Source: Candidatus Omnitrophota bacterium (GTDB lineage Bacteria; Omnitrophota; Gorgyraeia; Gorgyraeales; Gorgyraeaceae). Taken from it: 51,437 nt of DNA. This document shows positions 1-51,437 of the stretch, piece by piece. Every line of letters begins with the position of its first letter. Positions within the stretch are counted from its first letter, which is position 1. Under the pieces are notes generated by a model. The model was given only the letters and a program-made list of their open reading frames with translations. It made no database searches and was not told where the DNA came from. The position numbers and the translations under genes were made by a program. Where the stretch lies: NCBI GenBank assembly GCA_018814825.1, contig JAHIYJ010000021.1, forward strand, positions 1 through 51,437, in the 5' to 3' direction.

Positions 1-1
1 C

Positions 2-649
2 TGTTTTGAAGTCGATAATCCCAGTAGGCTTCCCGAACCTCAGAATATAATCGAGACAATGGAGCCCTACGCCAGGACATATCTCATGATACCGCAGGAC
101 GCCCTCAGCTCTATCATTGATTTCTGCAAGACAAAACGCGGAGAATATAAATCCACGGAATACATATCCCTGGGTAAGATAAAATTAATTTTTGAGATGC
201 CTCTTTCCGAAATCGTCGTGGATTTTTACGATAAGATCAAATCAATGACAAAAGGGTACGGCTCGCTTGACTATGAGGTGATAGGTTACCGGGCTGAAAA
301 TCTTGTAAAGCTTGATATACTCATAAACGGTCAGCCGTGCGAGGCGCTTTCGTCCATAGTGCACGAAAGCAAGGCTGAATACAAAGGCAGGGCGCTTGCC
401 GTAAAACTGAAGGAACTTATACCGAGACAGCTCTTCGAGGTAATAATCCAGGCCGCCGTGGGTAGCAAGATACTGACCAGGACAAGGGTAGGGCCGCTGT
501 CAAAGAACGTGACAAGTAAATGTTATGGCGGCGATATTACCAGGAAACGTAAACTGTGGGAAAAACAAAAAGAAGGCAAAAAGAGGATGAAGCAATTCGG
601 CAGGGTTCAGATTCCCCAGGAAGCCTTTCTGGCAGCGCTGAAAATATAA
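2..649 (+). CDS. lepA: Elongation factor 4 (LepA), C-terminal part; 5' truncated by window edge
   Basis: Frame open from base 2 (CFEVDNPSRLPEPQNIIETMEPYA...); LepA C-terminal motifs (ITRKRKLWEKQKEGKKRMKQFGRVQIPQEAFLAAL). Confidence 0.97.
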   Translation, partial: CFEVDNPSRLPEPQNIIETMEPYARTYLMIPQDALSSIIDFCKTKRGEYKSTEYISLGKIKLIFEMPLSEIVVDFYDKIKSMTKGYGSLDYEVIGYRAENLVKLDILINGQPCEALSSIVHESKAEYKGRALAVKLKELIPRQLFEVIIQAAVGSKILTRTRVGPLSKNVTSKCYGGDITRKRKLWEKQKEGKKRMKQFGRVQIPQEAFLAALKI

Positions 650-665
650 AAAGACTGGAGAGATT

Positions 666-1223
666 ATGCTGAAGATCAAGATGAGTGACAGGATGCGGTA
701 TTTTATGAAAGAATGGGTTGAGCCGGTAATTATAGCCGTAGTGCTGGCGTTGATTATACGCACGTTCGTGGTTCAGGCCTTTAAGATACCTACCGGCTCC
801 ATGCGCCCCAGCCTGATAGAAGGGGACAGGATACTGGTCAATAAATTCATCTACAAGTTTAAAGAGCCTGCCCGCGGGGATGTCATTGTTTTTGTCTCGC
901 CCGAGGACAAGAAAAAGGATTTTATAAAAAGGCTTGTGGGCCTGAGCGGTGAGGAAATAGAGATATCAAACGGCACGGTATTGATTAACAAAAAGGCCGT
1001 TGACCCTGACTCCGTGATAAGGGAGCGCTATTATTATAACAGGGGCGATTTCGGCGCAGAAGGCCGGACAGTGACAGTCCCTGACGATGCTTATTATGCG
1101 CTCGGCGATAACAGTATTTCCAGCAGGGATTCGAGATACTGGGGGTTTATGCCAAAAAAATATCTTATAGGCAAGGCCTTTCTGATATACTGGCCATTGA
1201 CACGGATAAGGATTATAAGGTAA
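666..1223 (+). CDS. lepB: Signal peptidase I
   Basis: TM N-terminus, PTGSMRPSLIEGDRILVNKF, KRLVGLSGEEIEI, ALGDNSISSRDSRYWGFMP. Confidence 0.96.
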   Translation: MLKIKMSDRMRYFMKEWVEPVIIAVVLALIIRTFVVQAFKIPTGSMRPSLIEGDRILVNKFIYKFKEPARGDVIVFVSPEDKKKDFIKRLVGLSGEEIEISNGTVLINKKAVDPDSVIRERYYYNRGDFGAEGRTVTVPDDAYYALGDNSISSRDSRYWGFMPKKYLIGKAFLIYWPLTRIRIIR

Positions 1224-1243
1224 CTTCTTTCTTTGTTATTTGA

Positions 1244-1271
1244 TTGACCGCAGCTTGAAAAGTGTTATAAT
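1244..1271 (+). promoter_or_regulatory. Sigma70-like promoter for the glycine-zipper lipoprotein
   Basis: TTGACC-N16-TATAAT, followed by AGGAGGTG and ATG at 1294. Confidence 0.7.
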
Positions 1272-1293
1272 ATCCTAAAATAGGAGGTGCGCT

Positions 1294-1596
1294 ATGAAAA
1301 GGTATGGTATTCTTGTTGTTCTGGTTTTAATGGTGTTTGTGGTTGGCTGCACAGGCACGCAGAAAGGCGCCGGCATAGGTACGCTGGTAGGCGCCGGGGC
1401 AGGCGCTATCATAGGCCACCAGTCTGGACACGCGGCTGAAGGCGCTCTTATAGGTGGAGCAGCAGGCGCAGCGGGCGGCGCACTGATAGGCGACGCGTCC
1501 ATGACCAAATTCTGCCCAGTATGCGGCAAGAGCTTTAGTTCGGGTGTTCAGTATTGCCCAGCAGACGGCACAGAGCTGAAAGTCATCCAGAAATAA
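1294..1596 (+). CDS. Glycine-zipper lipoprotein with C-terminal zinc-ribbon-like motif
   Basis: Lipobox VVGC; Gly/Ala zipper; C-terminal CPVCGKSFSSGVQYCPADGTELK. Confidence 0.8.
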   Translation: MKRYGILVVLVLMVFVVGCTGTQKGAGIGTLVGAGAGAIIGHQSGHAAEGALIGGAAGAAGGALIGDASMTKFCPVCGKSFSSGVQYCPADGTELKVIQK

Positions 1597-1618
1597 AGCC
1601 TTAAGGACCATTTTGACA

Positions 1619-1654
1619 AAAAAGGCTCCGCGAAAACAGCGGGGCCTTTTTTAT
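1619..1654 (+). terminator. Rho-independent terminator
   Basis: aaaggctccgc gaaaaca gcggggcctttttt: GC stem followed by T tract. Confidence 0.8.
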
Positions 1655-1659
1655 TGTGC

Positions 1660-1688
1660 TTGACCGCTATTTTTTAGCGTGTTAAAAT
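1660..1688 (+). promoter_or_regulatory. Sigma70-like promoter, near-leaderless
   Basis: TTGACC-N17-TAAAAT; ATG at 1699, about 4 nt after predicted TSS. Confidence 0.55.
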
Positions 1689-1698
1689 TAAATCTATT

Positions 1699-3630
1699 AT
1701 GAATGAGTTCACTATCACATTTCTTCCCGAAAAAAAGACTATTTCCGTTGATAAAGGCACAGACCTCCTGACAGCCGCTATTAAATCTGGCATACATATA
1801 TATAATAGCTGTGGGGGAGAGGGCGTATGCGGTAGATGCAAGGTAATAGTTAAAAAAGGGGAATACATAACCGAGCGCAGCGGCAGGATCCCTGAAAAAG
1901 AGCGGAAAAAAGGATACGTCATGGCCTGCAGGACCACGCCCGAATCCGACATGACCGTGCTTGTGCCCGAGGAATCCAGGCTCGGTGACATAGAAGTGCT
2001 TACTGAGGAAGCAAAGGCCAGGCGGCTGGCTGGATTATATACTCCGGCCGAGAGGATAGAGGAAGAGAGAACTGAGCTAAAAGAAAAAATATTCAGGCAC
2101 GGCCCTTTATCGACAAAACTGTTCCTGAGGCTGCCGGGACCGTCCAGTGACGATAATTGCGGAGACGCGGAGAGGCTTTTCAGGGAAATAAGAAAAAACA
2201 GGGACATCCCGGTGATGCAGATGGGCCTTGCCAACATAAAGAAACTGCCGCGGCTCCTGCGCGAAAGCGGATGGGAAGTCACCGTAACCTTGGGCAACAG
2301 GAACGGTACCGCGGAAGTAGTGCTGATAGAGCCGGGAGACCGCTCCGAAAAGAACTTTGGCGTGGCTCTGGACATAGGCACTACGACCATAGTAGCCTAC
2401 CTGGTGGACTTAAAGTCCCAGAAAGTCCTCGGCGCGAAGGCCAGCTATAACCCACAGGTTGATTTCGGAGAAGACGTGATCTCCAGGATAATATACGCGC
2501 AGGAACAGGGAGGGCTGGAAAAGCTTCATCACGCGGTGATAGACACCATAAACGTATTTATATACAGCCTGACAAAAGAACAGGGCCTTACACTGGACGA
2601 TATCATCGCTGTCATGTGCGCGGGCAATACCACCATGACTCACCTGCTCCTAAAGATAGACCCGTCGCACATAAGGAAAGACCCCTATGTCCCGGCGGCG
2701 AACTTTCTGCCTGTGGTAAGGGCCGCCGAGGCTGGAATAAAGATAAATCCCCGCGGGCTTTTGGCTTGCCTCCCGTCCGTAGGTAGCTATGTGGGAGGCG
2801 ATATAACGGCCGGCATACTCTCTTCCGGCATGGACGATATGGATGAGTTATCGCTTTTTATAGACCTCGGCACCAACGGCGAGGTAGCGATAGGCAATAA
2901 GGAGTATTTTATGGCGTGCTCCACGTCCGCCGGGCCGTGTTTTGAGGGAGGAGGTCTGAAATCAGGAATCAGGGCCATGAAGGGCGCCATACAGAGCGTT
3001 TCTGTTAAAAATGGAAAACTTAGTTATAAGACTATCGGCAAAGAACGCCCCAGAGGCATCTGCGGCTCAGGCATTATCGATGCGCTTAGTGCTTTCCTCA
3101 AGCACAGGATCATAGACCGCTCCGGAAAGATAAAAGAAAACGATATATGCGGGACCAGAGACGCGGGCGGCGTAAAAGAGATAGTGCTTGTCGCTAAAAA
3201 AGATTCGGCCATCGGCATGGACATTACCATAGATGAAAACGATATAAAAAACCTGATACACTCAAAAGGCGCCATTTACACAGGCATAGATGTCCTGCTG
3301 AAAGAGTCCGGCTACAAGAAGGAGCACCTGAAAAACGTCTTTATAGCCGGGGGGCTTGGCACCGCGCTGGACATACGCTCCGCGATCAATATAGGACTCC
3401 TGCCGGATCTTCCGGAAGACAGGTTTAAGTTCATGGGGAACACTTCTATAACCGGCGCGAAACTGTGCCTGCTCTCGCAGGAGGCCATGGAAAAGGCCTC
3501 TCTTATCGCGAATAAGACGACGTATCTGGACCTCAGCGTTAATCCTTCTTTTATGAATAATTACAGCGCGGCGTTGTTCCTGCCGCATACGGACATAGAA
3601 TTATTTCCGTCTGTGAAAAAGATTTTATAG
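1699..3630 (+). CDS. Corrinoid protein reductive activator (RACo/AcsV-like): 2Fe-2S ferredoxin plus ASKHA/DUF4445 domain
   Basis: CGGEGVCGRCKV ferredoxin motif; GVALDIGTTTIVAYLVDL and DLGTNGEVAIGN ASKHA motifs. Confidence 0.9.
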   Translation: MNEFTITFLPEKKTISVDKGTDLLTAAIKSGIHIYNSCGGEGVCGRCKVIVKKGEYITERSGRIPEKERKKGYVMACRTTPESDMTVLVPEESRLGDIEVLTEEAKARRLAGLYTPAERIEEERTELKEKIFRHGPLSTKLFLRLPGPSSDDNCGDAERLFREIRKNRDIPVMQMGLANIKKLPRLLRESGWEVTVTLGNRNGTAEVVLIEPGDRSEKNFGVALDIGTTTIVAYLVDLKSQKVLGAKASYNPQVDFGEDVISRIIYAQEQGGLEKLHHAVIDTINVFIYSLTKEQGLTLDDIIAVMCAGNTTMTHLLLKIDPSHIRKDPYVPAANFLPVVRAAEAGIKINPRGLLACLPSVGSYVGGDITAGILSSGMDDMDELSLFIDLGTNGEVAIGNKEYFMACSTSAGPCFEGGGLKSGIRAMKGAIQSVSVKNGKLSYKTIGKERPRGICGSGIIDALSAFLKHRIIDRSGKIKENDICGTRDAGGVKEIVLVAKKDSAIGMDITIDENDIKNLIHSKGAIYTGIDVLLKESGYKKEHLKNVFIAGGLGTALDIRSAINIGLLPDLPEDRFKFMGNTSITGAKLCLLSQEAMEKASLIANKTTYLDLSVNPSFMNNYSAALFLPHTDIELFPSVKKIL

Positions 3631-3655
3631 AGATTACGGATCAAAGGAAGTGGAA

Positions 3656-3759
3656 GTTGGTTTATGGGTATGGAAGCTGGTTAGGAAGATAGAAGTAGAA
3701 GATAGGCGTTGGATATCAAGTTTCCGTTAGCCACTTCCAGCCTCCTAACCAGTTTCTAC
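3656..3759. repeat. 104-bp interspersed repeat, copy 1 (imperfect inverted-repeat element)
   Basis: Gapless alignment to 47169-47272, 86/104 identical by my count. Confidence 0.85.
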
Positions 3760-3789
3760 AACATTAAACCAGCTTCTATAAACAACGAA

Positions 3790-4608
3790 ATGCCATACAT
3801 AATAGCTATCGCGGGCAAAGGCGGGGTAGGCAAGACAACTGTCGCAGCTCTCCTGGCGCAGAGCCTGTTGAAAGTCGACAAGCCTGTCCTGGCCGTTGAC
3901 GCAGATCCAAACTCCAATCTCAACCTGCTGCTGGGGCTGGATTATTCGGAAACAGTTTCCGATATACGGGAAGAGGCCAGGAACCTTTCCTCGGTCAGTA
4001 TATCAAAAAGCGATTTCTTTAACATGCGGCTCGAGGAGATAATCGCTGAGGGAAACAGGATTGATCTTTTAGTCATGGGCAGACCTGAAGGCACCGGCTG
4101 TTATTGCGCCGTAAACAATATCCTCAGGGAGTATCTTTCTAAGTTGAGCAGGAATTATAAATTTGTAGTTATAGACAATGAGGCCGGAATGGAACATTTG
4201 AGCAGGCGCACGGCGAATCACGTGGATACGCTTCTTCTGGTGAGCGATTCTACTACTGTCGGAGTCCAGGCCGCGGTTAACGCGTTTAATACCGCCAAAA
4301 AGGCCGGGCTGAAAGTAAAGGACTTCAGGCTGGTAATAAATAAATCCAGGACTGAACTGAGAGAGGATAAGGTAAAATTATTGGAAAAAGCCGGATTGAC
4401 GGTGGCCGGCTATGTGCCTTATGACGAAGCTATAGAAAAAAACAGCGAACAGGGCAAAGAACTGGGAAAACGCTTAACAGATATATTCAATCTTGATTGC
4501 ATAGGCCTGTTGAATGCAATCAAGGAAAGGGGTCTGGGGGAAGATTTCCCCCAGGCTTTCGGGGTAACAGGGAGCGAAGCGACCGTCATAGGGGCAGAGC
4601 CCCTTTGA
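3790..4608 (+). CDS. CooC/AcsF-like nickel-insertion (MinD/ParA-type) ATPase
   Basis: MPYIIAIAGKGGVGKTTVAALLAQSLL; ADPNSNLNLLLGL; real start probably 3790, as the longer ORF from 3709 lies in the repeat. Confidence 0.85.
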   Translation: MPYIIAIAGKGGVGKTTVAALLAQSLLKVDKPVLAVDADPNSNLNLLLGLDYSETVSDIREEARNLSSVSISKSDFFNMRLEEIIAEGNRIDLLVMGRPEGTGCYCAVNNILREYLSKLSRNYKFVVIDNEAGMEHLSRRTANHVDTLLLVSDSTTVGVQAAVNAFNTAKKAGLKVKDFRLVINKSRTELREDKVKLLEKAGLTVAGYVPYDEAIEKNSEQGKELGKRLTDIFNLDCIGLLNAIKERGLGEDFPQAFGVTGSEATVIGAEPL

Positions 4609-4716
4609 AAAAATCTGCAGGATAAAGTCTCTGCCCGAAAGACAGATTTTTCTTGACCTTGTTCTTGATCCAGGATACGCAGACAAGACAGGCCTTAAAA
4701 CAAAGACGGGGCAATA

Positions 4717-5682
4717 ATGGAAAGAGTAATCGAAAAATGGCAGGATAGTATAAGCGAACTTACGCTTGGCGCGGCCAAAGAGTCAGGAGGTACCCGCGCC
4801 AATACGGTTAAAATAGGAGGAGAGACAGGGATTTATTTTCTAAAAGGCGAGGACGCATGCCCTAATCCGCCTGTTATAGCCATGGAAGTCTGGGATATGG
4901 AGCCTGAAAACTGGACTGACGCGCTCAAGTCCAATTTTGGCAGCGCCCTGAAAGATCCGGCTGAGTGGGCCAGGATGTGCGTCGAAAAATTCAAGGCCGA
5001 TCTTATATGCCTCCGCCTGGCTAGCGTGCACCCGGACACAAAGGATTCATCGGCCGAGGAAGCGGGCAAGACGCTGGAAAAGGTCCTTAAGGCCGTAAGC
5101 GTCCCCCTGATTATCGTAGGCAGCGGTTCGCACGAGAAAGATAACGACGTGGTCGTGCGATGCGGTGAAGTGGCGCGCGGCGAAAACTGCCTGTTCGGCA
5201 TAGCCGCCCGGGAAAACTACAAGACCCTGACAGCCGCCTGCCTGAGCGGAGGGCACTCTATCATCTCCGAGGCCCCCATAGATATTAATATCGCGAAACA
5301 GCTTAATATACTTATATGCGACATGCAGTTTCCGCCCGAAAAAATAGTCATACATCACGCGACCGGCGCCCTGGGGTACGGCCTTGAGTATACCTATTCG
5401 ATAATGGAGAGGACCCGCCTCGCCGGGCTTTCCGGTGACAGGATGCTCTCCATGCCTATGATAAATTTCGTGGGGCAGGAAGTATGGAAGACAAAAGAGG
5501 CGAAAGCCGGCGACGAGGTCGCTTCTGATTGGGGCCCTACCAGAGACAGGGGCGCTTTACTCGAAACAGCGACTGCCTGTTCTTATCTCAACGCCGGCGC
5601 CGACATCCTGGTGATGAATCACCCGAAGGCCGTGGAAAAGACCAAAGAAATAATCAAAGATCTATGTAATGTAAAAAATTAA
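4717..5682 (+). CDS. acsD: CODH/ACS corrinoid iron-sulfur protein small (delta) subunit
   Basis: AcsD/CdhD-like TIM barrel: GGETGIYFLKGEDACPNPPVIAMEVWD, DWGPTRDRGALLETATA. Confidence 0.92.
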   Translation: MERVIEKWQDSISELTLGAAKESGGTRANTVKIGGETGIYFLKGEDACPNPPVIAMEVWDMEPENWTDALKSNFGSALKDPAEWARMCVEKFKADLICLRLASVHPDTKDSSAEEAGKTLEKVLKAVSVPLIIVGSGSHEKDNDVVVRCGEVARGENCLFGIAARENYKTLTAACLSGGHSIISEAPIDINIAKQLNILICDMQFPPEKIVIHHATGALGYGLEYTYSIMERTRLAGLSGDRMLSMPMINFVGQEVWKTKEAKAGDEVASDWGPTRDRGALLETATACSYLNAGADILVMNHPKAVEKTKEIIKDLCNVKN

Positions 5683-5691
5683 GGAGCGGAT

Positions 5692-6489
5692 ATGTTTGTT
5701 ATAGGCGAAAGAATCAACGGAATGTTCAAGGACGTCGCGGAGGCCGTGAAAAAAAAGGATAAGGAAGTCATACGGTCTCTGGCTAAAAAACAGGTAGCCT
5801 CAGGCGCGAACGCGCTCGACGTAAACGTGGGCCCGTCATCGGATAACCCAAAAGAAGTCATGGAGTGGCTTGTGAAGACCATCATAGAGGCGGTCGGCGA
5901 CGTACCGCTGGCCATAGATACGACAAAAAAGGATGTCATGGAGGCGGGGTTAAGTCTGTGCAGGAGGAAACCTATAATAAACTCTGTAAACGCCAACGAG
6001 GACAAGATGAAACCTCTCTTCGCGCTCGCCAAAAAATACAAAGCCTCGGTCATTGGCTTGACAACTGACAAATCAGGCATACCAAAGGACTCTGAGGGCA
6101 GGCTGGAGCTGGCAATGAAGATAATAGCGTCTGCCATGGAGCATGGCATAGACACCTCGGATATCTATATCGACACAGTCATACTGCCCGTAAACGTGGC
6201 TCAGGCCCACGTGAAAGAAGTCTTAAAAACAATAAGGGAGCTTAAGGTGCTGGCAGACCCCGCTCCTAAGACTATCCTTGGGCTCTCAAATGTCTCGCAG
6301 GGTTCTCAGGCGCATCTCAAGCCGCTCATAAACAGGACTTTCCTGGCCATGGCGATCGCGTCAGGGCTTGACGCGGCCATAATGGACGCGAACGACAAGG
6401 ATTTGTTAGACACTGCCATAACAGCGGAATTATTAATGGAAAGACAGCTCTACTGCGACTCGTTCCTTGACGCCTACCGCAAAAAGTAA
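5692..6489 (+). CDS. acsE: Methyltetrahydrofolate:corrinoid methyltransferase (pterin-binding)
   Basis: FVIGERINGMFKDV, ALDVNVGPSSDN, ILGLSNVSQG pterin-binding motifs. Confidence 0.88.
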   Translation: MFVIGERINGMFKDVAEAVKKKDKEVIRSLAKKQVASGANALDVNVGPSSDNPKEVMEWLVKTIIEAVGDVPLAIDTTKKDVMEAGLSLCRRKPIINSVNANEDKMKPLFALAKKYKASVIGLTTDKSGIPKDSEGRLELAMKIIASAMEHGIDTSDIYIDTVILPVNVAQAHVKEVLKTIRELKVLADPAPKTILGLSNVSQGSQAHLKPLINRTFLAMAIASGLDAAIMDANDKDLLDTAITAELLMERQLYCDSFLDAYRKK

Positions 6490-6492
6490 CCT

Positions 6493-6566
6493 GGAAAATA
6501 GGGGACAGCGACCTATTTTTTCCAGAAAACATAAGAAAGAAAATAGGTCGCTGTCCCCTATTTTCC
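6493..6566. repeat. REP/BIME-like inverted repeat
   Basis: 27-bp perfect arms (6493-6519 / 6540-6566), 20-nt spacer; each arm also self-folds (AAATAGG...CCTATTT). Confidence 0.9.
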
Positions 6567-6596
6567 CCAGAAAAGTGTAAAGTTAGGGAGAATAAG

Positions 6597-7016
6597 ATGA
6601 CAGTTGTTAGTAAAACGATAAAATTGAATACAAAAGGGGACACGGATATAATCAATATAACCGACCAGGTCGCGGCTGCTTTATCAAAGTCAGGCCTGAT
6701 CGACGGCGTGGTGACAGTATTTGTAAGCGGCTCAACAGGAGCGCTAACCACGGTTGAGTACGAACCGGGGCTTGTCCAGGATCTCAAGGCTTTTTTTGAG
6801 AAGATCGCGCCCAAGACAGGCTCGTACGAGCATAATACGCGCTGGCACGACGGCAACGGTTACGCGCATGTGCGCTCATCGCTCCTTGGCCCGAGCGTTT
6901 CAGCGCCTTTCGCTAAAGGCCTTTTGATGCTCGGTACCTGGCAGCAGATTATTTTTATAGATTTTGATAACCGGCCACGCTCAAGGGAATTAATAGTGCA
7001 AATAATGGGAGAATAA
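6597..7016 (+). CDS. YjbQ/UPF0047 family (secondary thiamine-phosphate synthase)
   Basis: GSTGALTTVEYEPGL, HDGNGYAHVRSSLLGPS, GTWQQIIFIDFDNRPR. Confidence 0.9.
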   Translation: MTVVSKTIKLNTKGDTDIINITDQVAAALSKSGLIDGVVTVFVSGSTGALTTVEYEPGLVQDLKAFFEKIAPKTGSYEHNTRWHDGNGYAHVRSSLLGPSVSAPFAKGLLMLGTWQQIIFIDFDNRPRSRELIVQIMGE

Positions 7017-7029
7017 AACAATACATTTA

Positions 7030-7058
7030 TTGTATGGAATTTCAATAATTCCATACAA
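7030..7058. repeat. Intergenic hairpin, 12-bp perfect stem
   Basis: TTGTATGGAATT TCAAT AATTCCATACAA. Confidence 0.85.
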
Positions 7059-7086
7059 CTTACCCGAACGAAGTGAGGATTAAATT

Positions 7087-8373
7087 GTGAAACCGGTATT
7101 GCAGGTAGCCTTGGATTTTGTGGATTTGAAACGCGCCGTAAAATGCGCCGGAGAGGCTGTTGCGGGCGGCGTAGACTGGCTTGAGGCGGGGACCCCGCTT
7201 ATCAAGAGCGAGGGGCTTGACGTCGTGCGTGAGCTCCGCAGGTTATTCCCTAAAAAAACCCTTGTGGCTGACATGAAGATAATGGATGCCGGACGCGTGG
7301 AAGTTGAGATCGCCGCCAAGGCCGGGGCTAATGTCGTGTGTGTCCTGGGCGCCGCGAGTGACGCCACGATAAAAGAGTGCGTTGAGGCCGCCCATAATTA
7401 CGGGGCGAAGATACAGGCGGACCTTATTGCTGTCAGAGACGCGAAGCAACGCGCCATAGAGATAGAAAAGCTCGGAGTGGATTATATAGGCGTACATTGC
7501 GCGATCGATGACCAGATGAGGGCAAAGGACCCATTCAGACAGTTAAAGGACATAAGAAAGGCTGTGAGTCTGCCGATTGCTATAGCAGGCGGGATAAATT
7601 CCGAGACCGCGCCTCAGGCTGTCAGATCAGGGGCCAGTATCGTGATAGTGGGAGGGGCCATAAATAAATCGAGCGACGCGAAGAAGGCTACCTCGGAAAT
7701 AAGAAGCTCCATGCTGACATTAAAGGGAATAAAGACAGATCTTTTTAAAAGGGTCTCGGAAAAAGACATCGGCAGTGTCCTTAAAATAGTATCGACCGCG
7801 AATCTCTCGGACGCGATGCACAGGACCGGACATCTCAGGGGGCTACAGGCTATTTCTCCCGGGGTAAAGATGCACGGAAAGGCTCTAACGGTAAGGACGT
7901 ATCCTGGAGACTGGGCCAAGGCGGTAGAAGCCATAGATCTGGCTGAGGAGGGCCAGGTCATTGTTATTGATGCAGGAGGGGTGGCTCCGGCTGTATGGGG
8001 AGAGCTTGCCACGCACGGCGCTATTCAAAAAAAATTAGCCGGGGTTGTGATAGACGGCGCGATAAGGGATTCACATGAGATAAGGGCATTGAGATTCCCC
8101 GCGTTTGCCAGGATAATATCCCCGGCGGCCGGCGAGCCTAAAGGTTTCGGCGAAATAGGGGTCCCTGTCAGCGTCAGCGGGACCAGGGTTTTTACCGGCG
8201 ACTATATAGTCGGGGACGATGACGGAGTTGTTGTTATTCCGGGGCAGAACGCCGCGGAGATAATAAACAGGGCCATGAGCGTCCTCGAGACAGAGAACCG
8301 CCTGAGAAAAGAAATAGACTTAGGCAGCACGCTCGCGAAAGTGGCCGAATTATTAAAATGGGAAAAAAAATAA
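7087..8373 (+). CDS. Fused hexulose-6-phosphate synthase / RraA-like protein
   Basis: N-terminal OMP-decarboxylase-like HPS (LQVALDFVDLKRAV, EAGTPLIKSEG, VADMKIMDAG); C-terminal RraA-like (NLSDAMHRTGHLRGL, VVIDGAIRDSHEIRALRFPAFAR); GTG start. Confidence 0.92.
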   Translation: MKPVLQVALDFVDLKRAVKCAGEAVAGGVDWLEAGTPLIKSEGLDVVRELRRLFPKKTLVADMKIMDAGRVEVEIAAKAGANVVCVLGAASDATIKECVEAAHNYGAKIQADLIAVRDAKQRAIEIEKLGVDYIGVHCAIDDQMRAKDPFRQLKDIRKAVSLPIAIAGGINSETAPQAVRSGASIVIVGGAINKSSDAKKATSEIRSSMLTLKGIKTDLFKRVSEKDIGSVLKIVSTANLSDAMHRTGHLRGLQAISPGVKMHGKALTVRTYPGDWAKAVEAIDLAEEGQVIVIDAGGVAPAVWGELATHGAIQKKLAGVVIDGAIRDSHEIRALRFPAFARIISPAAGEPKGFGEIGVPVSVSGTRVFTGDYIVGDDDGVVVIPGQNAAEIINRAMSVLETENRLRKEIDLGSTLAKVAELLKWEKK

Positions 8374-9497
8374 AACACGGCAAGATTTTTGTAGCAGCGA
8401 CCAGGCAGAATGACGGCAAGACCACGGTATCGCTGGGGCTTATACACGCCTTTAAAAAAAGATTCAAAGGGGTGGGGTTCATAAAACCTGTCGGGCAAAG
8501 GTATGTCATAGAACATGGGTATAAAGCGGACGAGGATTCCGTTCTCATAGAAAAGGTCTGCGGCATAAGGTCCCGCCTTAAGGACATGAGCCCTGTCGCC
8601 ATAGAACGGGGCTTCACGGAAAAATACATAAAAAAAGGCAGCTCCGAAGTATTGGCGCACGACATCAAGGCCTCATTCGAGCGCGTATCAAGGCATAAAG
8701 AGCTTATAGTAATAGAGGGCACAGGCCACGCGGGCGTCGGCTCCGTGTTTGACCTCTCGAATGCCAAGGTAGCGAAGCTCTTAGGCGCTAAAGTCATATT
8801 GGTCACCTCAGGTGGGATAGGCAAACCCATAGACGAGATAGAGCTGAACCGCGCGCTGTTCGAGAAAGAAGGTGTTGAAGTGATCGGCGTTATCGTAAAT
8901 AAAGTCCTGACAGCAAAGTACGATAAAATCAAGAAAATTATAAATCTCGGATTTAAAAGAAAAGGTATCGATGTCCTGGGCATAATACCCTACACTCCAC
9001 TCTTGTCCATGCCCATGATACAGGATATCCTGGAAGAAACAGATATAGAGCTTATATCGAAAAAAGTAGGAATGCGCAACAGGGTGCAGAACATACTCGT
9101 AGGGGCCATGGAGCCGCACGATGCCCTGGACTACATAGAAAACGGCACATTACTGATAACCCCGGGAGATAGGGAAGATATGCTGATGACCATTCTCAGT
9201 GCGCACCTGCTTAAAAAACCAAAAAAAGATGTCTTCATATCAGGCATTGTCCTTACAGGAGGAATAGTCCCCAACAAAAAAATAATGATGCTTATAGAAA
9301 AGGCCAGGATACCTGTCCTCCTCAGCCAGAAGCACACATACAAGGCGGCCTCACAGATACACGACCTTGCCATAAAGATAACACCCGAAGACAGGGATAA
9401 GACTCAAATGGCCGCTAAGCTGGTCGAGAAATATGTGAATATAGACGAGTTGCTTAAGAAAATCTCCAAAAAAGGAGGTCAAATATGTTCGGCATAG
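8358..9497 (+). CDS. BioD-like P-loop / DRTGG-domain protein (phosphotransacetylase N-terminal-like)
   Basis: [21 protein letters not shown]-loop; [12 protein letters not shown]-terminal DRTGG-like domain ([30 protein letters not shown]). Confidence 0.8.
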
Positions 9498-9646
9498 GCA
9501 TGCCAGAATTAGTCCTAATACTTCTTATATGCCTGCTTGTGTTCGGGGCGGCAAAGCTTCCTGAGATAGCGAGAAACCTCGGAAAAGGCATAAAGGAATT
9601 CAAAAAAGAGATGAAGGGCGGCGAAAAAGAAAAAAAGGAACAGTAA
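9485..9646 (+). CDS. tatA: Twin-arginine translocase TatA/E subunit
   Basis: 53-aa [56 protein letters not shown]; absent from the supplied ORF track. Confidence 0.93.
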
Positions 9647-9668
9647 GCGCAAAAACTGCCTGATATTC

Positions 9669-9697
9669 CTTGACAACTGCCCTGAATTTGTATAAAA
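9669..9697 (+). promoter_or_regulatory. Sigma70-like promoter of rpsU
   Basis: TTGACA-N17-TAAAAT, then AAAGGGGTG upstream of ATG 9745. Confidence 0.65.
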
Positions 9698-9744
9698 TGC
9701 CCTTACTCTAATTAACCAATAGGCTTAAAGGGGTGATAAATAAT

Positions 9745-9921
9745 ATGTCTAGAATAGAGATCACGCCGGGCGAACCTTTGGAAAAGGCCCTCAGGCGCTT
9801 CAAGAAAAAAATAGAGCGCGAAGGGACCCTCAAACAGTTAAAGGCGCGCAAGCATTACGAAAAACCAAGCGAGAAAAAAAGAAGAAAACAGAGGACTGCC
9901 AAGTCCGGTAAATCCAGATAA
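9745..9921 (+). CDS. rpsU: 30S ribosomal protein S21
   Basis: MSRIEITPGEPLEKALRRFKKKIEREGTLKQLKARKHYEKPSEKKRR. Confidence 0.95.
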   Translation: MSRIEITPGEPLEKALRRFKKKIEREGTLKQLKARKHYEKPSEKKRRKQRTAKSGKSR

Positions 9922-9924
9922 CAT

Positions 9925-9957
9925 TTACCCCGCCGGCCGTCCTTAAGGCGGGGTAAA
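9925..9957 (+). terminator. Terminator-like hairpin after rpsU
   Basis: tttaccccgcc ... ggcggggtaaa stem; weak T tract on + strand. Confidence 0.5.
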
Positions 9958-9971
9958 AATAACAAAGCCCA

Positions 9972-12566
9972 ATGCCCAAGATAAGAAAAAGCGTCTTTAT
10001 ATACATCTTGGTTTTTTTTATTTTAGAGGCCTTTGTACTGCCTCGGTCATCCAGGGCCCAGACTGTAAACAGGCTGGATAACGGATTACGCGTAATAGTC
10101 AAAGAAGACCACAAAAACCCGATCGTGGTCTTTTCTGTTTTTCTGAGGGTCGGGTCTGCTTATGAAGGGCGATATCTTGGCAGCGGGATAAGCCATCTCA
10201 TAGAGCATATGCTATTCAAGGGCACCAAAAAATATCCCAGGCTCGCCATTGAGGAGACGCTAAACAAGTATGGCGGCAAGATAGACGGCTTCACCACTTT
10301 TGACTACACGGGATACAGGATAACGATACTGAGAGAACATGCCGATATCGCGATCGACATATTAAAGGAGATGCTCACCTCCCCGGTTTTTGACCCCGGA
10401 GAATTAAAGAAAGAAAAAGAAGTAATAAAAAGGGAGATGGACCTCTCGAAGGATGACCCCGCGAAGCGCCTTTCCAGGTTGACCTTTTCCAGCGCCTATA
10501 TCGTTCATCCATACCGCGTCCCTGTCATAGGCTACAGGGAAAACTTTGACAGGCTGGGACAGAAAGACCTTATTGATTTTTTCAAGGAAAACTACACCCC
10601 TGAAAAAATGGTGTTCTCGGTTGTCGGGGATATCGACGCGGAAGAGATCTCCGGAAAAATCCGGGAAAGTTTCGGGACGATCCCCAGGGGTAACAACAAT
10701 ATCCCTGTATTGCCCGAAGAACCGAGGCAGGCGGCGGAGAAACGCGTGGAAGAGGCCATTGACATAGACGGCGCTTATCTTAATATCGCGTTCCATTCAG
10801 CCGCTTTCACAGCCCAGGACCTGTATGAGCTTGACCTTTTGTCTTTTATACTCGGACAGGGCGAGAGTTCTGTCCTGAACAAAAAGATACGCCTGGAACA
10901 GGGGCTTGCATTGTCTATCTCGTCATATAATTACACGCCCAAATACCCTGGCCTCTTTGTTATTTCAAGCGTGCTAAAAGAGAATAAGGCCGCGGAAGCG
11001 CTTGTCGCTATACTGAAGGAACTCGAAAAGGTTAAGCAGACGGGCGTACAGGAAGAAGAGCTCATCAGGGCTAAAAATAATTTCCTGGCCGGATATATAT
11101 ACCAGAAAGAGACCGTGGAATCGCAGGCCAACGATCTCGCTATAGGAGAATTATTGACGGGTGATCCGGGTTTCTTTGAGGCCTACATAGAACGCGTAAA
11201 ATCAGTGAGCGCCGATGAGATAAAGGCCGTTGCCGATAAATACCTGGATACGCGAAACATGACTGTGATCGCGTTAAGTAAATCAGGCAGCGTTATTGAG
11301 GGTAAAAAAGAAGCTGAAGAAGCTGCAGGGGACAGGAGTATCAAAAGGATAGAGCTAGAAAATAAGCTTCCCGTCTTGATATCGGAAAATCCGTCTCTCC
11401 CCATGGTATCAATAGCACTTCTCCTAAAAGGAGGGCTTTTATTGGAGAAGCCGGACAATAACGGCATCTCCATGTTAACCAGTCTTATGCTGATGGACGG
11501 CACGGACAATATGACCAGGGAAGACATCGCGCGGCTTTACGAGTCAAGAGGCATGGCCATAGGTACTTATTCGGCTAACAACAGTCTGGGGATCACCATA
11601 ACCTGCCTGAAAGAGCATACGGAGCTAGCCTTTGATATAGCATCCGAACTTTTCCGGAGATCCGTTTTTCCCGAGACAGAACTCCGCCGGGAAAAAGACG
11701 AGATGGTCTCGGCCATAGACATGCAGGATAACCGGCTCTTCAACCACGGCCACAGGCTCCTCAAGGAACTGCTTTTCAAAGCGCACCCCTACGGGCTCCA
11801 GGCAACCGGGACGCGCGGGAGCGTGGAGGGGCTTGAAAGAGAGGACGTGGTTGACTTCTTTGATGCCGTACTGAGGCCGGACAATATGGTGTTGGGCGTG
11901 TGCGGCGACTGTGAGACAGGTGACATACAGGCCCTGGCTGAAAAATATTTCTCAAATATCCAGGCTGGAAAACCGGGATTGCCTCTGCCTGAACAGGATC
12001 CCCTGGAACAGGGCGTAAAAGAAAAAACAGCCGAGACGCAGAAAGAGCAGTCTCTTGTCCTTTACGGTTTTCGGGGTATAGACGTATATGATAAAAACAG
12101 GTACGCGGCGGAAGTCATGGTAGACATGCTGTCCATGGAATCAGGAGTACTGTTTAAAAGCATACGCGAGCGGGAAGGGCTCGCCTACGCCACCGGGGCC
12201 TTCCTGGTCATGGGACTCGAACCGGGCCACATAGCCGTCTACGCCTTGACCTCCAGAGAAAATATAGCCAAAGTCAAAGGTATCATATCGAAAGAAATAA
12301 AGGCTTTTCTCAGGCAAGGCGCCACGGAGCAGGAGCTGGAAAAGACAAAAAACCATCTAAAGGCGATGCGGCGGATAGACACGCAGACGAACTCCAGCTT
12401 TATATTCAACGCCTCTATAGACGAACTCTACGGCCTGGGTTATAATAATTACAAAGGGTATGACAACAATATAGATGCTGTTACTCTTAAGGACGTAAAG
12501 GACATCGCTAACAGGCTCCTGAGGCTGGACAAATGCGCTATCGTGCTCATGAAAGGCAAAGACTGA
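9972..12566 (+). CDS. M16 zinc peptidase, tandem two-domain (pitrilysin/PqqL-like)
   Basis: HLIEHMLFKGT (HxxEH) in first half; second M16-like half from about residue 460. Confidence 0.92.
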   Translation: MPKIRKSVFIYILVFFILEAFVLPRSSRAQTVNRLDNGLRVIVKEDHKNPIVVFSVFLRVGSAYEGRYLGSGISHLIEHMLFKGTKKYPRLAIEETLNKYGGKIDGFTTFDYTGYRITILREHADIAIDILKEMLTSPVFDPGELKKEKEVIKREMDLSKDDPAKRLSRLTFSSAYIVHPYRVPVIGYRENFDRLGQKDLIDFFKENYTPEKMVFSVVGDIDAEEISGKIRESFGTIPRGNNNIPVLPEEPRQAAEKRVEEAIDIDGAYLNIAFHSAAFTAQDLYELDLLSFILGQGESSVLNKKIRLEQGLALSISSYNYTPKYPGLFVISSVLKENKAAEALVAILKELEKVKQTGVQEEELIRAKNNFLAGYIYQKETVESQANDLAIGELLTGDPGFFEAYIERVKSVSADEIKAVADKYLDTRNMTVIALSKSGSVIEGKKEAEEAAGDRSIKRIELENKLPVLISENPSLPMVSIALLLKGGLLLEKPDNNGISMLTSLMLMDGTDNMTREDIARLYESRGMAIGTYSANNSLGITITCLKEHTELAFDIASELFRRSVFPETELRREKDEMVSAIDMQDNRLFNHGHRLLKELLFKAHPYGLQATGTRGSVEGLEREDVVDFFDAVLRPDNMVLGVCGDCETGDIQALAEKYFSNIQAGKPGLPLPEQDPLEQGVKEKTAETQKEQSLVLYGFRGIDVYDKNRYAAEVMVDMLSMESGVLFKSIREREGLAYATGAFLVMGLEPGHIAVYALTSRENIAKVKGIISKEIKAFLRQGATEQELEKTKNHLKAMRRIDTQTNSSFIFNASIDELYGLGYNNYKGYDNNIDAVTLKDVKDIANRLLRLDKCAIVLMKGKD

Positions 12567-12570
12567 CGCC

Positions 12571-13374
12571 ATGATAAGAAAACCTGTTGTCGCAGGCCAA
12601 TTTTATCCGCAGACAGAAGCGAGCCTTAAAAAAATGCTCGCGAGCCTGGTGGATACTGCTTCTGAAAAACAGGATGCGAAAGGCCTCATACTTCCTCATG
12701 CGGGTTATGTGTATTCAGGCCCGGTGGCCGGGGCAACGATCTCAAAAGTGGCTGTCAAGAAGACGGTCGTTATCCTTGGGGCCGACCATACAGGGTCAGG
12801 GAGTCCGTTCAGCGTGGCGAGGAAAGACAGCTGGCTCACCCCTCTCGGCGAAGTCAAAATAGACACCGAGATAGCCGAAGCCATACTAAGGTCAGGCGAC
12901 CTGCTGAAAGACGACAGCCAAAGCCACGCGAATGAACATTCAATAGAGGTGGAACTGCCGTTTTTGCAATACGTGAGGAGCGACGTAAAGATAGTGCCCA
13001 TAATCGTCTCAAGGGCCGACGTAAAAAAATACCAACAGCTAGCCGCTGATATAACCGAGGGCTTAAAAAAAGTCGGGCGTTCAGTCACCCTTGTCGCGAG
13101 CACTGATTTCACGCATTATGAGTCAAGGGAATCGGCCGAGGCGAAAGACAGACTTGCCATAGAGGCCATACTCTCGCTGGACGAGGAAAAGCTCTCCAGG
13201 GTAGTCCAGGAAAACAGGATATCGATGTGCGGCGCGGCTCCGACGTGCGTCCTTCTGGCCGCGTGTAAAAATATCGGCGCGAAACACGCCGGGCTTGTCA
13301 AGTACCAGACAAGCGGCGACATCACGGGCGATTATTCGTCCGTCGTCGGATACGCCGGGATGGTAATATGGTAA
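12571..13374 (+). CDS. MEMO1 / AmmeMemoRadiSam system protein B family
   Basis: MIRKPVVAGQFYPQTEASL, LPHAGYVYSGPVAGATIS, NEHSIEVELPFLQY, STDFTHYE. Confidence 0.93.
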   Translation: MIRKPVVAGQFYPQTEASLKKMLASLVDTASEKQDAKGLILPHAGYVYSGPVAGATISKVAVKKTVVILGADHTGSGSPFSVARKDSWLTPLGEVKIDTEIAEAILRSGDLLKDDSQSHANEHSIEVELPFLQYVRSDVKIVPIIVSRADVKKYQQLAADITEGLKKVGRSVTLVASTDFTHYESRESAEAKDRLAIEAILSLDEEKLSRVVQENRISMCGAAPTCVLLAACKNIGAKHAGLVKYQTSGDITGDYSSVVGYAGMVIW

Positions 13375-14333
13375 ATAAAAAAACTCTATCGATGGGCCTG
13401 CGTTTTATCGTGAGCTTCGGGCTTTTCGCGGCTCTCCTTTGGATAATGCGCAAAGACATAGGGGCTATAGGCTCGATACTGAAAAATTGCGACAAGTCTT
13501 TCCTGGCCGCGGCGCTTGCCATAAATATCTCTTCAGCGGTCCTTATGGGCCTGCGGTTAAAGTTGCTTCTGAAGGGCCAGAAAATAGTCATGGGCATAAA
13601 AGATACTGTCTACCTGACGTTTATCGGGTTCTTTTTCAATAATTTTCTGCCGACGGCCATAGGCGGGGACATTGCGAAGGCGTATTACACTTCAAAAAAA
13701 ACGGACAACAAGCTGGGGTCATACGCCGCGGTATTGTCTGACAGGCTTTTCGGGTTTATCGCGACTATGCTTATTGCCACCATAGGCCTTGTATTTATCG
13801 GGAGGACCCTGAACAATAACGCCCTGTATTACAGCATACTGGCTGTTTTTATAGCGTCCAGCGTAGTGACTTTTTTATTGCTTAACAGAAAAGCCGGACC
13901 GCAGATGTTCAGCGGGACCGGGATTGTCAGTAAAATAAAAGAGAAATTCTACCAGCTCTACGGCGCCATAAACCTGTACAGGGACCACCCTATCCTCCTG
14001 ATCAGGACCATGCTGTTGTCGATATTCATGCAGGTCTGCGCCATAGTCAGCATATATTTATTCGTGCTGTCCATCGGGGGGAATATGTCGCTGTTAAAGC
14101 TATTTCTGATAATCCCCCTTGTATGGGCCATAAGCATGATCCCTTCCATTAACGGCCTGGGTGTAAGAGAAGGGGCGTTTGTGTACTTTTTAAAGGCTGA
14201 CATAGGCCCCGAGAGGGCATTTACCATCTCTCTTTTGTGGCTCGGGGTGATAATAATCTATAGCATTGCTGGCGGTATACTGCATTTGATCTATCCGGTT
14301 AAGGTGAAGATAAGCGAAAACATGGAGGCGTAA
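13368..14333 (+). CDS. Lysylphosphatidylglycerol synthase TM / flippase-like membrane protein (UPF0104)
   Basis: Multi-TM; FFFNNFLPTAIGGDIAKAYYT, LGVREGAFVYF. Confidence 0.85.
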   Translation: MVNKKTLSMGLRFIVSFGLFAALLWIMRKDIGAIGSILKNCDKSFLAAALAINISSAVLMGLRLKLLLKGQKIVMGIKDTVYLTFIGFFFNNFLPTAIGGDIAKAYYTSKKTDNKLGSYAAVLSDRLFGFIATMLIATIGLVFIGRTLNNNALYYSILAVFIASSVVTFLLLNRKAGPQMFSGTGIVSKIKEKFYQLYGAINLYRDHPILLIRTMLLSIFMQVCAIVSIYLFVLSIGGNMSLLKLFLIIPLVWAISMIPSINGLGVREGAFVYFLKADIGPERAFTISLLWLGVIIIYSIAGGILHLIYPVKVKISENMEA

Positions 14334-14334
14334 C

Positions 14335-14490
14335 ATGATAGATAAGGAACTTCTCGAGATACTCGCGTGTCCCGCGTGCAAATCAGGGGTCGAGCTTAAG
14401 GATAATAAGATCTGCTGTACCGGATGTAAGAAAAAATATCCCATAAGAGAAGGCATACCCGTGATGCTGATAGAGGAAGCGGAGAATTAG
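14335..14490 (+). CDS. Trm112/YcaR family zinc protein
   Basis: 51-aa ORF MIDKELLEILACPACKSGVELKDNKICCTGCKKKYPIREGIPVMLIEEAEN; absent from the ORF track. Confidence 0.9.
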   Translation: MIDKELLEILACPACKSGVELKDNKICCTGCKKKYPIREGIPVMLIEEAEN

Positions 14491-14560
14491 TTCGTAGCTC
14501 TTGGCTGGCAAGAATCCTATGAGCTATCAGCCATGAACTATGAACTAAACTGGAGGACAT

Positions 14561-15001
14561 ATGAAAAAGATTCTAGTGATTCATGGGCCTAACCTGAACC
14601 TCCTGGGCAAAAGAGAACCTGAGATATACGGCAAGGTCACGATAGACCAGATCAACAAAAAATTAAAAGAGATTGCCGCGAAAAAAAAGGTAACTCTTGA
14701 GATATTCCAGTCAAATCATGAAGGCGAGATTGTTGACAGGATAGGCAAGGCCAAGAAGACATGCGCCGCCCTCCTGATCAATCCAGCCGCGTACACGCAT
14801 ACCAGTGTCGCCATACGCGACGCCATACTGGCCACTGATATACCGACTGTGGAGGTCCACCTCTCCAATATCTACTCCAGGGAAGATTTTAGGCATAACT
14901 CCCTTGTCGCGCCTGTCGCCAGGGGCCAGATATCCGGCTTTGGCCTGGATAGCTACGTCTATGGCCTGGAAGCGGCGATAAAACTGACAAAGGCCAGATA
15001 G
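14561..15001 (+). CDS. aroQ: 3-dehydroquinate dehydratase type II
   Basis: [57 protein letters not shown]. Confidence 0.97.
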
Positions 15002-15011
15002 CTTTAAAAAC

Positions 15012-16088
15012 ATGCGTTACCTAATCCGCCAGAAAAAACTAAGGGCCCTCTTGGCGTCAAACAGCCTTGACGCCTTGCTTGTCAGGAAAAGAGAGAATAT
15101 CTTTTACCTTACGGGTTCAAGAGGGGAAGACTCTGTCCTGGTAATAGCACGATCCGGGAATTTTGTCGTCACGGACGCCAGGTACGCCCTGGAATATAAA
15201 AAAAGCGCCGTAAACACCTCTATTGTAACAGCCGGCCCGGGTAGCGCCCTTCCGCGCGTTCGCTACATATTAAATAAGGCGCGCGCCAAGCGGGTAGGGT
15301 TTGAGGCCGATAGCCTTACTTATTCCGAATTTGCCGCGTTCAAAAAACAACTGAAAAAGGCCAGGCTAGTGCCAGCGAAAAAGCTGGTTGAGTCTTTGAG
15401 AATGATAAAAGACTCTTATGAGATAGGGCTTATCAAAAAGGCCTGTACTCATGGCTGCCGGACAATGGCCTATGGCCTGAGAAACCTCGCGGAGCCGCAT
15501 ACTGAGAAGTCCCTGAAAACAAAAATAGAGAGCTATATGCTGAAAAGAACTTTCTGGCCACCGAGCTTTGACCTTATAGTCGCCTCTGGCAAGAATTGTT
15601 CCATGCCGCACGCCGTCGCCACGGATAAGAAAATAAGAAAAGGGGAAATGGTCGTAATAGATTTAGGCGTAAGGAATTATGGTTACAATTCTGACTTGAC
15701 AAGGACGGTTTATTTAGGTAAAATTGAGCGCGAGTATTCCCGTGTATACAATATAGTACTTGGCGCTCAGAAAAAGGCCATAGACGGCATCAGACCGGGC
15801 GTTAGGGCAAGCTTTATAGATAGTATATCCAGGAAATATATAAGCGAGAAGGGACTTGGTGGGTATTTTGTTCATAGCCTTGGCCATGGGATCGGCCTGG
15901 AAACGCACGAGGCCCCGGGCCTTTCAGGCAGAAATAATACAGCGCTCAAGCCCGGGATGACTGTGACAGTTGAGCCGGCTGTTTACATACCAGGCTGGGG
16001 AGGCGTCAGGATCGAAGACGTTATATTGGTCACGAAGAACGGTTGCGAAATATTAACGGGAAGCAGCGGGAAGACATTATGCAGGTAG
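15012..16088 (+). CDS. M24 family aminopeptidase P / Xaa-Pro peptidase
   Basis: VVIDLGVRNYGYNSDLTRTVYLG, HSLGHGIGLETHEAPGLS, GMTVTVEPAVYIPGWGGVRIED. Confidence 0.95.
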   Translation: MRYLIRQKKLRALLASNSLDALLVRKRENIFYLTGSRGEDSVLVIARSGNFVVTDARYALEYKKSAVNTSIVTAGPGSALPRVRYILNKARAKRVGFEADSLTYSEFAAFKKQLKKARLVPAKKLVESLRMIKDSYEIGLIKKACTHGCRTMAYGLRNLAEPHTEKSLKTKIESYMLKRTFWPPSFDLIVASGKNCSMPHAVATDKKIRKGEMVVIDLGVRNYGYNSDLTRTVYLGKIEREYSRVYNIVLGAQKKAIDGIRPGVRASFIDSISRKYISEKGLGGYFVHSLGHGIGLETHEAPGLSGRNNTALKPGMTVTVEPAVYIPGWGGVRIEDVILVTKNGCEILTGSSGKTLCR

Positions 16089-16639
16089 ACATCAATCAGA
16101 TAAAAAAAGGGCACGCGGTAGATCTCGGAGGGGAAGTATACTACGTCATAGACCGTCAGCATGTCAAGCCGGGGAAAGGCGGGGCTTTTGTGCGCCTGAA
16201 GCTAAAGAACGTAAAACTGGGCACCGTAGTGGACAGGACGCTGAGATCGGGCGAAAAAATGGAGATGGTGTATATAGAAAAGAAAAACATCCAGTACCTG
16301 TATTCTTCCCACGACATGTACGAATTCATGGACCGCGATACATTTGACCAGATATCCCTTCGTAAGGATCAGCTCGGGGAAGTCATAAATTACCTGAAGG
16401 AAAATATTGAGGTTACAGCCCTTGTGTATAATAAAAAAGTGATAGCGCTTGAACCGTCTATCTTTGTGGACATGAAAATAGCGTCCACAGAACCAGGCAT
16501 AAGGGGTGACACGTCAAGGGCCGGCAACAAACCCGCTGTAACCGAGACAGGGATGAATATCATTGTGCCTCTTTTTATCAATAAGGGTGACGTAGTGCGC
16601 GTAGATACTAGGACAAAAGAATACACAGGCCGGGTCTAA
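16079..16639 (+). CDS. efp: Elongation factor P
   Basis: MQVDINQIKKG, HVKPGKGGAFVRLKLKN, GDVVRVDTRTKEYTGRV; start 16079 inside the preceding gene's end. Confidence 0.95.
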   Translation: MQVDINQIKKGHAVDLGGEVYYVIDRQHVKPGKGGAFVRLKLKNVKLGTVVDRTLRSGEKMEMVYIEKKNIQYLYSSHDMYEFMDRDTFDQISLRKDQLGEVINYLKENIEVTALVYNKKVIALEPSIFVDMKIASTEPGIRGDTSRAGNKPAVTETGMNIIVPLFINKGDVVRVDTRTKEYTGRV

Positions 16640-16647
16640 GTGAGGAC

Positions 16648-16682
16648 ATAAGTTACGGAAATCTTTAATTTCCGTAACTTAT
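16648..16682. repeat. Hairpin, TTACGAAAATC family copy
   Basis: ATAAGTTACGGAAAT CTTTA ATTTCCGTAACTTAT, 15-bp perfect stem. Confidence 0.9.
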
Positions 16683-16694
16683 CCGTCCGAACTT

Positions 16695-16793
16695 ACCCCG
16701 TACCTTTTTGGTATTTGAATAAACTTGGGCTTTTGTAGCGAGCAGTTCAAAAGACGATGAATATATAAAAGGTGCGGGGTTAATTCGCACCTT
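16695..16793 (+). promoter_or_regulatory. Candidate two-state structured RNA between efp and accB
   Basis: ACCCCGTACCTTTT (16695-16708) can pair with AAAAGGTGCGGGGT (16767-16780); AAGGTGCG (16769-16776) can alternatively pair with CGCACCTT (16786-16793). Confidence 0.4.
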
Positions 16794-16815
16794 CAAAGAA
16801 GAGAATCAAAGGAGA

Positions 16816-16850
16816 TGTAGTTACGAAAATCTCTGATTTTCGTAACTACA
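16816..16850. repeat. Hairpin, TTACGAAAATC family copy
   Basis: TGTAGTTACGAAAATC TCT GATTTTCGTAACTACA, 16-bp perfect stem. Confidence 0.9.
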
Positions 16851-16874
16851 GTGCTCATTAAAAGGAGCCTCGCC

Positions 16875-17336
16875 ATGAATTTAAAAGAGCTTAAAGAGTT
16901 GATCAACCTGATGAACGAAAACGACCTTTCAGAGCTGGAGATCGAACGGGAAGGGGCAAAGATACGGATAAAAAAGTCTTTGTCCGGGAAATTCGAAGCT
17001 GTTTCCGAAGAGCCCGGCGCGAGAAGAGTAGTTGAGACCATAAGGCCCGATGTCTCTTCAGGGGCCGCGAAGACAGAAGCGGCTCCGGACAAGAAACTGG
17101 TTGCCATAAACGCCCCGATGGTAGGTACCTTTTACAGGTCGCCTTCCCCGGAAACCAAGCCTTATGTGGAAATCGGCCAGCAGATTGAGGTCGACCAGAC
17201 AGTATGCATTATCGAGGCCATGAAGCTGATGAATGAGATAAAATCAGAGATAAAAGGCAAGATAATGGAGGTAATAGCAGAAAGCGCCGCACCCGTAGAA
17301 TACGGCCAAGCCCTGTTCATGGTAGAACCGGCATAA
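16875..17336 (+). CDS. accB: Acetyl-CoA carboxylase biotin carboxyl carrier protein
   Basis: MNLKELKELINLMNENDLSELEIEREGAKIRI; EAMKLMNEI biotinylation motif. Confidence 0.95.
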   Translation: MNLKELKELINLMNENDLSELEIEREGAKIRIKKSLSGKFEAVSEEPGARRVVETIRPDVSSGAAKTEAAPDKKLVAINAPMVGTFYRSPSPETKPYVEIGQQIEVDQTVCIIEAMKLMNEIKSEIKGKIMEVIAESAAPVEYGQALFMVEPA

Positions 17337-17393
17337 ATTAATAGTAAGTCATTGGAGGGAGCCTTGCCGAAGGCGGGCGACCGAAGCAATCTT

Positions 17394-17434
17394 AGAGATC
17401 CTGAGGATGCTCCTCTTAGTTGCATCCTCAGGAT
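17394..17434. repeat. Hairpin in accB-accC intergenic region
   Basis: ATCCTGAGGATGC ... GCATCCTCAGGAT. Confidence 0.8.
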
Positions 17435-17440
17435 AAATTC

Positions 17441-17485
17441 GGACATACGACTTACGAAAATCTTTGATTTTCGTAAGTCGTGTCC
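17441..17485. repeat. Hairpin, TTACGAAAATC family copy
   Basis: GGACA(TA)CGACTTACGAAAATC TTT GATTTTCGTAAGTCGTGTCC, 20 paired positions with a 2-nt bulge. Confidence 0.9.
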
Positions 17486-17491
17486 TCAGTT

Positions 17492-18838
17492 ATGTTCTCA
17501 AAAATATTGATAGCGAATCGCGGGGAAGTGGCCGTAAGGATAATACGCGCCTGCAAGGAAATGGGCATAAAGACAGTGGCCACGTATTCCGAGGCCGACA
17601 CTGAGTCCCTCCACGCCAGGATGGCGGACGAGGCAGTTTGTATTGGCCCGCCATCCCCGTCCGAGAGTTACCTGAATATACCCGCCATAATAAGCGCCGC
17701 GGAAATAACCGACGTTGACGCCATCCATCCCGGATACGGTTTTCTGGCGGAAAACGCGCATTTCGCCGAGATCTGCGAATCGTGCGATATCACATTTATC
17801 GGACCCACGCCCGAAAACATGAGGCTTCTCGGGGACAAGATGACCGCGCGTCAGACCATGCAAAAAATAGGCATCCCCGTTATACCCGGCAGCCCCGAGA
17901 TAATAAAGACAAAAGAAGAGGCTATAAAAATAGCGAAGAGACTAAAGTACCCCGTTATCATAAAGGCGTCGGCCGGCGGCGGAGGCAAAGGCATGAGGGT
18001 GTGCCACAACGACGTGAGACTGATCAGTTCTTTTATAACGGCCCAGCAGGAGGCGGAGGCGGCTTTCGGGAATCCCGACGTATATCTTGAAAAATACATA
18101 GAACAGCCCAGGCACATAGAGATACAGGTCCTGGCCGATAAATACGGGCATATAATACATCTGGGAGAAAGGGACTGCACGATCCAGAGGCGGCATCAGA
18201 AGCTGATAGAGGAATCGCCTTCTCCGGCCATAAACTCAAAGCTGAGGAAAAAAATAGGCGACATGGCCGTCAAGGCTGTGAGGGCCTGTAATTATGTAAA
18301 CGCCGGAACAGTGGAATTTTTGATGGACAGGTACGAAAACTTCTATTTCCTGGAGGTCAATACCAGGATACAGGTAGAACACCCTGTCACTGAGATGGTA
18401 ACCGGCGTGGACCTGGTCAAGGAACAGATAAAGATAGCGGCCGGTCTAAAGCTTTCTTATAAACAGGATTCCATAAAGTTAAACGGCTCGGCCATTGAAT
18501 GCAGGATAAACGCCGAAAACCCCGATAATAATTTCATGCCTTCGCCCGGCAAGATAGACATTTTCCTGCCGCCCGGCGGGCCTGGCGTCAGGGTGGATTC
18601 GCACGTCTACTCAGGGTACACTATTTCCCCGTATTATGACTCCCTGATAGCAAAGATCATATGCTACGGCAAAAACAGGCAGGAGACCATAAGAACAATG
18701 CGAAGGGCCCTGGACGAAATTATGATTTCCCCCATAAAGACCACTATACCTTTCCACAGGCATGTCATGGGGGATTCCCTGTTCCTTAGAGGAGATTTTA
18801 CCACAGATTACGTAGAAAAGATGAGCGCGAGCGACTAA
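17492..18838 (+). CDS. accC: Acetyl-CoA carboxylase biotin carboxylase
   Basis: [58 protein letters not shown]. Confidence 0.98.
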
Positions 18839-18857
18839 CCCGCGCAGGAGGTGAGAT

Positions 18858-19454
18858 ATGAAGATTTTTAGCGTTGTCGCCATTTTTATATATACACTGT
18901 TGTTCTCTATAGTCGGCGCCATATTGATAGCTCTGTCCTTGCGCACCGAGTCCCTGGATGTCATCGTGAAAATGGTCAGCTCGCTGTCCCACGCGGACAA
19001 TGTGAGGCTCGGGATGGCGCTGACAGGCCTTATCCTTATTTTTGTCAACATATCGATCGCCCGTATATCGCTGGGCAAGATGCACAGGCTTAAGACTATC
19101 GCGTTTGACAACCCATACGGCAGGGTCACTGTATCGCTCGCCGCGATAGAGGATTACATAAAGAAACTCACAAATAAGATGCCCGAGATAAAAGAGCTCA
19201 AGTCCAGCCTCTCTGCCAGTAAAAAAGGAGTGGAGGTATCCACTAGGGCGATACTGTATTCAGGGTACAATATACCCGAAATAACCGAGAAGATACAGAA
19301 CGCTATAAGGATAAAGCTGCAGGAGATGCTCGGGTTGGAAGAAAAAGTGACTATCAAAGTGGACGTGACAAAGATAGCTCACCTGGACCCTAAAAGCCCT
19401 GTAACGGCGCCGGCGGACACTGGTTTCAAAGGCGAAATAGAGTACGGTAAATAG
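18858..19454 (+). CDS. Alkaline shock response membrane anchor AmaP-like protein
   Basis: Two N-terminal TM helices plus Asp23-like C-terminal region; family call by recognition. Confidence 0.6.
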   Translation: MKIFSVVAIFIYTLLFSIVGAILIALSLRTESLDVIVKMVSSLSHADNVRLGMALTGLILIFVNISIARISLGKMHRLKTIAFDNPYGRVTVSLAAIEDYIKKLTNKMPEIKELKSSLSASKKGVEVSTRAILYSGYNIPEITEKIQNAIRIKLQEMLGLEEKVTIKVDVTKIAHLDPKSPVTAPADTGFKGEIEYGK

Positions 19455-19477
19455 ATAAAGACATAACCTAATTATAT

Positions 19478-19514
19478 CAAACCCGCATTGCAATTTAATT
19501 GCAATGCGGGTTTG
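19478..19514. repeat. Palindrome upstream of pfk (copy 1)
   Basis: CAAACCCGCATTGCAATT T AATTGCAATGCGGGTTTG. Confidence 0.95.
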
Positions 19515-19550
19515 GATGGAGTGTAATTTAATTTTTTCAAGGAGGAAATA

Positions 19551-20579
19551 ATGAAAAAAGTGGGAGTGCTGACGGGAGGAGGGGATTGCCCTGGCTTAAA
19601 CCCCGTTATAAGAGGGGTGGTCAGGTGTGCTATTAAAGAAGGTTACCAGGTGATAGGGATAAAAAATGGATGGAAAGGCATGGTCGATTGCGACACAGTG
19701 AATCTGGATCTGGCGACAGTTTCAGGTATCCTGTCCAAGGGCGGCACCATAATCGGCACTTCCAGGACCAACCCTTACAAGAAAGAAGGGTCTGTCCAGA
19801 AGGTAAAGGATAATTTCAAAAAATTAGGCCTGGAGGCTCTTATAGCCATAGGCGGGGAGGACACCCTGGGCGTGGCCGCAAAGCTCTGCGACGAGGGGCT
19901 CAATGTTGTAGGCGCCCCAAAGACCATTGATAATGATCTCTCGTGCACTGACGTGACATTCGGCTTTGATACCGCGATCAATATTGCCACCGAGGCCATT
20001 GACAGGCTGCACACAACAGCTGAATCACACAACAGAATAATGGTGGTCGAGGTGATGGGAAGGCATGCCGGCTGGATAGCGCTTGAGGCAGGGATAGCCG
20101 GAGGGGCGGACGTGATCCTGATACCGGAACTGCCCATAGACCTCATAGAAGTATGCGACCTTATTAAAAAACGCCACGAGAGGGGCAAGAGCTTCAGTAT
20201 AGTGGTGGTCGCCGAAGGCGCCAAGTTCAAGGAAGGTACCATGGTCATACAGGAAGAGAAACTCGACCAGTTCGGCCATGTCAGGCTTGGCGGCATAGGC
20301 CACATACTCGGGGACGAGATAGAGAAAAACACCGGCTATGAGACAAGGGTTACGGTGCTGGGCCACATACAGAGAGGCGGGACTCCTACGGCCTTTGACA
20401 GAGTGTTAGGCACGAGATTCGGCGTAAAGGCCATGGAGCTGGTGCTTAAAAAAGATTACGGCAAGATGACAGCGCTGGAGGGGCTCAAGATAAAGGCCGT
20501 GCCGATCAAGGCAGCCATCTCTAAATTAAAGACAGTTGACATGGAACTCTACGAGATAGCCAAGATATTCTTTGGATAA
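19551..20579 (+). CDS. pfkA: 6-phosphofructokinase, predicted PPi-dependent type
   Basis: GVLTGGGDCPGLNPVIRG; IGGEDTLG; APKTIDNDL; MGRHAGWIAL. Confidence 0.93.
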   Translation: MKKVGVLTGGGDCPGLNPVIRGVVRCAIKEGYQVIGIKNGWKGMVDCDTVNLDLATVSGILSKGGTIIGTSRTNPYKKEGSVQKVKDNFKKLGLEALIAIGGEDTLGVAAKLCDEGLNVVGAPKTIDNDLSCTDVTFGFDTAINIATEAIDRLHTTAESHNRIMVVEVMGRHAGWIALEAGIAGGADVILIPELPIDLIEVCDLIKKRHERGKSFSIVVVAEGAKFKEGTMVIQEEKLDQFGHVRLGGIGHILGDEIEKNTGYETRVTVLGHIQRGGTPTAFDRVLGTRFGVKAMELVLKKDYGKMTALEGLKIKAVPIKAAISKLKTVDMELYEIAKIFFG

Positions 20580-20596
20580 TTAAATATAGTTTTTAT

Positions 20597-20633
20597 CAAA
20601 CCCGCATTGCAATTAAATTGCAATGCGGGTTTG
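20597..20633. repeat. Palindrome downstream of pfk (copy 2)
   Basis: CAAACCCGCATTGCAATT A AATTGCAATGCGGGTTTG; identical to copy 1 except the central base. Confidence 0.95.
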
Positions 20634-20646
20634 GAGTGTAATTCTT

Positions 20647-21210
20647 ATGAAAAATAAAATAGAAGCATCTATAAAGGAAGACATACAGGTAAAAGAGGAA
20701 CTCCTCAAGAACCAGGCCTCGAACATATATAAGCTGGCCAGGATGATGCTTGAGACCGTGAAAAAAGGGAACAAGATACTTATTTTCGGAAATGGCGGCT
20801 CGGCGGCCGATAGCCTGCATATCGCCGCGGAACTTGTCGGAAGGTTCAAGAAAGAAAGACGCTCTCTCCCGGCCATCGCCCTCTCTTCCAATGTAGCCAT
20901 CCTCACGGCCCTGGCAAATGACTATAGCTTCGAGCGCATCTTCGAGAGGCAGGTCGAGGCGCTGGGCGAAAAAGGGGACATGGCCCTGGGGATATCCACA
21001 AGCGGAAAATCCGAAAACGTGTTCCGAGGAATACTAAAGGCGTCAAAGATAAAAATGAAAACCGCTGTGCTGACAGGTAAATACAAGGGAAGGCTATCCC
21101 GGATAGCTGACCTATCCGTCTGTGTACCTTCAGACAATACGCCGCGCGTGCAGGAATCTCACATTACAATAGGCCATATCGTGTGCGAGTTAATAGAAAA
21201 TGGGTTATAA
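20647..21210 (+). CDS. gmhA: SIS-domain phosphoheptose isomerase
   Basis: [37 protein letters not shown]. Confidence 0.93.
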
Positions 21211-21691
21211 CAAGATAAAGACCCTGACGGGGCTTAAGAGGGATTTAAAGGCTCTTAGGGCGAGAAAAAAGAAGATTGTCTTTACTAACGGGTGTTTTGA
21301 TATCCTTCATCCTGGTCACGTGGACTACCTCGCTAAGGCAAAGTCGCTGGGAGATGTGCTTGTCGTAGGGCTGAACAGCGACTCTTCTGTCAGGAGATTA
21401 AAAGGTAATGCCCGGCCGATCATGTCTCAGGACAGCAGGGCGAAGGTATTGTCCGGCCTTGAAAGTGTGGATTTTATCGTCATATTCTCAGAACCAATTC
21501 CCATAAAGTTGATCAAGGCCGTAAGCCCGGACGTCCTCGTCAAGGGCGGGGATTGGGCTGTAAAAGATATAGTGGGTGCTGATTTTGTCCAGCGCGAGGG
21601 CGGAAAGGTAAAGAGCCTGCCGTACCTGAACGGCCATTCAACAAAGGCCGTTATAAAAAAAATCCTCTTGAATTGTCAGGCTGGGCGATAG
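21200..21691 (+). CDS. D-glycero-beta-D-manno-heptose-1-phosphate adenylyltransferase (RfaE domain II)
   Basis: [43 protein letters not shown]. Confidence 0.94.
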
Positions 21692-21692
21692 C

Positions 21693-22112
21693 ATGAAAAA
21701 GATACTTCGAATTATAGACGCGAACTTAAACAGGGCCAGGGAAGGGCTCAGGGTCTGCGAGGACATATCCAGGTTTACCATGCCAAAAAAATCTCTCGCG
21801 GGATTATTAAAAAATGCCAGGCACTCCGCGACCAGGGCTGTTTTAAGCTCCAAAAACCTCGCTTTGAAAAAACTTGTCAGCTCAAGAGATGTAAAAAAAG
21901 ACCTCATGAAATTCAGTGACCTGAAAAGATCAAAAGGCAACGGCCTGTCCGGCGTATTCATGGCCAACATAGAACGCGCGAAAGAATCCTTAAGGGTCCT
22001 TGAGGAATGCACTAAGGTAATTGATGAAGCCGCAAGCCGCAGATACAGAAATATAAGATTTAAAGTATACGAAATCGAAAAAAAATACAATGACTCAGCT
22101 AGAATACGCTAA
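21693..22112 (+). CDS. ThiE N-terminal-like helical domain protein (thiamine-phosphate pyrophosphorylase-associated)
   Basis: MKKILRIIDANLNRAREGLRVCEDISRF...RAKESLRVLEECTK; next to thiC. Confidence 0.75.
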   Translation: MKKILRIIDANLNRAREGLRVCEDISRFTMPKKSLAGLLKNARHSATRAVLSSKNLALKKLVSSRDVKKDLMKFSDLKRSKGNGLSGVFMANIERAKESLRVLEECTKVIDEAASRRYRNIRFKVYEIEKKYNDSARIR

Positions 22113-23367
22113 ACTGAATAAGACGTCTCCCGAGATGCGCTATGTCTCAAAGAAGGAAGGCGTCCCGCCCGAGGTTTTAAGGAAACGCGTCAAGAACGGC
22201 AGCGTGGTTATCCTGAAAAACTCCAGGCGAAAGATACGGCCATGCGCTGTCGGAGAAGGCCTTGCCACCAAGGTAAACGCTAATCTCGGCACGTCCATGG
22301 ACAGGGTAAATGTTAATCTCGAACTAAAAAAACTGCGAACCGCCATACAGTACGGCGCGGACACGGTCATGGATCTCAGCACGGGCGGTGACATAAGAAA
22401 GATCCGCAGGGCTATATTGAGAAACTCGACAGTCCCTGTGGGCACTGTCCCTGTGTATCAGGCGGTGATAGAGGCCTGCTCCAGAAAAGGTAAGATATCC
22501 CTGATGACAAAAGAGGATATCCTGTCCGTATTGGAGGAACAGGCCCAGGACGGCGTTGATTTTTTCACTGTCCACTGCGGCGTGACTCAGGATGTACTGA
22601 GCCGCCTGAAAAAAAAGAAAAGGCTCATAGAAATGGTCTCGAGAGGCGGCGTCTTTCTCGCGGAATGGATGATATTAAACAAAAAAGAGAACCCTTTTTA
22701 TGAGTATTTTGATGATGTTGTAAAAATAGCGAAAAAATACGACATAGTCCTGAGCCTCGGGGACGGTATGAGGCCGGGCGCGCTTGTGGACGCGACAGAC
22801 AGACCTCAGATCCAGGAGCTGATTATCCTCGGGGAGCTGGCGGCAAAGGCTAGGAAAAATGACGCGCAGGTTATTATCGAGGGCCCCGGACATGTCCCCA
22901 TTGACCAGATAGAGTCAAACGTAATGATACAGAAAAAAATATGCGACAATGCGCCCTTTTATGTCCTGGGCCCCCTGGTTACGGATATCGCCCCGGGATA
23001 CGACCATATAGTAGGAGCCATAGGAGGGGCGATGGCTGGAGCTTACGGGGCTGACTTCCTGTGTTACGTAACCCCTTCCGAACATCTCAGGATACCGGAC
23101 GAAAACGATGTGAAAGACGGAGTCATTGCGTCGAGGATAGCGGCGCACGCGGCCGATATAGCAAAGCGTGTGCCCGGCGCGCTGGAGAAGGATAGAAGGA
23201 TGTCTTTTTATCGCGCGCGGCGCGACTGGAAATCTCAGATAAAAGAATCCATAGACCCCGTAAAAGCCGCCAGATACAGGAAATCAGCCATGCCGAAGAA
23301 AAGCGACGTCTGCACCATGTGCAGTGATTACTGCTCCATGAAAATAATAAAGAGGTACTTTAGATGA
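22090..23367 (+). CDS. thiC: Phosphomethylpyrimidine synthase
   Basis: GADTVMDLSTGGDI, IEGPGHVPIDQIESN, C-terminal CTMCSDYCSMK. Confidence 0.97.
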   Translation: MTQLEYAKLNKTSPEMRYVSKKEGVPPEVLRKRVKNGSVVILKNSRRKIRPCAVGEGLATKVNANLGTSMDRVNVNLELKKLRTAIQYGADTVMDLSTGGDIRKIRRAILRNSTVPVGTVPVYQAVIEACSRKGKISLMTKEDILSVLEEQAQDGVDFFTVHCGVTQDVLSRLKKKKRLIEMVSRGGVFLAEWMILNKKENPFYEYFDDVVKIAKKYDIVLSLGDGMRPGALVDATDRPQIQELIILGELAAKARKNDAQVIIEGPGHVPIDQIESNVMIQKKICDNAPFYVLGPLVTDIAPGYDHIVGAIGGAMAGAYGADFLCYVTPSEHLRIPDENDVKDGVIASRIAAHAADIAKRVPGALEKDRRMSFYRARRDWKSQIKESIDPVKAARYRKSAMPKKSDVCTMCSDYCSMKIIKRYFR

Positions 23368-24269
23368 AAAAGATACTTGTGATAGGTTCCGTGGCGCTTG
23401 ATACCATAACTACCCCGATGGGCAGTTCCAGGGAAGTGCTCGGGGGCTCGGCTACCTATTTTTCCATAAGCGCGAGTTTTTTCGCGCGGGTTAACCTGGT
23501 GGCCACCGTGGGCATGGATTTCCCGGACAGGCACCGCTCGCTGATAAAATCTTTCGGCGTGGACACTAAGGGGCTGGAAACGAAAAAAGGCAAGACCTTC
23601 AGGTGGAAAGGCTCTTACGTGGAGGACCTGAACTGCGCGAAGACCATAGAGACGCAGCTGAACGTATTCGCCGACTTCAGGCCGAAGATACCCGGGGTTT
23701 ACAAAAACAGCGAGTTTATTTTCCTGGCCAATATAGACCCGGACCTCCAACTTTTCATACTAAAGCAGTTTAAGGGCAAGAGGTTTATCGGCTGCGATTC
23801 CATGAACTACTGGATCCAGAACAAGGGACCCGCGCTTAAAAGGCTCATGAAAAAGGTCTCTTTCGTGTTCTTAAACGACGCGGAGGCGAGGCTGTTTTCG
23901 GGAGAGTCAAACATAATGAAGGCCGGGAAATACCTGCTCTCGCTGGGTCCGCGCTTAGCTATCATAAAGAGAGGGGAATACGGCGCCATACTCTTTGCTA
24001 AAGACAGGCTGCTTCTTTTGACGCCAGCGTACCTGCTGGAGACTGTCTGTGACCCGACAGGCGCCGGCGACACGTTCGCCGGAGGGTTTATGGGGTATCT
24101 GGCCAGGTCTGGCAGAATAAATGACGAGACCGTGCGTAGCGCATTGCTCCACGGTTCCGTGATGGCGTCTTTTACGGTCGAGGATTTCAGCGTAAACAGG
24201 TTTCTTAAGCTGAAAAAGAAAGATATAGAAAAGAGGTATAATAATTTCAGGAAATTGACAATGGCGTAA
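23364..24269 (+). CDS. PfkB family carbohydrate kinase
   Basis: VIGSVALDTITTP; DPTGAGDTFAGGFMGYL. Confidence 0.92.
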   Translation: MKKILVIGSVALDTITTPMGSSREVLGGSATYFSISASFFARVNLVATVGMDFPDRHRSLIKSFGVDTKGLETKKGKTFRWKGSYVEDLNCAKTIETQLNVFADFRPKIPGVYKNSEFIFLANIDPDLQLFILKQFKGKRFIGCDSMNYWIQNKGPALKRLMKKVSFVFLNDAEARLFSGESNIMKAGKYLLSLGPRLAIIKRGEYGAILFAKDRLLLLTPAYLLETVCDPTGAGDTFAGGFMGYLARSGRINDETVRSALLHGSVMASFTVEDFSVNRFLKLKKKDIEKRYNNFRKLTMA

Positions 24270-24342
24270 GACCCCTCGCAGCATATACTGAAACACAAAG
24301 GCTGCTCGGGGCTGGGCGCGCAATCAAAAAGACGAGTTGGCC

Positions 24343-24416
24343 GCGGGTGTAGTTCAATGGTAGAACTCGAGCTTCCCAAGTTCGCAGCGTGGGTTCGATT
24401 CCCATCACCCGCTCCA
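24343..24416 (+). tRNA. tRNA-Gly(CCC), CCA encoded
   Basis: GCGGGTG/CACCCGC acceptor, GTTC/GAAC D-stem, CGAGC-TTCCCAA-GTTCG anticodon arm, GTGGGTTCGATTCCCAT T-arm. Confidence 0.96.
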
Positions 24417-24594
24417 AAATACTGTTGGGAAGAGGACCCAAAAAAGGGGTTTTAGGGGAAAAGAGTGTTTTCCCCTATCGGCGCACTACACTTCTTTGCG
24501 GAAGGAAGAAAAACATTAAAAAGAAACCATCAAGGGTTTCTTTTTAAGGAGTGAGCGGAGCGAACGACGGGTTCGATTCCCATCACCCGCTCCA
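24391..24594. mobile_element. tRNA-Gly 3'-end-bounded mini-insert (att-like direct repeats)
   Basis: 26-bp direct repeat GGGTTCGATTCCCATCACCCGCTCCA at 24391-24416 and 24569-24594; two perfect hairpins between. Confidence 0.65.
24516..24547. terminator. Bidirectional terminator-like hairpin inside the mini-insert
   Basis: TTAAAAAGAAACC ATCAAG GGTTTCTTTTTAA. Confidence 0.6.
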
Positions 24595-24645
24595 TGGTTC
24601 GACGCGGCCGTCAAAGACATACTAATATCATTAGGGTATAAAGAG

Positions 24646-24948
24646 ATGGATATAAAGAGATTCGTTAACAAATTTTCCATGAGAAAGCAAAGAAACGTAT
24701 TTCGCGCCGTGGTGAAATGCTCCGAGTGCGGGGAAGAGGTGCGCGTAAGGATAGAGTTCTCATCCGACTTCCAGGCCGAGTATAATCAAACTAATCCCGA
24801 ACATTGTTATACCATAAAAAAAGAGATCATAGGCAAAAACTGCTACAACCTTATGAAGCTCTCCCTGGCGCTTACTAGAGAGGCGAAACTGTTGTTTGCC
24901 GATAAGCAGGGCTGTGAATTTATAACGTTCGAAAGAGAGACCGGCTGA
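24646..24948 (+). CDS. Hypothetical protein with one CxxC motif
   Basis: 100-aa ORF, KCSECGEEVRVR; 2-nt gap to the downstream ATPase. Confidence 0.6.
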   Translation: MDIKRFVNKFSMRKQRNVFRAVVKCSECGEEVRVRIEFSSDFQAEYNQTNPEHCYTIKKEIIGKNCYNLMKLSLALTREAKLLFADKQGCEFITFERETG

Positions 24949-24950
24949 CT

Positions 24951-26570
24951 ATGTCACACAGCAGGACATCCATACTGAATCTGCTCGCGCGCCGAATCAA
25001 CTCCTTTTCAGAGGGCTACAGGCAGAATATAGCCATCCTGGGCGAACCCTGCATAGGGAAGACCTCCCTTATTAAACAGCTACTCGACTCAGGGGACGTA
25101 AAAAAAGAATCCGTCATCCCTGTCTACATAGAGGTCAAGATAGAGCCCTTTGAGTTTTACGCTAAGCGATTCATAAAATCCGCCCTTTTCCAGCTGTTCC
25201 ACTCAGACCCCCTGGCGGCGCAACCCACTGACGCCATGGTCCTGATAGAGGACCTCGCGAGGCAGTATCCAAAGACGGCCGAGGCGTGTCAACGTGTCCT
25301 GCGTGACATAGAAAAAGGCCGTCTTGACGAGGCCTATTCGTATCTATTGGACATACCCGCGGCCATGTGCGAAGAGAGCAAAAAAAGATGCCTCTTGATC
25401 ATGGATGAATTCCATAACCTTGACAACTTCACGCTCAAGCACGCGTTCGGGACACTGGCGAAAAAAATAATGATCCAGAAAGACACGATGTTCCTCCTTA
25501 TCAGCTCCAAAAACACGCTGTCCCAGCGCCTCTTGTCCGAAAAGCTCTCGCTTCTTTTCGGAAATTTCGAGAAGATACTCATACCGCCTTTTGACGCCGA
25601 CATGAGCAGGTCTTTTCTGCAGGATATCTTAAAGGACATACCCCTGCCGCAGGCCTATATAGATTTTATAGCCTCGTTTACCGGCAATAAGCCCTTTTAT
25701 ATGCGCGTGATATGTGACGAGATAGAGAAAGCCGTGTTTTCGGACAAGGTCCGCCGGGATGATTATCCCGGCCTTATAGAGCATGCTGTCACCGCGTCAC
25801 TATTCAGGAAAAACGGGGTACTGAATAACTTGTTCTCGAGTTTCTTCTTTAAGATTTCGGACGGTAAGCTTCTCTCACGCTCAGCCGCGGCCCTTATAGC
25901 GCTCTCATCCGAAAACAAGAAGCAGCATGAGATAGTAAAGTCAGCGCGGCTTCAGGCCCGCGACTGTTCCAGGATATTGAACAGGCTCGTGGAGATGGAT
26001 ATAATCGCGCGGAACGGGTCGCTCTACAGGTTCAGGGAAAAGCTATTCGCCTTCTGGCTCAAATCCGTGTACATAAAAAGGATAATGTCCTTCAGCATAG
26101 ACGAGACTGTCGAGGAAAAGTGTTTCATAAAAGACGTGTCCGGGCATCTTAACGTCTTCATGGCGGAATTCGAGAAAGAGCTTTCGGCGAGGATCACTGA
26201 CCTGTTTAAGCTGTTCAAGAACGACGTAATACAGTTGAATGGGCGGCGGCACAAGTTTATTTCTTTCAACTCTGTCCAGAGGCTCGAAAACGCCTCGCTG
26301 AACGGGACGAGTTTTATGGCGGAAAGCGGCAAGCTCAACTGGCTCTGCACCGTCAAAAAAGAACCTGTCACTGAAAACGACATATCTGACCTTGTGAATG
26401 GCTCCAAAAAGAAAAACGGCAAGACCAGGATAAACAGAAATATCGTAATCGCCCTGGCGGGCATAAACGAGAACGCTTACCTAATGGCCAAAGAGGCCAA
26501 ATTCTGGGTGTGGGACCTGGACAGCCTCAACGTGCTGATGGAGCTGTATGGTAAGCCGCATGTATACTGA
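24951..26570 (+). CDS. AAA/STAND-like ATPase (ATPase_2/DUF234-type) with C-terminal nuclease-fold-like region
   Basis: Walker A GEPCIGKTSLIKQL, Walker B KRCLLIMDEFHN, winged-helix-like region, C-terminal NWLCTVKKEP. Confidence 0.75.
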   Translation: MSHSRTSILNLLARRINSFSEGYRQNIAILGEPCIGKTSLIKQLLDSGDVKKESVIPVYIEVKIEPFEFYAKRFIKSALFQLFHSDPLAAQPTDAMVLIEDLARQYPKTAEACQRVLRDIEKGRLDEAYSYLLDIPAAMCEESKKRCLLIMDEFHNLDNFTLKHAFGTLAKKIMIQKDTMFLLISSKNTLSQRLLSEKLSLLFGNFEKILIPPFDADMSRSFLQDILKDIPLPQAYIDFIASFTGNKPFYMRVICDEIEKAVFSDKVRRDDYPGLIEHAVTASLFRKNGVLNNLFSSFFFKISDGKLLSRSAAALIALSSENKKQHEIVKSARLQARDCSRILNRLVEMDIIARNGSLYRFREKLFAFWLKSVYIKRIMSFSIDETVEEKCFIKDVSGHLNVFMAEFEKELSARITDLFKLFKNDVIQLNGRRHKFISFNSVQRLENASLNGTSFMAESGKLNWLCTVKKEPVTENDISDLVNGSKKKNGKTRINRNIVIALAGINENAYLMAKEAKFWVWDLDSLNVLMELYGKPHVY

Positions 26571-26576
26571 CGCTGT

Positions 26577-27068
26577 ATGAAAATAGGGGTAATATCAGAT
26601 ACGCATATCCCGATTAACTGCTGCGACCTTCCTTCTGAGCTTATCAGTGCTCTTAAGGGCTGTGACCTCATCGTGCACGCCGGAGACCTGATAGACCTCT
26701 TTGTTCTGGAAGAACTTAAAAAGATATCGAAGGTAGAGGCTGTCTGCGGCAATATGGACCTGCCAAGGGCGCAGGCGGCGCTGGAAAAGAAGAAAATCAT
26801 TAAGGTGGCAGGGAAAACAATATGCGTTATGCACGGATACGGAAATCCTGACATGCTCGTATCCATCCTGAAGGAGGAGTTTTTAAGCCAGAAGCCGGAT
26901 ATAATAATCTTCGGCCACTCGCATATGCCTATGAGCGAATACATAGATAACGTCCTTTTCTTTAACCCAGGGAGTGCCACGGACACCACGTTCGCTCCTT
27001 ACAGGTCATACGGCATGATTGAGATAGAAGACGGGGAAATAAAGGCAGCTATACATAAGCTAAGCTAA
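26577..27068 (+). CDS. YfcE/MJ0936-type metallophosphodiesterase
   Basis: GVISDTHIP, HAGD, GNMD, HGY, FGHSHMP, FNPGSATD. Confidence 0.93.
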   Translation: MKIGVISDTHIPINCCDLPSELISALKGCDLIVHAGDLIDLFVLEELKKISKVEAVCGNMDLPRAQAALEKKKIIKVAGKTICVMHGYGNPDMLVSILKEEFLSQKPDIIIFGHSHMPMSEYIDNVLFFNPGSATDTTFAPYRSYGMIEIEDGEIKAAIHKLS

Positions 27069-27087
27069 CTTTACGGGAAGGTATGTT

Positions 27088-27549
27088 ATGGATCGATTAT
27101 GGGCTCCATGGAGAAGTAAATTCGTGAGAGGGAAGAAAAAAAAGAAATGCATATTCTGTGTCAAAAAAACCGGGGCCGCGGAATCTCGGATTGTTAAAAA
27201 ATCAAAATTCTCATTTGCTATGTTAAACACATACCCCTATAATAATGGTCATGTGATGGTGAGCCCTTACAGGCATGTAAAAGACCTCAAGGGGCTTGAC
27301 GACAGGGAACTCCTTGACATCATGAATCTTGTCCAGGACATGCAGCGTCTGCTGGAGAAGAAACTGAAACCCCATGGGTTCAATATTGGCATTAATACAG
27401 GCACGGTGGCGGGGGCGGGATACAAGGACCATATTCATATACATATAGTGCCCAGATGGAGCGGGGACACAAATTTTATGCCTGTCACAGGCACTACAAA
27501 GGTGCTCCCGCAGTCCCTGAAAGAACTGCGGAGGCTCTTAAAAAGTTAA
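27088..27549 (+). CDS. HIT family hydrolase
   Basis: CIFC zinc motif, YNNGHVMVSPYRHVKDL, HIHIHIVPRWSGD. Confidence 0.95.
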   Translation: MDRLWAPWRSKFVRGKKKKKCIFCVKKTGAAESRIVKKSKFSFAMLNTYPYNNGHVMVSPYRHVKDLKGLDDRELLDIMNLVQDMQRLLEKKLKPHGFNIGINTGTVAGAGYKDHIHIHIVPRWSGDTNFMPVTGTTKVLPQSLKELRRLLKS

Positions 27550-27556
27550 GGAAGAT

Positions 27557-28711
27557 ATGCTGACGCGCAAAGACATAGAGGAAAAGGAAAGCAAACTGCT
27601 CGCTCCTTACGCCATGCGCAGTAAGGACACCAAAGGCAGGAGATACCCTGAGGCGCAACCAAAATACAGGTCCTGCTACCAGAGAGACAGGGATAGGGTC
27701 ATACACAGCGCGGCGTTCCGCAAGCTCGAGTATAAAACACAGGTCTTCGTAAACCACGAAGGAGATTATTACAGGACAAGACTGACGCATACCCTTGAAG
27801 TCAGTCAGATAGCGAGATCTATAGCGAGGGTCATGACATTAAACGAGGACCTGGTGGAGTCCATCGCGCTCTCCCATGATATAGGCCATCCGCCATTTGG
27901 GCACGCGGGAGAAGAGACCCTGGGCCATCTCATGAAAGACAGGGGCGGCTTTGACCATAACCTCCAGGGGCTCAGGGTAGTAGACGAGCTGGAGCAAAGA
28001 TACCCGAAATTCTCAGGACTGAACCTCACCTGGGAGGTCAGGGAAGGCATAAACAAACACACCACGATGTTTGACAAGGCCGATAGGCTGGTCGAGCTGG
28101 AACCCGAGTTCTCGCCCACACTGGAGACCCAGGTCGTGGACGCCGCGGACGAGATAGCGTATGACAATCATGACATCGACGACGGCCTTACCTCAGGCCT
28201 GATAGACGAGAAACAGCTGTCCAGGCTGGAATTATGGCGGGCCGCGAGACTTGAGGTAAAAAAAAGGAGCTCGAGCCTCCCTGATAAGATAAGGAGGTAC
28301 CAGATAATAAGGTCTCTGATAGACCAGCAGATAAAGGACCTCCTTAAAGCGTCCGAAAAAAACATCAGGGAAAAGGACATAAAAAAATTATCTGACGTGA
28401 AGAAGTGCCCCGAGAAGCTTATTTCTTTTTCAGGGGACATGAAAGCCAAGCGCTCTGAATTCAGGGTGTTTCTCATGAAGAACCTGTACAGTAATTTCAG
28501 GGTAATACGCATGTCGGATAAGGCCAGGAGGTTTATCACCGAACTTTTTAACGTCTATTTGGAAAAGCCCGAACAGCTTCCGCCTTCTGACCAGGGAAAG
28601 ATAAAAAAATACGGCATCCACAGGGTCGTATGCGATTATATAGCCGGAATGACGGATAGGTATGCCCTGAACGAGTACAAGAAATTATTCGACCCTTATG
28701 AACGAGTTTGA
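27557..28711 (+). CDS. dGTPase-like HD-domain protein
   Basis: RDRDRVIHSAAFRKLEYKTQVF, RTRLTHTLEVSQIARSIAR, ALSHDIGHPPFGHAGE. Confidence 0.94.
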   Translation: MLTRKDIEEKESKLLAPYAMRSKDTKGRRYPEAQPKYRSCYQRDRDRVIHSAAFRKLEYKTQVFVNHEGDYYRTRLTHTLEVSQIARSIARVMTLNEDLVESIALSHDIGHPPFGHAGEETLGHLMKDRGGFDHNLQGLRVVDELEQRYPKFSGLNLTWEVREGINKHTTMFDKADRLVELEPEFSPTLETQVVDAADEIAYDNHDIDDGLTSGLIDEKQLSRLELWRAARLEVKKRSSSLPDKIRRYQIIRSLIDQQIKDLLKASEKNIREKDIKKLSDVKKCPEKLISFSGDMKAKRSEFRVFLMKNLYSNFRVIRMSDKARRFITELFNVYLEKPEQLPPSDQGKIKKYGIHRVVCDYIAGMTDRYALNEYKKLFDPYERV

Positions 28712-30173
28712 CAAAAAACAGAAAAAAGATTTTTTGATGAAATTCTGCAAGTCCGCCTCTATCGTCGGGCTCAAACAGGTTTTCTCGGAGATCATGGGCA
28801 ATAAGAGGATGAAATGCCTGTTCCTGGACCAGGACTGCGAGCCCGTAAAGAACAACCAGAAGACTCACCCGGAAATAGTGGAAGAGCTCAAGCGGAAACT
28901 GCCGGAAGATGCGGAGAGCTTTACATGTTCATGCGGCAAGTATTGCATAACCATACCTGTAAAACAGGGCGATAACCTATATGGTTACATAATCGGGATG
29001 CACCTGAACCAGCCACTGGATAAGATCACCACCGCGTTCGTTAAGATGTACATAAGCGTTGCCCTGAAGGAGTTCCAGAAAGAGCAGGAGCTCACCAAGC
29101 TTTATGATACCATAAGGCCGAGGGCGATAGCGTTATCTACCATCCATACTATCCATAGGCTTCTTTCGTCGACACTGGATATGGATGAGCTTATAGAAAG
29201 GATGGCGAGGCTTTCATTGCAGGTAATGAGGTGCAGGGGATGCTCCATAATGCTCATTGACGAATCCGGGAAATACCTGACTCCGAAAGCCGTTATTGAC
29301 CTTAACCATAACGGCAATAAAGAAGGGAAGAAGCGCCGAAAAATTAGGATCGGGTCAGGGATGATAGGCAAGGTCGCCAAATCAGGCAAGGCCCACATAT
29401 CCCACAGTTTTATATGTGTGCCGCTCATAGAAGAGGACATAATGGGCGTCATATGCGTCAAGCACAAGACAAACAGGGTCTCTTTTAATAATTTTGACCT
29501 TGAGATACTGCTGACACTCGCGGAACAGGCCGTAATCGCCATAAGGAATGCCCAACTCTACGAGGAGCAGGAAAAAGCGGCTTATGGAAGCATTAAATCC
29601 CTAGCCGTGCTGCTGGACGCGAAATACCCCAACATGTACACCCACTCCGAGAGGTTCATAAAGATCACTCTTGCCGTGGCCGAGGAAATGAGGCTGTCGA
29701 GGGAAGAAATAAAGAGCCTGCATTACGCCGCGCTTCTCCCTGATACGGGAAAATTCGGCATACCAGACAAGATACTGAGAAAACAAGGCGGCCTGTCAAG
29801 CGGGGAATACAATATCATAAAAAAACAACACATTGAGAGTCTCAAGATACTTCAGCCTCTGGAATTTCTCAAGCCCGCCATGCCCATTATAATACACCAC
29901 CACGAGAGATACGACGGTAAAGGCTATCCGAACGGATTAAAGGGCGAGCAGATCCCCCCGGGGGCCAGGATCATGGCGGTGGTCGAAGCGTTTGAGGCAA
30001 TGGTCTCCCTGAGGCCCTATAAAAACAGGCGGATAACGATATCTCAGGCGATAAAAGAAATAGAGAGAAACAAAGGGTCTCAGTTCGACCCCGAAGCGGT
30101 AGTGGCCTTTATCTCGGCCTTAAAAAAACTAGACCTGAAAAAAATGTTCTATAACCTCCTGATCAAGAGATGA
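28698..30173 (+). CDS. PocR-like/GAF sensor with degenerate HD-GYP domain
   Basis: GAF region about residues 140-300; HHERYDGKGYP intact, but LLPDTGKFGIPD replaces LLHDIGKIGIPD. Confidence 0.88.
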   Translation: MNEFDKKQKKDFLMKFCKSASIVGLKQVFSEIMGNKRMKCLFLDQDCEPVKNNQKTHPEIVEELKRKLPEDAESFTCSCGKYCITIPVKQGDNLYGYIIGMHLNQPLDKITTAFVKMYISVALKEFQKEQELTKLYDTIRPRAIALSTIHTIHRLLSSTLDMDELIERMARLSLQVMRCRGCSIMLIDESGKYLTPKAVIDLNHNGNKEGKKRRKIRIGSGMIGKVAKSGKAHISHSFICVPLIEEDIMGVICVKHKTNRVSFNNFDLEILLTLAEQAVIAIRNAQLYEEQEKAAYGSIKSLAVLLDAKYPNMYTHSERFIKITLAVAEEMRLSREEIKSLHYAALLPDTGKFGIPDKILRKQGGLSSGEYNIIKKQHIESLKILQPLEFLKPAMPIIIHHHERYDGKGYPNGLKGEQIPPGARIMAVVEAFEAMVSLRPYKNRRITISQAIKEIERNKGSQFDPEAVVAFISALKKLDLKKMFYNLLIKR

Positions 30174-30427
30174 AAAAGCTGCTGAAGAGCGAAGTCACAA
30201 GGAAAATATTGCTTTTTTTAAACGAGAACCCTCATTCTATCGATACGGCCAAAGGTATATCTGTATGGATAGGTTGTGACTCGGCCAAGGTCCAGAAGGC
30301 CCTTGCCCAGCTGGTAAAAAAAGGCATGGTCGTTAACCACAAGACCGCGTCCACGGACGCGTACTCATACACGACGGAAAAGAGAGTAATAAAACAGATC
30401 GAGAAACACATAAAACCATTAGTCTGA
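30170..30427 (+). CDS. Small winged-helix (MarR/TrmB-like) DNA-binding protein
   Basis: 85 aa, SEVTRKILLFLNEN...AKVQKALAQLVKKGMVV. Confidence 0.65.
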   Translation: MKKLLKSEVTRKILLFLNENPHSIDTAKGISVWIGCDSAKVQKALAQLVKKGMVVNHKTASTDAYSYTTEKRVIKQIEKHIKPLV

Positions 30428-30454
30428 CAAATGCAGTGATCTGTGATATAATTT

Positions 30455-31000
30455 ATGAGCGCGAAATTTCAGGGAAGACAGGAAAAAGACCTTTTCGAGC
30501 AATTTCAGGGCACGGAAAAAAAAGTACAGACAAAAACGAGGTTTTTGATTCCCCGCATAAAAGACAGTATTACGGTCTCTTATGAAAACATTATATTTCT
30601 CTCGATAAGCCTGCTGATAGTGTGCATTATATGTTTTTCCCTGGGAGTGGAAAAAGGCAGGCGGGAATCCGGCCTCCTCACGCCTGCTGGTAACATAGCG
30701 GTGCTAGATATAAGTCGGGATAATGAAAAAGTCTCAAGAGAGCCTCCTGTCTCCGTAGAAACACCTGCCAGGACAGAAGGGAAGCATGTCCTGCAGCTGG
30801 CAGCCTTCAAGGGCCTGGGGCCCGCGGAGAGAGAAAGAGACGATCTTCGCAGGGATGGATACAACGCGGACATAAGAAAATCAGGGGAGTATTATCAGCT
30901 TTACGTGGGAGGCCTTGCCACGAAGACAGAGGCCGGGCGTCTTAAGGAAAAACTCAGAAACAGGTATAACGATTGTTACGTTTACGATAAAGAATTATAA
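30455..31000 (+). CDS. SPOR-domain protein with single TM helix
   Basis: TM helix about residues 45-65; YVLQLAAFK-type SPOR motif (HVLQLAAFKGLGPAERERDDLRRDGYNADIRKSGEYYQLYVG). Confidence 0.8.
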   Translation: MSAKFQGRQEKDLFEQFQGTEKKVQTKTRFLIPRIKDSITVSYENIIFLSISLLIVCIICFSLGVEKGRRESGLLTPAGNIAVLDISRDNEKVSREPPVSVETPARTEGKHVLQLAAFKGLGPAERERDDLRRDGYNADIRKSGEYYQLYVGGLATKTEAGRLKEKLRNRYNDCYVYDKEL

Positions 31001-31010
31001 AGGAGGTAAA

Positions 31011-31304
31011 ATGTCACTGCACCCAAGTCTAAAGAGCTCAAAGGTAGGAAAAAAATTAAGATCTGTCCTTAAAAGATATGAGAGGTTTTTTACCCTGAAA
31101 GACAAAGGTCTTCTACGGGACGAGTCTTCGGTCTTCGGCCTGCCCAAGCTGAAGATAGTAAGGACTAAAGTAAAGAAAGAAAAAGCAGCTGAGAAGCCCG
31201 AAGAAGGAGCAGTAACTGCCGCCGGAGCGGAGGGAACCCCTGCCGCCACCCCGCAGAAAGAAGCTGCCCCAAAGGCCGATAAAAAAGCCGAGAAGAAAAA
31301 ATAA
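31011..31304 (+). CDS. TIGR04137-like small basic protein with Ala/Lys-rich extension
   Basis: MSLHPSLKSSKVGKKLRSVLKRYERFFTLKDKGLLRDESSVFGLPKLKIVRTKVKKEK; AAAGGAGG Shine-Dalgarno upstream of ATG 31011. Confidence 0.85.
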   Translation: MSLHPSLKSSKVGKKLRSVLKRYERFFTLKDKGLLRDESSVFGLPKLKIVRTKVKKEKAAEKPEEGAVTAAGAEGTPAATPQKEAAPKADKKAEKKK

Positions 31305-31322
31305 TAAAAAGAAGGAGATGAT

Positions 31323-31811
31323 ATGCGTTTCATCAGAGTGCTTTCTCTTTTAATGATAGCGTTTTTCCTGTTGTCAGGGACATGTTTCCCGCAGGATGGA
31401 TATGAGGACCTCTCCAAAATCGGTTTCGTGAAAAACGACGGGACTAATATCAGGGCCGGGGATAACGTAAACTTCACGAGCCTGTGCACACTGGAAAAAG
31501 GCGACCCCGTAAAGATTATCGGGAAACGCTACAGCTGGTACAAGATCAACCTGCCCAGGAAGGCCTATGTATACATAAAAAGTGATTTTGTCGGGGAAGT
31601 TTCCGAAAAAGGAGAGGCTGAGGTGACTAGTGAGCGCGTAAACCTGAGGGCAGGCCCTGACACAAAATACGCCATACTCGGGCGGGTCTCTAATCCCAAA
31701 AAGATATACATAGTGGGGGAAGAGTCCGGCTGGTATAAGATATTCCCTCCCGAAGGCACAAGTGGGTGGATACACTCAAGCCAGCTGCGGTTTTCCATTG
31801 AGGATGAATGA
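31323..31811 (+). CDS. Secreted protein with two bacterial SH3 domains
   Basis: Signal peptide; NDGTNIRAGDNVNF and SERVNLRAGPDTKYAILGRV repeats. Confidence 0.85.
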   Translation: MRFIRVLSLLMIAFFLLSGTCFPQDGYEDLSKIGFVKNDGTNIRAGDNVNFTSLCTLEKGDPVKIIGKRYSWYKINLPRKAYVYIKSDFVGEVSEKGEAEVTSERVNLRAGPDTKYAILGRVSNPKKIYIVGEESGWYKIFPPEGTSGWIHSSQLRFSIEDE

Positions 31812-32422
31812 TGAATCTGGCTATAAGCTTGGTTCTTTTTTTTCTAGCAGTAATAATACACGAGTACTCGCATGGCTGGGTAGCCTGGAAGCTCGGCGAC
31901 TCAACCGCGAAGATGGCTGGCCGCCTTACCTTGAATCCCGCCGCGCATATCGATCCCATAGGCACCATATTGCTCCCGTTAATACTGCTGGTGACCCATT
32001 CTCCCGTATTATTCGGATGGGCAAAGCCTGTCCCCGTGGATTTTCAGAGCCTACATAACCCTAAAAAGGACATGGTATGGGTAAGCCTGGCGGGTCCGGG
32101 CGCCAATATCCTGTTAGCCGTTATCCTGTCTTTTATACTAAAACTCGCTGGAGCGGCAGGCAATCCTTTATTCGTTGCAGTGACAAGCTCTGCCATAATA
32201 ATAAACCTTGTCCTGGCCATATTCAACATCCTGCCCATACCGCCCCTGGACGGATCCAGGGTAGTGATGGGCCTCTTGCCGATAGAGCTAAGCGTGAAAT
32301 ACGCGAGGATAGAGCCTTACGGCCTTGTCATAATCTTTGGACTGCTTTATCTCGGCCTTATAGGAAACTTTATATGGCCGTTGGTAACGCTCATGGCGCG
32401 GTTCCTGGGAGTCAGTATATGA
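31808..32422 (+). CDS. Site-2 protease family (M50) metallopeptidase
   Basis: IIHEYSHGWVAWKLGD, LNPAAHIDPIGTI, NILPIPPLDGSRV. Confidence 0.94.
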   Translation: MMNLAISLVLFFLAVIIHEYSHGWVAWKLGDSTAKMAGRLTLNPAAHIDPIGTILLPLILLVTHSPVLFGWAKPVPVDFQSLHNPKKDMVWVSLAGPGANILLAVILSFILKLAGAAGNPLFVAVTSSAIIINLVLAIFNILPIPPLDGSRVVMGLLPIELSVKYARIEPYGLVIIFGLLYLGLIGNFIWPLVTLMARFLGVSI

Positions 32423-33525
32423 GAAAAACCCGAGTAAATCTAGGCGATAGAAGTTATGAAATAATGATATGCCGGAATGAAACAGCTAAACTCGGCCGGA
32501 TAATAAAACAACTGGATCTCGGGACAGATGCCGTGATTATCACAAACTCCCGGGTGAAAAAACTATTCGGCCCAGGCGTGAAAAAATCCCTATTATCCGC
32601 CGGGCTCAATGTGAGGTTCGAAATTGTTCCTGACAGCGAAGCGGCGAAATCGGAAAAACACTGCCTGAGGCTATTGAACAGGATCTCGAGATTCGACGGA
32701 CTGGGCCGCAGGGTATTTATAGTGGCTCTCGGGGGAGGGGTAATAGGCGACCTCGCCGGTTTCGTGGCCAGCATATACAAAAGAGGCGTCCCGTATGCGC
32801 AGGTCCCCACAACGCTTCTCGCGCAGGTAGACTCATCTATCGGCGGGAAAGTGGCCATAGACCTGGACATAGGCAAGAACCTCGCGGGTTCGTTCTACCA
32901 GCCCAGGCTTGTCTACAGCGACGTGTCTTTTCTTAAAAAACTCCCTGAAAAAGAGCTGGCCTCAGGCCTCGCTGAAGTGATAAAGTACGGCGTCATAAAA
33001 TCGGCCGCGTTATTTTCTTTTATCAGGAAAAACCTTAAAAAGATATTAAGGCGGGATCCGGCGGTGCTTGAGCGCGTAGTCTATGAATGCGGCTCCATTA
33101 AAGCGGGCGTGGTGGAAAAAGACGAGCGTGACAATAAAGACGCGCGGATAATCCTGAACTTCGGCCATACAGTGGGGCACGCCATAGAAACAGCGGCCGG
33201 ATACGGCAAAAGATATAATCACGGCCAGGCAATAGCGCTCGGCATGCTCGCGGCCTCGTTTATCTCGATAAAATTAAATCTGCTGGCAGAGGCTGACTAC
33301 CTGAAAATAAGGGCCCTCATAAAAAACTCAGGCCTTCCGGTTGCCTTAAAAGGCGTGAGCGAGGGGAAGATCATGCGCGCCCTGGGCCATGACAAAAAAT
33401 TCATACGCGGCAAAAACAGGTTCGTATTGCCCGTCAGCATAGGGGAAACCGTAATAAAAGAGAATATCCCCGAATCTTTAATAAGAGGCTCCATAAAAAC
33501 CTTATATGGACTTAAAAAAAGATAA
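32419..33525 (+). CDS. aroB: 3-dehydroquinate synthase
   Basis: ALGGGVIGDLAGFVASIYKRGVPYAQVPTTLLAQVDSSIGGKVAID; GHTVGHAIE; ATG 32419 overlaps the upstream stop. Confidence 0.97.
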   Translation: MRKTRVNLGDRSYEIMICRNETAKLGRIIKQLDLGTDAVIITNSRVKKLFGPGVKKSLLSAGLNVRFEIVPDSEAAKSEKHCLRLLNRISRFDGLGRRVFIVALGGGVIGDLAGFVASIYKRGVPYAQVPTTLLAQVDSSIGGKVAIDLDIGKNLAGSFYQPRLVYSDVSFLKKLPEKELASGLAEVIKYGVIKSAALFSFIRKNLKKILRRDPAVLERVVYECGSIKAGVVEKDERDNKDARIILNFGHTVGHAIETAAGYGKRYNHGQAIALGMLAASFISIKLNLLAEADYLKIRALIKNSGLPVALKGVSEGKIMRALGHDKKFIRGKNRFVLPVSIGETVIKENIPESLIRGSIKTLYGLKKR

Positions 33526-34237
33526 GGCCCGCTTAAAAAAACTCAAATCCATCGAAAAGACTATAGGCTATAGATTCAGAAACAAATCCCTCCTGAACCA
33601 GGCCCTGACGCATAAATCCTATGCCAATGAAAAATACAAATCCCGCAGCGGAGACAACGAGAGGCTGGAGTTTCTGGGTGACTCCGTGCTTGGTATTATA
33701 ATAAGCGGGGTGCTCTACAACGATTACCCGGATAAAGACGAAGGAGTCCTGACCAGGTACAAGTCACAGCTGGTGAGCGGGGCGACGCTCGGCAGGATAG
33801 CGAAAGAACTGCATATCGGGGAATCTATGCTGCTGGGTAAAGGCGAAGAGGCTTCAGGCGGGAAAAAACACGCCTCAAATCTTCTGTGCGCGCTGGAGGC
33901 TTTGATAGGCGCGATATATTTAGATGGAGGCCTGAAGCCGGCATCCAGGTTCATAAACAGGATTTTCAAACTAGAACTGCGGCTCGTGAAAGAAGGCAAG
34001 GGGACCAAGGATTACAAGTCCGTTCTCCAGCAGATTGTCCTTAAAAGGTTCAAGACTATCCCGTCGTACAAGGTCATCTCCGAAATAGGCCCTGACCATA
34101 AGAAACATTTTATAGTTGAGGCGCTGATAACGGGCAAGAGGTTCGGCATAGGCTCAGGGCCGAACAAAAAGGCCGCGGAGCAGGCCGCGGCCAAAGAAGC
34201 TATATCCACCATAGGAACGGACGAGGCCTCATTTTAG
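33506..34237 (+). CDS. rnc: Ribonuclease III
   Basis: ERLEFLGDSVLGIIIS; ALEALIGAIYLDGG; C-terminal dsRBD. Confidence 0.97.
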   Translation: MDLKKDKARLKKLKSIEKTIGYRFRNKSLLNQALTHKSYANEKYKSRSGDNERLEFLGDSVLGIIISGVLYNDYPDKDEGVLTRYKSQLVSGATLGRIAKELHIGESMLLGKGEEASGGKKHASNLLCALEALIGAIYLDGGLKPASRFINRIFKLELRLVKEGKGTKDYKSVLQQIVLKRFKTIPSYKVISEIGPDHKKHFIVEALITGKRFGIGSGPNKKAAEQAAAKEAISTIGTDEASF

Positions 34238-34726
34238 ATCCAGGACTATCTCCTCGCCGTCATCTTTTTCTATCTTCACAAAATCCTTCGCTATAAGGGT
34301 GATTTCGCCTCCCAGGAGAGAATCGCCTTCCCTTACTATCTTGTCATTTATAATGGCCCATTTGCCTTCAGGGCCGTATACTATCCCGTTCAGCTCAATG
34401 GCGTTCCTTACCTCGGATGAGGGCAGGACCTGCTTCTGAAAAGGCATATTAAAACCAGGAGAGGAGACATTGGATATTTCGCGCGCCGCTTTATCATACG
34501 CCGCGGTAGACCTTGAAAAATGCTTGTAGAGGGCAAGGGAACCTAAAAGAGAAACTATCATGACCAGGGAAGCGACGACCACAACAGTCCATTTGACATC
34601 AGACCCCGTTTGCTTAGGCTCAGCGACGTCAGGAGTGTTTTCACGCAGCACGCAGGAAGGTGCGACCTTATTTTTTATCTCAAATTCTTTTCTCGCCTTC
34701 TTGATCGCGTCATTAATGATGCTCAT
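34229..34726 (-). CDS. GspB-like general secretion protein
   Basis: Single TM; C-terminal ELNGIVYGPEGKWAIINDKIVREGDSLLGGEITLIAKDFVKI. Confidence 0.75.
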   Translation of the reverse strand: MSIINDAIKKARKEFEIKNKVAPSCVLRENTPDVAEPKQTGSDVKWTVVVVASLVMIVSLLGSLALYKHFSRSTAAYDKAAREISNVSSPGFNMPFQKQVLPSSEVRNAIELNGIVYGPEGKWAIINDKIVREGDSLLGGEITLIAKDFVKIEKDDGEEIVLDLK

Positions 34727-35535
34727 TCGAACACGCCCTCGATTTCCTTAGAGCACTTTTTTATCGTGTCTTTGTCTATAGTTTTTTTATTGGCGACGAA
34801 GCCCGCCAGGAGCGCCTTGTCGCACACGATATTGACCAGCCTCGGGACGCCGTTTGAGAACCTGTAGATTTCATCGATGGCGCCTTCCGTAAAGAACTTG
34901 TTCCCGTTGGATCCGGCTATGCTCAGCCTGTGAGAGATATAGGCCTTTGTCTCGTCCCTGTCAAGCGGCAGTATATGGTATCTTATGGCTATTCTCTGCC
35001 TAAGCTGGGCCAATTCCCTTGACGCGAGTTTTTCCTTAAGCTCGGGCTGCCCCACCAGGATTATCTGCAGCAGTTTTTCCTTTTCAGTCTCCAGGTTGGA
35101 CAGGAGTCTTACCTGTTCCAGGAGAGAGGGCTTTAGGTTCTGCGCCTCGTCGATTATAAGCACGGTATTGTTATTGCACCTGAGCTGCTCGAGCAAAAAC
35201 TTGTTAAGCTCGCTTAGCATCGTTATCTTGTTCTTGTTTTTGAGTTTTATCCCGAAATCCGTGACAATGGCCTCCAGGAGCTGTATCTCCGAAAGGTTGG
35301 AATTTAGTATAAAAGCTGTCTTGGTGTGCTCATCCAGGGTATTCAGGAGAGCTTTGGATACAGTAGTCTTGCCCGTGCCGATCTCGCCCGTTATTTCCAG
35401 GAAACCCATTCGCTCCTCAATGCCATACTGCATGTGAGATATGGCCTCCCTGTGCTTCCTGCTGAGGTATAGGAAGTTAGGGTCAGACGTGACGCTGAAC
35501 GGTTTTTCTTTTAGACCATAGAATTCAAGGTACAT
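34723..35535 (-). CDS. ExeA/GspA-like AAA ATPase
   Basis: MYLEFYGLKEKPFSVTSDPNFLYLSRKHREA; GEIGTGKTTVSKALL; likely start at 35535 not 35715. Confidence 0.92.
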   Translation of the reverse strand: MYLEFYGLKEKPFSVTSDPNFLYLSRKHREAISHMQYGIEERMGFLEITGEIGTGKTTVSKALLNTLDEHTKTAFILNSNLSEIQLLEAIVTDFGIKLKNKNKITMLSELNKFLLEQLRCNNNTVLIIDEAQNLKPSLLEQVRLLSNLETEKEKLLQIILVGQPELKEKLASRELAQLRQRIAIRYHILPLDRDETKAYISHRLSIAGSNGNKFFTEGAIDEIYRFSNGVPRLVNIVCDKALLAGFVANKKTIDKDTIKKCSKEIEGVFE

Positions 35536-35580
35536 ATCAATGAAAATTATAGCACCTTTATAACTAACTATCAAAGAAAA

Positions 35581-35625
35581 AATACCTTTACACTTTTGTG
35601 ACACACAGAAAAGTGTAAAGGTATT
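35581..35625. repeat. Perfect 17-bp inverted repeat upstream of the exeA-like gene
   Basis: AATACCTTTACACTTTT GTGACACACAG AAAAGTGTAAAGGTATT. Confidence 0.9.
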
Positions 35626-35847
35626 GAGAATTATGTAATCCTTGCAATATTTCGTTACGCTGTACACACTCCGTTTCACTATCTTTTCGCTCTCGCAGGG
35701 CCTTCGAAAAGACAAGCACGTAACATAAGCGTAACCTAACTATTCGGGTAGTAGATTATTTGAAAAGATAATTCTTGAATCAGGCTGGGATTTAGCTTAT
35801 AATATTAAAAACAAGAGAGTTACTTTATATTTATAAGGAGGCCTGAT

Positions 35848-36204
35848 ATGTGGAGCGGGATAAACAGAAGAAAGTTTCCAAGGGCGAATTATCCTTGCGT
35901 GATCTCTGTAAAGAGAAAGGACCAGGATGACTCAGTATCCGCCAAGACAGAGAACATAGGGATAGGGGGCATATGCGTCATGCTGCCTAAAGACCTGGGG
36001 ATCTTCGCTCCCGTGGAGATACAGCTTGACCTTATGGACGGCCAGCCTGTGATAAGATGTGACGGCGCCATCGTGTGGGTAGTGGCGAAAAAAACGGACA
36101 AGAACAAAATATTCGATACCGGCATAGAGTTTACCGACATAAAAAGAAAAGACGCCATGCGCATAAACGACGTGGTGGAGAAGATACTCAGTAATAATGA
36201 ATAA
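35848..36204 (+). CDS. PilZ-domain protein 1
   Basis: RKFPR and NIGIGG motifs; Shine-Dalgarno AAGGAGG. Confidence 0.85.
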   Translation: MWSGINRRKFPRANYPCVISVKRKDQDDSVSAKTENIGIGGICVMLPKDLGIFAPVEIQLDLMDGQPVIRCDGAIVWVVAKKTDKNKIFDTGIEFTDIKRKDAMRINDVVEKILSNNE

Positions 36205-36208
36205 ACCT

Positions 36209-36237
36209 TTGACAAAGTACAGGTTTTCTAGTAAACT
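36209..36237 (+). promoter_or_regulatory. Promoter giving predicted leaderless mRNA
   Basis: TTGACA-N17-TAAACT; expected TSS coincides with ATG 36244. Confidence 0.6.
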
Positions 36238-36243
36238 AATAGT

Positions 36244-36543
36244 ATGAACAGTGAGCGGAGAATAGCCAAAAGGTCCGCCTTAGCGGTTTCGGTGCGTTAT
36301 CAGCAAAAAGGCAGCCAGGCCTTTTCAAATACCCTCGGCAGGGACATAAGCGAGACAGGGATAGGCTTTGTCTCGACCGAATTTTTCCCCATATCAACCC
36401 AGCTGGTCTTCGAGACCCAGCTCCCTGAAAGCCGCGACTTCATAAAAGCGGTAGGTGAGGTAGTATGGGTTTCAAAATACCCTCATTCAGAAAGATTTTC
36501 AGTAGGCGCCAGGTTTTTAGGCCCGTCCTTACCTCTTAATTAA
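36244..36543 (+). CDS. PilZ-domain protein 2
   Basis: RIAKR and DISETG motifs. Confidence 0.85.
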   Translation: MNSERRIAKRSALAVSVRYQQKGSQAFSNTLGRDISETGIGFVSTEFFPISTQLVFETQLPESRDFIKAVGEVVWVSKYPHSERFSVGARFLGPSLPLN

Positions 36544-36642
36544 TTATAATCCTAAACATTACTTATTGAATTTTCAGCCAATGTAGTGTATAATTATATT
36601 GGATAACACCTTTTTAAAAGATAATAATAAGGGTAATACCCT

Positions 36643-37206
36643 ATGAGCAAAAAACTATACTATCAAATAGCGAAAGCTCTTATCCTGGCTCTTGAGGCAA
36701 GGGCTTATTGCCTGAAAGGTCACAGCTACAGAGTCACTAAATACGCTTTAGAAATAGCGAAGAGTCTGGAGTTACCAAGATCAAAGCTGAAAATAATGTC
36801 CTCCCTTGGCAAGCTCCACGACTTGGGCAAAATAGCTTTATCCGACGCTATACTAAATAAAAACGGCCCTCTCACAAAGGCCGAAAGGTTACAGATAAAC
36901 CTGCATCCTGTCATAGGCTCCATGATACTCAAAAACCTCGGATTTGTTCATAAGGATATCTCCATAGTCAGAAACCACCATGAACGGTACGACGGCAGAG
37001 GCTATCCTGACGGCTTGAAAAAGGAAAAAATTCCGCTTCTGGCCCGTATATTTACGGTAGCTGACGCCTTTGACGCCATGACGTCTGATCGGCCCTACAG
37101 AAAGAGCCTGCCTTTAAATATAGCTATAGACGAACTTTTAAGAAACCGAGGTACTCAGTTTGACCCGCGAATAGTAGAGGTCTTCATCCCGAAAATACCC
37201 CGGTAA
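36643..37206 (+). CDS. Stand-alone HD-GYP domain protein, canonical ligands
   Basis: KLHDLGKIAL, NLHPVIGSMIL, NHHERYDGRGYPDGL, VADAFDAMTSDRPYR. Confidence 0.93.
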   Translation: MSKKLYYQIAKALILALEARAYCLKGHSYRVTKYALEIAKSLELPRSKLKIMSSLGKLHDLGKIALSDAILNKNGPLTKAERLQINLHPVIGSMILKNLGFVHKDISIVRNHHERYDGRGYPDGLKKEKIPLLARIFTVADAFDAMTSDRPYRKSLPLNIAIDELLRNRGTQFDPRIVEVFIPKIPR

Positions 37207-37212
37207 CCCCCC

Positions 37213-37241
37213 TTGACAAAATAAACATCAGCAGGTATACT
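37213..37241 (+). promoter_or_regulatory. Promoter, near-leaderless
   Basis: TTGACA-N17-TATACT; ATG 37252 about 4 nt after predicted TSS, no Shine-Dalgarno. Confidence 0.6.
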
Positions 37242-37251
37242 TTTTAACACT

Positions 37252-37644
37252 ATGTCAGGAAGAAAACAACCTTACAGCATCAATAAAGTAATGGCCCTGC
37301 TGAGCGTATTCGATAAAGACAAAAGATACGATCCTGAGGCTTATTCCTTCGTAATGTCCGCGCTAGGATTTACGACTAAGAAACTCGAGAGAAAAGGCCA
37401 TGTCTCCGGAGGAGAGCTCCTCGAGGGGATCAGGGAATACGCCCTTGAAGAATTCGGTCCCATGGCCAGGCTTGTCCTTGAGCACTGGGGAGTCAAGAAG
37501 ACAGACGATTTCGGGGAGATAGTATTTGTCATGATAAACGCGGGTATTCTCGGCAAGACCGAAAAAGACACAAAGAAAGATTTCGCCGACAGATTCGACT
37601 TCAAAAACACGTTTGACAAAGGCTGCAGATACACCATTCATTAA
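37252..37644 (+). CDS. Minf_1886/TIGR04138-like conserved protein
   Basis: Y(D)PEAYSFVMSALGFT, HVSGGELLEGIREYALEEFGPMARLVLEHWGVKKTDDFGEIVFVMINAGIL. Confidence 0.85.
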   Translation: MSGRKQPYSINKVMALLSVFDKDKRYDPEAYSFVMSALGFTTKKLERKGHVSGGELLEGIREYALEEFGPMARLVLEHWGVKKTDDFGEIVFVMINAGILGKTEKDTKKDFADRFDFKNTFDKGCRYTIH

Positions 37645-37717
37645 TCCTTCCTAAGCATTCCTTTTGTAAAAATTTTTCTTGTTTTCTTTTTGGATTTGTA
37701 TTAAAATACAAACTAGG

Positions 37718-38461
37718 ATGAGAAAAATTATATGTCTTTTTTTATTTTCCCTGCTCGCGTGCCAGATATCCGGCTTCTCCGAAGAGATAGAGATAAATTC
37801 CACCGTATTTATCGCGAATACTGACCAGGATTTCTTTGTGATAAAGGCCGGTGAGGACGATGGGGTGGAAATAGGGGACGGCCTGATAGTCCATAGGGGA
37901 GGAAAGAAGATAGCCGAAGCGTATATTATCGAAGTCAGACCCGACGTCTCAGCCGCGGAAATACTGGAAGCTGAAAGCGGCGAAGAAATACGGGAAAACG
38001 ACGAGATATTAATCGTCAAAAGGACCGAGGCTTATACTGCGGAAGAGGACGCCGGCGTATCACATATCCTATCAGAGGCAATTATCGGGGGAGATACCAT
38101 AAGCCTGGAAATATACAATACCAAAAATTCTGTTTTTTCCTATGCGGGCATGATCCTCAGGGAAAACGGGTTTTCGGTGATCTCGTCGAACAGGGCGGAC
38201 GGCCTGATACTCGCTAGTAAACCCATAGAGCTCTCAGTGTTAAAAGAGCTGTGGGCCGACGCGAGAGCAGCTATAGGCCACAGCCTCATTACCTCATTCG
38301 AGATAAAAGACGAGGGCCGCTCGTCTCTATTGACAGCCTCGTCCTTCAAAGAGCATTTTCAAAAAAGAAAATACGTAAAGCAGCCCGTAAAGAGAGACTC
38401 GAAATATTACAACGAGATCATCGATGTGGCCTCGCAAATAAAAGAACGTTCAGAACGTTGA
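37718..38461 (+). CDS. Secreted protein, FlgT C-terminal-like barrel (tentative)
   Basis: Signal peptide MRKIICLFLFSLLACQISG; FFVIKAGEDDGVEIGDGLIVHRGGKKIAEAYIIEVRPDVSAAEIL. Confidence 0.6.
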   Translation: MRKIICLFLFSLLACQISGFSEEIEINSTVFIANTDQDFFVIKAGEDDGVEIGDGLIVHRGGKKIAEAYIIEVRPDVSAAEILEAESGEEIRENDEILIVKRTEAYTAEEDAGVSHILSEAIIGGDTISLEIYNTKNSVFSYAGMILRENGFSVISSNRADGLILASKPIELSVLKELWADARAAIGHSLITSFEIKDEGRSSLLTASSFKEHFQKRKYVKQPVKRDSKYYNEIIDVASQIKERSER

Positions 38462-39120
38462 AAAAGGCGAAAAAAACCGAAAAGTTATTAAGGATATATG
38501 AACTGTTATTTGAAAAATTCGGGCCCAGACACTGGTGGCCTGGCGACACCAGGCTGGAAATAATAGTGGGAGCGATACTGACCCAGAACACGGCCTGGTC
38601 AAACGTCGAGAAAGCAATAGTTAACCTGAAAAAGGAAAAGGCGCTTAATGCGCGCCGGCTTTCAGGTATTTCTGAAAAAAGGCTTTCTACGCTCATAAAA
38701 CCAGCCGGATATTTTAACGTAAAGGCCCGAAGGCTAAAGAACTTTTTGAGTTTCCTAAACCTGTCTTATGGCGGGAGTCTGGACAGGATGTTCAAGACAG
38801 ACACCTGGGAACTCAGGGAGCAGTTATTAAAAGTAAGCGGTATAGGCCCTGAGACGGCTGACAGTATCCTGCTCTACGCCGGTCATAAACCTGTGTTTGT
38901 GGTCGATGCCTATACAAAAAGAGTCTTTTCGAGGCACGGTTTTATAAATGACAGCGCCGCGTACGAGGAAGTGCAGGGCCTGTTAATGAAAAACCTGCCG
39001 GCGGAAGAAAAACTATTCAATGAGTTTCACGCGCTGATAGTTGAGCTGGGCAAAAATATATGCAGGCCCGCAAAACCATTATGCCACGAATGTCCAATAC
39101 GGAGGATTAAAAATGGCTGA
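38458..39120 (+). CDS. Endonuclease III-related HhH-GPD protein (COG2231-like)
   Basis: EIIVGAILTQNTAWSNVEKA; VSGIGPETADSILLYAGHKPVFVVDAYTKR; TTG start overlapping upstream TGA. Confidence 0.85.
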   Translation: MKKAKKTEKLLRIYELLFEKFGPRHWWPGDTRLEIIVGAILTQNTAWSNVEKAIVNLKKEKALNARRLSGISEKRLSTLIKPAGYFNVKARRLKNFLSFLNLSYGGSLDRMFKTDTWELREQLLKVSGIGPETADSILLYAGHKPVFVVDAYTKRVFSRHGFINDSAAYEEVQGLLMKNLPAEEKLFNEFHALIVELGKNICRPAKPLCHECPIRRIKNG

Positions 39121-39328
39121 GGAAACAAAAGAAGCGGCTAAAAAAGCCCCTGTCGAGAAACCTACTAACTGTGTAAAATGCAATAAGAGGCTGCAGAAAA
39201 AGCGCTGGTATTACAGGAACGGCGGTTATTACTGCGGTAAGAGATGCTGGAAGCTGGCGAGCCAGGCTGCCGCCAAAAAGGAAGCCGAAGCTAAAAAAGA
39301 GGCGGAAACCAAGAAAAAGGGATCCTAA
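39113..39328 (+). CDS. Small zinc-binding protein with Lys/Ala/Glu-rich tail
   Basis: CVKCNKRLQKKRWYYRNGGYYCGKRCWK followed by AAKKEAEAKKEAETKKKGS. Confidence 0.7.
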   Translation: MAEETKEAAKKAPVEKPTNCVKCNKRLQKKRWYYRNGGYYCGKRCWKLASQAAAKKEAEAKKEAETKKKGS

Positions 39329-39334
39329 AGTATC

Positions 39335-39721
39335 ATGATAAAAGAACGTCGCAAACACCTGCGGGCAAAAAAACAGCTTCCTCTTAAGATAGCGGACAAG
39401 TCTTTTGACGTTATCACCGAGACAGTAGACATCAGCCCGTCAGGCATATACTGCAGGATTACGAGGCTCCTGCCTGTGATGTCGAAGATAGAAGTGATAA
39501 TGCTGGTCCCTGTAAAAGGTAATGGCAGGTATACGAAAAAGATAAGGGCCAGAGGAGTGGTCGTAAGGTCGGAACCGGTGATACTGGAAAACACTGACAG
39601 GGCGCATTACAACGTAGCCATATTTTTCACCGACATATCCAAAAAAGACCAGAAAGCCGTTGAGGCCTATGTCTCATCAGGTAACGCGGACCAGCCGGAA
39701 TTACAGATAATAAAAAATTAA
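39335..39721 (+). CDS. PilZ-domain protein 3
   Basis: RKHLR and DISPSG motifs. Confidence 0.85.
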   Translation: MIKERRKHLRAKKQLPLKIADKSFDVITETVDISPSGIYCRITRLLPVMSKIEVIMLVPVKGNGRYTKKIRARGVVVRSEPVILENTDRAHYNVAIFFTDISKKDQKAVEAYVSSGNADQPELQIIKN

Positions 39722-39766
39722 AGTAAGGAAGGAACTTTTAAGAAAGATAGGGTATAAGTTTTAACT

Positions 39767-40312
39767 ATGGGAAAGCCAGGGAGACCTAAGCAGGTAAAAT
39801 TAATAATCGGATTGCTCGCGAAAAACAAAAAACTCCTCAATGAAATCGAGGAGTTTTTTGTTAAGGAATTCGGCGACATAGATTACAGAAGCAAGGACAT
39901 ACCTTTCGATTATACGGACTATTACAAAAAGGAAATGGGCCAGCCGATCACTAGAAGGTTCATATCTTTTAAGAGACTCATCTCTCCGGGCTATATCGCG
40001 AATGCCAAGACAATAACAAACTCCCTTGAGAAAAAAACCTCGACTAAAAAAAATGGTGAAGTAAAACGCTCCGTCAATATAGATCCGGGGTATATATCCG
40101 ACTCGAAACTGGTGCTTGCCACGACAAAGGACTATTTTCACAGGATTTATCTTAAAAAAGGCATCTGCGCGGAAGTGACGCTCGCGTGGCAGAAGGGCGG
40201 ATTCAGGCCTTTTGAATGGACGTATCCTGACTACAGGTCAACCGAATACGCGGCTATACTGAAAAAAATAAGAAACTCCTATATGAAGGAAAGGAACCAT
40301 GTTGCAGGATAA
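39767..40312 (+). CDS. DUF4416 family protein
   Basis: KQVKLIIGLL...DYYKKEMGQPITRRFISFKRLI...RSVNIDPGYISDSKLVLATTKDYFHRIYL. Confidence 0.85.
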   Translation: MGKPGRPKQVKLIIGLLAKNKKLLNEIEEFFVKEFGDIDYRSKDIPFDYTDYYKKEMGQPITRRFISFKRLISPGYIANAKTITNSLEKKTSTKKNGEVKRSVNIDPGYISDSKLVLATTKDYFHRIYLKKGICAEVTLAWQKGGFRPFEWTYPDYRSTEYAAILKKIRNSYMKERNHVAG

Positions 40313-41408
40313 GGCAAAAGCATACTCAAGGCAAAAACATCGCCTCGCGATAGCCGGGCTGATCCTGCCACCTGTTATCCTATCCGTCTTCCTGGCTTCA
40401 GGGCTCTCTTCTTATATAAAAAACATGTCCATGGCCATCCCGGCCAATGATTATCTAAGCCTTGTCATTTTCTCTCTCCTGACAGGGGCCGCTTACTACG
40501 CGGTTAACCTGCCTTTGAAGTATTACTCGGGGTTCACGCTGGAACACAAGTACGGCCTCTCAAATCAAACCCAAAAAGACTGGATCAAAAGAGAGGCGAA
40601 AAAGTCTGTCATATCCTTTATTATAAGCATGCCGGTCGTCATCTCGGTTTACTCGTTTATAAGGCACTGGCCGCTCCACTGGTGGCTCCTTACAGCCGCG
40701 CTGTGGTTTTTTATCTCTGTCCTGCTGGCCAAATTCGCGCCTTTATTAATCGTGCCGCTTTTCTATAAATACTCCCCCATAAAAGACTCATCCCTGAAGG
40801 ACAAGCTGGTCCGCCTTGCCGCCAGGGCCGGGTTCAGAGCTGAAGGCGTATACGAGATAGACATAAGCAGGGACACAAAAAAGGCCAATGCCGCGGTCAT
40901 AGGGCTGGGGAAACAGAAAAGGATAGTATTGTGCGACACCTTGCTGCGAAACTTTACTGAGCCTGAGATAGAAGCTGTAATGGCCCATGAACTCGGCCAC
41001 CACAAAAAACAGCATAATCTCAAGTTTATCATCTTCGGCGGCGTCTCTATCCTCGCAACATTTTTCATAACCAACCTGCTATTTCTAAAATTACACGGGG
41101 TTTTCTGGAATGACCTCTTATTGAGTGGCTTTGAGTCGCTCGTCCTTATTTACGCTATTATCGCGGCGCTGAACATAATCAGCCTGCCTTTACAGAACAT
41201 GTTCTCAAGGAAGCTGGAAAAAGAGGCGGACCAGTTCGCGCTTGAGACCACGGGCGATAAGGACGCCTTCATATCCACCATGAAAAAACTCGCTAGCCAG
41301 AACCTGGCGGACACGGCCCCGGGCAGATTCTGTGAGATAGTGCTGTACAGCCATCCGCCGATATCAAGGAGAATTTCTTTTGCAGAATCATTCCAAAGAA
41401 AAAAGTAA
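40299..41408 (+). CDS. M48 family metallopeptidase (STE24/CAAX-protease-like)
   Basis: VMAHELGHHKKQHN, multi-TM, EKEADQFAL. Confidence 0.94.
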   Translation: MLQDKAKAYSRQKHRLAIAGLILPPVILSVFLASGLSSYIKNMSMAIPANDYLSLVIFSLLTGAAYYAVNLPLKYYSGFTLEHKYGLSNQTQKDWIKREAKKSVISFIISMPVVISVYSFIRHWPLHWWLLTAALWFFISVLLAKFAPLLIVPLFYKYSPIKDSSLKDKLVRLAARAGFRAEGVYEIDISRDTKKANAAVIGLGKQKRIVLCDTLLRNFTEPEIEAVMAHELGHHKKQHNLKFIIFGGVSILATFFITNLLFLKLHGVFWNDLLLSGFESLVLIYAIIAALNIISLPLQNMFSRKLEKEADQFALETTGDKDAFISTMKKLASQNLADTAPGRFCEIVLYSHPPISRRISFAESFQRKK

Positions 41409-42456
41409 GGTATATATCAGGAGGATCAGCGATTGGTCATCGGCGGAGGCCGTAAGCGAGGCCCTCGCGTCAGTATGGCTTAAAATGGACGGGAACAGCC
41501 TTGTGAAAAAAGATGACTTCCTGGGCATCAAACTGACTTTCGGCGAAGAAGGGGCGTCCGGATACATAAAATCAGGCTGGCTCAAGGGGCTCACGGCATT
41601 ACTGAGGGAGAAGACAGAGAATCTCTTTACAATAGAGACGAATACGCTCTACAGGGAGAAGAGATCCAACGCTGTCGGCCACCTGCAGGTGGCGTACGCC
41701 CATGGATACGGCATAAGCCAATCCGGCATGCCCGTGATAATAGCGGATGGCTTGCACGGCAGAAACAGCCAGAACATAGCCATAAGGGCGGAACATTTCG
41801 AAAACGTCAAGATCGCCAAGGCTGTATGCGAGACAGATTTCCTTTTATGCCTTTCCCACGCCACAGGACATTGCCAGACAGGTCTGGCGGCCGCTCTTAA
41901 GAACCTGGGCATGGGCTGTGCGGCCCGCGCCGGGAAACTAGCCCAGCACTCAAAGACCCTGCCGGAGATAACAGTCGCTAAGTGCATAGGCTGCGGGGAA
42001 TGCATGAAGATATGCCCGGCCAACGCAATAGGGATCAAAAAGAAAAAGGCCATACTGGTCAAGGAAAGGTGTATCGGCTGCGGGGAATGCACGGTAATAT
42101 GCAGGTCCGGCGCCATAGAAATTAAATATGACGAAAACGCTATAAAGCTGCAGGAAAAAATGGTAGAATATGCTTTAGGGGTAAAAGAGGCCCTTGGGTC
42201 AAGGCTGGCTTGCCTGAACCTTTTGTACGGCGTTACGAAAAACTGCGACTGCATGTCAAAAGGCGAAGAACCCATAGTGCCCGACATCGGTATCCTGGGC
42301 AGCTTGGACCCTGTGGCAATAGACAAGGCGACTCTAGACCTCTTAGGCGAAAACACCTTAAAGGGTATATACCCTGAGATCGACCTGGAAGCCCAGATAA
42401 GGCACGCGGAAAAAATAAAGCTAGGACTTTCCGATTACGAACTTATAGAGTTATAG
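41380..42456 (+). CDS. DUF362 protein with 2x[4Fe-4S] ferredoxin domain
   Basis: CIGCGECMKICPANAIGI and CIGCGECTVICRSGAIEI; TTG start likely. Confidence 0.92.
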   Translation: MQNHSKEKSKVYIRRISDWSSAEAVSEALASVWLKMDGNSLVKKDDFLGIKLTFGEEGASGYIKSGWLKGLTALLREKTENLFTIETNTLYREKRSNAVGHLQVAYAHGYGISQSGMPVIIADGLHGRNSQNIAIRAEHFENVKIAKAVCETDFLLCLSHATGHCQTGLAAALKNLGMGCAARAGKLAQHSKTLPEITVAKCIGCGECMKICPANAIGIKKKKAILVKERCIGCGECTVICRSGAIEIKYDENAIKLQEKMVEYALGVKEALGSRLACLNLLYGVTKNCDCMSKGEEPIVPDIGILGSLDPVAIDKATLDLLGENTLKGIYPEIDLEAQIRHAEKIKLGLSDYELIEL

Positions 42457-42458
42457 CC

Positions 42459-42932
42459 ATGTATCTGATCTATACTTTGGTCCTGATGGTGCTCCTGGTA
42501 ATACTGTTACTCCTTTTCGATGAGGAAAGGAGATTCAGAAATAGCATAACGCATGGGCTCGCGAGTAAATTCTGGATATTGAGGGAGAGGAGACGTTTTG
42601 TAAGGTTTAAGGAAGAGATGAAGATACGCTATGCCTTCAAAATAAACCCCTCTACTGTACTTGAATCAAAGACAGCGGACGTGTCAAGAAAAGGCCTCTG
42701 TATCGTCACCTATGAAAAGCTCAAAAAGAACACGGCTATGGACATGGATATAGAGGTGCCCGGCTTCTCAAAGCCTATACACATGGCCGGACAGGTCATG
42801 TGGACAAAAGAGCTCAAGGCATTTGACGAAAAAGGAAGGCGTCTTTTCTACGCCGGCATAAAGTTTTTTAAGATAAGCCCTGAACATGAAGCTGTATTTT
42901 TGGCGCATCTGAATAACCTGAAGCCATATTGA
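42459..42932 (+). CDS. PilZ-domain protein 4, membrane-anchored
   Basis: N-terminal TM helix; RRFVR and DVSRKG motifs. Confidence 0.85.
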   Translation: MYLIYTLVLMVLLVILLLLFDEERRFRNSITHGLASKFWILRERRRFVRFKEEMKIRYAFKINPSTVLESKTADVSRKGLCIVTYEKLKKNTAMDMDIEVPGFSKPIHMAGQVMWTKELKAFDEKGRRLFYAGIKFFKISPEHEAVFLAHLNNLKPY

Positions 42933-42946
42933 GGCAGCGTTCTCTT

Positions 42947-43717
42947 ATGGAAATAACCCTGATAGGCACTGGAACAGGAACACCGTCCATACGCAGGAAC
43001 CCGGCGTGTGTGTTGTTCAGGCTCGGCGACAAAAACGCGGTTTTTGACAGCGGTCCGGGCACGCTCAGGAGCCTTTTGTCAACGGGCGTGGAGCATAAAA
43101 ATATAGACCTTCTATTTTATACCCACCTGCACCTGGACCATATCTCGGATTTCTCGGTAATCCTTTTCGCCGCGAAAATACCCCCTGAAATAAGAAAAAA
43201 CCCTCTCTATGTCTACGGCCCCACAGGCCTGAAAGACTACCATAAGAAAATAAAAGCTCTCTATGGGGACACGCTCTCCGCGGATTCATATAAACTTATC
43301 CTTGAAGAGATAGAAAATAAAGAACTGGGCATCGAAGGTTTTACGATCCTGACAAAAACCCTGGAGCACCACGGTGGAGGCATGGGCTACAGGATAACCG
43401 CGCCGGGCGGGAAAATAGCTGTCTATACAGGCGATACGGATTATTGCGAGGCCGCGGTGGAGCTCTCCAGAGACGCCGACATCCTGATAGCCGAGTGCTC
43501 CTTCCCTGAGGAAATGAAAATGAAAGGCCACCTGACGCCTGAAAGCGCTGCCAGGATCGCGAACGAAGCAGGAGTTAAAAAACTAGTCCTCACGCATATG
43601 TATCCCATTTGCGACAATTACGACCTGGTCTCCGCCTGCGAGAAGGCCTTCAAAGGAGAGATTATTGTCGGAGAAGACCGGATGAAATTCGAACTGAAAC
43701 AGGAGGTCCTGCTGTGA
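42947..43717 (+). CDS. RNase Z-like metallo-beta-lactamase-fold hydrolase
   Basis: MEITLIGTGTGTPS; FYTHLHLDHISDF; YTGDTDYCEAAVEL; LTHMYP. Confidence 0.92.
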   Translation: MEITLIGTGTGTPSIRRNPACVLFRLGDKNAVFDSGPGTLRSLLSTGVEHKNIDLLFYTHLHLDHISDFSVILFAAKIPPEIRKNPLYVYGPTGLKDYHKKIKALYGDTLSADSYKLILEEIENKELGIEGFTILTKTLEHHGGGMGYRITAPGGKIAVYTGDTDYCEAAVELSRDADILIAECSFPEEMKMKGHLTPESAARIANEAGVKKLVLTHMYPICDNYDLVSACEKAFKGEIIVGEDRMKFELKQEVLL

Positions 43718-44073
43718 TAGAGGAAAGAAGGAGATACTTCAGGTTGGATACTGACATCGGCTTTACCTATAAGATAAAGGACATTTTAACTCCATGGGAG
43801 AAAGCCATAACCAAGAACATAAGCCCGGGCGGCATAAGGGGCCTGGTGGGCCGCTCCATAAAAAAGGGCGACTGGTTGGAGCTGAATATAACCTTGCCTT
43901 CCATGGAAACCCCCATGCCGGCCATAGGGAAGGTCATATGGACAGCGGACGAAAAAGCTGGTAAAATAGACGCTGGTATCAAGTTTGAGGAAATAGAACC
44001 GGAACTGAAAAATAAATTTCTTGAACACATATGCGAACTCATGTTTTCCGAGTTAGAAAGGCTCAGGATGTAA
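43714..44073 (+). CDS. PilZ-domain protein 5
   Basis: GTG start overlapping upstream stop; RRYFR and NISPGG motifs. Confidence 0.85.
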   Translation: MIEERRRYFRLDTDIGFTYKIKDILTPWEKAITKNISPGGIRGLVGRSIKKGDWLELNITLPSMETPMPAIGKVIWTADEKAGKIDAGIKFEEIEPELKNKFLEHICELMFSELERLRM

Positions 44074-44074
44074 T

Positions 44075-44395
44075 ATGATATCTTTCGATGATTTCAAAAA
44101 AATAGGGCTGAAGATCGCGCGGATAAAAGAGGTAAAAGATCATCCTAACGCAGACAAGCTCTATATATTAAAAGTAGACCTGGGCAGTGAGGAGAGAGAA
44201 GTTGTAGCCGGGATAAAAAAGGCTTATTCCCCTGAGGAACTAAAAGGCAGGCTCGTGATCATGGTAGATAACTTGCAGCCAGCCACTATAAGGGGAGTAG
44301 AGAGTAACGGCATGGTGCTGGCCAGCCAGGACGGGGATAAATTGGCCATCCTGAGCCCGGACAAAGATATTTCTCCGGGGTCGATAGTAAAGTAA
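44075..44395 (+). CDS. Stand-alone tRNA-binding domain (MetRS C-terminal/Trbp111-like)
   Basis: DFKKIGLKIARIKEVKDHPNADKLYILKVDLG; NLQPATIRGVESNGMVLAS. Confidence 0.9.
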   Translation: MISFDDFKKIGLKIARIKEVKDHPNADKLYILKVDLGSEEREVVAGIKKAYSPEELKGRLVIMVDNLQPATIRGVESNGMVLASQDGDKLAILSPDKDISPGSIVK

Positions 44396-44937
44396 TGGTC
44401 ATAGGTCTTACTGGCCCAAATGCCTCGGGTAAAGACGAGGCTGCGAGATATCTGAAGGAAAAAGGTTTTGAGTGCCATTCTCTCTCCGACATACTGAGAG
44501 AGGAAGCGGACAGGTCGGGAATAGAGCCTGTGCGGGAAAATCTCATCCGCCTCGGGAATGACATGAGGCGGGAAAAAGGCCCGGCAGTGCTGGCTATCCG
44601 CGCGATAAAAAAACTCTCCGGCGGGAAAAATCATATAGTGGATTCCATCAGGAATCCCGCGGAGATAGAGGCGCTCCGGGGCGTTAAAGGTTTTACGCTT
44701 ATTATAGGAATAGACGCCCCCGCGGAGATCAGGTTTAAAAGGAGCCTTGAGCGTGGAAGGTCCGGAGACGCCCTGACCCTGGAAGAATTTATCGAAAAAG
44801 AGGAAAAGGAAAACAGGTCAAGCGCTGAGAACCAGCAGCTTAAAAAATGTCTCGGGATGGCGGATATAGTGCTAACGAACGACTCCACTGTCAACGAGCT
44901 GCGCAAAAAAATAGATGAAGCAATCAAGAAGGCCTGA
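44395..44937 (+). CDS. P-loop nucleotide kinase-like protein
   Basis: MVIGLTGPNASGKDEAARYLKEKGF; IVDSIRNPAEIEALR. Confidence 0.8.
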   Translation: MVIGLTGPNASGKDEAARYLKEKGFECHSLSDILREEADRSGIEPVRENLIRLGNDMRREKGPAVLAIRAIKKLSGGKNHIVDSIRNPAEIEALRGVKGFTLIIGIDAPAEIRFKRSLERGRSGDALTLEEFIEKEEKENRSSAENQQLKKCLGMADIVLTNDSTVNELRKKIDEAIKKA

Positions 44938-45397
44938 CTGGGACGAGTATTTCTTAAAACTGTCATACCTTGTGGCTGAGCGGTCCACATGCGTAAGGCA
45001 TCATGTGGGAGCCGTGATAGTAAGGAATAAGCGTATACTGACCGCGGGCTACAACGGCGCGGCTAGCGGGGTAAAAGATTGCCTCCAGCTTGGCTGCATG
45101 AGGAACGAAAAAGGCATACCGTCCGGGGAACGCCATGAGATATGCCGGGCGATCCACGCTGAGCAGAACGCGATAATACAGGCGGGCCTGCACGGTATAA
45201 ACATCGCGGACAGCACGGTCTATTGCACTCATTCGCCCTGTATCCTGTGCGCGAAGATGCTGGTGAACTGCAGGATAAAGAGATTTGTCACCAGCGGGAA
45301 ATACTCGGACAATAGCTTCCGACAGCTTTTTAAAGAGGCCGGAGTGGAGTTTAAGGTAATAAAACGGCCGAAACTTAGCATAACAAACCTGGACTGA
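44915..45397 (+). CDS. dCMP deaminase (ComEB-like)
   Basis: RHHVGAVIVRNKRILTAGYNGAASG; CRAIHAEQNAIIQAG; HSPCILCAKML. Confidence 0.95.
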   Translation: MKQSRRPDWDEYFLKLSYLVAERSTCVRHHVGAVIVRNKRILTAGYNGAASGVKDCLQLGCMRNEKGIPSGERHEICRAIHAEQNAIIQAGLHGINIADSTVYCTHSPCILCAKMLVNCRIKRFVTSGKYSDNSFRQLFKEAGVEFKVIKRPKLSITNLD

Positions 45398-45400
45398 GCC

Positions 45401-45757
45401 ATGAGAGAAAAAAGAAAATTCATAAGGTTTAATATCTCGCTGAAGACAATCTACATCCTTCAGAGGGAGCCAAAGGTTGAGAAGATGGGCATTACAAAAG
45501 ACGTCAGCGCGGGCGGCGTACAGCTCTTAACCGAGGAAAAGCTCAATGTAGGCGATAAGATAGGGCTCAAGTTTTTTATACCCGAGGCGTTAAACCCGGC
45601 TCACCTGAACGGGATCGTCCTGTGGTCAAAGCTGGTATCGACCGGGACAAAGCCCTCTTACGGCGCCGGCATAGAATTTATTGACATAGAGGAAGACAAT
45701 AAGAATACTTTTTTAAAATTCCTGTGTGATCTGATGTATAGAAAGATAGGAAAATAG
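45401..45757 (+). CDS. PilZ-domain protein 6
   Basis: RKFIR and DVSAGG motifs. Confidence 0.87.
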   Translation: MREKRKFIRFNISLKTIYILQREPKVEKMGITKDVSAGGVQLLTEEKLNVGDKIGLKFFIPEALNPAHLNGIVLWSKLVSTGTKPSYGAGIEFIDIEEDNKNTFLKFLCDLMYRKIGK

Positions 45758-45773
45758 TCCGAGAGGAGACACA

Positions 45774-46226
45774 ATGGGGGATATCAGTAAAAAAATAGCG
45801 AATGACCTGAAAGAGGCCATAAAAAATAAGTTTGCGGCAAAGACGTCCACCCTTCGCATGGTCACGGCCTCTATCCAGAACCTCCTGATAGAGAAAAAAG
45901 TAACTGAGCTGGAGGACAGCGACTTAATGAAGATACTGGCTAAACAGATAAAACAGCACCAGGACTCCATAGAAAGCTTTAAAAAAGGAGGGAGGGCCGA
46001 CCTGGTGAAAAAAGAGGAAGAAGAGCTCGTGATATTGAAATCATATTTGCCCGAAGGTTTGAGCGAGGAAGAAACAAAAAAAATAGCCCAGAAAGTAATA
46101 ACTGAAACAGGGGCGAGCTCCAAGGCGGACTTCGGCAGGGTCATGAAGGCTGTCATGCAGGAATCAAAAGGCAGGGCGGACGGAAAACTCGTCAGTTCGA
46201 TCGTACAGAGTTTGCTAAAGGGATAA
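45774..46226 (+). CDS. GatB/YqeY family protein
   Basis: KKIANDLKEAIKNKFAAKTSTLRMVTASIQN; EELVILKSYLPEGLSEEE; DFGRVMKAVM. Confidence 0.95.
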   Translation: MGDISKKIANDLKEAIKNKFAAKTSTLRMVTASIQNLLIEKKVTELEDSDLMKILAKQIKQHQDSIESFKKGGRADLVKKEEEELVILKSYLPEGLSEEETKKIAQKVITETGASSKADFGRVMKAVMQESKGRADGKLVSSIVQSLLKG

Positions 46227-46227
46227 A

Positions 46228-47136
46228 ATGCGCTTAAAACTTTTTCCAGCGGTTATTATATTGGCATTCTCCTTAACGGGCTGCGCCACAATGTACAACC
46301 CCGCGACGGAGCAGAAAGAGTTTATTTTTATAACGACTCCTGTCGAGGTGTCCCTGGGCAATATGCTCGCGTCCCGGGTATCCAGGGATTTCAAGATAAG
46401 CAAAGACCCTCTGATGAACAGCCGCGTGAAAGAGATAGGCGATAAAGTCGCGGCCGTATCGGACAGGAAGGACCTGAAATATAAGTTTGCCGTAATAGAC
46501 GATGACAGCCTGAACGCCTTCACTACTCCCGGAGGCTATCTTTATGTAAACTCGGGTGTCCTTGAAAAGTCCACTGACGATGAACTGGCGTGTGTTATAG
46601 GCCATGAGATAGGGCATGTCGCGGCAAGGCACGTCGCTAAGAAACTGCAGGCCCAGATAGGGTATGATATCTTAATGAATATCGCGGCCAGAAAAACCGG
46701 GATAGCGGAACTGCGTAAGGCTGCGTCCATAAGCTATGATCTCATTATGCTCGGATACTCAAGGAAAGACGAGCTCTTGAGTGACAGACTGGGCGTAAAA
46801 TACGCCTACAAGTCCGGCTATGACCCGTACGCCATGATATCTTTCCTGAAAAAGATCCAGGACGCCAAGGAAGAGCAGATGGGGTTCGTTTTTCTGCGCA
46901 GCCACCCTTATACGGCGGACAGGATAAAAAAGCTTCAGCAGCAGATACCCTTTATAATAGAAAGGGCACGGAAACAAACCGGTAATATCTCCGTTGCTCG
47001 GAACCAGAAAGACACGGTGTCATCATCCGCGGAACCGGAAGAAAAAAGGCCGTTAAAGGTCATGTGTCCGGTATGCAGGAGAATATACCCGGGCAGCACC
47101 AGGTATTGCCCTTATGACGGCACGGAGTTGAAATGA
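46228..47136 (+). CDS. M48 family lipoprotein metalloprotease with C-terminal zinc-ribbon-like motif
   Basis: Lipobox LTGC; VIGHEIGHVAARH; C-terminal CPVCRRIYPGSTRYCPYDGTELK. Confidence 0.92.
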   Translation: MRLKLFPAVIILAFSLTGCATMYNPATEQKEFIFITTPVEVSLGNMLASRVSRDFKISKDPLMNSRVKEIGDKVAAVSDRKDLKYKFAVIDDDSLNAFTTPGGYLYVNSGVLEKSTDDELACVIGHEIGHVAARHVAKKLQAQIGYDILMNIAARKTGIAELRKAASISYDLIMLGYSRKDELLSDRLGVKYAYKSGYDPYAMISFLKKIQDAKEEQMGFVFLRSHPYTADRIKKLQQQIPFIIERARKQTGNISVARNQKDTVSSSAEPEEKRPLKVMCPVCRRIYPGSTRYCPYDGTELK

Positions 47137-47168
47137 AGGTTGTAGGCCACACAGTAGCCTTCAAAGAG

Positions 47169-47272
47169 GATGGTTTACGGGTATAGAAACTGGTTAAGAA
47201 GTTAGGAGGAGAAGATAGATGCTGGATATCAAGCTTCCAGCATCCACTTCCAGCCTCCTAACCAGCTTCCAC
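47169..47272. repeat. 104-bp interspersed repeat, copy 2
   Basis: Aligned to 3656-3759; core hairpin GATGCTGGA...TCCAGCATC and GTTAGGAGG/CCTCCTAAC. Confidence 0.85.
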
Positions 47273-47311
47273 TGTGACGCCCTAAAAAGATGTACAGAGA
47301 GGGGGTAGATT

Positions 47312-47677
47312 ATGCACCTAAGTATTGATAATAGGCTCTTTGCCCGCGTGGACGGGGAACTTGGAGTCAGGTACAGCCCGCAGGGCAGCGACAGGGAATA
47401 CTGCACCACGACCAAAAATATCAGCGGAGGAGGGGTGAGGATGTCCCTGCTGAAAAAGCTGGAGCCCGGGACCGTGCTTGACCTTGAGATATTCAAATAT
47501 AACACTGACCTTAAGGCGGTATGCAGAGGCAAAGTCGCCTGGATATGGGGCGAGCCCATGAGCAGGGAAAAAAATCAGCTCTTTGAGGCGGGTATAAGTT
47601 TCCTTAATCAGCAGCTTCTGTATATAGGGAGGCTTATAAATCATCTGGAGACGCAAAATACCGGCAATATACTATGA
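47312..47677 (+). CDS. PilZ-domain protein 7
   Basis: RLFAR and NISGGG motifs. Confidence 0.85.
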   Translation: MHLSIDNRLFARVDGELGVRYSPQGSDREYCTTTKNISGGGVRMSLLKKLEPGTVLDLEIFKYNTDLKAVCRGKVAWIWGEPMSREKNQLFEAGISFLNQQLLYIGRLINHLETQNTGNIL

Positions 47678-48033
47678 AACTTCTATCAAGATTATTCGAG
47701 TTCACGAGAAAAGAAAAAGACATGTTTGTCAATGACCGCAGGGAGGCGAAGAGATACGGGATTCCTCTGAAGCTGAACTACTCAGACCCGCTCACCAAGA
47801 TTCACGGAGAATCTATCGCCAGGGATATATCGAGGCATGGCCTTAGGTTCCCCGTGAGTTCTCTGATACCAAAGGGGTCCGCGCTTGAGCTCGTAATAGA
47901 AGACCCTTACAGCAACGTGCCCATAGTTTCAAGGGCAAAGGTCACCTGGGCGGAAAAGTTCGTAGCGGGCGATGACGCTGAGGACACCTTTTACGAGATA
48001 GGGGTAAGGCTTCAAAAAAAAGGTCTTTATTGA
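47674..48033 (+). CDS. PilZ-domain protein 8
   Basis: REAKR and DISRHG motifs; ATGA overlap with PilZ 7. Confidence 0.83.
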   Translation: MKLLSRLFEFTRKEKDMFVNDRREAKRYGIPLKLNYSDPLTKIHGESIARDISRHGLRFPVSSLIPKGSALELVIEDPYSNVPIVSRAKVTWAEKFVAGDDAEDTFYEIGVRLQKKGLY

Positions 48034-48039
48034 CAGATA

Positions 48040-48771
48040 ATGAAAAAGTTCTTTAGCCTGGTCCTTATTATAATAATACTGACAGCCGGAGCGGTCATAG
48101 CCCGTGACGCGATTATAAAGAGCTTTGCAGAGAAACTGGTCTTCGCCACCACAGGCATGAAGATGACCATAGGCCAGCTAAAAATGAGCGTCCCTAAGAC
48201 GTTCGTTAGCATAAAGGACATGACAGTCATGAACCCTGCTGGTTTCAAGGACAGGGTAATGCTGGACATGCCTGAGGTATACGTTGATTACAGCCTCCTC
48301 TCCCTGCTCAGAAAAAAGGTCCAACTGCGGGAACTACGCATAAACCTGAAAGAGTTTATGGTGGTAAAAAATAAAGACGGTAAGACAAATCTCGAATTTA
48401 TAAAACGCCTCAAAGATAAAAAGAAGAGCCCCAGTGAGCAAAAAAAGAAACCTGCCTCCGCGCCCGGAATGGAGATTGACACGCTCTCCCTTAAAATAGG
48501 AAAAGTCATATATAAGGACTATTCCGGCGGCGGAAATCCAATAGTGTCCGAATATAGCGTAAACATAGCCTCAAATTATAAAAACGTGAACAACCCTGAG
48601 GATCTTGTCAGGATCATAGTGGCAAAGGCCCTGATGAACACGGCGCTCGGCCGGCTTACGGATTTCAACCAGCTGAAAGACATGCCCTTAAACACGCTGG
48701 AACAGGGTAAAAACATCCTCAAAAACACAGCGGATGACCTGAAAAACATCATAAAATCGCCTTTTAAATAA
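48040..48771 (+). CDS. AsmA/DUF748-like protein
   Basis: N-terminal TM; MTIGQLKMSVPKTFVSIKDMTVMNPAGFKDRVMLDMPEVYVDYSLLSLL. Confidence 0.75.
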   Translation: MKKFFSLVLIIIILTAGAVIARDAIIKSFAEKLVFATTGMKMTIGQLKMSVPKTFVSIKDMTVMNPAGFKDRVMLDMPEVYVDYSLLSLLRKKVQLRELRINLKEFMVVKNKDGKTNLEFIKRLKDKKKSPSEQKKKPASAPGMEIDTLSLKIGKVIYKDYSGGGNPIVSEYSVNIASNYKNVNNPEDLVRIIVAKALMNTALGRLTDFNQLKDMPLNTLEQGKNILKNTADDLKNIIKSPFK

Positions 48772-48806
48772 CGAGAGGAAGAAGCTACCCAAAAAAGACA
48801 AATAGC

Positions 48807-49052
48807 GTGCGTTTTATCTCTTATCATACATCAGGTTTCTGGCATTTCATGGTTCTGGCTATCCCGGTACTGGTCTTTTTCTTTTTTTACCTGTGCTGGT
48901 TTAAAAAATACGGCAAAAAGATAGAACAGTTTCACACGTATTACCTGGCCTCGCAGGTCATTATAGTCTATGTATTCGTTTTTTTTACCTATCTTTTTTT
49001 CGGCTTGAGGCTTTTGTATATATTTAACCTATGGAGGCAGGCCTATGAATAA
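48807..49052 (+). CDS. Small two-TM membrane protein
   Basis: 81-aa hydrophobic ORF in operon context. Confidence 0.5.
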   Translation: MRFISYHTSGFWHFMVLAIPVLVFFFFYLCWFKKYGKKIEQFHTYYLASQVIIVYVFVFFTYLFFGLRLLYIFNLWRQAYE

Positions 49053-49617
49053 GACATTTCTATTAACGCTGATAAAGATATCTATATTGGCGTGCTTTAT
49101 TACAGGTTTATTCAACGTGGGGTATGCGCAGGACGAGCAGGGGCGCGTGCTCCTTATTCGGGAAGCGCAGCAATTTCAAAACAACACGGTTGCTGTGGAA
49201 GGCTACCTGATGGACAATATCCTGGAAGTCAAGGTAACAGCCAGGATGATGCACGCCACAAAGCCAAAGATATACAACGCGCTTGTGGTAGGGTCGCGTC
49301 TGGGGCGATTGGAGATCGAATCTAAAGAGATCCTTCTTGCCTCAGTAGAAGAGGAAGAGCCTTACCCGACATCCAGAAAAGACAAGGGTTTTGTAAGTTT
49401 CAGCGGCGGCAAAAAGAACAAAAGGGCAAGGGGGACACTGACAAGAGAGTTGTTGGTGTTTAAGATCCCGCGAGACAAGGTAGTAAAGGGCAAAAGATAC
49501 AGGCTTTGGGTCCAGATCACGAGCTTACAGCAAGGCGAAAAATACAAGACCTTTAAATTCGATCTTAAGGATCTGTATGAAAAAATGTCCAAAGTGCAAC
49601 AGGGAAATACACAATAA
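49045..49617 (+). CDS. Secreted hypothetical protein
   Basis: Signal peptide MNKTFLLTLIKISILACFITGLFNVGYAQ. Confidence 0.6.
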   Translation: MNKTFLLTLIKISILACFITGLFNVGYAQDEQGRVLLIREAQQFQNNTVAVEGYLMDNILEVKVTARMMHATKPKIYNALVVGSRLGRLEIESKEILLASVEEEEPYPTSRKDKGFVSFSGGKKNKRARGTLTRELLVFKIPRDKVVKGKRYRLWVQITSLQQGEKYKTFKFDLKDLYEKMSKVQQGNTQ

Positions 49618-49990
49618 AGCGTTGAGTTGTCCTTATTGCGAGCCCGAGCATGCAAATAAGACCATTGATAAGAGGGTCTTTCCCAGGCATGACTATAAGT
49701 GCCTAGTGGCCTATAAAATGGCGAAAGACCCTGACGCGCCATGGAAAGAGGCCATGGCTGAGAACATAAGCATGGGTGGCATGCTCTTTAAGACACAGGG
49801 AAAACTGGCAAGCTCAACCAGGATCACTGTAAGTTTCGAGGCCTTTTTAGGCCAATTCATCCAGATACAGGCCAAGGTGGTCGAGAGCGAAGAGGATTTC
49901 GACGGCTATAATACAAGGATCAAGTTTATCAACTTTGACGCAGAAACAAAAAATAGACTAAGAGCCTTCCTCGACCCCCTAAAACCCTAA
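49577..49990 (+). CDS. PilZ-domain protein 9 with N-terminal zinc ribbon
   Basis: MKKCPKCNREIHNKALSCPYCEPEH; RVFPR and NISMGG motifs. Confidence 0.86.
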   Translation: MKKCPKCNREIHNKALSCPYCEPEHANKTIDKRVFPRHDYKCLVAYKMAKDPDAPWKEAMAENISMGGMLFKTQGKLASSTRITVSFEAFLGQFIQIQAKVVESEEDFDGYNTRIKFINFDAETKNRLRAFLDPLKP

Positions 49991-50004
49991 TTTTCTACCG
50001 GATC

Positions 50005-50997
50005 ATGAATATTGACGCATTATTCTTAGGCGGTACGTCCATTGACCTTATCCAGGAGAGGCGTTACCCTGAAAAGTTCTCAGCCTCAGTAGGCGGCTCT
50101 ATAACCAATTCCGCCATTATATCAGCGAAACTAGGCCTTAAGACAACCCTATTAAGCAGGATAGGCAAGGACCCCATGGGTGACTTCGCTATCCGGACTT
50201 TAAAATCATACCAGGTCAATACCAGTGGCATAATACAGGACCCTGGTATCAGGACACCCTTAGCAATAGCTAAAGTAGATAAATCAGGTAATTCAGTCTA
50301 CACGTTTTATAAAAACCCGGCCAGTTTATCCATTGTCCCGTTAAAAACAGCCCCAAAAAGCCTTTTAGATAGCTGTAAGTTCCTTCATTTCGGCTCAAGC
50401 TTTTCCTATCAAAAAGAGACATTCCAGGAGGCCTTAAAATACATAAATTACCTTAAAAAAAGGCGCGTATTTGTATCTTTTGACCCAAACCTCAGGCCGT
50501 ATGTTATAAAGGACAAAATGGAGGCAAGAAAACGGGTCCTAAGGCTCCTTAAACTGGTAAACATGGCGAAATTAAGCGGTATGGACCTGGAATTTCTGAC
50601 AGGCTGTAAAAACCCTGAAAAAGGCCTGAAAAGGCTCAAAAAACTAGCCAAATGCGAGGTGATCCTGACACTTGGCCCAAAAGGCTCAAGATATCTGGAT
50701 AAAAAAGGTAACCTAATAAAAGTCCCAGCCTTTAAAGTCAAAGTAGCAGACACAATAGGCGCAGGAGATGCCTATACAGCAGGGATACTTTATAAAATAG
50801 CCAAACTAGGGAAAAGGGAGGTATTTGACAATATAAGGCCTGCCATGGTCTTCGCCTCGGCAGTATCTGCCATAATCTGCACCAAGCGAGGCGCAAACCA
50901 AGGATTAAAAGATATAAAACAGATTAAGACATTTCTTGCCAAAAGGGAGTGCGAGTCCGCGGTGTTGACAATGAAAAGATTACGGAAGAATTACTAA
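50005..50997 (+). CDS. PfkB family carbohydrate (ribokinase-type) kinase
   Basis: FLGGTSIDLI; GGSITNSAIISAKLGLKTTLLSRIGKDPMG; DTIGAGDAYTAGILYKI. Confidence 0.94.
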   Translation: MNIDALFLGGTSIDLIQERRYPEKFSASVGGSITNSAIISAKLGLKTTLLSRIGKDPMGDFAIRTLKSYQVNTSGIIQDPGIRTPLAIAKVDKSGNSVYTFYKNPASLSIVPLKTAPKSLLDSCKFLHFGSSFSYQKETFQEALKYINYLKKRRVFVSFDPNLRPYVIKDKMEARKRVLRLLKLVNMAKLSGMDLEFLTGCKNPEKGLKRLKKLAKCEVILTLGPKGSRYLDKKGNLIKVPAFKVKVADTIGAGDAYTAGILYKIAKLGKREVFDNIRPAMVFASAVSAIICTKRGANQGLKDIKQIKTFLAKRECESAVLTMKRLRKNY

Positions 50998-51052
50998 ATA
51001 ATATCATATTCTCCTGCCCAATATTCCCCTGTTTCCACCTCACTGTTACACC

Positions 51053-51081
51053 TTGACTTTTAGCTATATATAGTATATACT
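51053..51081 (+). promoter_or_regulatory. Strong sigma70-like promoter
   Basis: TTGACT-N17-TATACT; expected TSS near 51088. Confidence 0.7.
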
Positions 51082-51151
51082 TATCATAGGGTTTATAAAA
51101 GTATTAAGTATAGATAGTTAGAGAAATTTGCCATGGGTTTCTAAGTTTACA

Positions 51152-51178
51152 TAGCCGGGTAACTGAAACCTGGCTATT
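51152..51178 (+). promoter_or_regulatory. Leader hairpin, terminator-like
   Basis: ATAGCCGGG TAACTGAAA CCTGGCTAT followed by tttatt; coordinates approximate by a few nt. Confidence 0.5.
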
Positions 51179-51199
51179 TTATTAAATTGAGGTTATTTT

Positions 51200-51290
51200 C
51201 TCGGGCATTGCCTCTTGTTTGAATTTGAATAGGGTCCTCGCTCCCATGGCAGAGGATTGTCCTAGATGAATTCAAAGAGACATGCCCGGG
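51200..51290 (+). ncRNA. Candidate structured leader RNA (long interrupted rod)
   Basis: Nested helices CTCGGGCAT/ATGCCCGGG, CTCT/AGAG, TTGAATT/AATTCAA, TAGG/CCTA, TCCTC/GAGGA. Confidence 0.45.
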
Positions 51291-51310
51291 ATATTCTAAG
51301 GTGTGAAAAT

Positions 51311-51437
51311 ATGTTAAGCTGGCAAAGAGGAAAAACCAGGATATTTATGAAGGCGGTTGCGCTTGTGGTAGTGCATACATTTTTCCTTACAAGCACAGTC
51401 TATCCTGCGCCTTCCACCAGGAGCCTCTTTAAGAACA
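51311..51437 (+). CDS. Secreted protein N-terminus, truncated by window edge
   Basis: AAGGTG then ATG; MLSWQRGKTRIFMKAVALVVVHTFFLTSTVYPAPSTRSLFKN signal-peptide-like. Confidence 0.6.
   Translation, partial: MLSWQRGKTRIFMKAVALVVVHTFFLTSTVYPAPSTRSLFKN

What the first reader, a model, noticed from the sequence alone, without database searches (positions are those of the whole stretch)
24391..24594. 178-bp tRNA-Gly-bounded mini-insert with a perfect 26-bp att-like repeat
Seen: the last 26 nt of tRNA-Gly(CCC), GGGTTCGATTCCCATCACCCGCTCCA, recur exactly at 24569-24594. The intervening 152 nt has no ORF but holds two perfect hairpins (24453-24477, 24516-24547). Known: integrases using tRNA 3' ends duplicate the 3' end at the far junction. 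Inference: a collapsed integrative element, excision scar, or very small tRNA-targeting non-autonomous element. The ATPase operon begins about 50 nt downstream.
Basis: partly seen in the sequence, partly recalled or inferred. Interest (0 to 1): 0.6.

Follow-up and report, generated by a model that had tools for sequence, protein, structure and literature searches.

The report
Tiny mobile element targeting tRNA ends
The 178-bp oddity after the tRNA-Gly gene is one copy of an apparently undescribed family of about 150-nt gene-less mobile elements in Omnitrophota bacteria that insert into the T-arm of almost any tRNA, duplicate the tRNA's 3' end, and carry beside their core a short sequence complementary to that particular insertion site.

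Summary
In detail: the last 26 nt of tRNA-Gly(CCC) recur at 24569-24594, with two hairpins between. The interior is a dispersed, covarying two-hairpin element (family A). This genome has four copies, after tRNA-Gly, -Pro, -Arg and -Thr, each ending in a copy of that tRNA's own 3' end. A covariance model finds the family in 83 of 384 genomes of the class; 69 of 94 analysed copies follow a tRNA or tmRNA (16 isotypes), others 5S rRNA or, once, leuC. Just before the core, each copy tends to carry an antisense arm matching its own insertion junction (61 insertions; 10.2 versus 6.8 permuted, none of 10,000 permutations as high), even where the junction lies outside the T-loop. At this locus two relatives are empty, one holds a truncated copy, and others hold an unrelated element (family B) with the same architecture. 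No reverse transcriptase, dedicated integrase, Cas1 or Y1 transposase is required or associated. Best reading: a non-autonomous, structure-borne element inserting by a nick at the target with variable-length target duplication; the antisense arm is either made at insertion or guides it. Enzyme unknown. The element is well supported; the mechanism is inferred.

The parts
24343..24416 (+). tRNA-Gly(CCC), the target gene, intact
   Evidence: ARAGORN
24391..24416 (+). first copy of the duplicated target (T-arm to CCA)
   Evidence: exact repeat
24417..24422 (+). non-conserved filler (AAATAC)
   Evidence: variable in length and sequence among copies
24423..24440 (+). target-complementary arm TGTTGGGAAGAGGACCCA: pairs with T-arm TGGGTTCGATTCCCATCA (mostly Watson-Crick, one G-U, one tandem G-A)
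   Evidence: L020
24441..24452 (+). conserved left core AAAAAGGGGTTT
   Evidence: alignment A1
24453..24477 (+). hairpin P1 (covarying)
24491..24508 (+). small hairpin P2 around conserved TTGCGGAAG
24516..24547 (+). hairpin P3 (covarying, loop ATCA)
24548..24568 (+). right arm of the element, ending GCGAACGAC at the junction
   Evidence: conserved right junction
24569..24594 (+). second copy of the duplicated target, followed by the downstream flank

Best explanation
Window 24417-24594 is one insertion of a gene-less mobile element family (family A) found, as far as searched, only in Omnitrophota. SHOWN: a conserved two-hairpin core inserts at tRNA T-loops (RGGTTCRA-like sites) and occasionally at other structural RNA genes; the target from the junction to the tRNA 3' end, usually exactly to CCA and sometimes through the terminator, is duplicated on the far side; directly before the core lies a copy-specific arm antisense to the target, whose 3' end falls within about 2 nt of the junction in most copies. 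INFERRED (about 35%): the target is nicked at the T-loop, the free 3' end is extended to give the variable-length duplication, synthesis switches strand and copies back to the nick, leaving the antisense arm, and the single-stranded hairpin core is joined at that end. Alternatively (about 20%) the arm is a guide that base-pairs with the target beforehand. The enzyme acts in trans and is unidentified. The confidence given is for the element and its architecture, not for the inferred steps.
For: Core repeated in own genome at tRNA-Gly, -Pro, -Arg and -Thr, each with that tRNA's own 26-33-nt 3' end. CM R1: 83/384 class genomes in many families, 1-13 copies each. 69 of 94 copies follow a tRNA/tmRNA within 250 nt on the same strand, 16 isotypes. 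Antisense arm: own mean 10.19 versus permuted 6.84 (sd 0.20, max 7.70 of 10,000), n=61, arm 3' end mostly at -2..0 of the junction; still true where the junction is in the variable loop (L029, L045, L050, L049), anticodon arm (L081), 5S rRNA (L058) or leuC (L023). Empty sites at this tRNA-Gly locus in G006 and G001, truncated copy in G005. Covariation: 22 of 23 pairs with double changes, 97.4% of cells paired, 0/500 shuffles as high. Unrelated family B has the same architecture at Gly, Cys, Leu, Thr, Asp and Val tRNAs. All exact-pattern hits in GTDB genomes are titled Omnitrophota or an unnamed bin.
Against: No mobilising enzyme found. Some copies lack a recognisable arm (L013, L018, L067). 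About a third of the arms carry a recurrent tandem G-A mismatch opposite the T-loop GA, which a fresh strand-switch copy would not have. Low G-U content of the hairpins (1.7% versus 4.7% in local tRNA stems) hints at DNA-level constraint but does not prove it. No fresh insertion polymorphism inside one species was observed.
Confidence: 0.8

Rival explanations
1. Collapsed tyrosine-integrase island: the element's attP supplied the tRNA 3' end, cargo and integrase were lost.
For: T-loop-to-CCA identity resembles the T-loop class of tRNA attachment sites; integrase islands regenerate the tRNA 3' end (Islander, PMC4383910).
Against: One core beside 16 isotypes, tmRNA, 5S rRNA and leuC, each with its own matching copy and its own antisense arm; integrases in G000, G102 and G120 are Xer-like or fragments; duplications vary from about 17 to 90 nt and can include terminators.
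Confidence: 0.05
2. SINE-like retroelement: structured RNA inserted by target-primed reverse transcription, with end-to-end template jumping creating the arm.
For: Variable-length target duplications, fixed right end, variable left filler and covarying hairpins.
Against: RVT_1 in 5/20 carriers and 5/20 non-carriers, none in G000 or in single-contig G120 with 6 full copies; very low G-U in the hairpins.
Confidence: 0.15
3. Guided insertion: the antisense arm is a guide (RNA or ssDNA) that selects the target, and it drifts to match its host tRNA by selection.
For: Own-junction complementarity far above permutation; arm position fixed against core and junction; recurrent tandem G-A with flanking complementarity suggests a maintained helix.
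Against: Arms match unusual junctions such as leuC and an anticodon arm over 10-12 nt, which is hard to reach by later mutation; no RNA-guided protein identified.
Confidence: 0.2
4. Single-strand Y1 (HUH) transposition of a REP- or PATE-like hairpin element.
For: Y1_Tnp in 20/20 sampled carriers; hairpins with a pairing arm recall the guide/cleavage-site pairing of IS200/IS605 (own knowledge).
Against: Across the class 68/83 carriers versus 229/301 non-carriers (p=0.30); strong carriers G113, G191, G232, G280 lack Y1; this family makes no target duplication (own knowledge).
Confidence: 0.08
5. Remnant of a tandem tRNA-Gly gene.
For: Only the second T-arm copy.
Against: The same core follows unrelated tRNAs with their own 3' ends, and syntenic relatives have a single tRNA and no element.
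Confidence: 0.01

Closest known systems
tRNA-targeting tyrosine-integrase islands (T-loop sublocation; Islander, PMC4383910)
   Same: Identity block from T-loop to tRNA 3' end, tRNA left intact
   Different: No integrase or cargo, about 150 nt, one core at all isotypes and at non-tRNA targets, antisense arm
Casposons (Cas1 transposase; PMC6977970)
   Same: tRNA 3' end as target, target duplication
   Different: Casposon duplications are 14-15 bp at the last few tRNA bases, with TIRs and Cas1; here the duplication is longer and variable and Cas1 is in 3/20 sampled carriers
MITEs, PATEs and REP/RAYT hairpin elements
   Same: Short, gene-less, hairpin-based, dispersed, presumed trans-mobilised
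   Different: No clear long TIRs, variable long duplication, copy-specific antisense of the target, structural-RNA targeting
SINEs / target-primed retroelements
   Same: Gene-less structured unit, variable-length duplication, fixed 3' end
   Different: No RT associated; bacterial; antisense arm
RNA-guided transposition (IS110 bridge RNA, IscB/TnpB omega RNA, CAST)
   Same: An element-borne stretch complementary to its target
   Different: No associated nuclease or recombinase found; complementarity differs per copy and ends at the junction; no CAST or IS110 anatomy seen

Membership tests
tyrosine-integrase tRNA island | encoded or genome-borne dedicated integrase | tested here: not met
   PF00589: G000, G102, G120 carry only Xer-like proteins or fragments; no integrase family among the most frequent families of neighbouring ORFs
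tyrosine-integrase tRNA island | one element type uses one attachment site | tested here: not met
   16 isotypes, tmRNA, 5S rRNA, leuC
casposon | Cas1 present | tested here: not met
   PF01867 in 3/20 carriers, absent from G000 and G120
casposon | fixed 14-15 bp target duplication (PMC6977970) | tested here: not met
   about 17 to 90 nt
retroelement / SINE | reverse transcriptase available | tested here: not met
   PF00078 in 5/20 carriers, absent in G000 and G120
retroelement / SINE | variable-length target duplication | tested here: met
REP/RAYT or IS200/IS605 derivative | Y1 transposase in carriers | tested here: inconclusive
   82% of carriers versus 76% of non-carriers, p=0.30; some strong carriers lack it
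REP/RAYT or IS200/IS605 derivative | no target duplication | tested here: not met
   duplication of the target at each clear junction
IS110 / bridge RNA element | DEDD transposase and bridge RNA | not tested
known Rfam RNA | match to a covariance model | tested here: not met
   no Rfam family matched the core, even at permissive thresholds, in the loci scanned

The most novel reading that the evidence does not exclude
A self-retargeting guided insertion system: a roughly 150-nt structured unit whose 5' arm base-pairs with the target and whose 3' end abuts the matching target copy, so each insertion writes a new guide; two unrelated cores (A and B) would use the same trans-acting machinery.
Probability: 0.2. 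Interest if true: 0.95.

Novelty: categorically new. Interest (0 to 1): 0.82.

Why it matters
It shows a class of bacterial mobile elements that carry no gene, choose structural RNA genes by a short conserved motif, leave the tRNA intact by duplicating its 3' end, and record their target as an adjacent antisense copy. It explains many odd tRNA 3'-end duplications without invoking lost islands and gives many natural junctions for working out a new insertion chemistry. The enzyme could be a new structure- or guide-directed integration tool.

Tried and rejected
Integrase, RT, Cas1, Y1 and GIY-YIG partners were each tested by presence in carriers versus non-carriers: none is required or associated. 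Small GIY-YIG ORFs are the commonest neighbours (8/124) but also sit beside tRNAs in non-carriers. Phage, plasmid and viral collections: no match. Rfam: no match to the core. Literature: nothing found. A same-genus empty-site comparison at tRNA-Val of G190/G266/G244 was not clean because G190 has another insert there.

Full report
Observation. The 26-nt repeat, the two hairpins and the coordinates are as stated. The tRNA-Gly(CCC) gene is 24343-24416. The second copy, 24569-24594, is followed 52 nt later by a gene for a 100-aa protein without a Pfam match and then by an AAA-type ATPase.

It is a repeat family. A search of the window's own genome with the locus returned the interior at three further places. 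Reading them showed that each lies directly after a different tRNA (Pro-TGG, Arg-TCG, Thr-TGT) and ends with an exact copy of that tRNA's 3' end: 27, 33 and 33 nt. A covariance model built from 14 copies finds exactly four copies here and the family in 83 of 384 genomes of the class, scattered over many families, up to 13 per genome. An exact core pattern in the GTDB genome collection hits only records titled Omnitrophota (including Ca. Kappaea) or one unnamed bin; viral, phage and plasmid collections give nothing.

Structure. P1 and P3 covary strongly: in 125 distinct rows 97.4% of cells are paired, 22 of 23 pairs have double changes, and no shuffle or slide comes near (this alignment was fitted to the structure, but an independent MAFFT alignment gives the same). 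G-U pairs are rare, 1.7% against 4.7% in stems of local tRNAs (p about 9e-9), which suggests that the hairpins matter as DNA or are re-made as palindromes. No Rfam family matches the core.

Targets. Of 94 analysed copies, 69 follow a tRNA or tmRNA within 250 nt on the same strand (only the same strand was looked at), covering 16 isotypes. With roughly 40-50 tRNAs in a 1.5-Mb genome this would be below 1% by chance (my estimate). Other copies follow the 3' end of 5S rRNA (L058, L085, L103), abut the 5' end of a tRNA (L059, L104, L069) or sit between an aminotransferase and leuC (L023). The duplication starts at the T-loop (typically 24-27 nt before CCA) and most often ends exactly at CCA; in young-looking copies it runs on through the trailer or terminator (L044, L047, L043, L102).

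The antisense arm. Immediately left of the core nearly every copy carries a stretch complementary to its own target. Two permutation tests support this: left flank against own T-arm 8.99 versus 6.08, and a junction-centred test on 61 non-redundant insertions, 10.19 versus 6.84, sd 0.20, none of 10,000 permutations above 7.70. The arm's 3' end falls at -2 to 0 of the junction in most copies. Decisive are the junctions that are not at the T-loop: variable loop of Arg and Ala tRNAs (L029, L045, L050), anticodon arm of a Pro tRNA (L081), 5S rRNA (L058) and leuC (L023); there too the arm matches the real junction. In the window the arm is 24423-24440. A tandem G-A opposite the T-loop GA recurs in about a third of the copies, including this one.

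Empty and alternative states of this very locus. In G006 and G001 the tRNA-Gly(CCC) CCA end is followed after about 8-15 nt by the same downstream gene: empty sites. G005 has a truncated copy with a 16-nt arm. G008, G010, G011, G012, G016 and G018 carry an unrelated element (family B) that again shows filler, antisense arm, core and a 20-21-nt copy of the tRNA end; in G010 that copy abuts the ATPase start region. These six are one genus, so they need not be independent insertions. Family B also sits at Cys, Leu, Thr, Asp and Val tRNAs. So the site has been hit more than once, and the right-hand repeat joins the downstream flank; the left filler, arm and core are the insert.

Mechanism. Variable-length duplication argues against classical DDE transposition (fixed-length duplications; own knowledge). 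Carriers such as G000 and single-contig G120 contain no detectable reverse transcriptase, no Cas1, and essentially only Xer-like tyrosine recombinases; Y1 transposases and small GIY-YIG proteins are not associated. I therefore favour, with about 35% confidence, a nick at the T-loop, extension of the 3' end (duplication), strand switch back to the nick (antisense arm ending at the junction) and capture of the hairpin core. A guide role for the arm (about 20%) and target-primed reverse transcription (about 15%) remain open.

Limits. Genomes are mostly fragmented MAGs; the enzyme is unknown; no expression data; family and class labels are anonymous handles; IS110, TnpB and IscB were not tested; bioRxiv and subscription papers could not be searched.

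Noticed in passing
L179 and L180 (tRNA-Gly site of G016, G011); L117, L119, L134, L089:13108-13198, L147: Unrelated second element family (B, core ..GCCGAGCGAAGCGAGGAAAAG..) with the same layout: antisense arm, hairpins and copy of the tRNA 3' end.
   Followed up: partly
L138 (G007, tRNA-Thr): A small GIY-YIG endonuclease ORF lies between a tRNA and a 21-nt copy of that tRNA's 3' end; small GIY-YIG ORFs are tRNA-adjacent in 8 of 20 loci versus 1 of 20 control loci.
   Followed up: partly
L082, L083, L087, L040, L078 (G102, G120): A subgroup of family A has a conserved left hairpin TTGATAGCATAGG..CCTATGCTATCAA and non-tRNA targets.
   Followed up: no
L028, L030, L031, L108 (family f17): Some copies carry an extra conserved insert (AATAATGAGATAGGATTTATGG..) inside the core.
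   Followed up: no
L182, L186, L189; L174, L175: Two more small palindromic repeat families follow tRNA-Gly(CCC) in relatives, without a T-arm copy.
   Followed up: no
L016 (G041:C1:1108241): A copy beside a short promoter-led non-coding stretch ending ..GGGGTCGCCA that is not a recognised tRNA; its last 9 nt are duplicated.
   Followed up: no
window 19475-19515 and 20594-20634: Near-identical terminator-like hairpins (ATCAAACCCGCATTGCAATT..GGGTTTGG) flank the phosphofructokinase gene on both sides.
   Followed up: no
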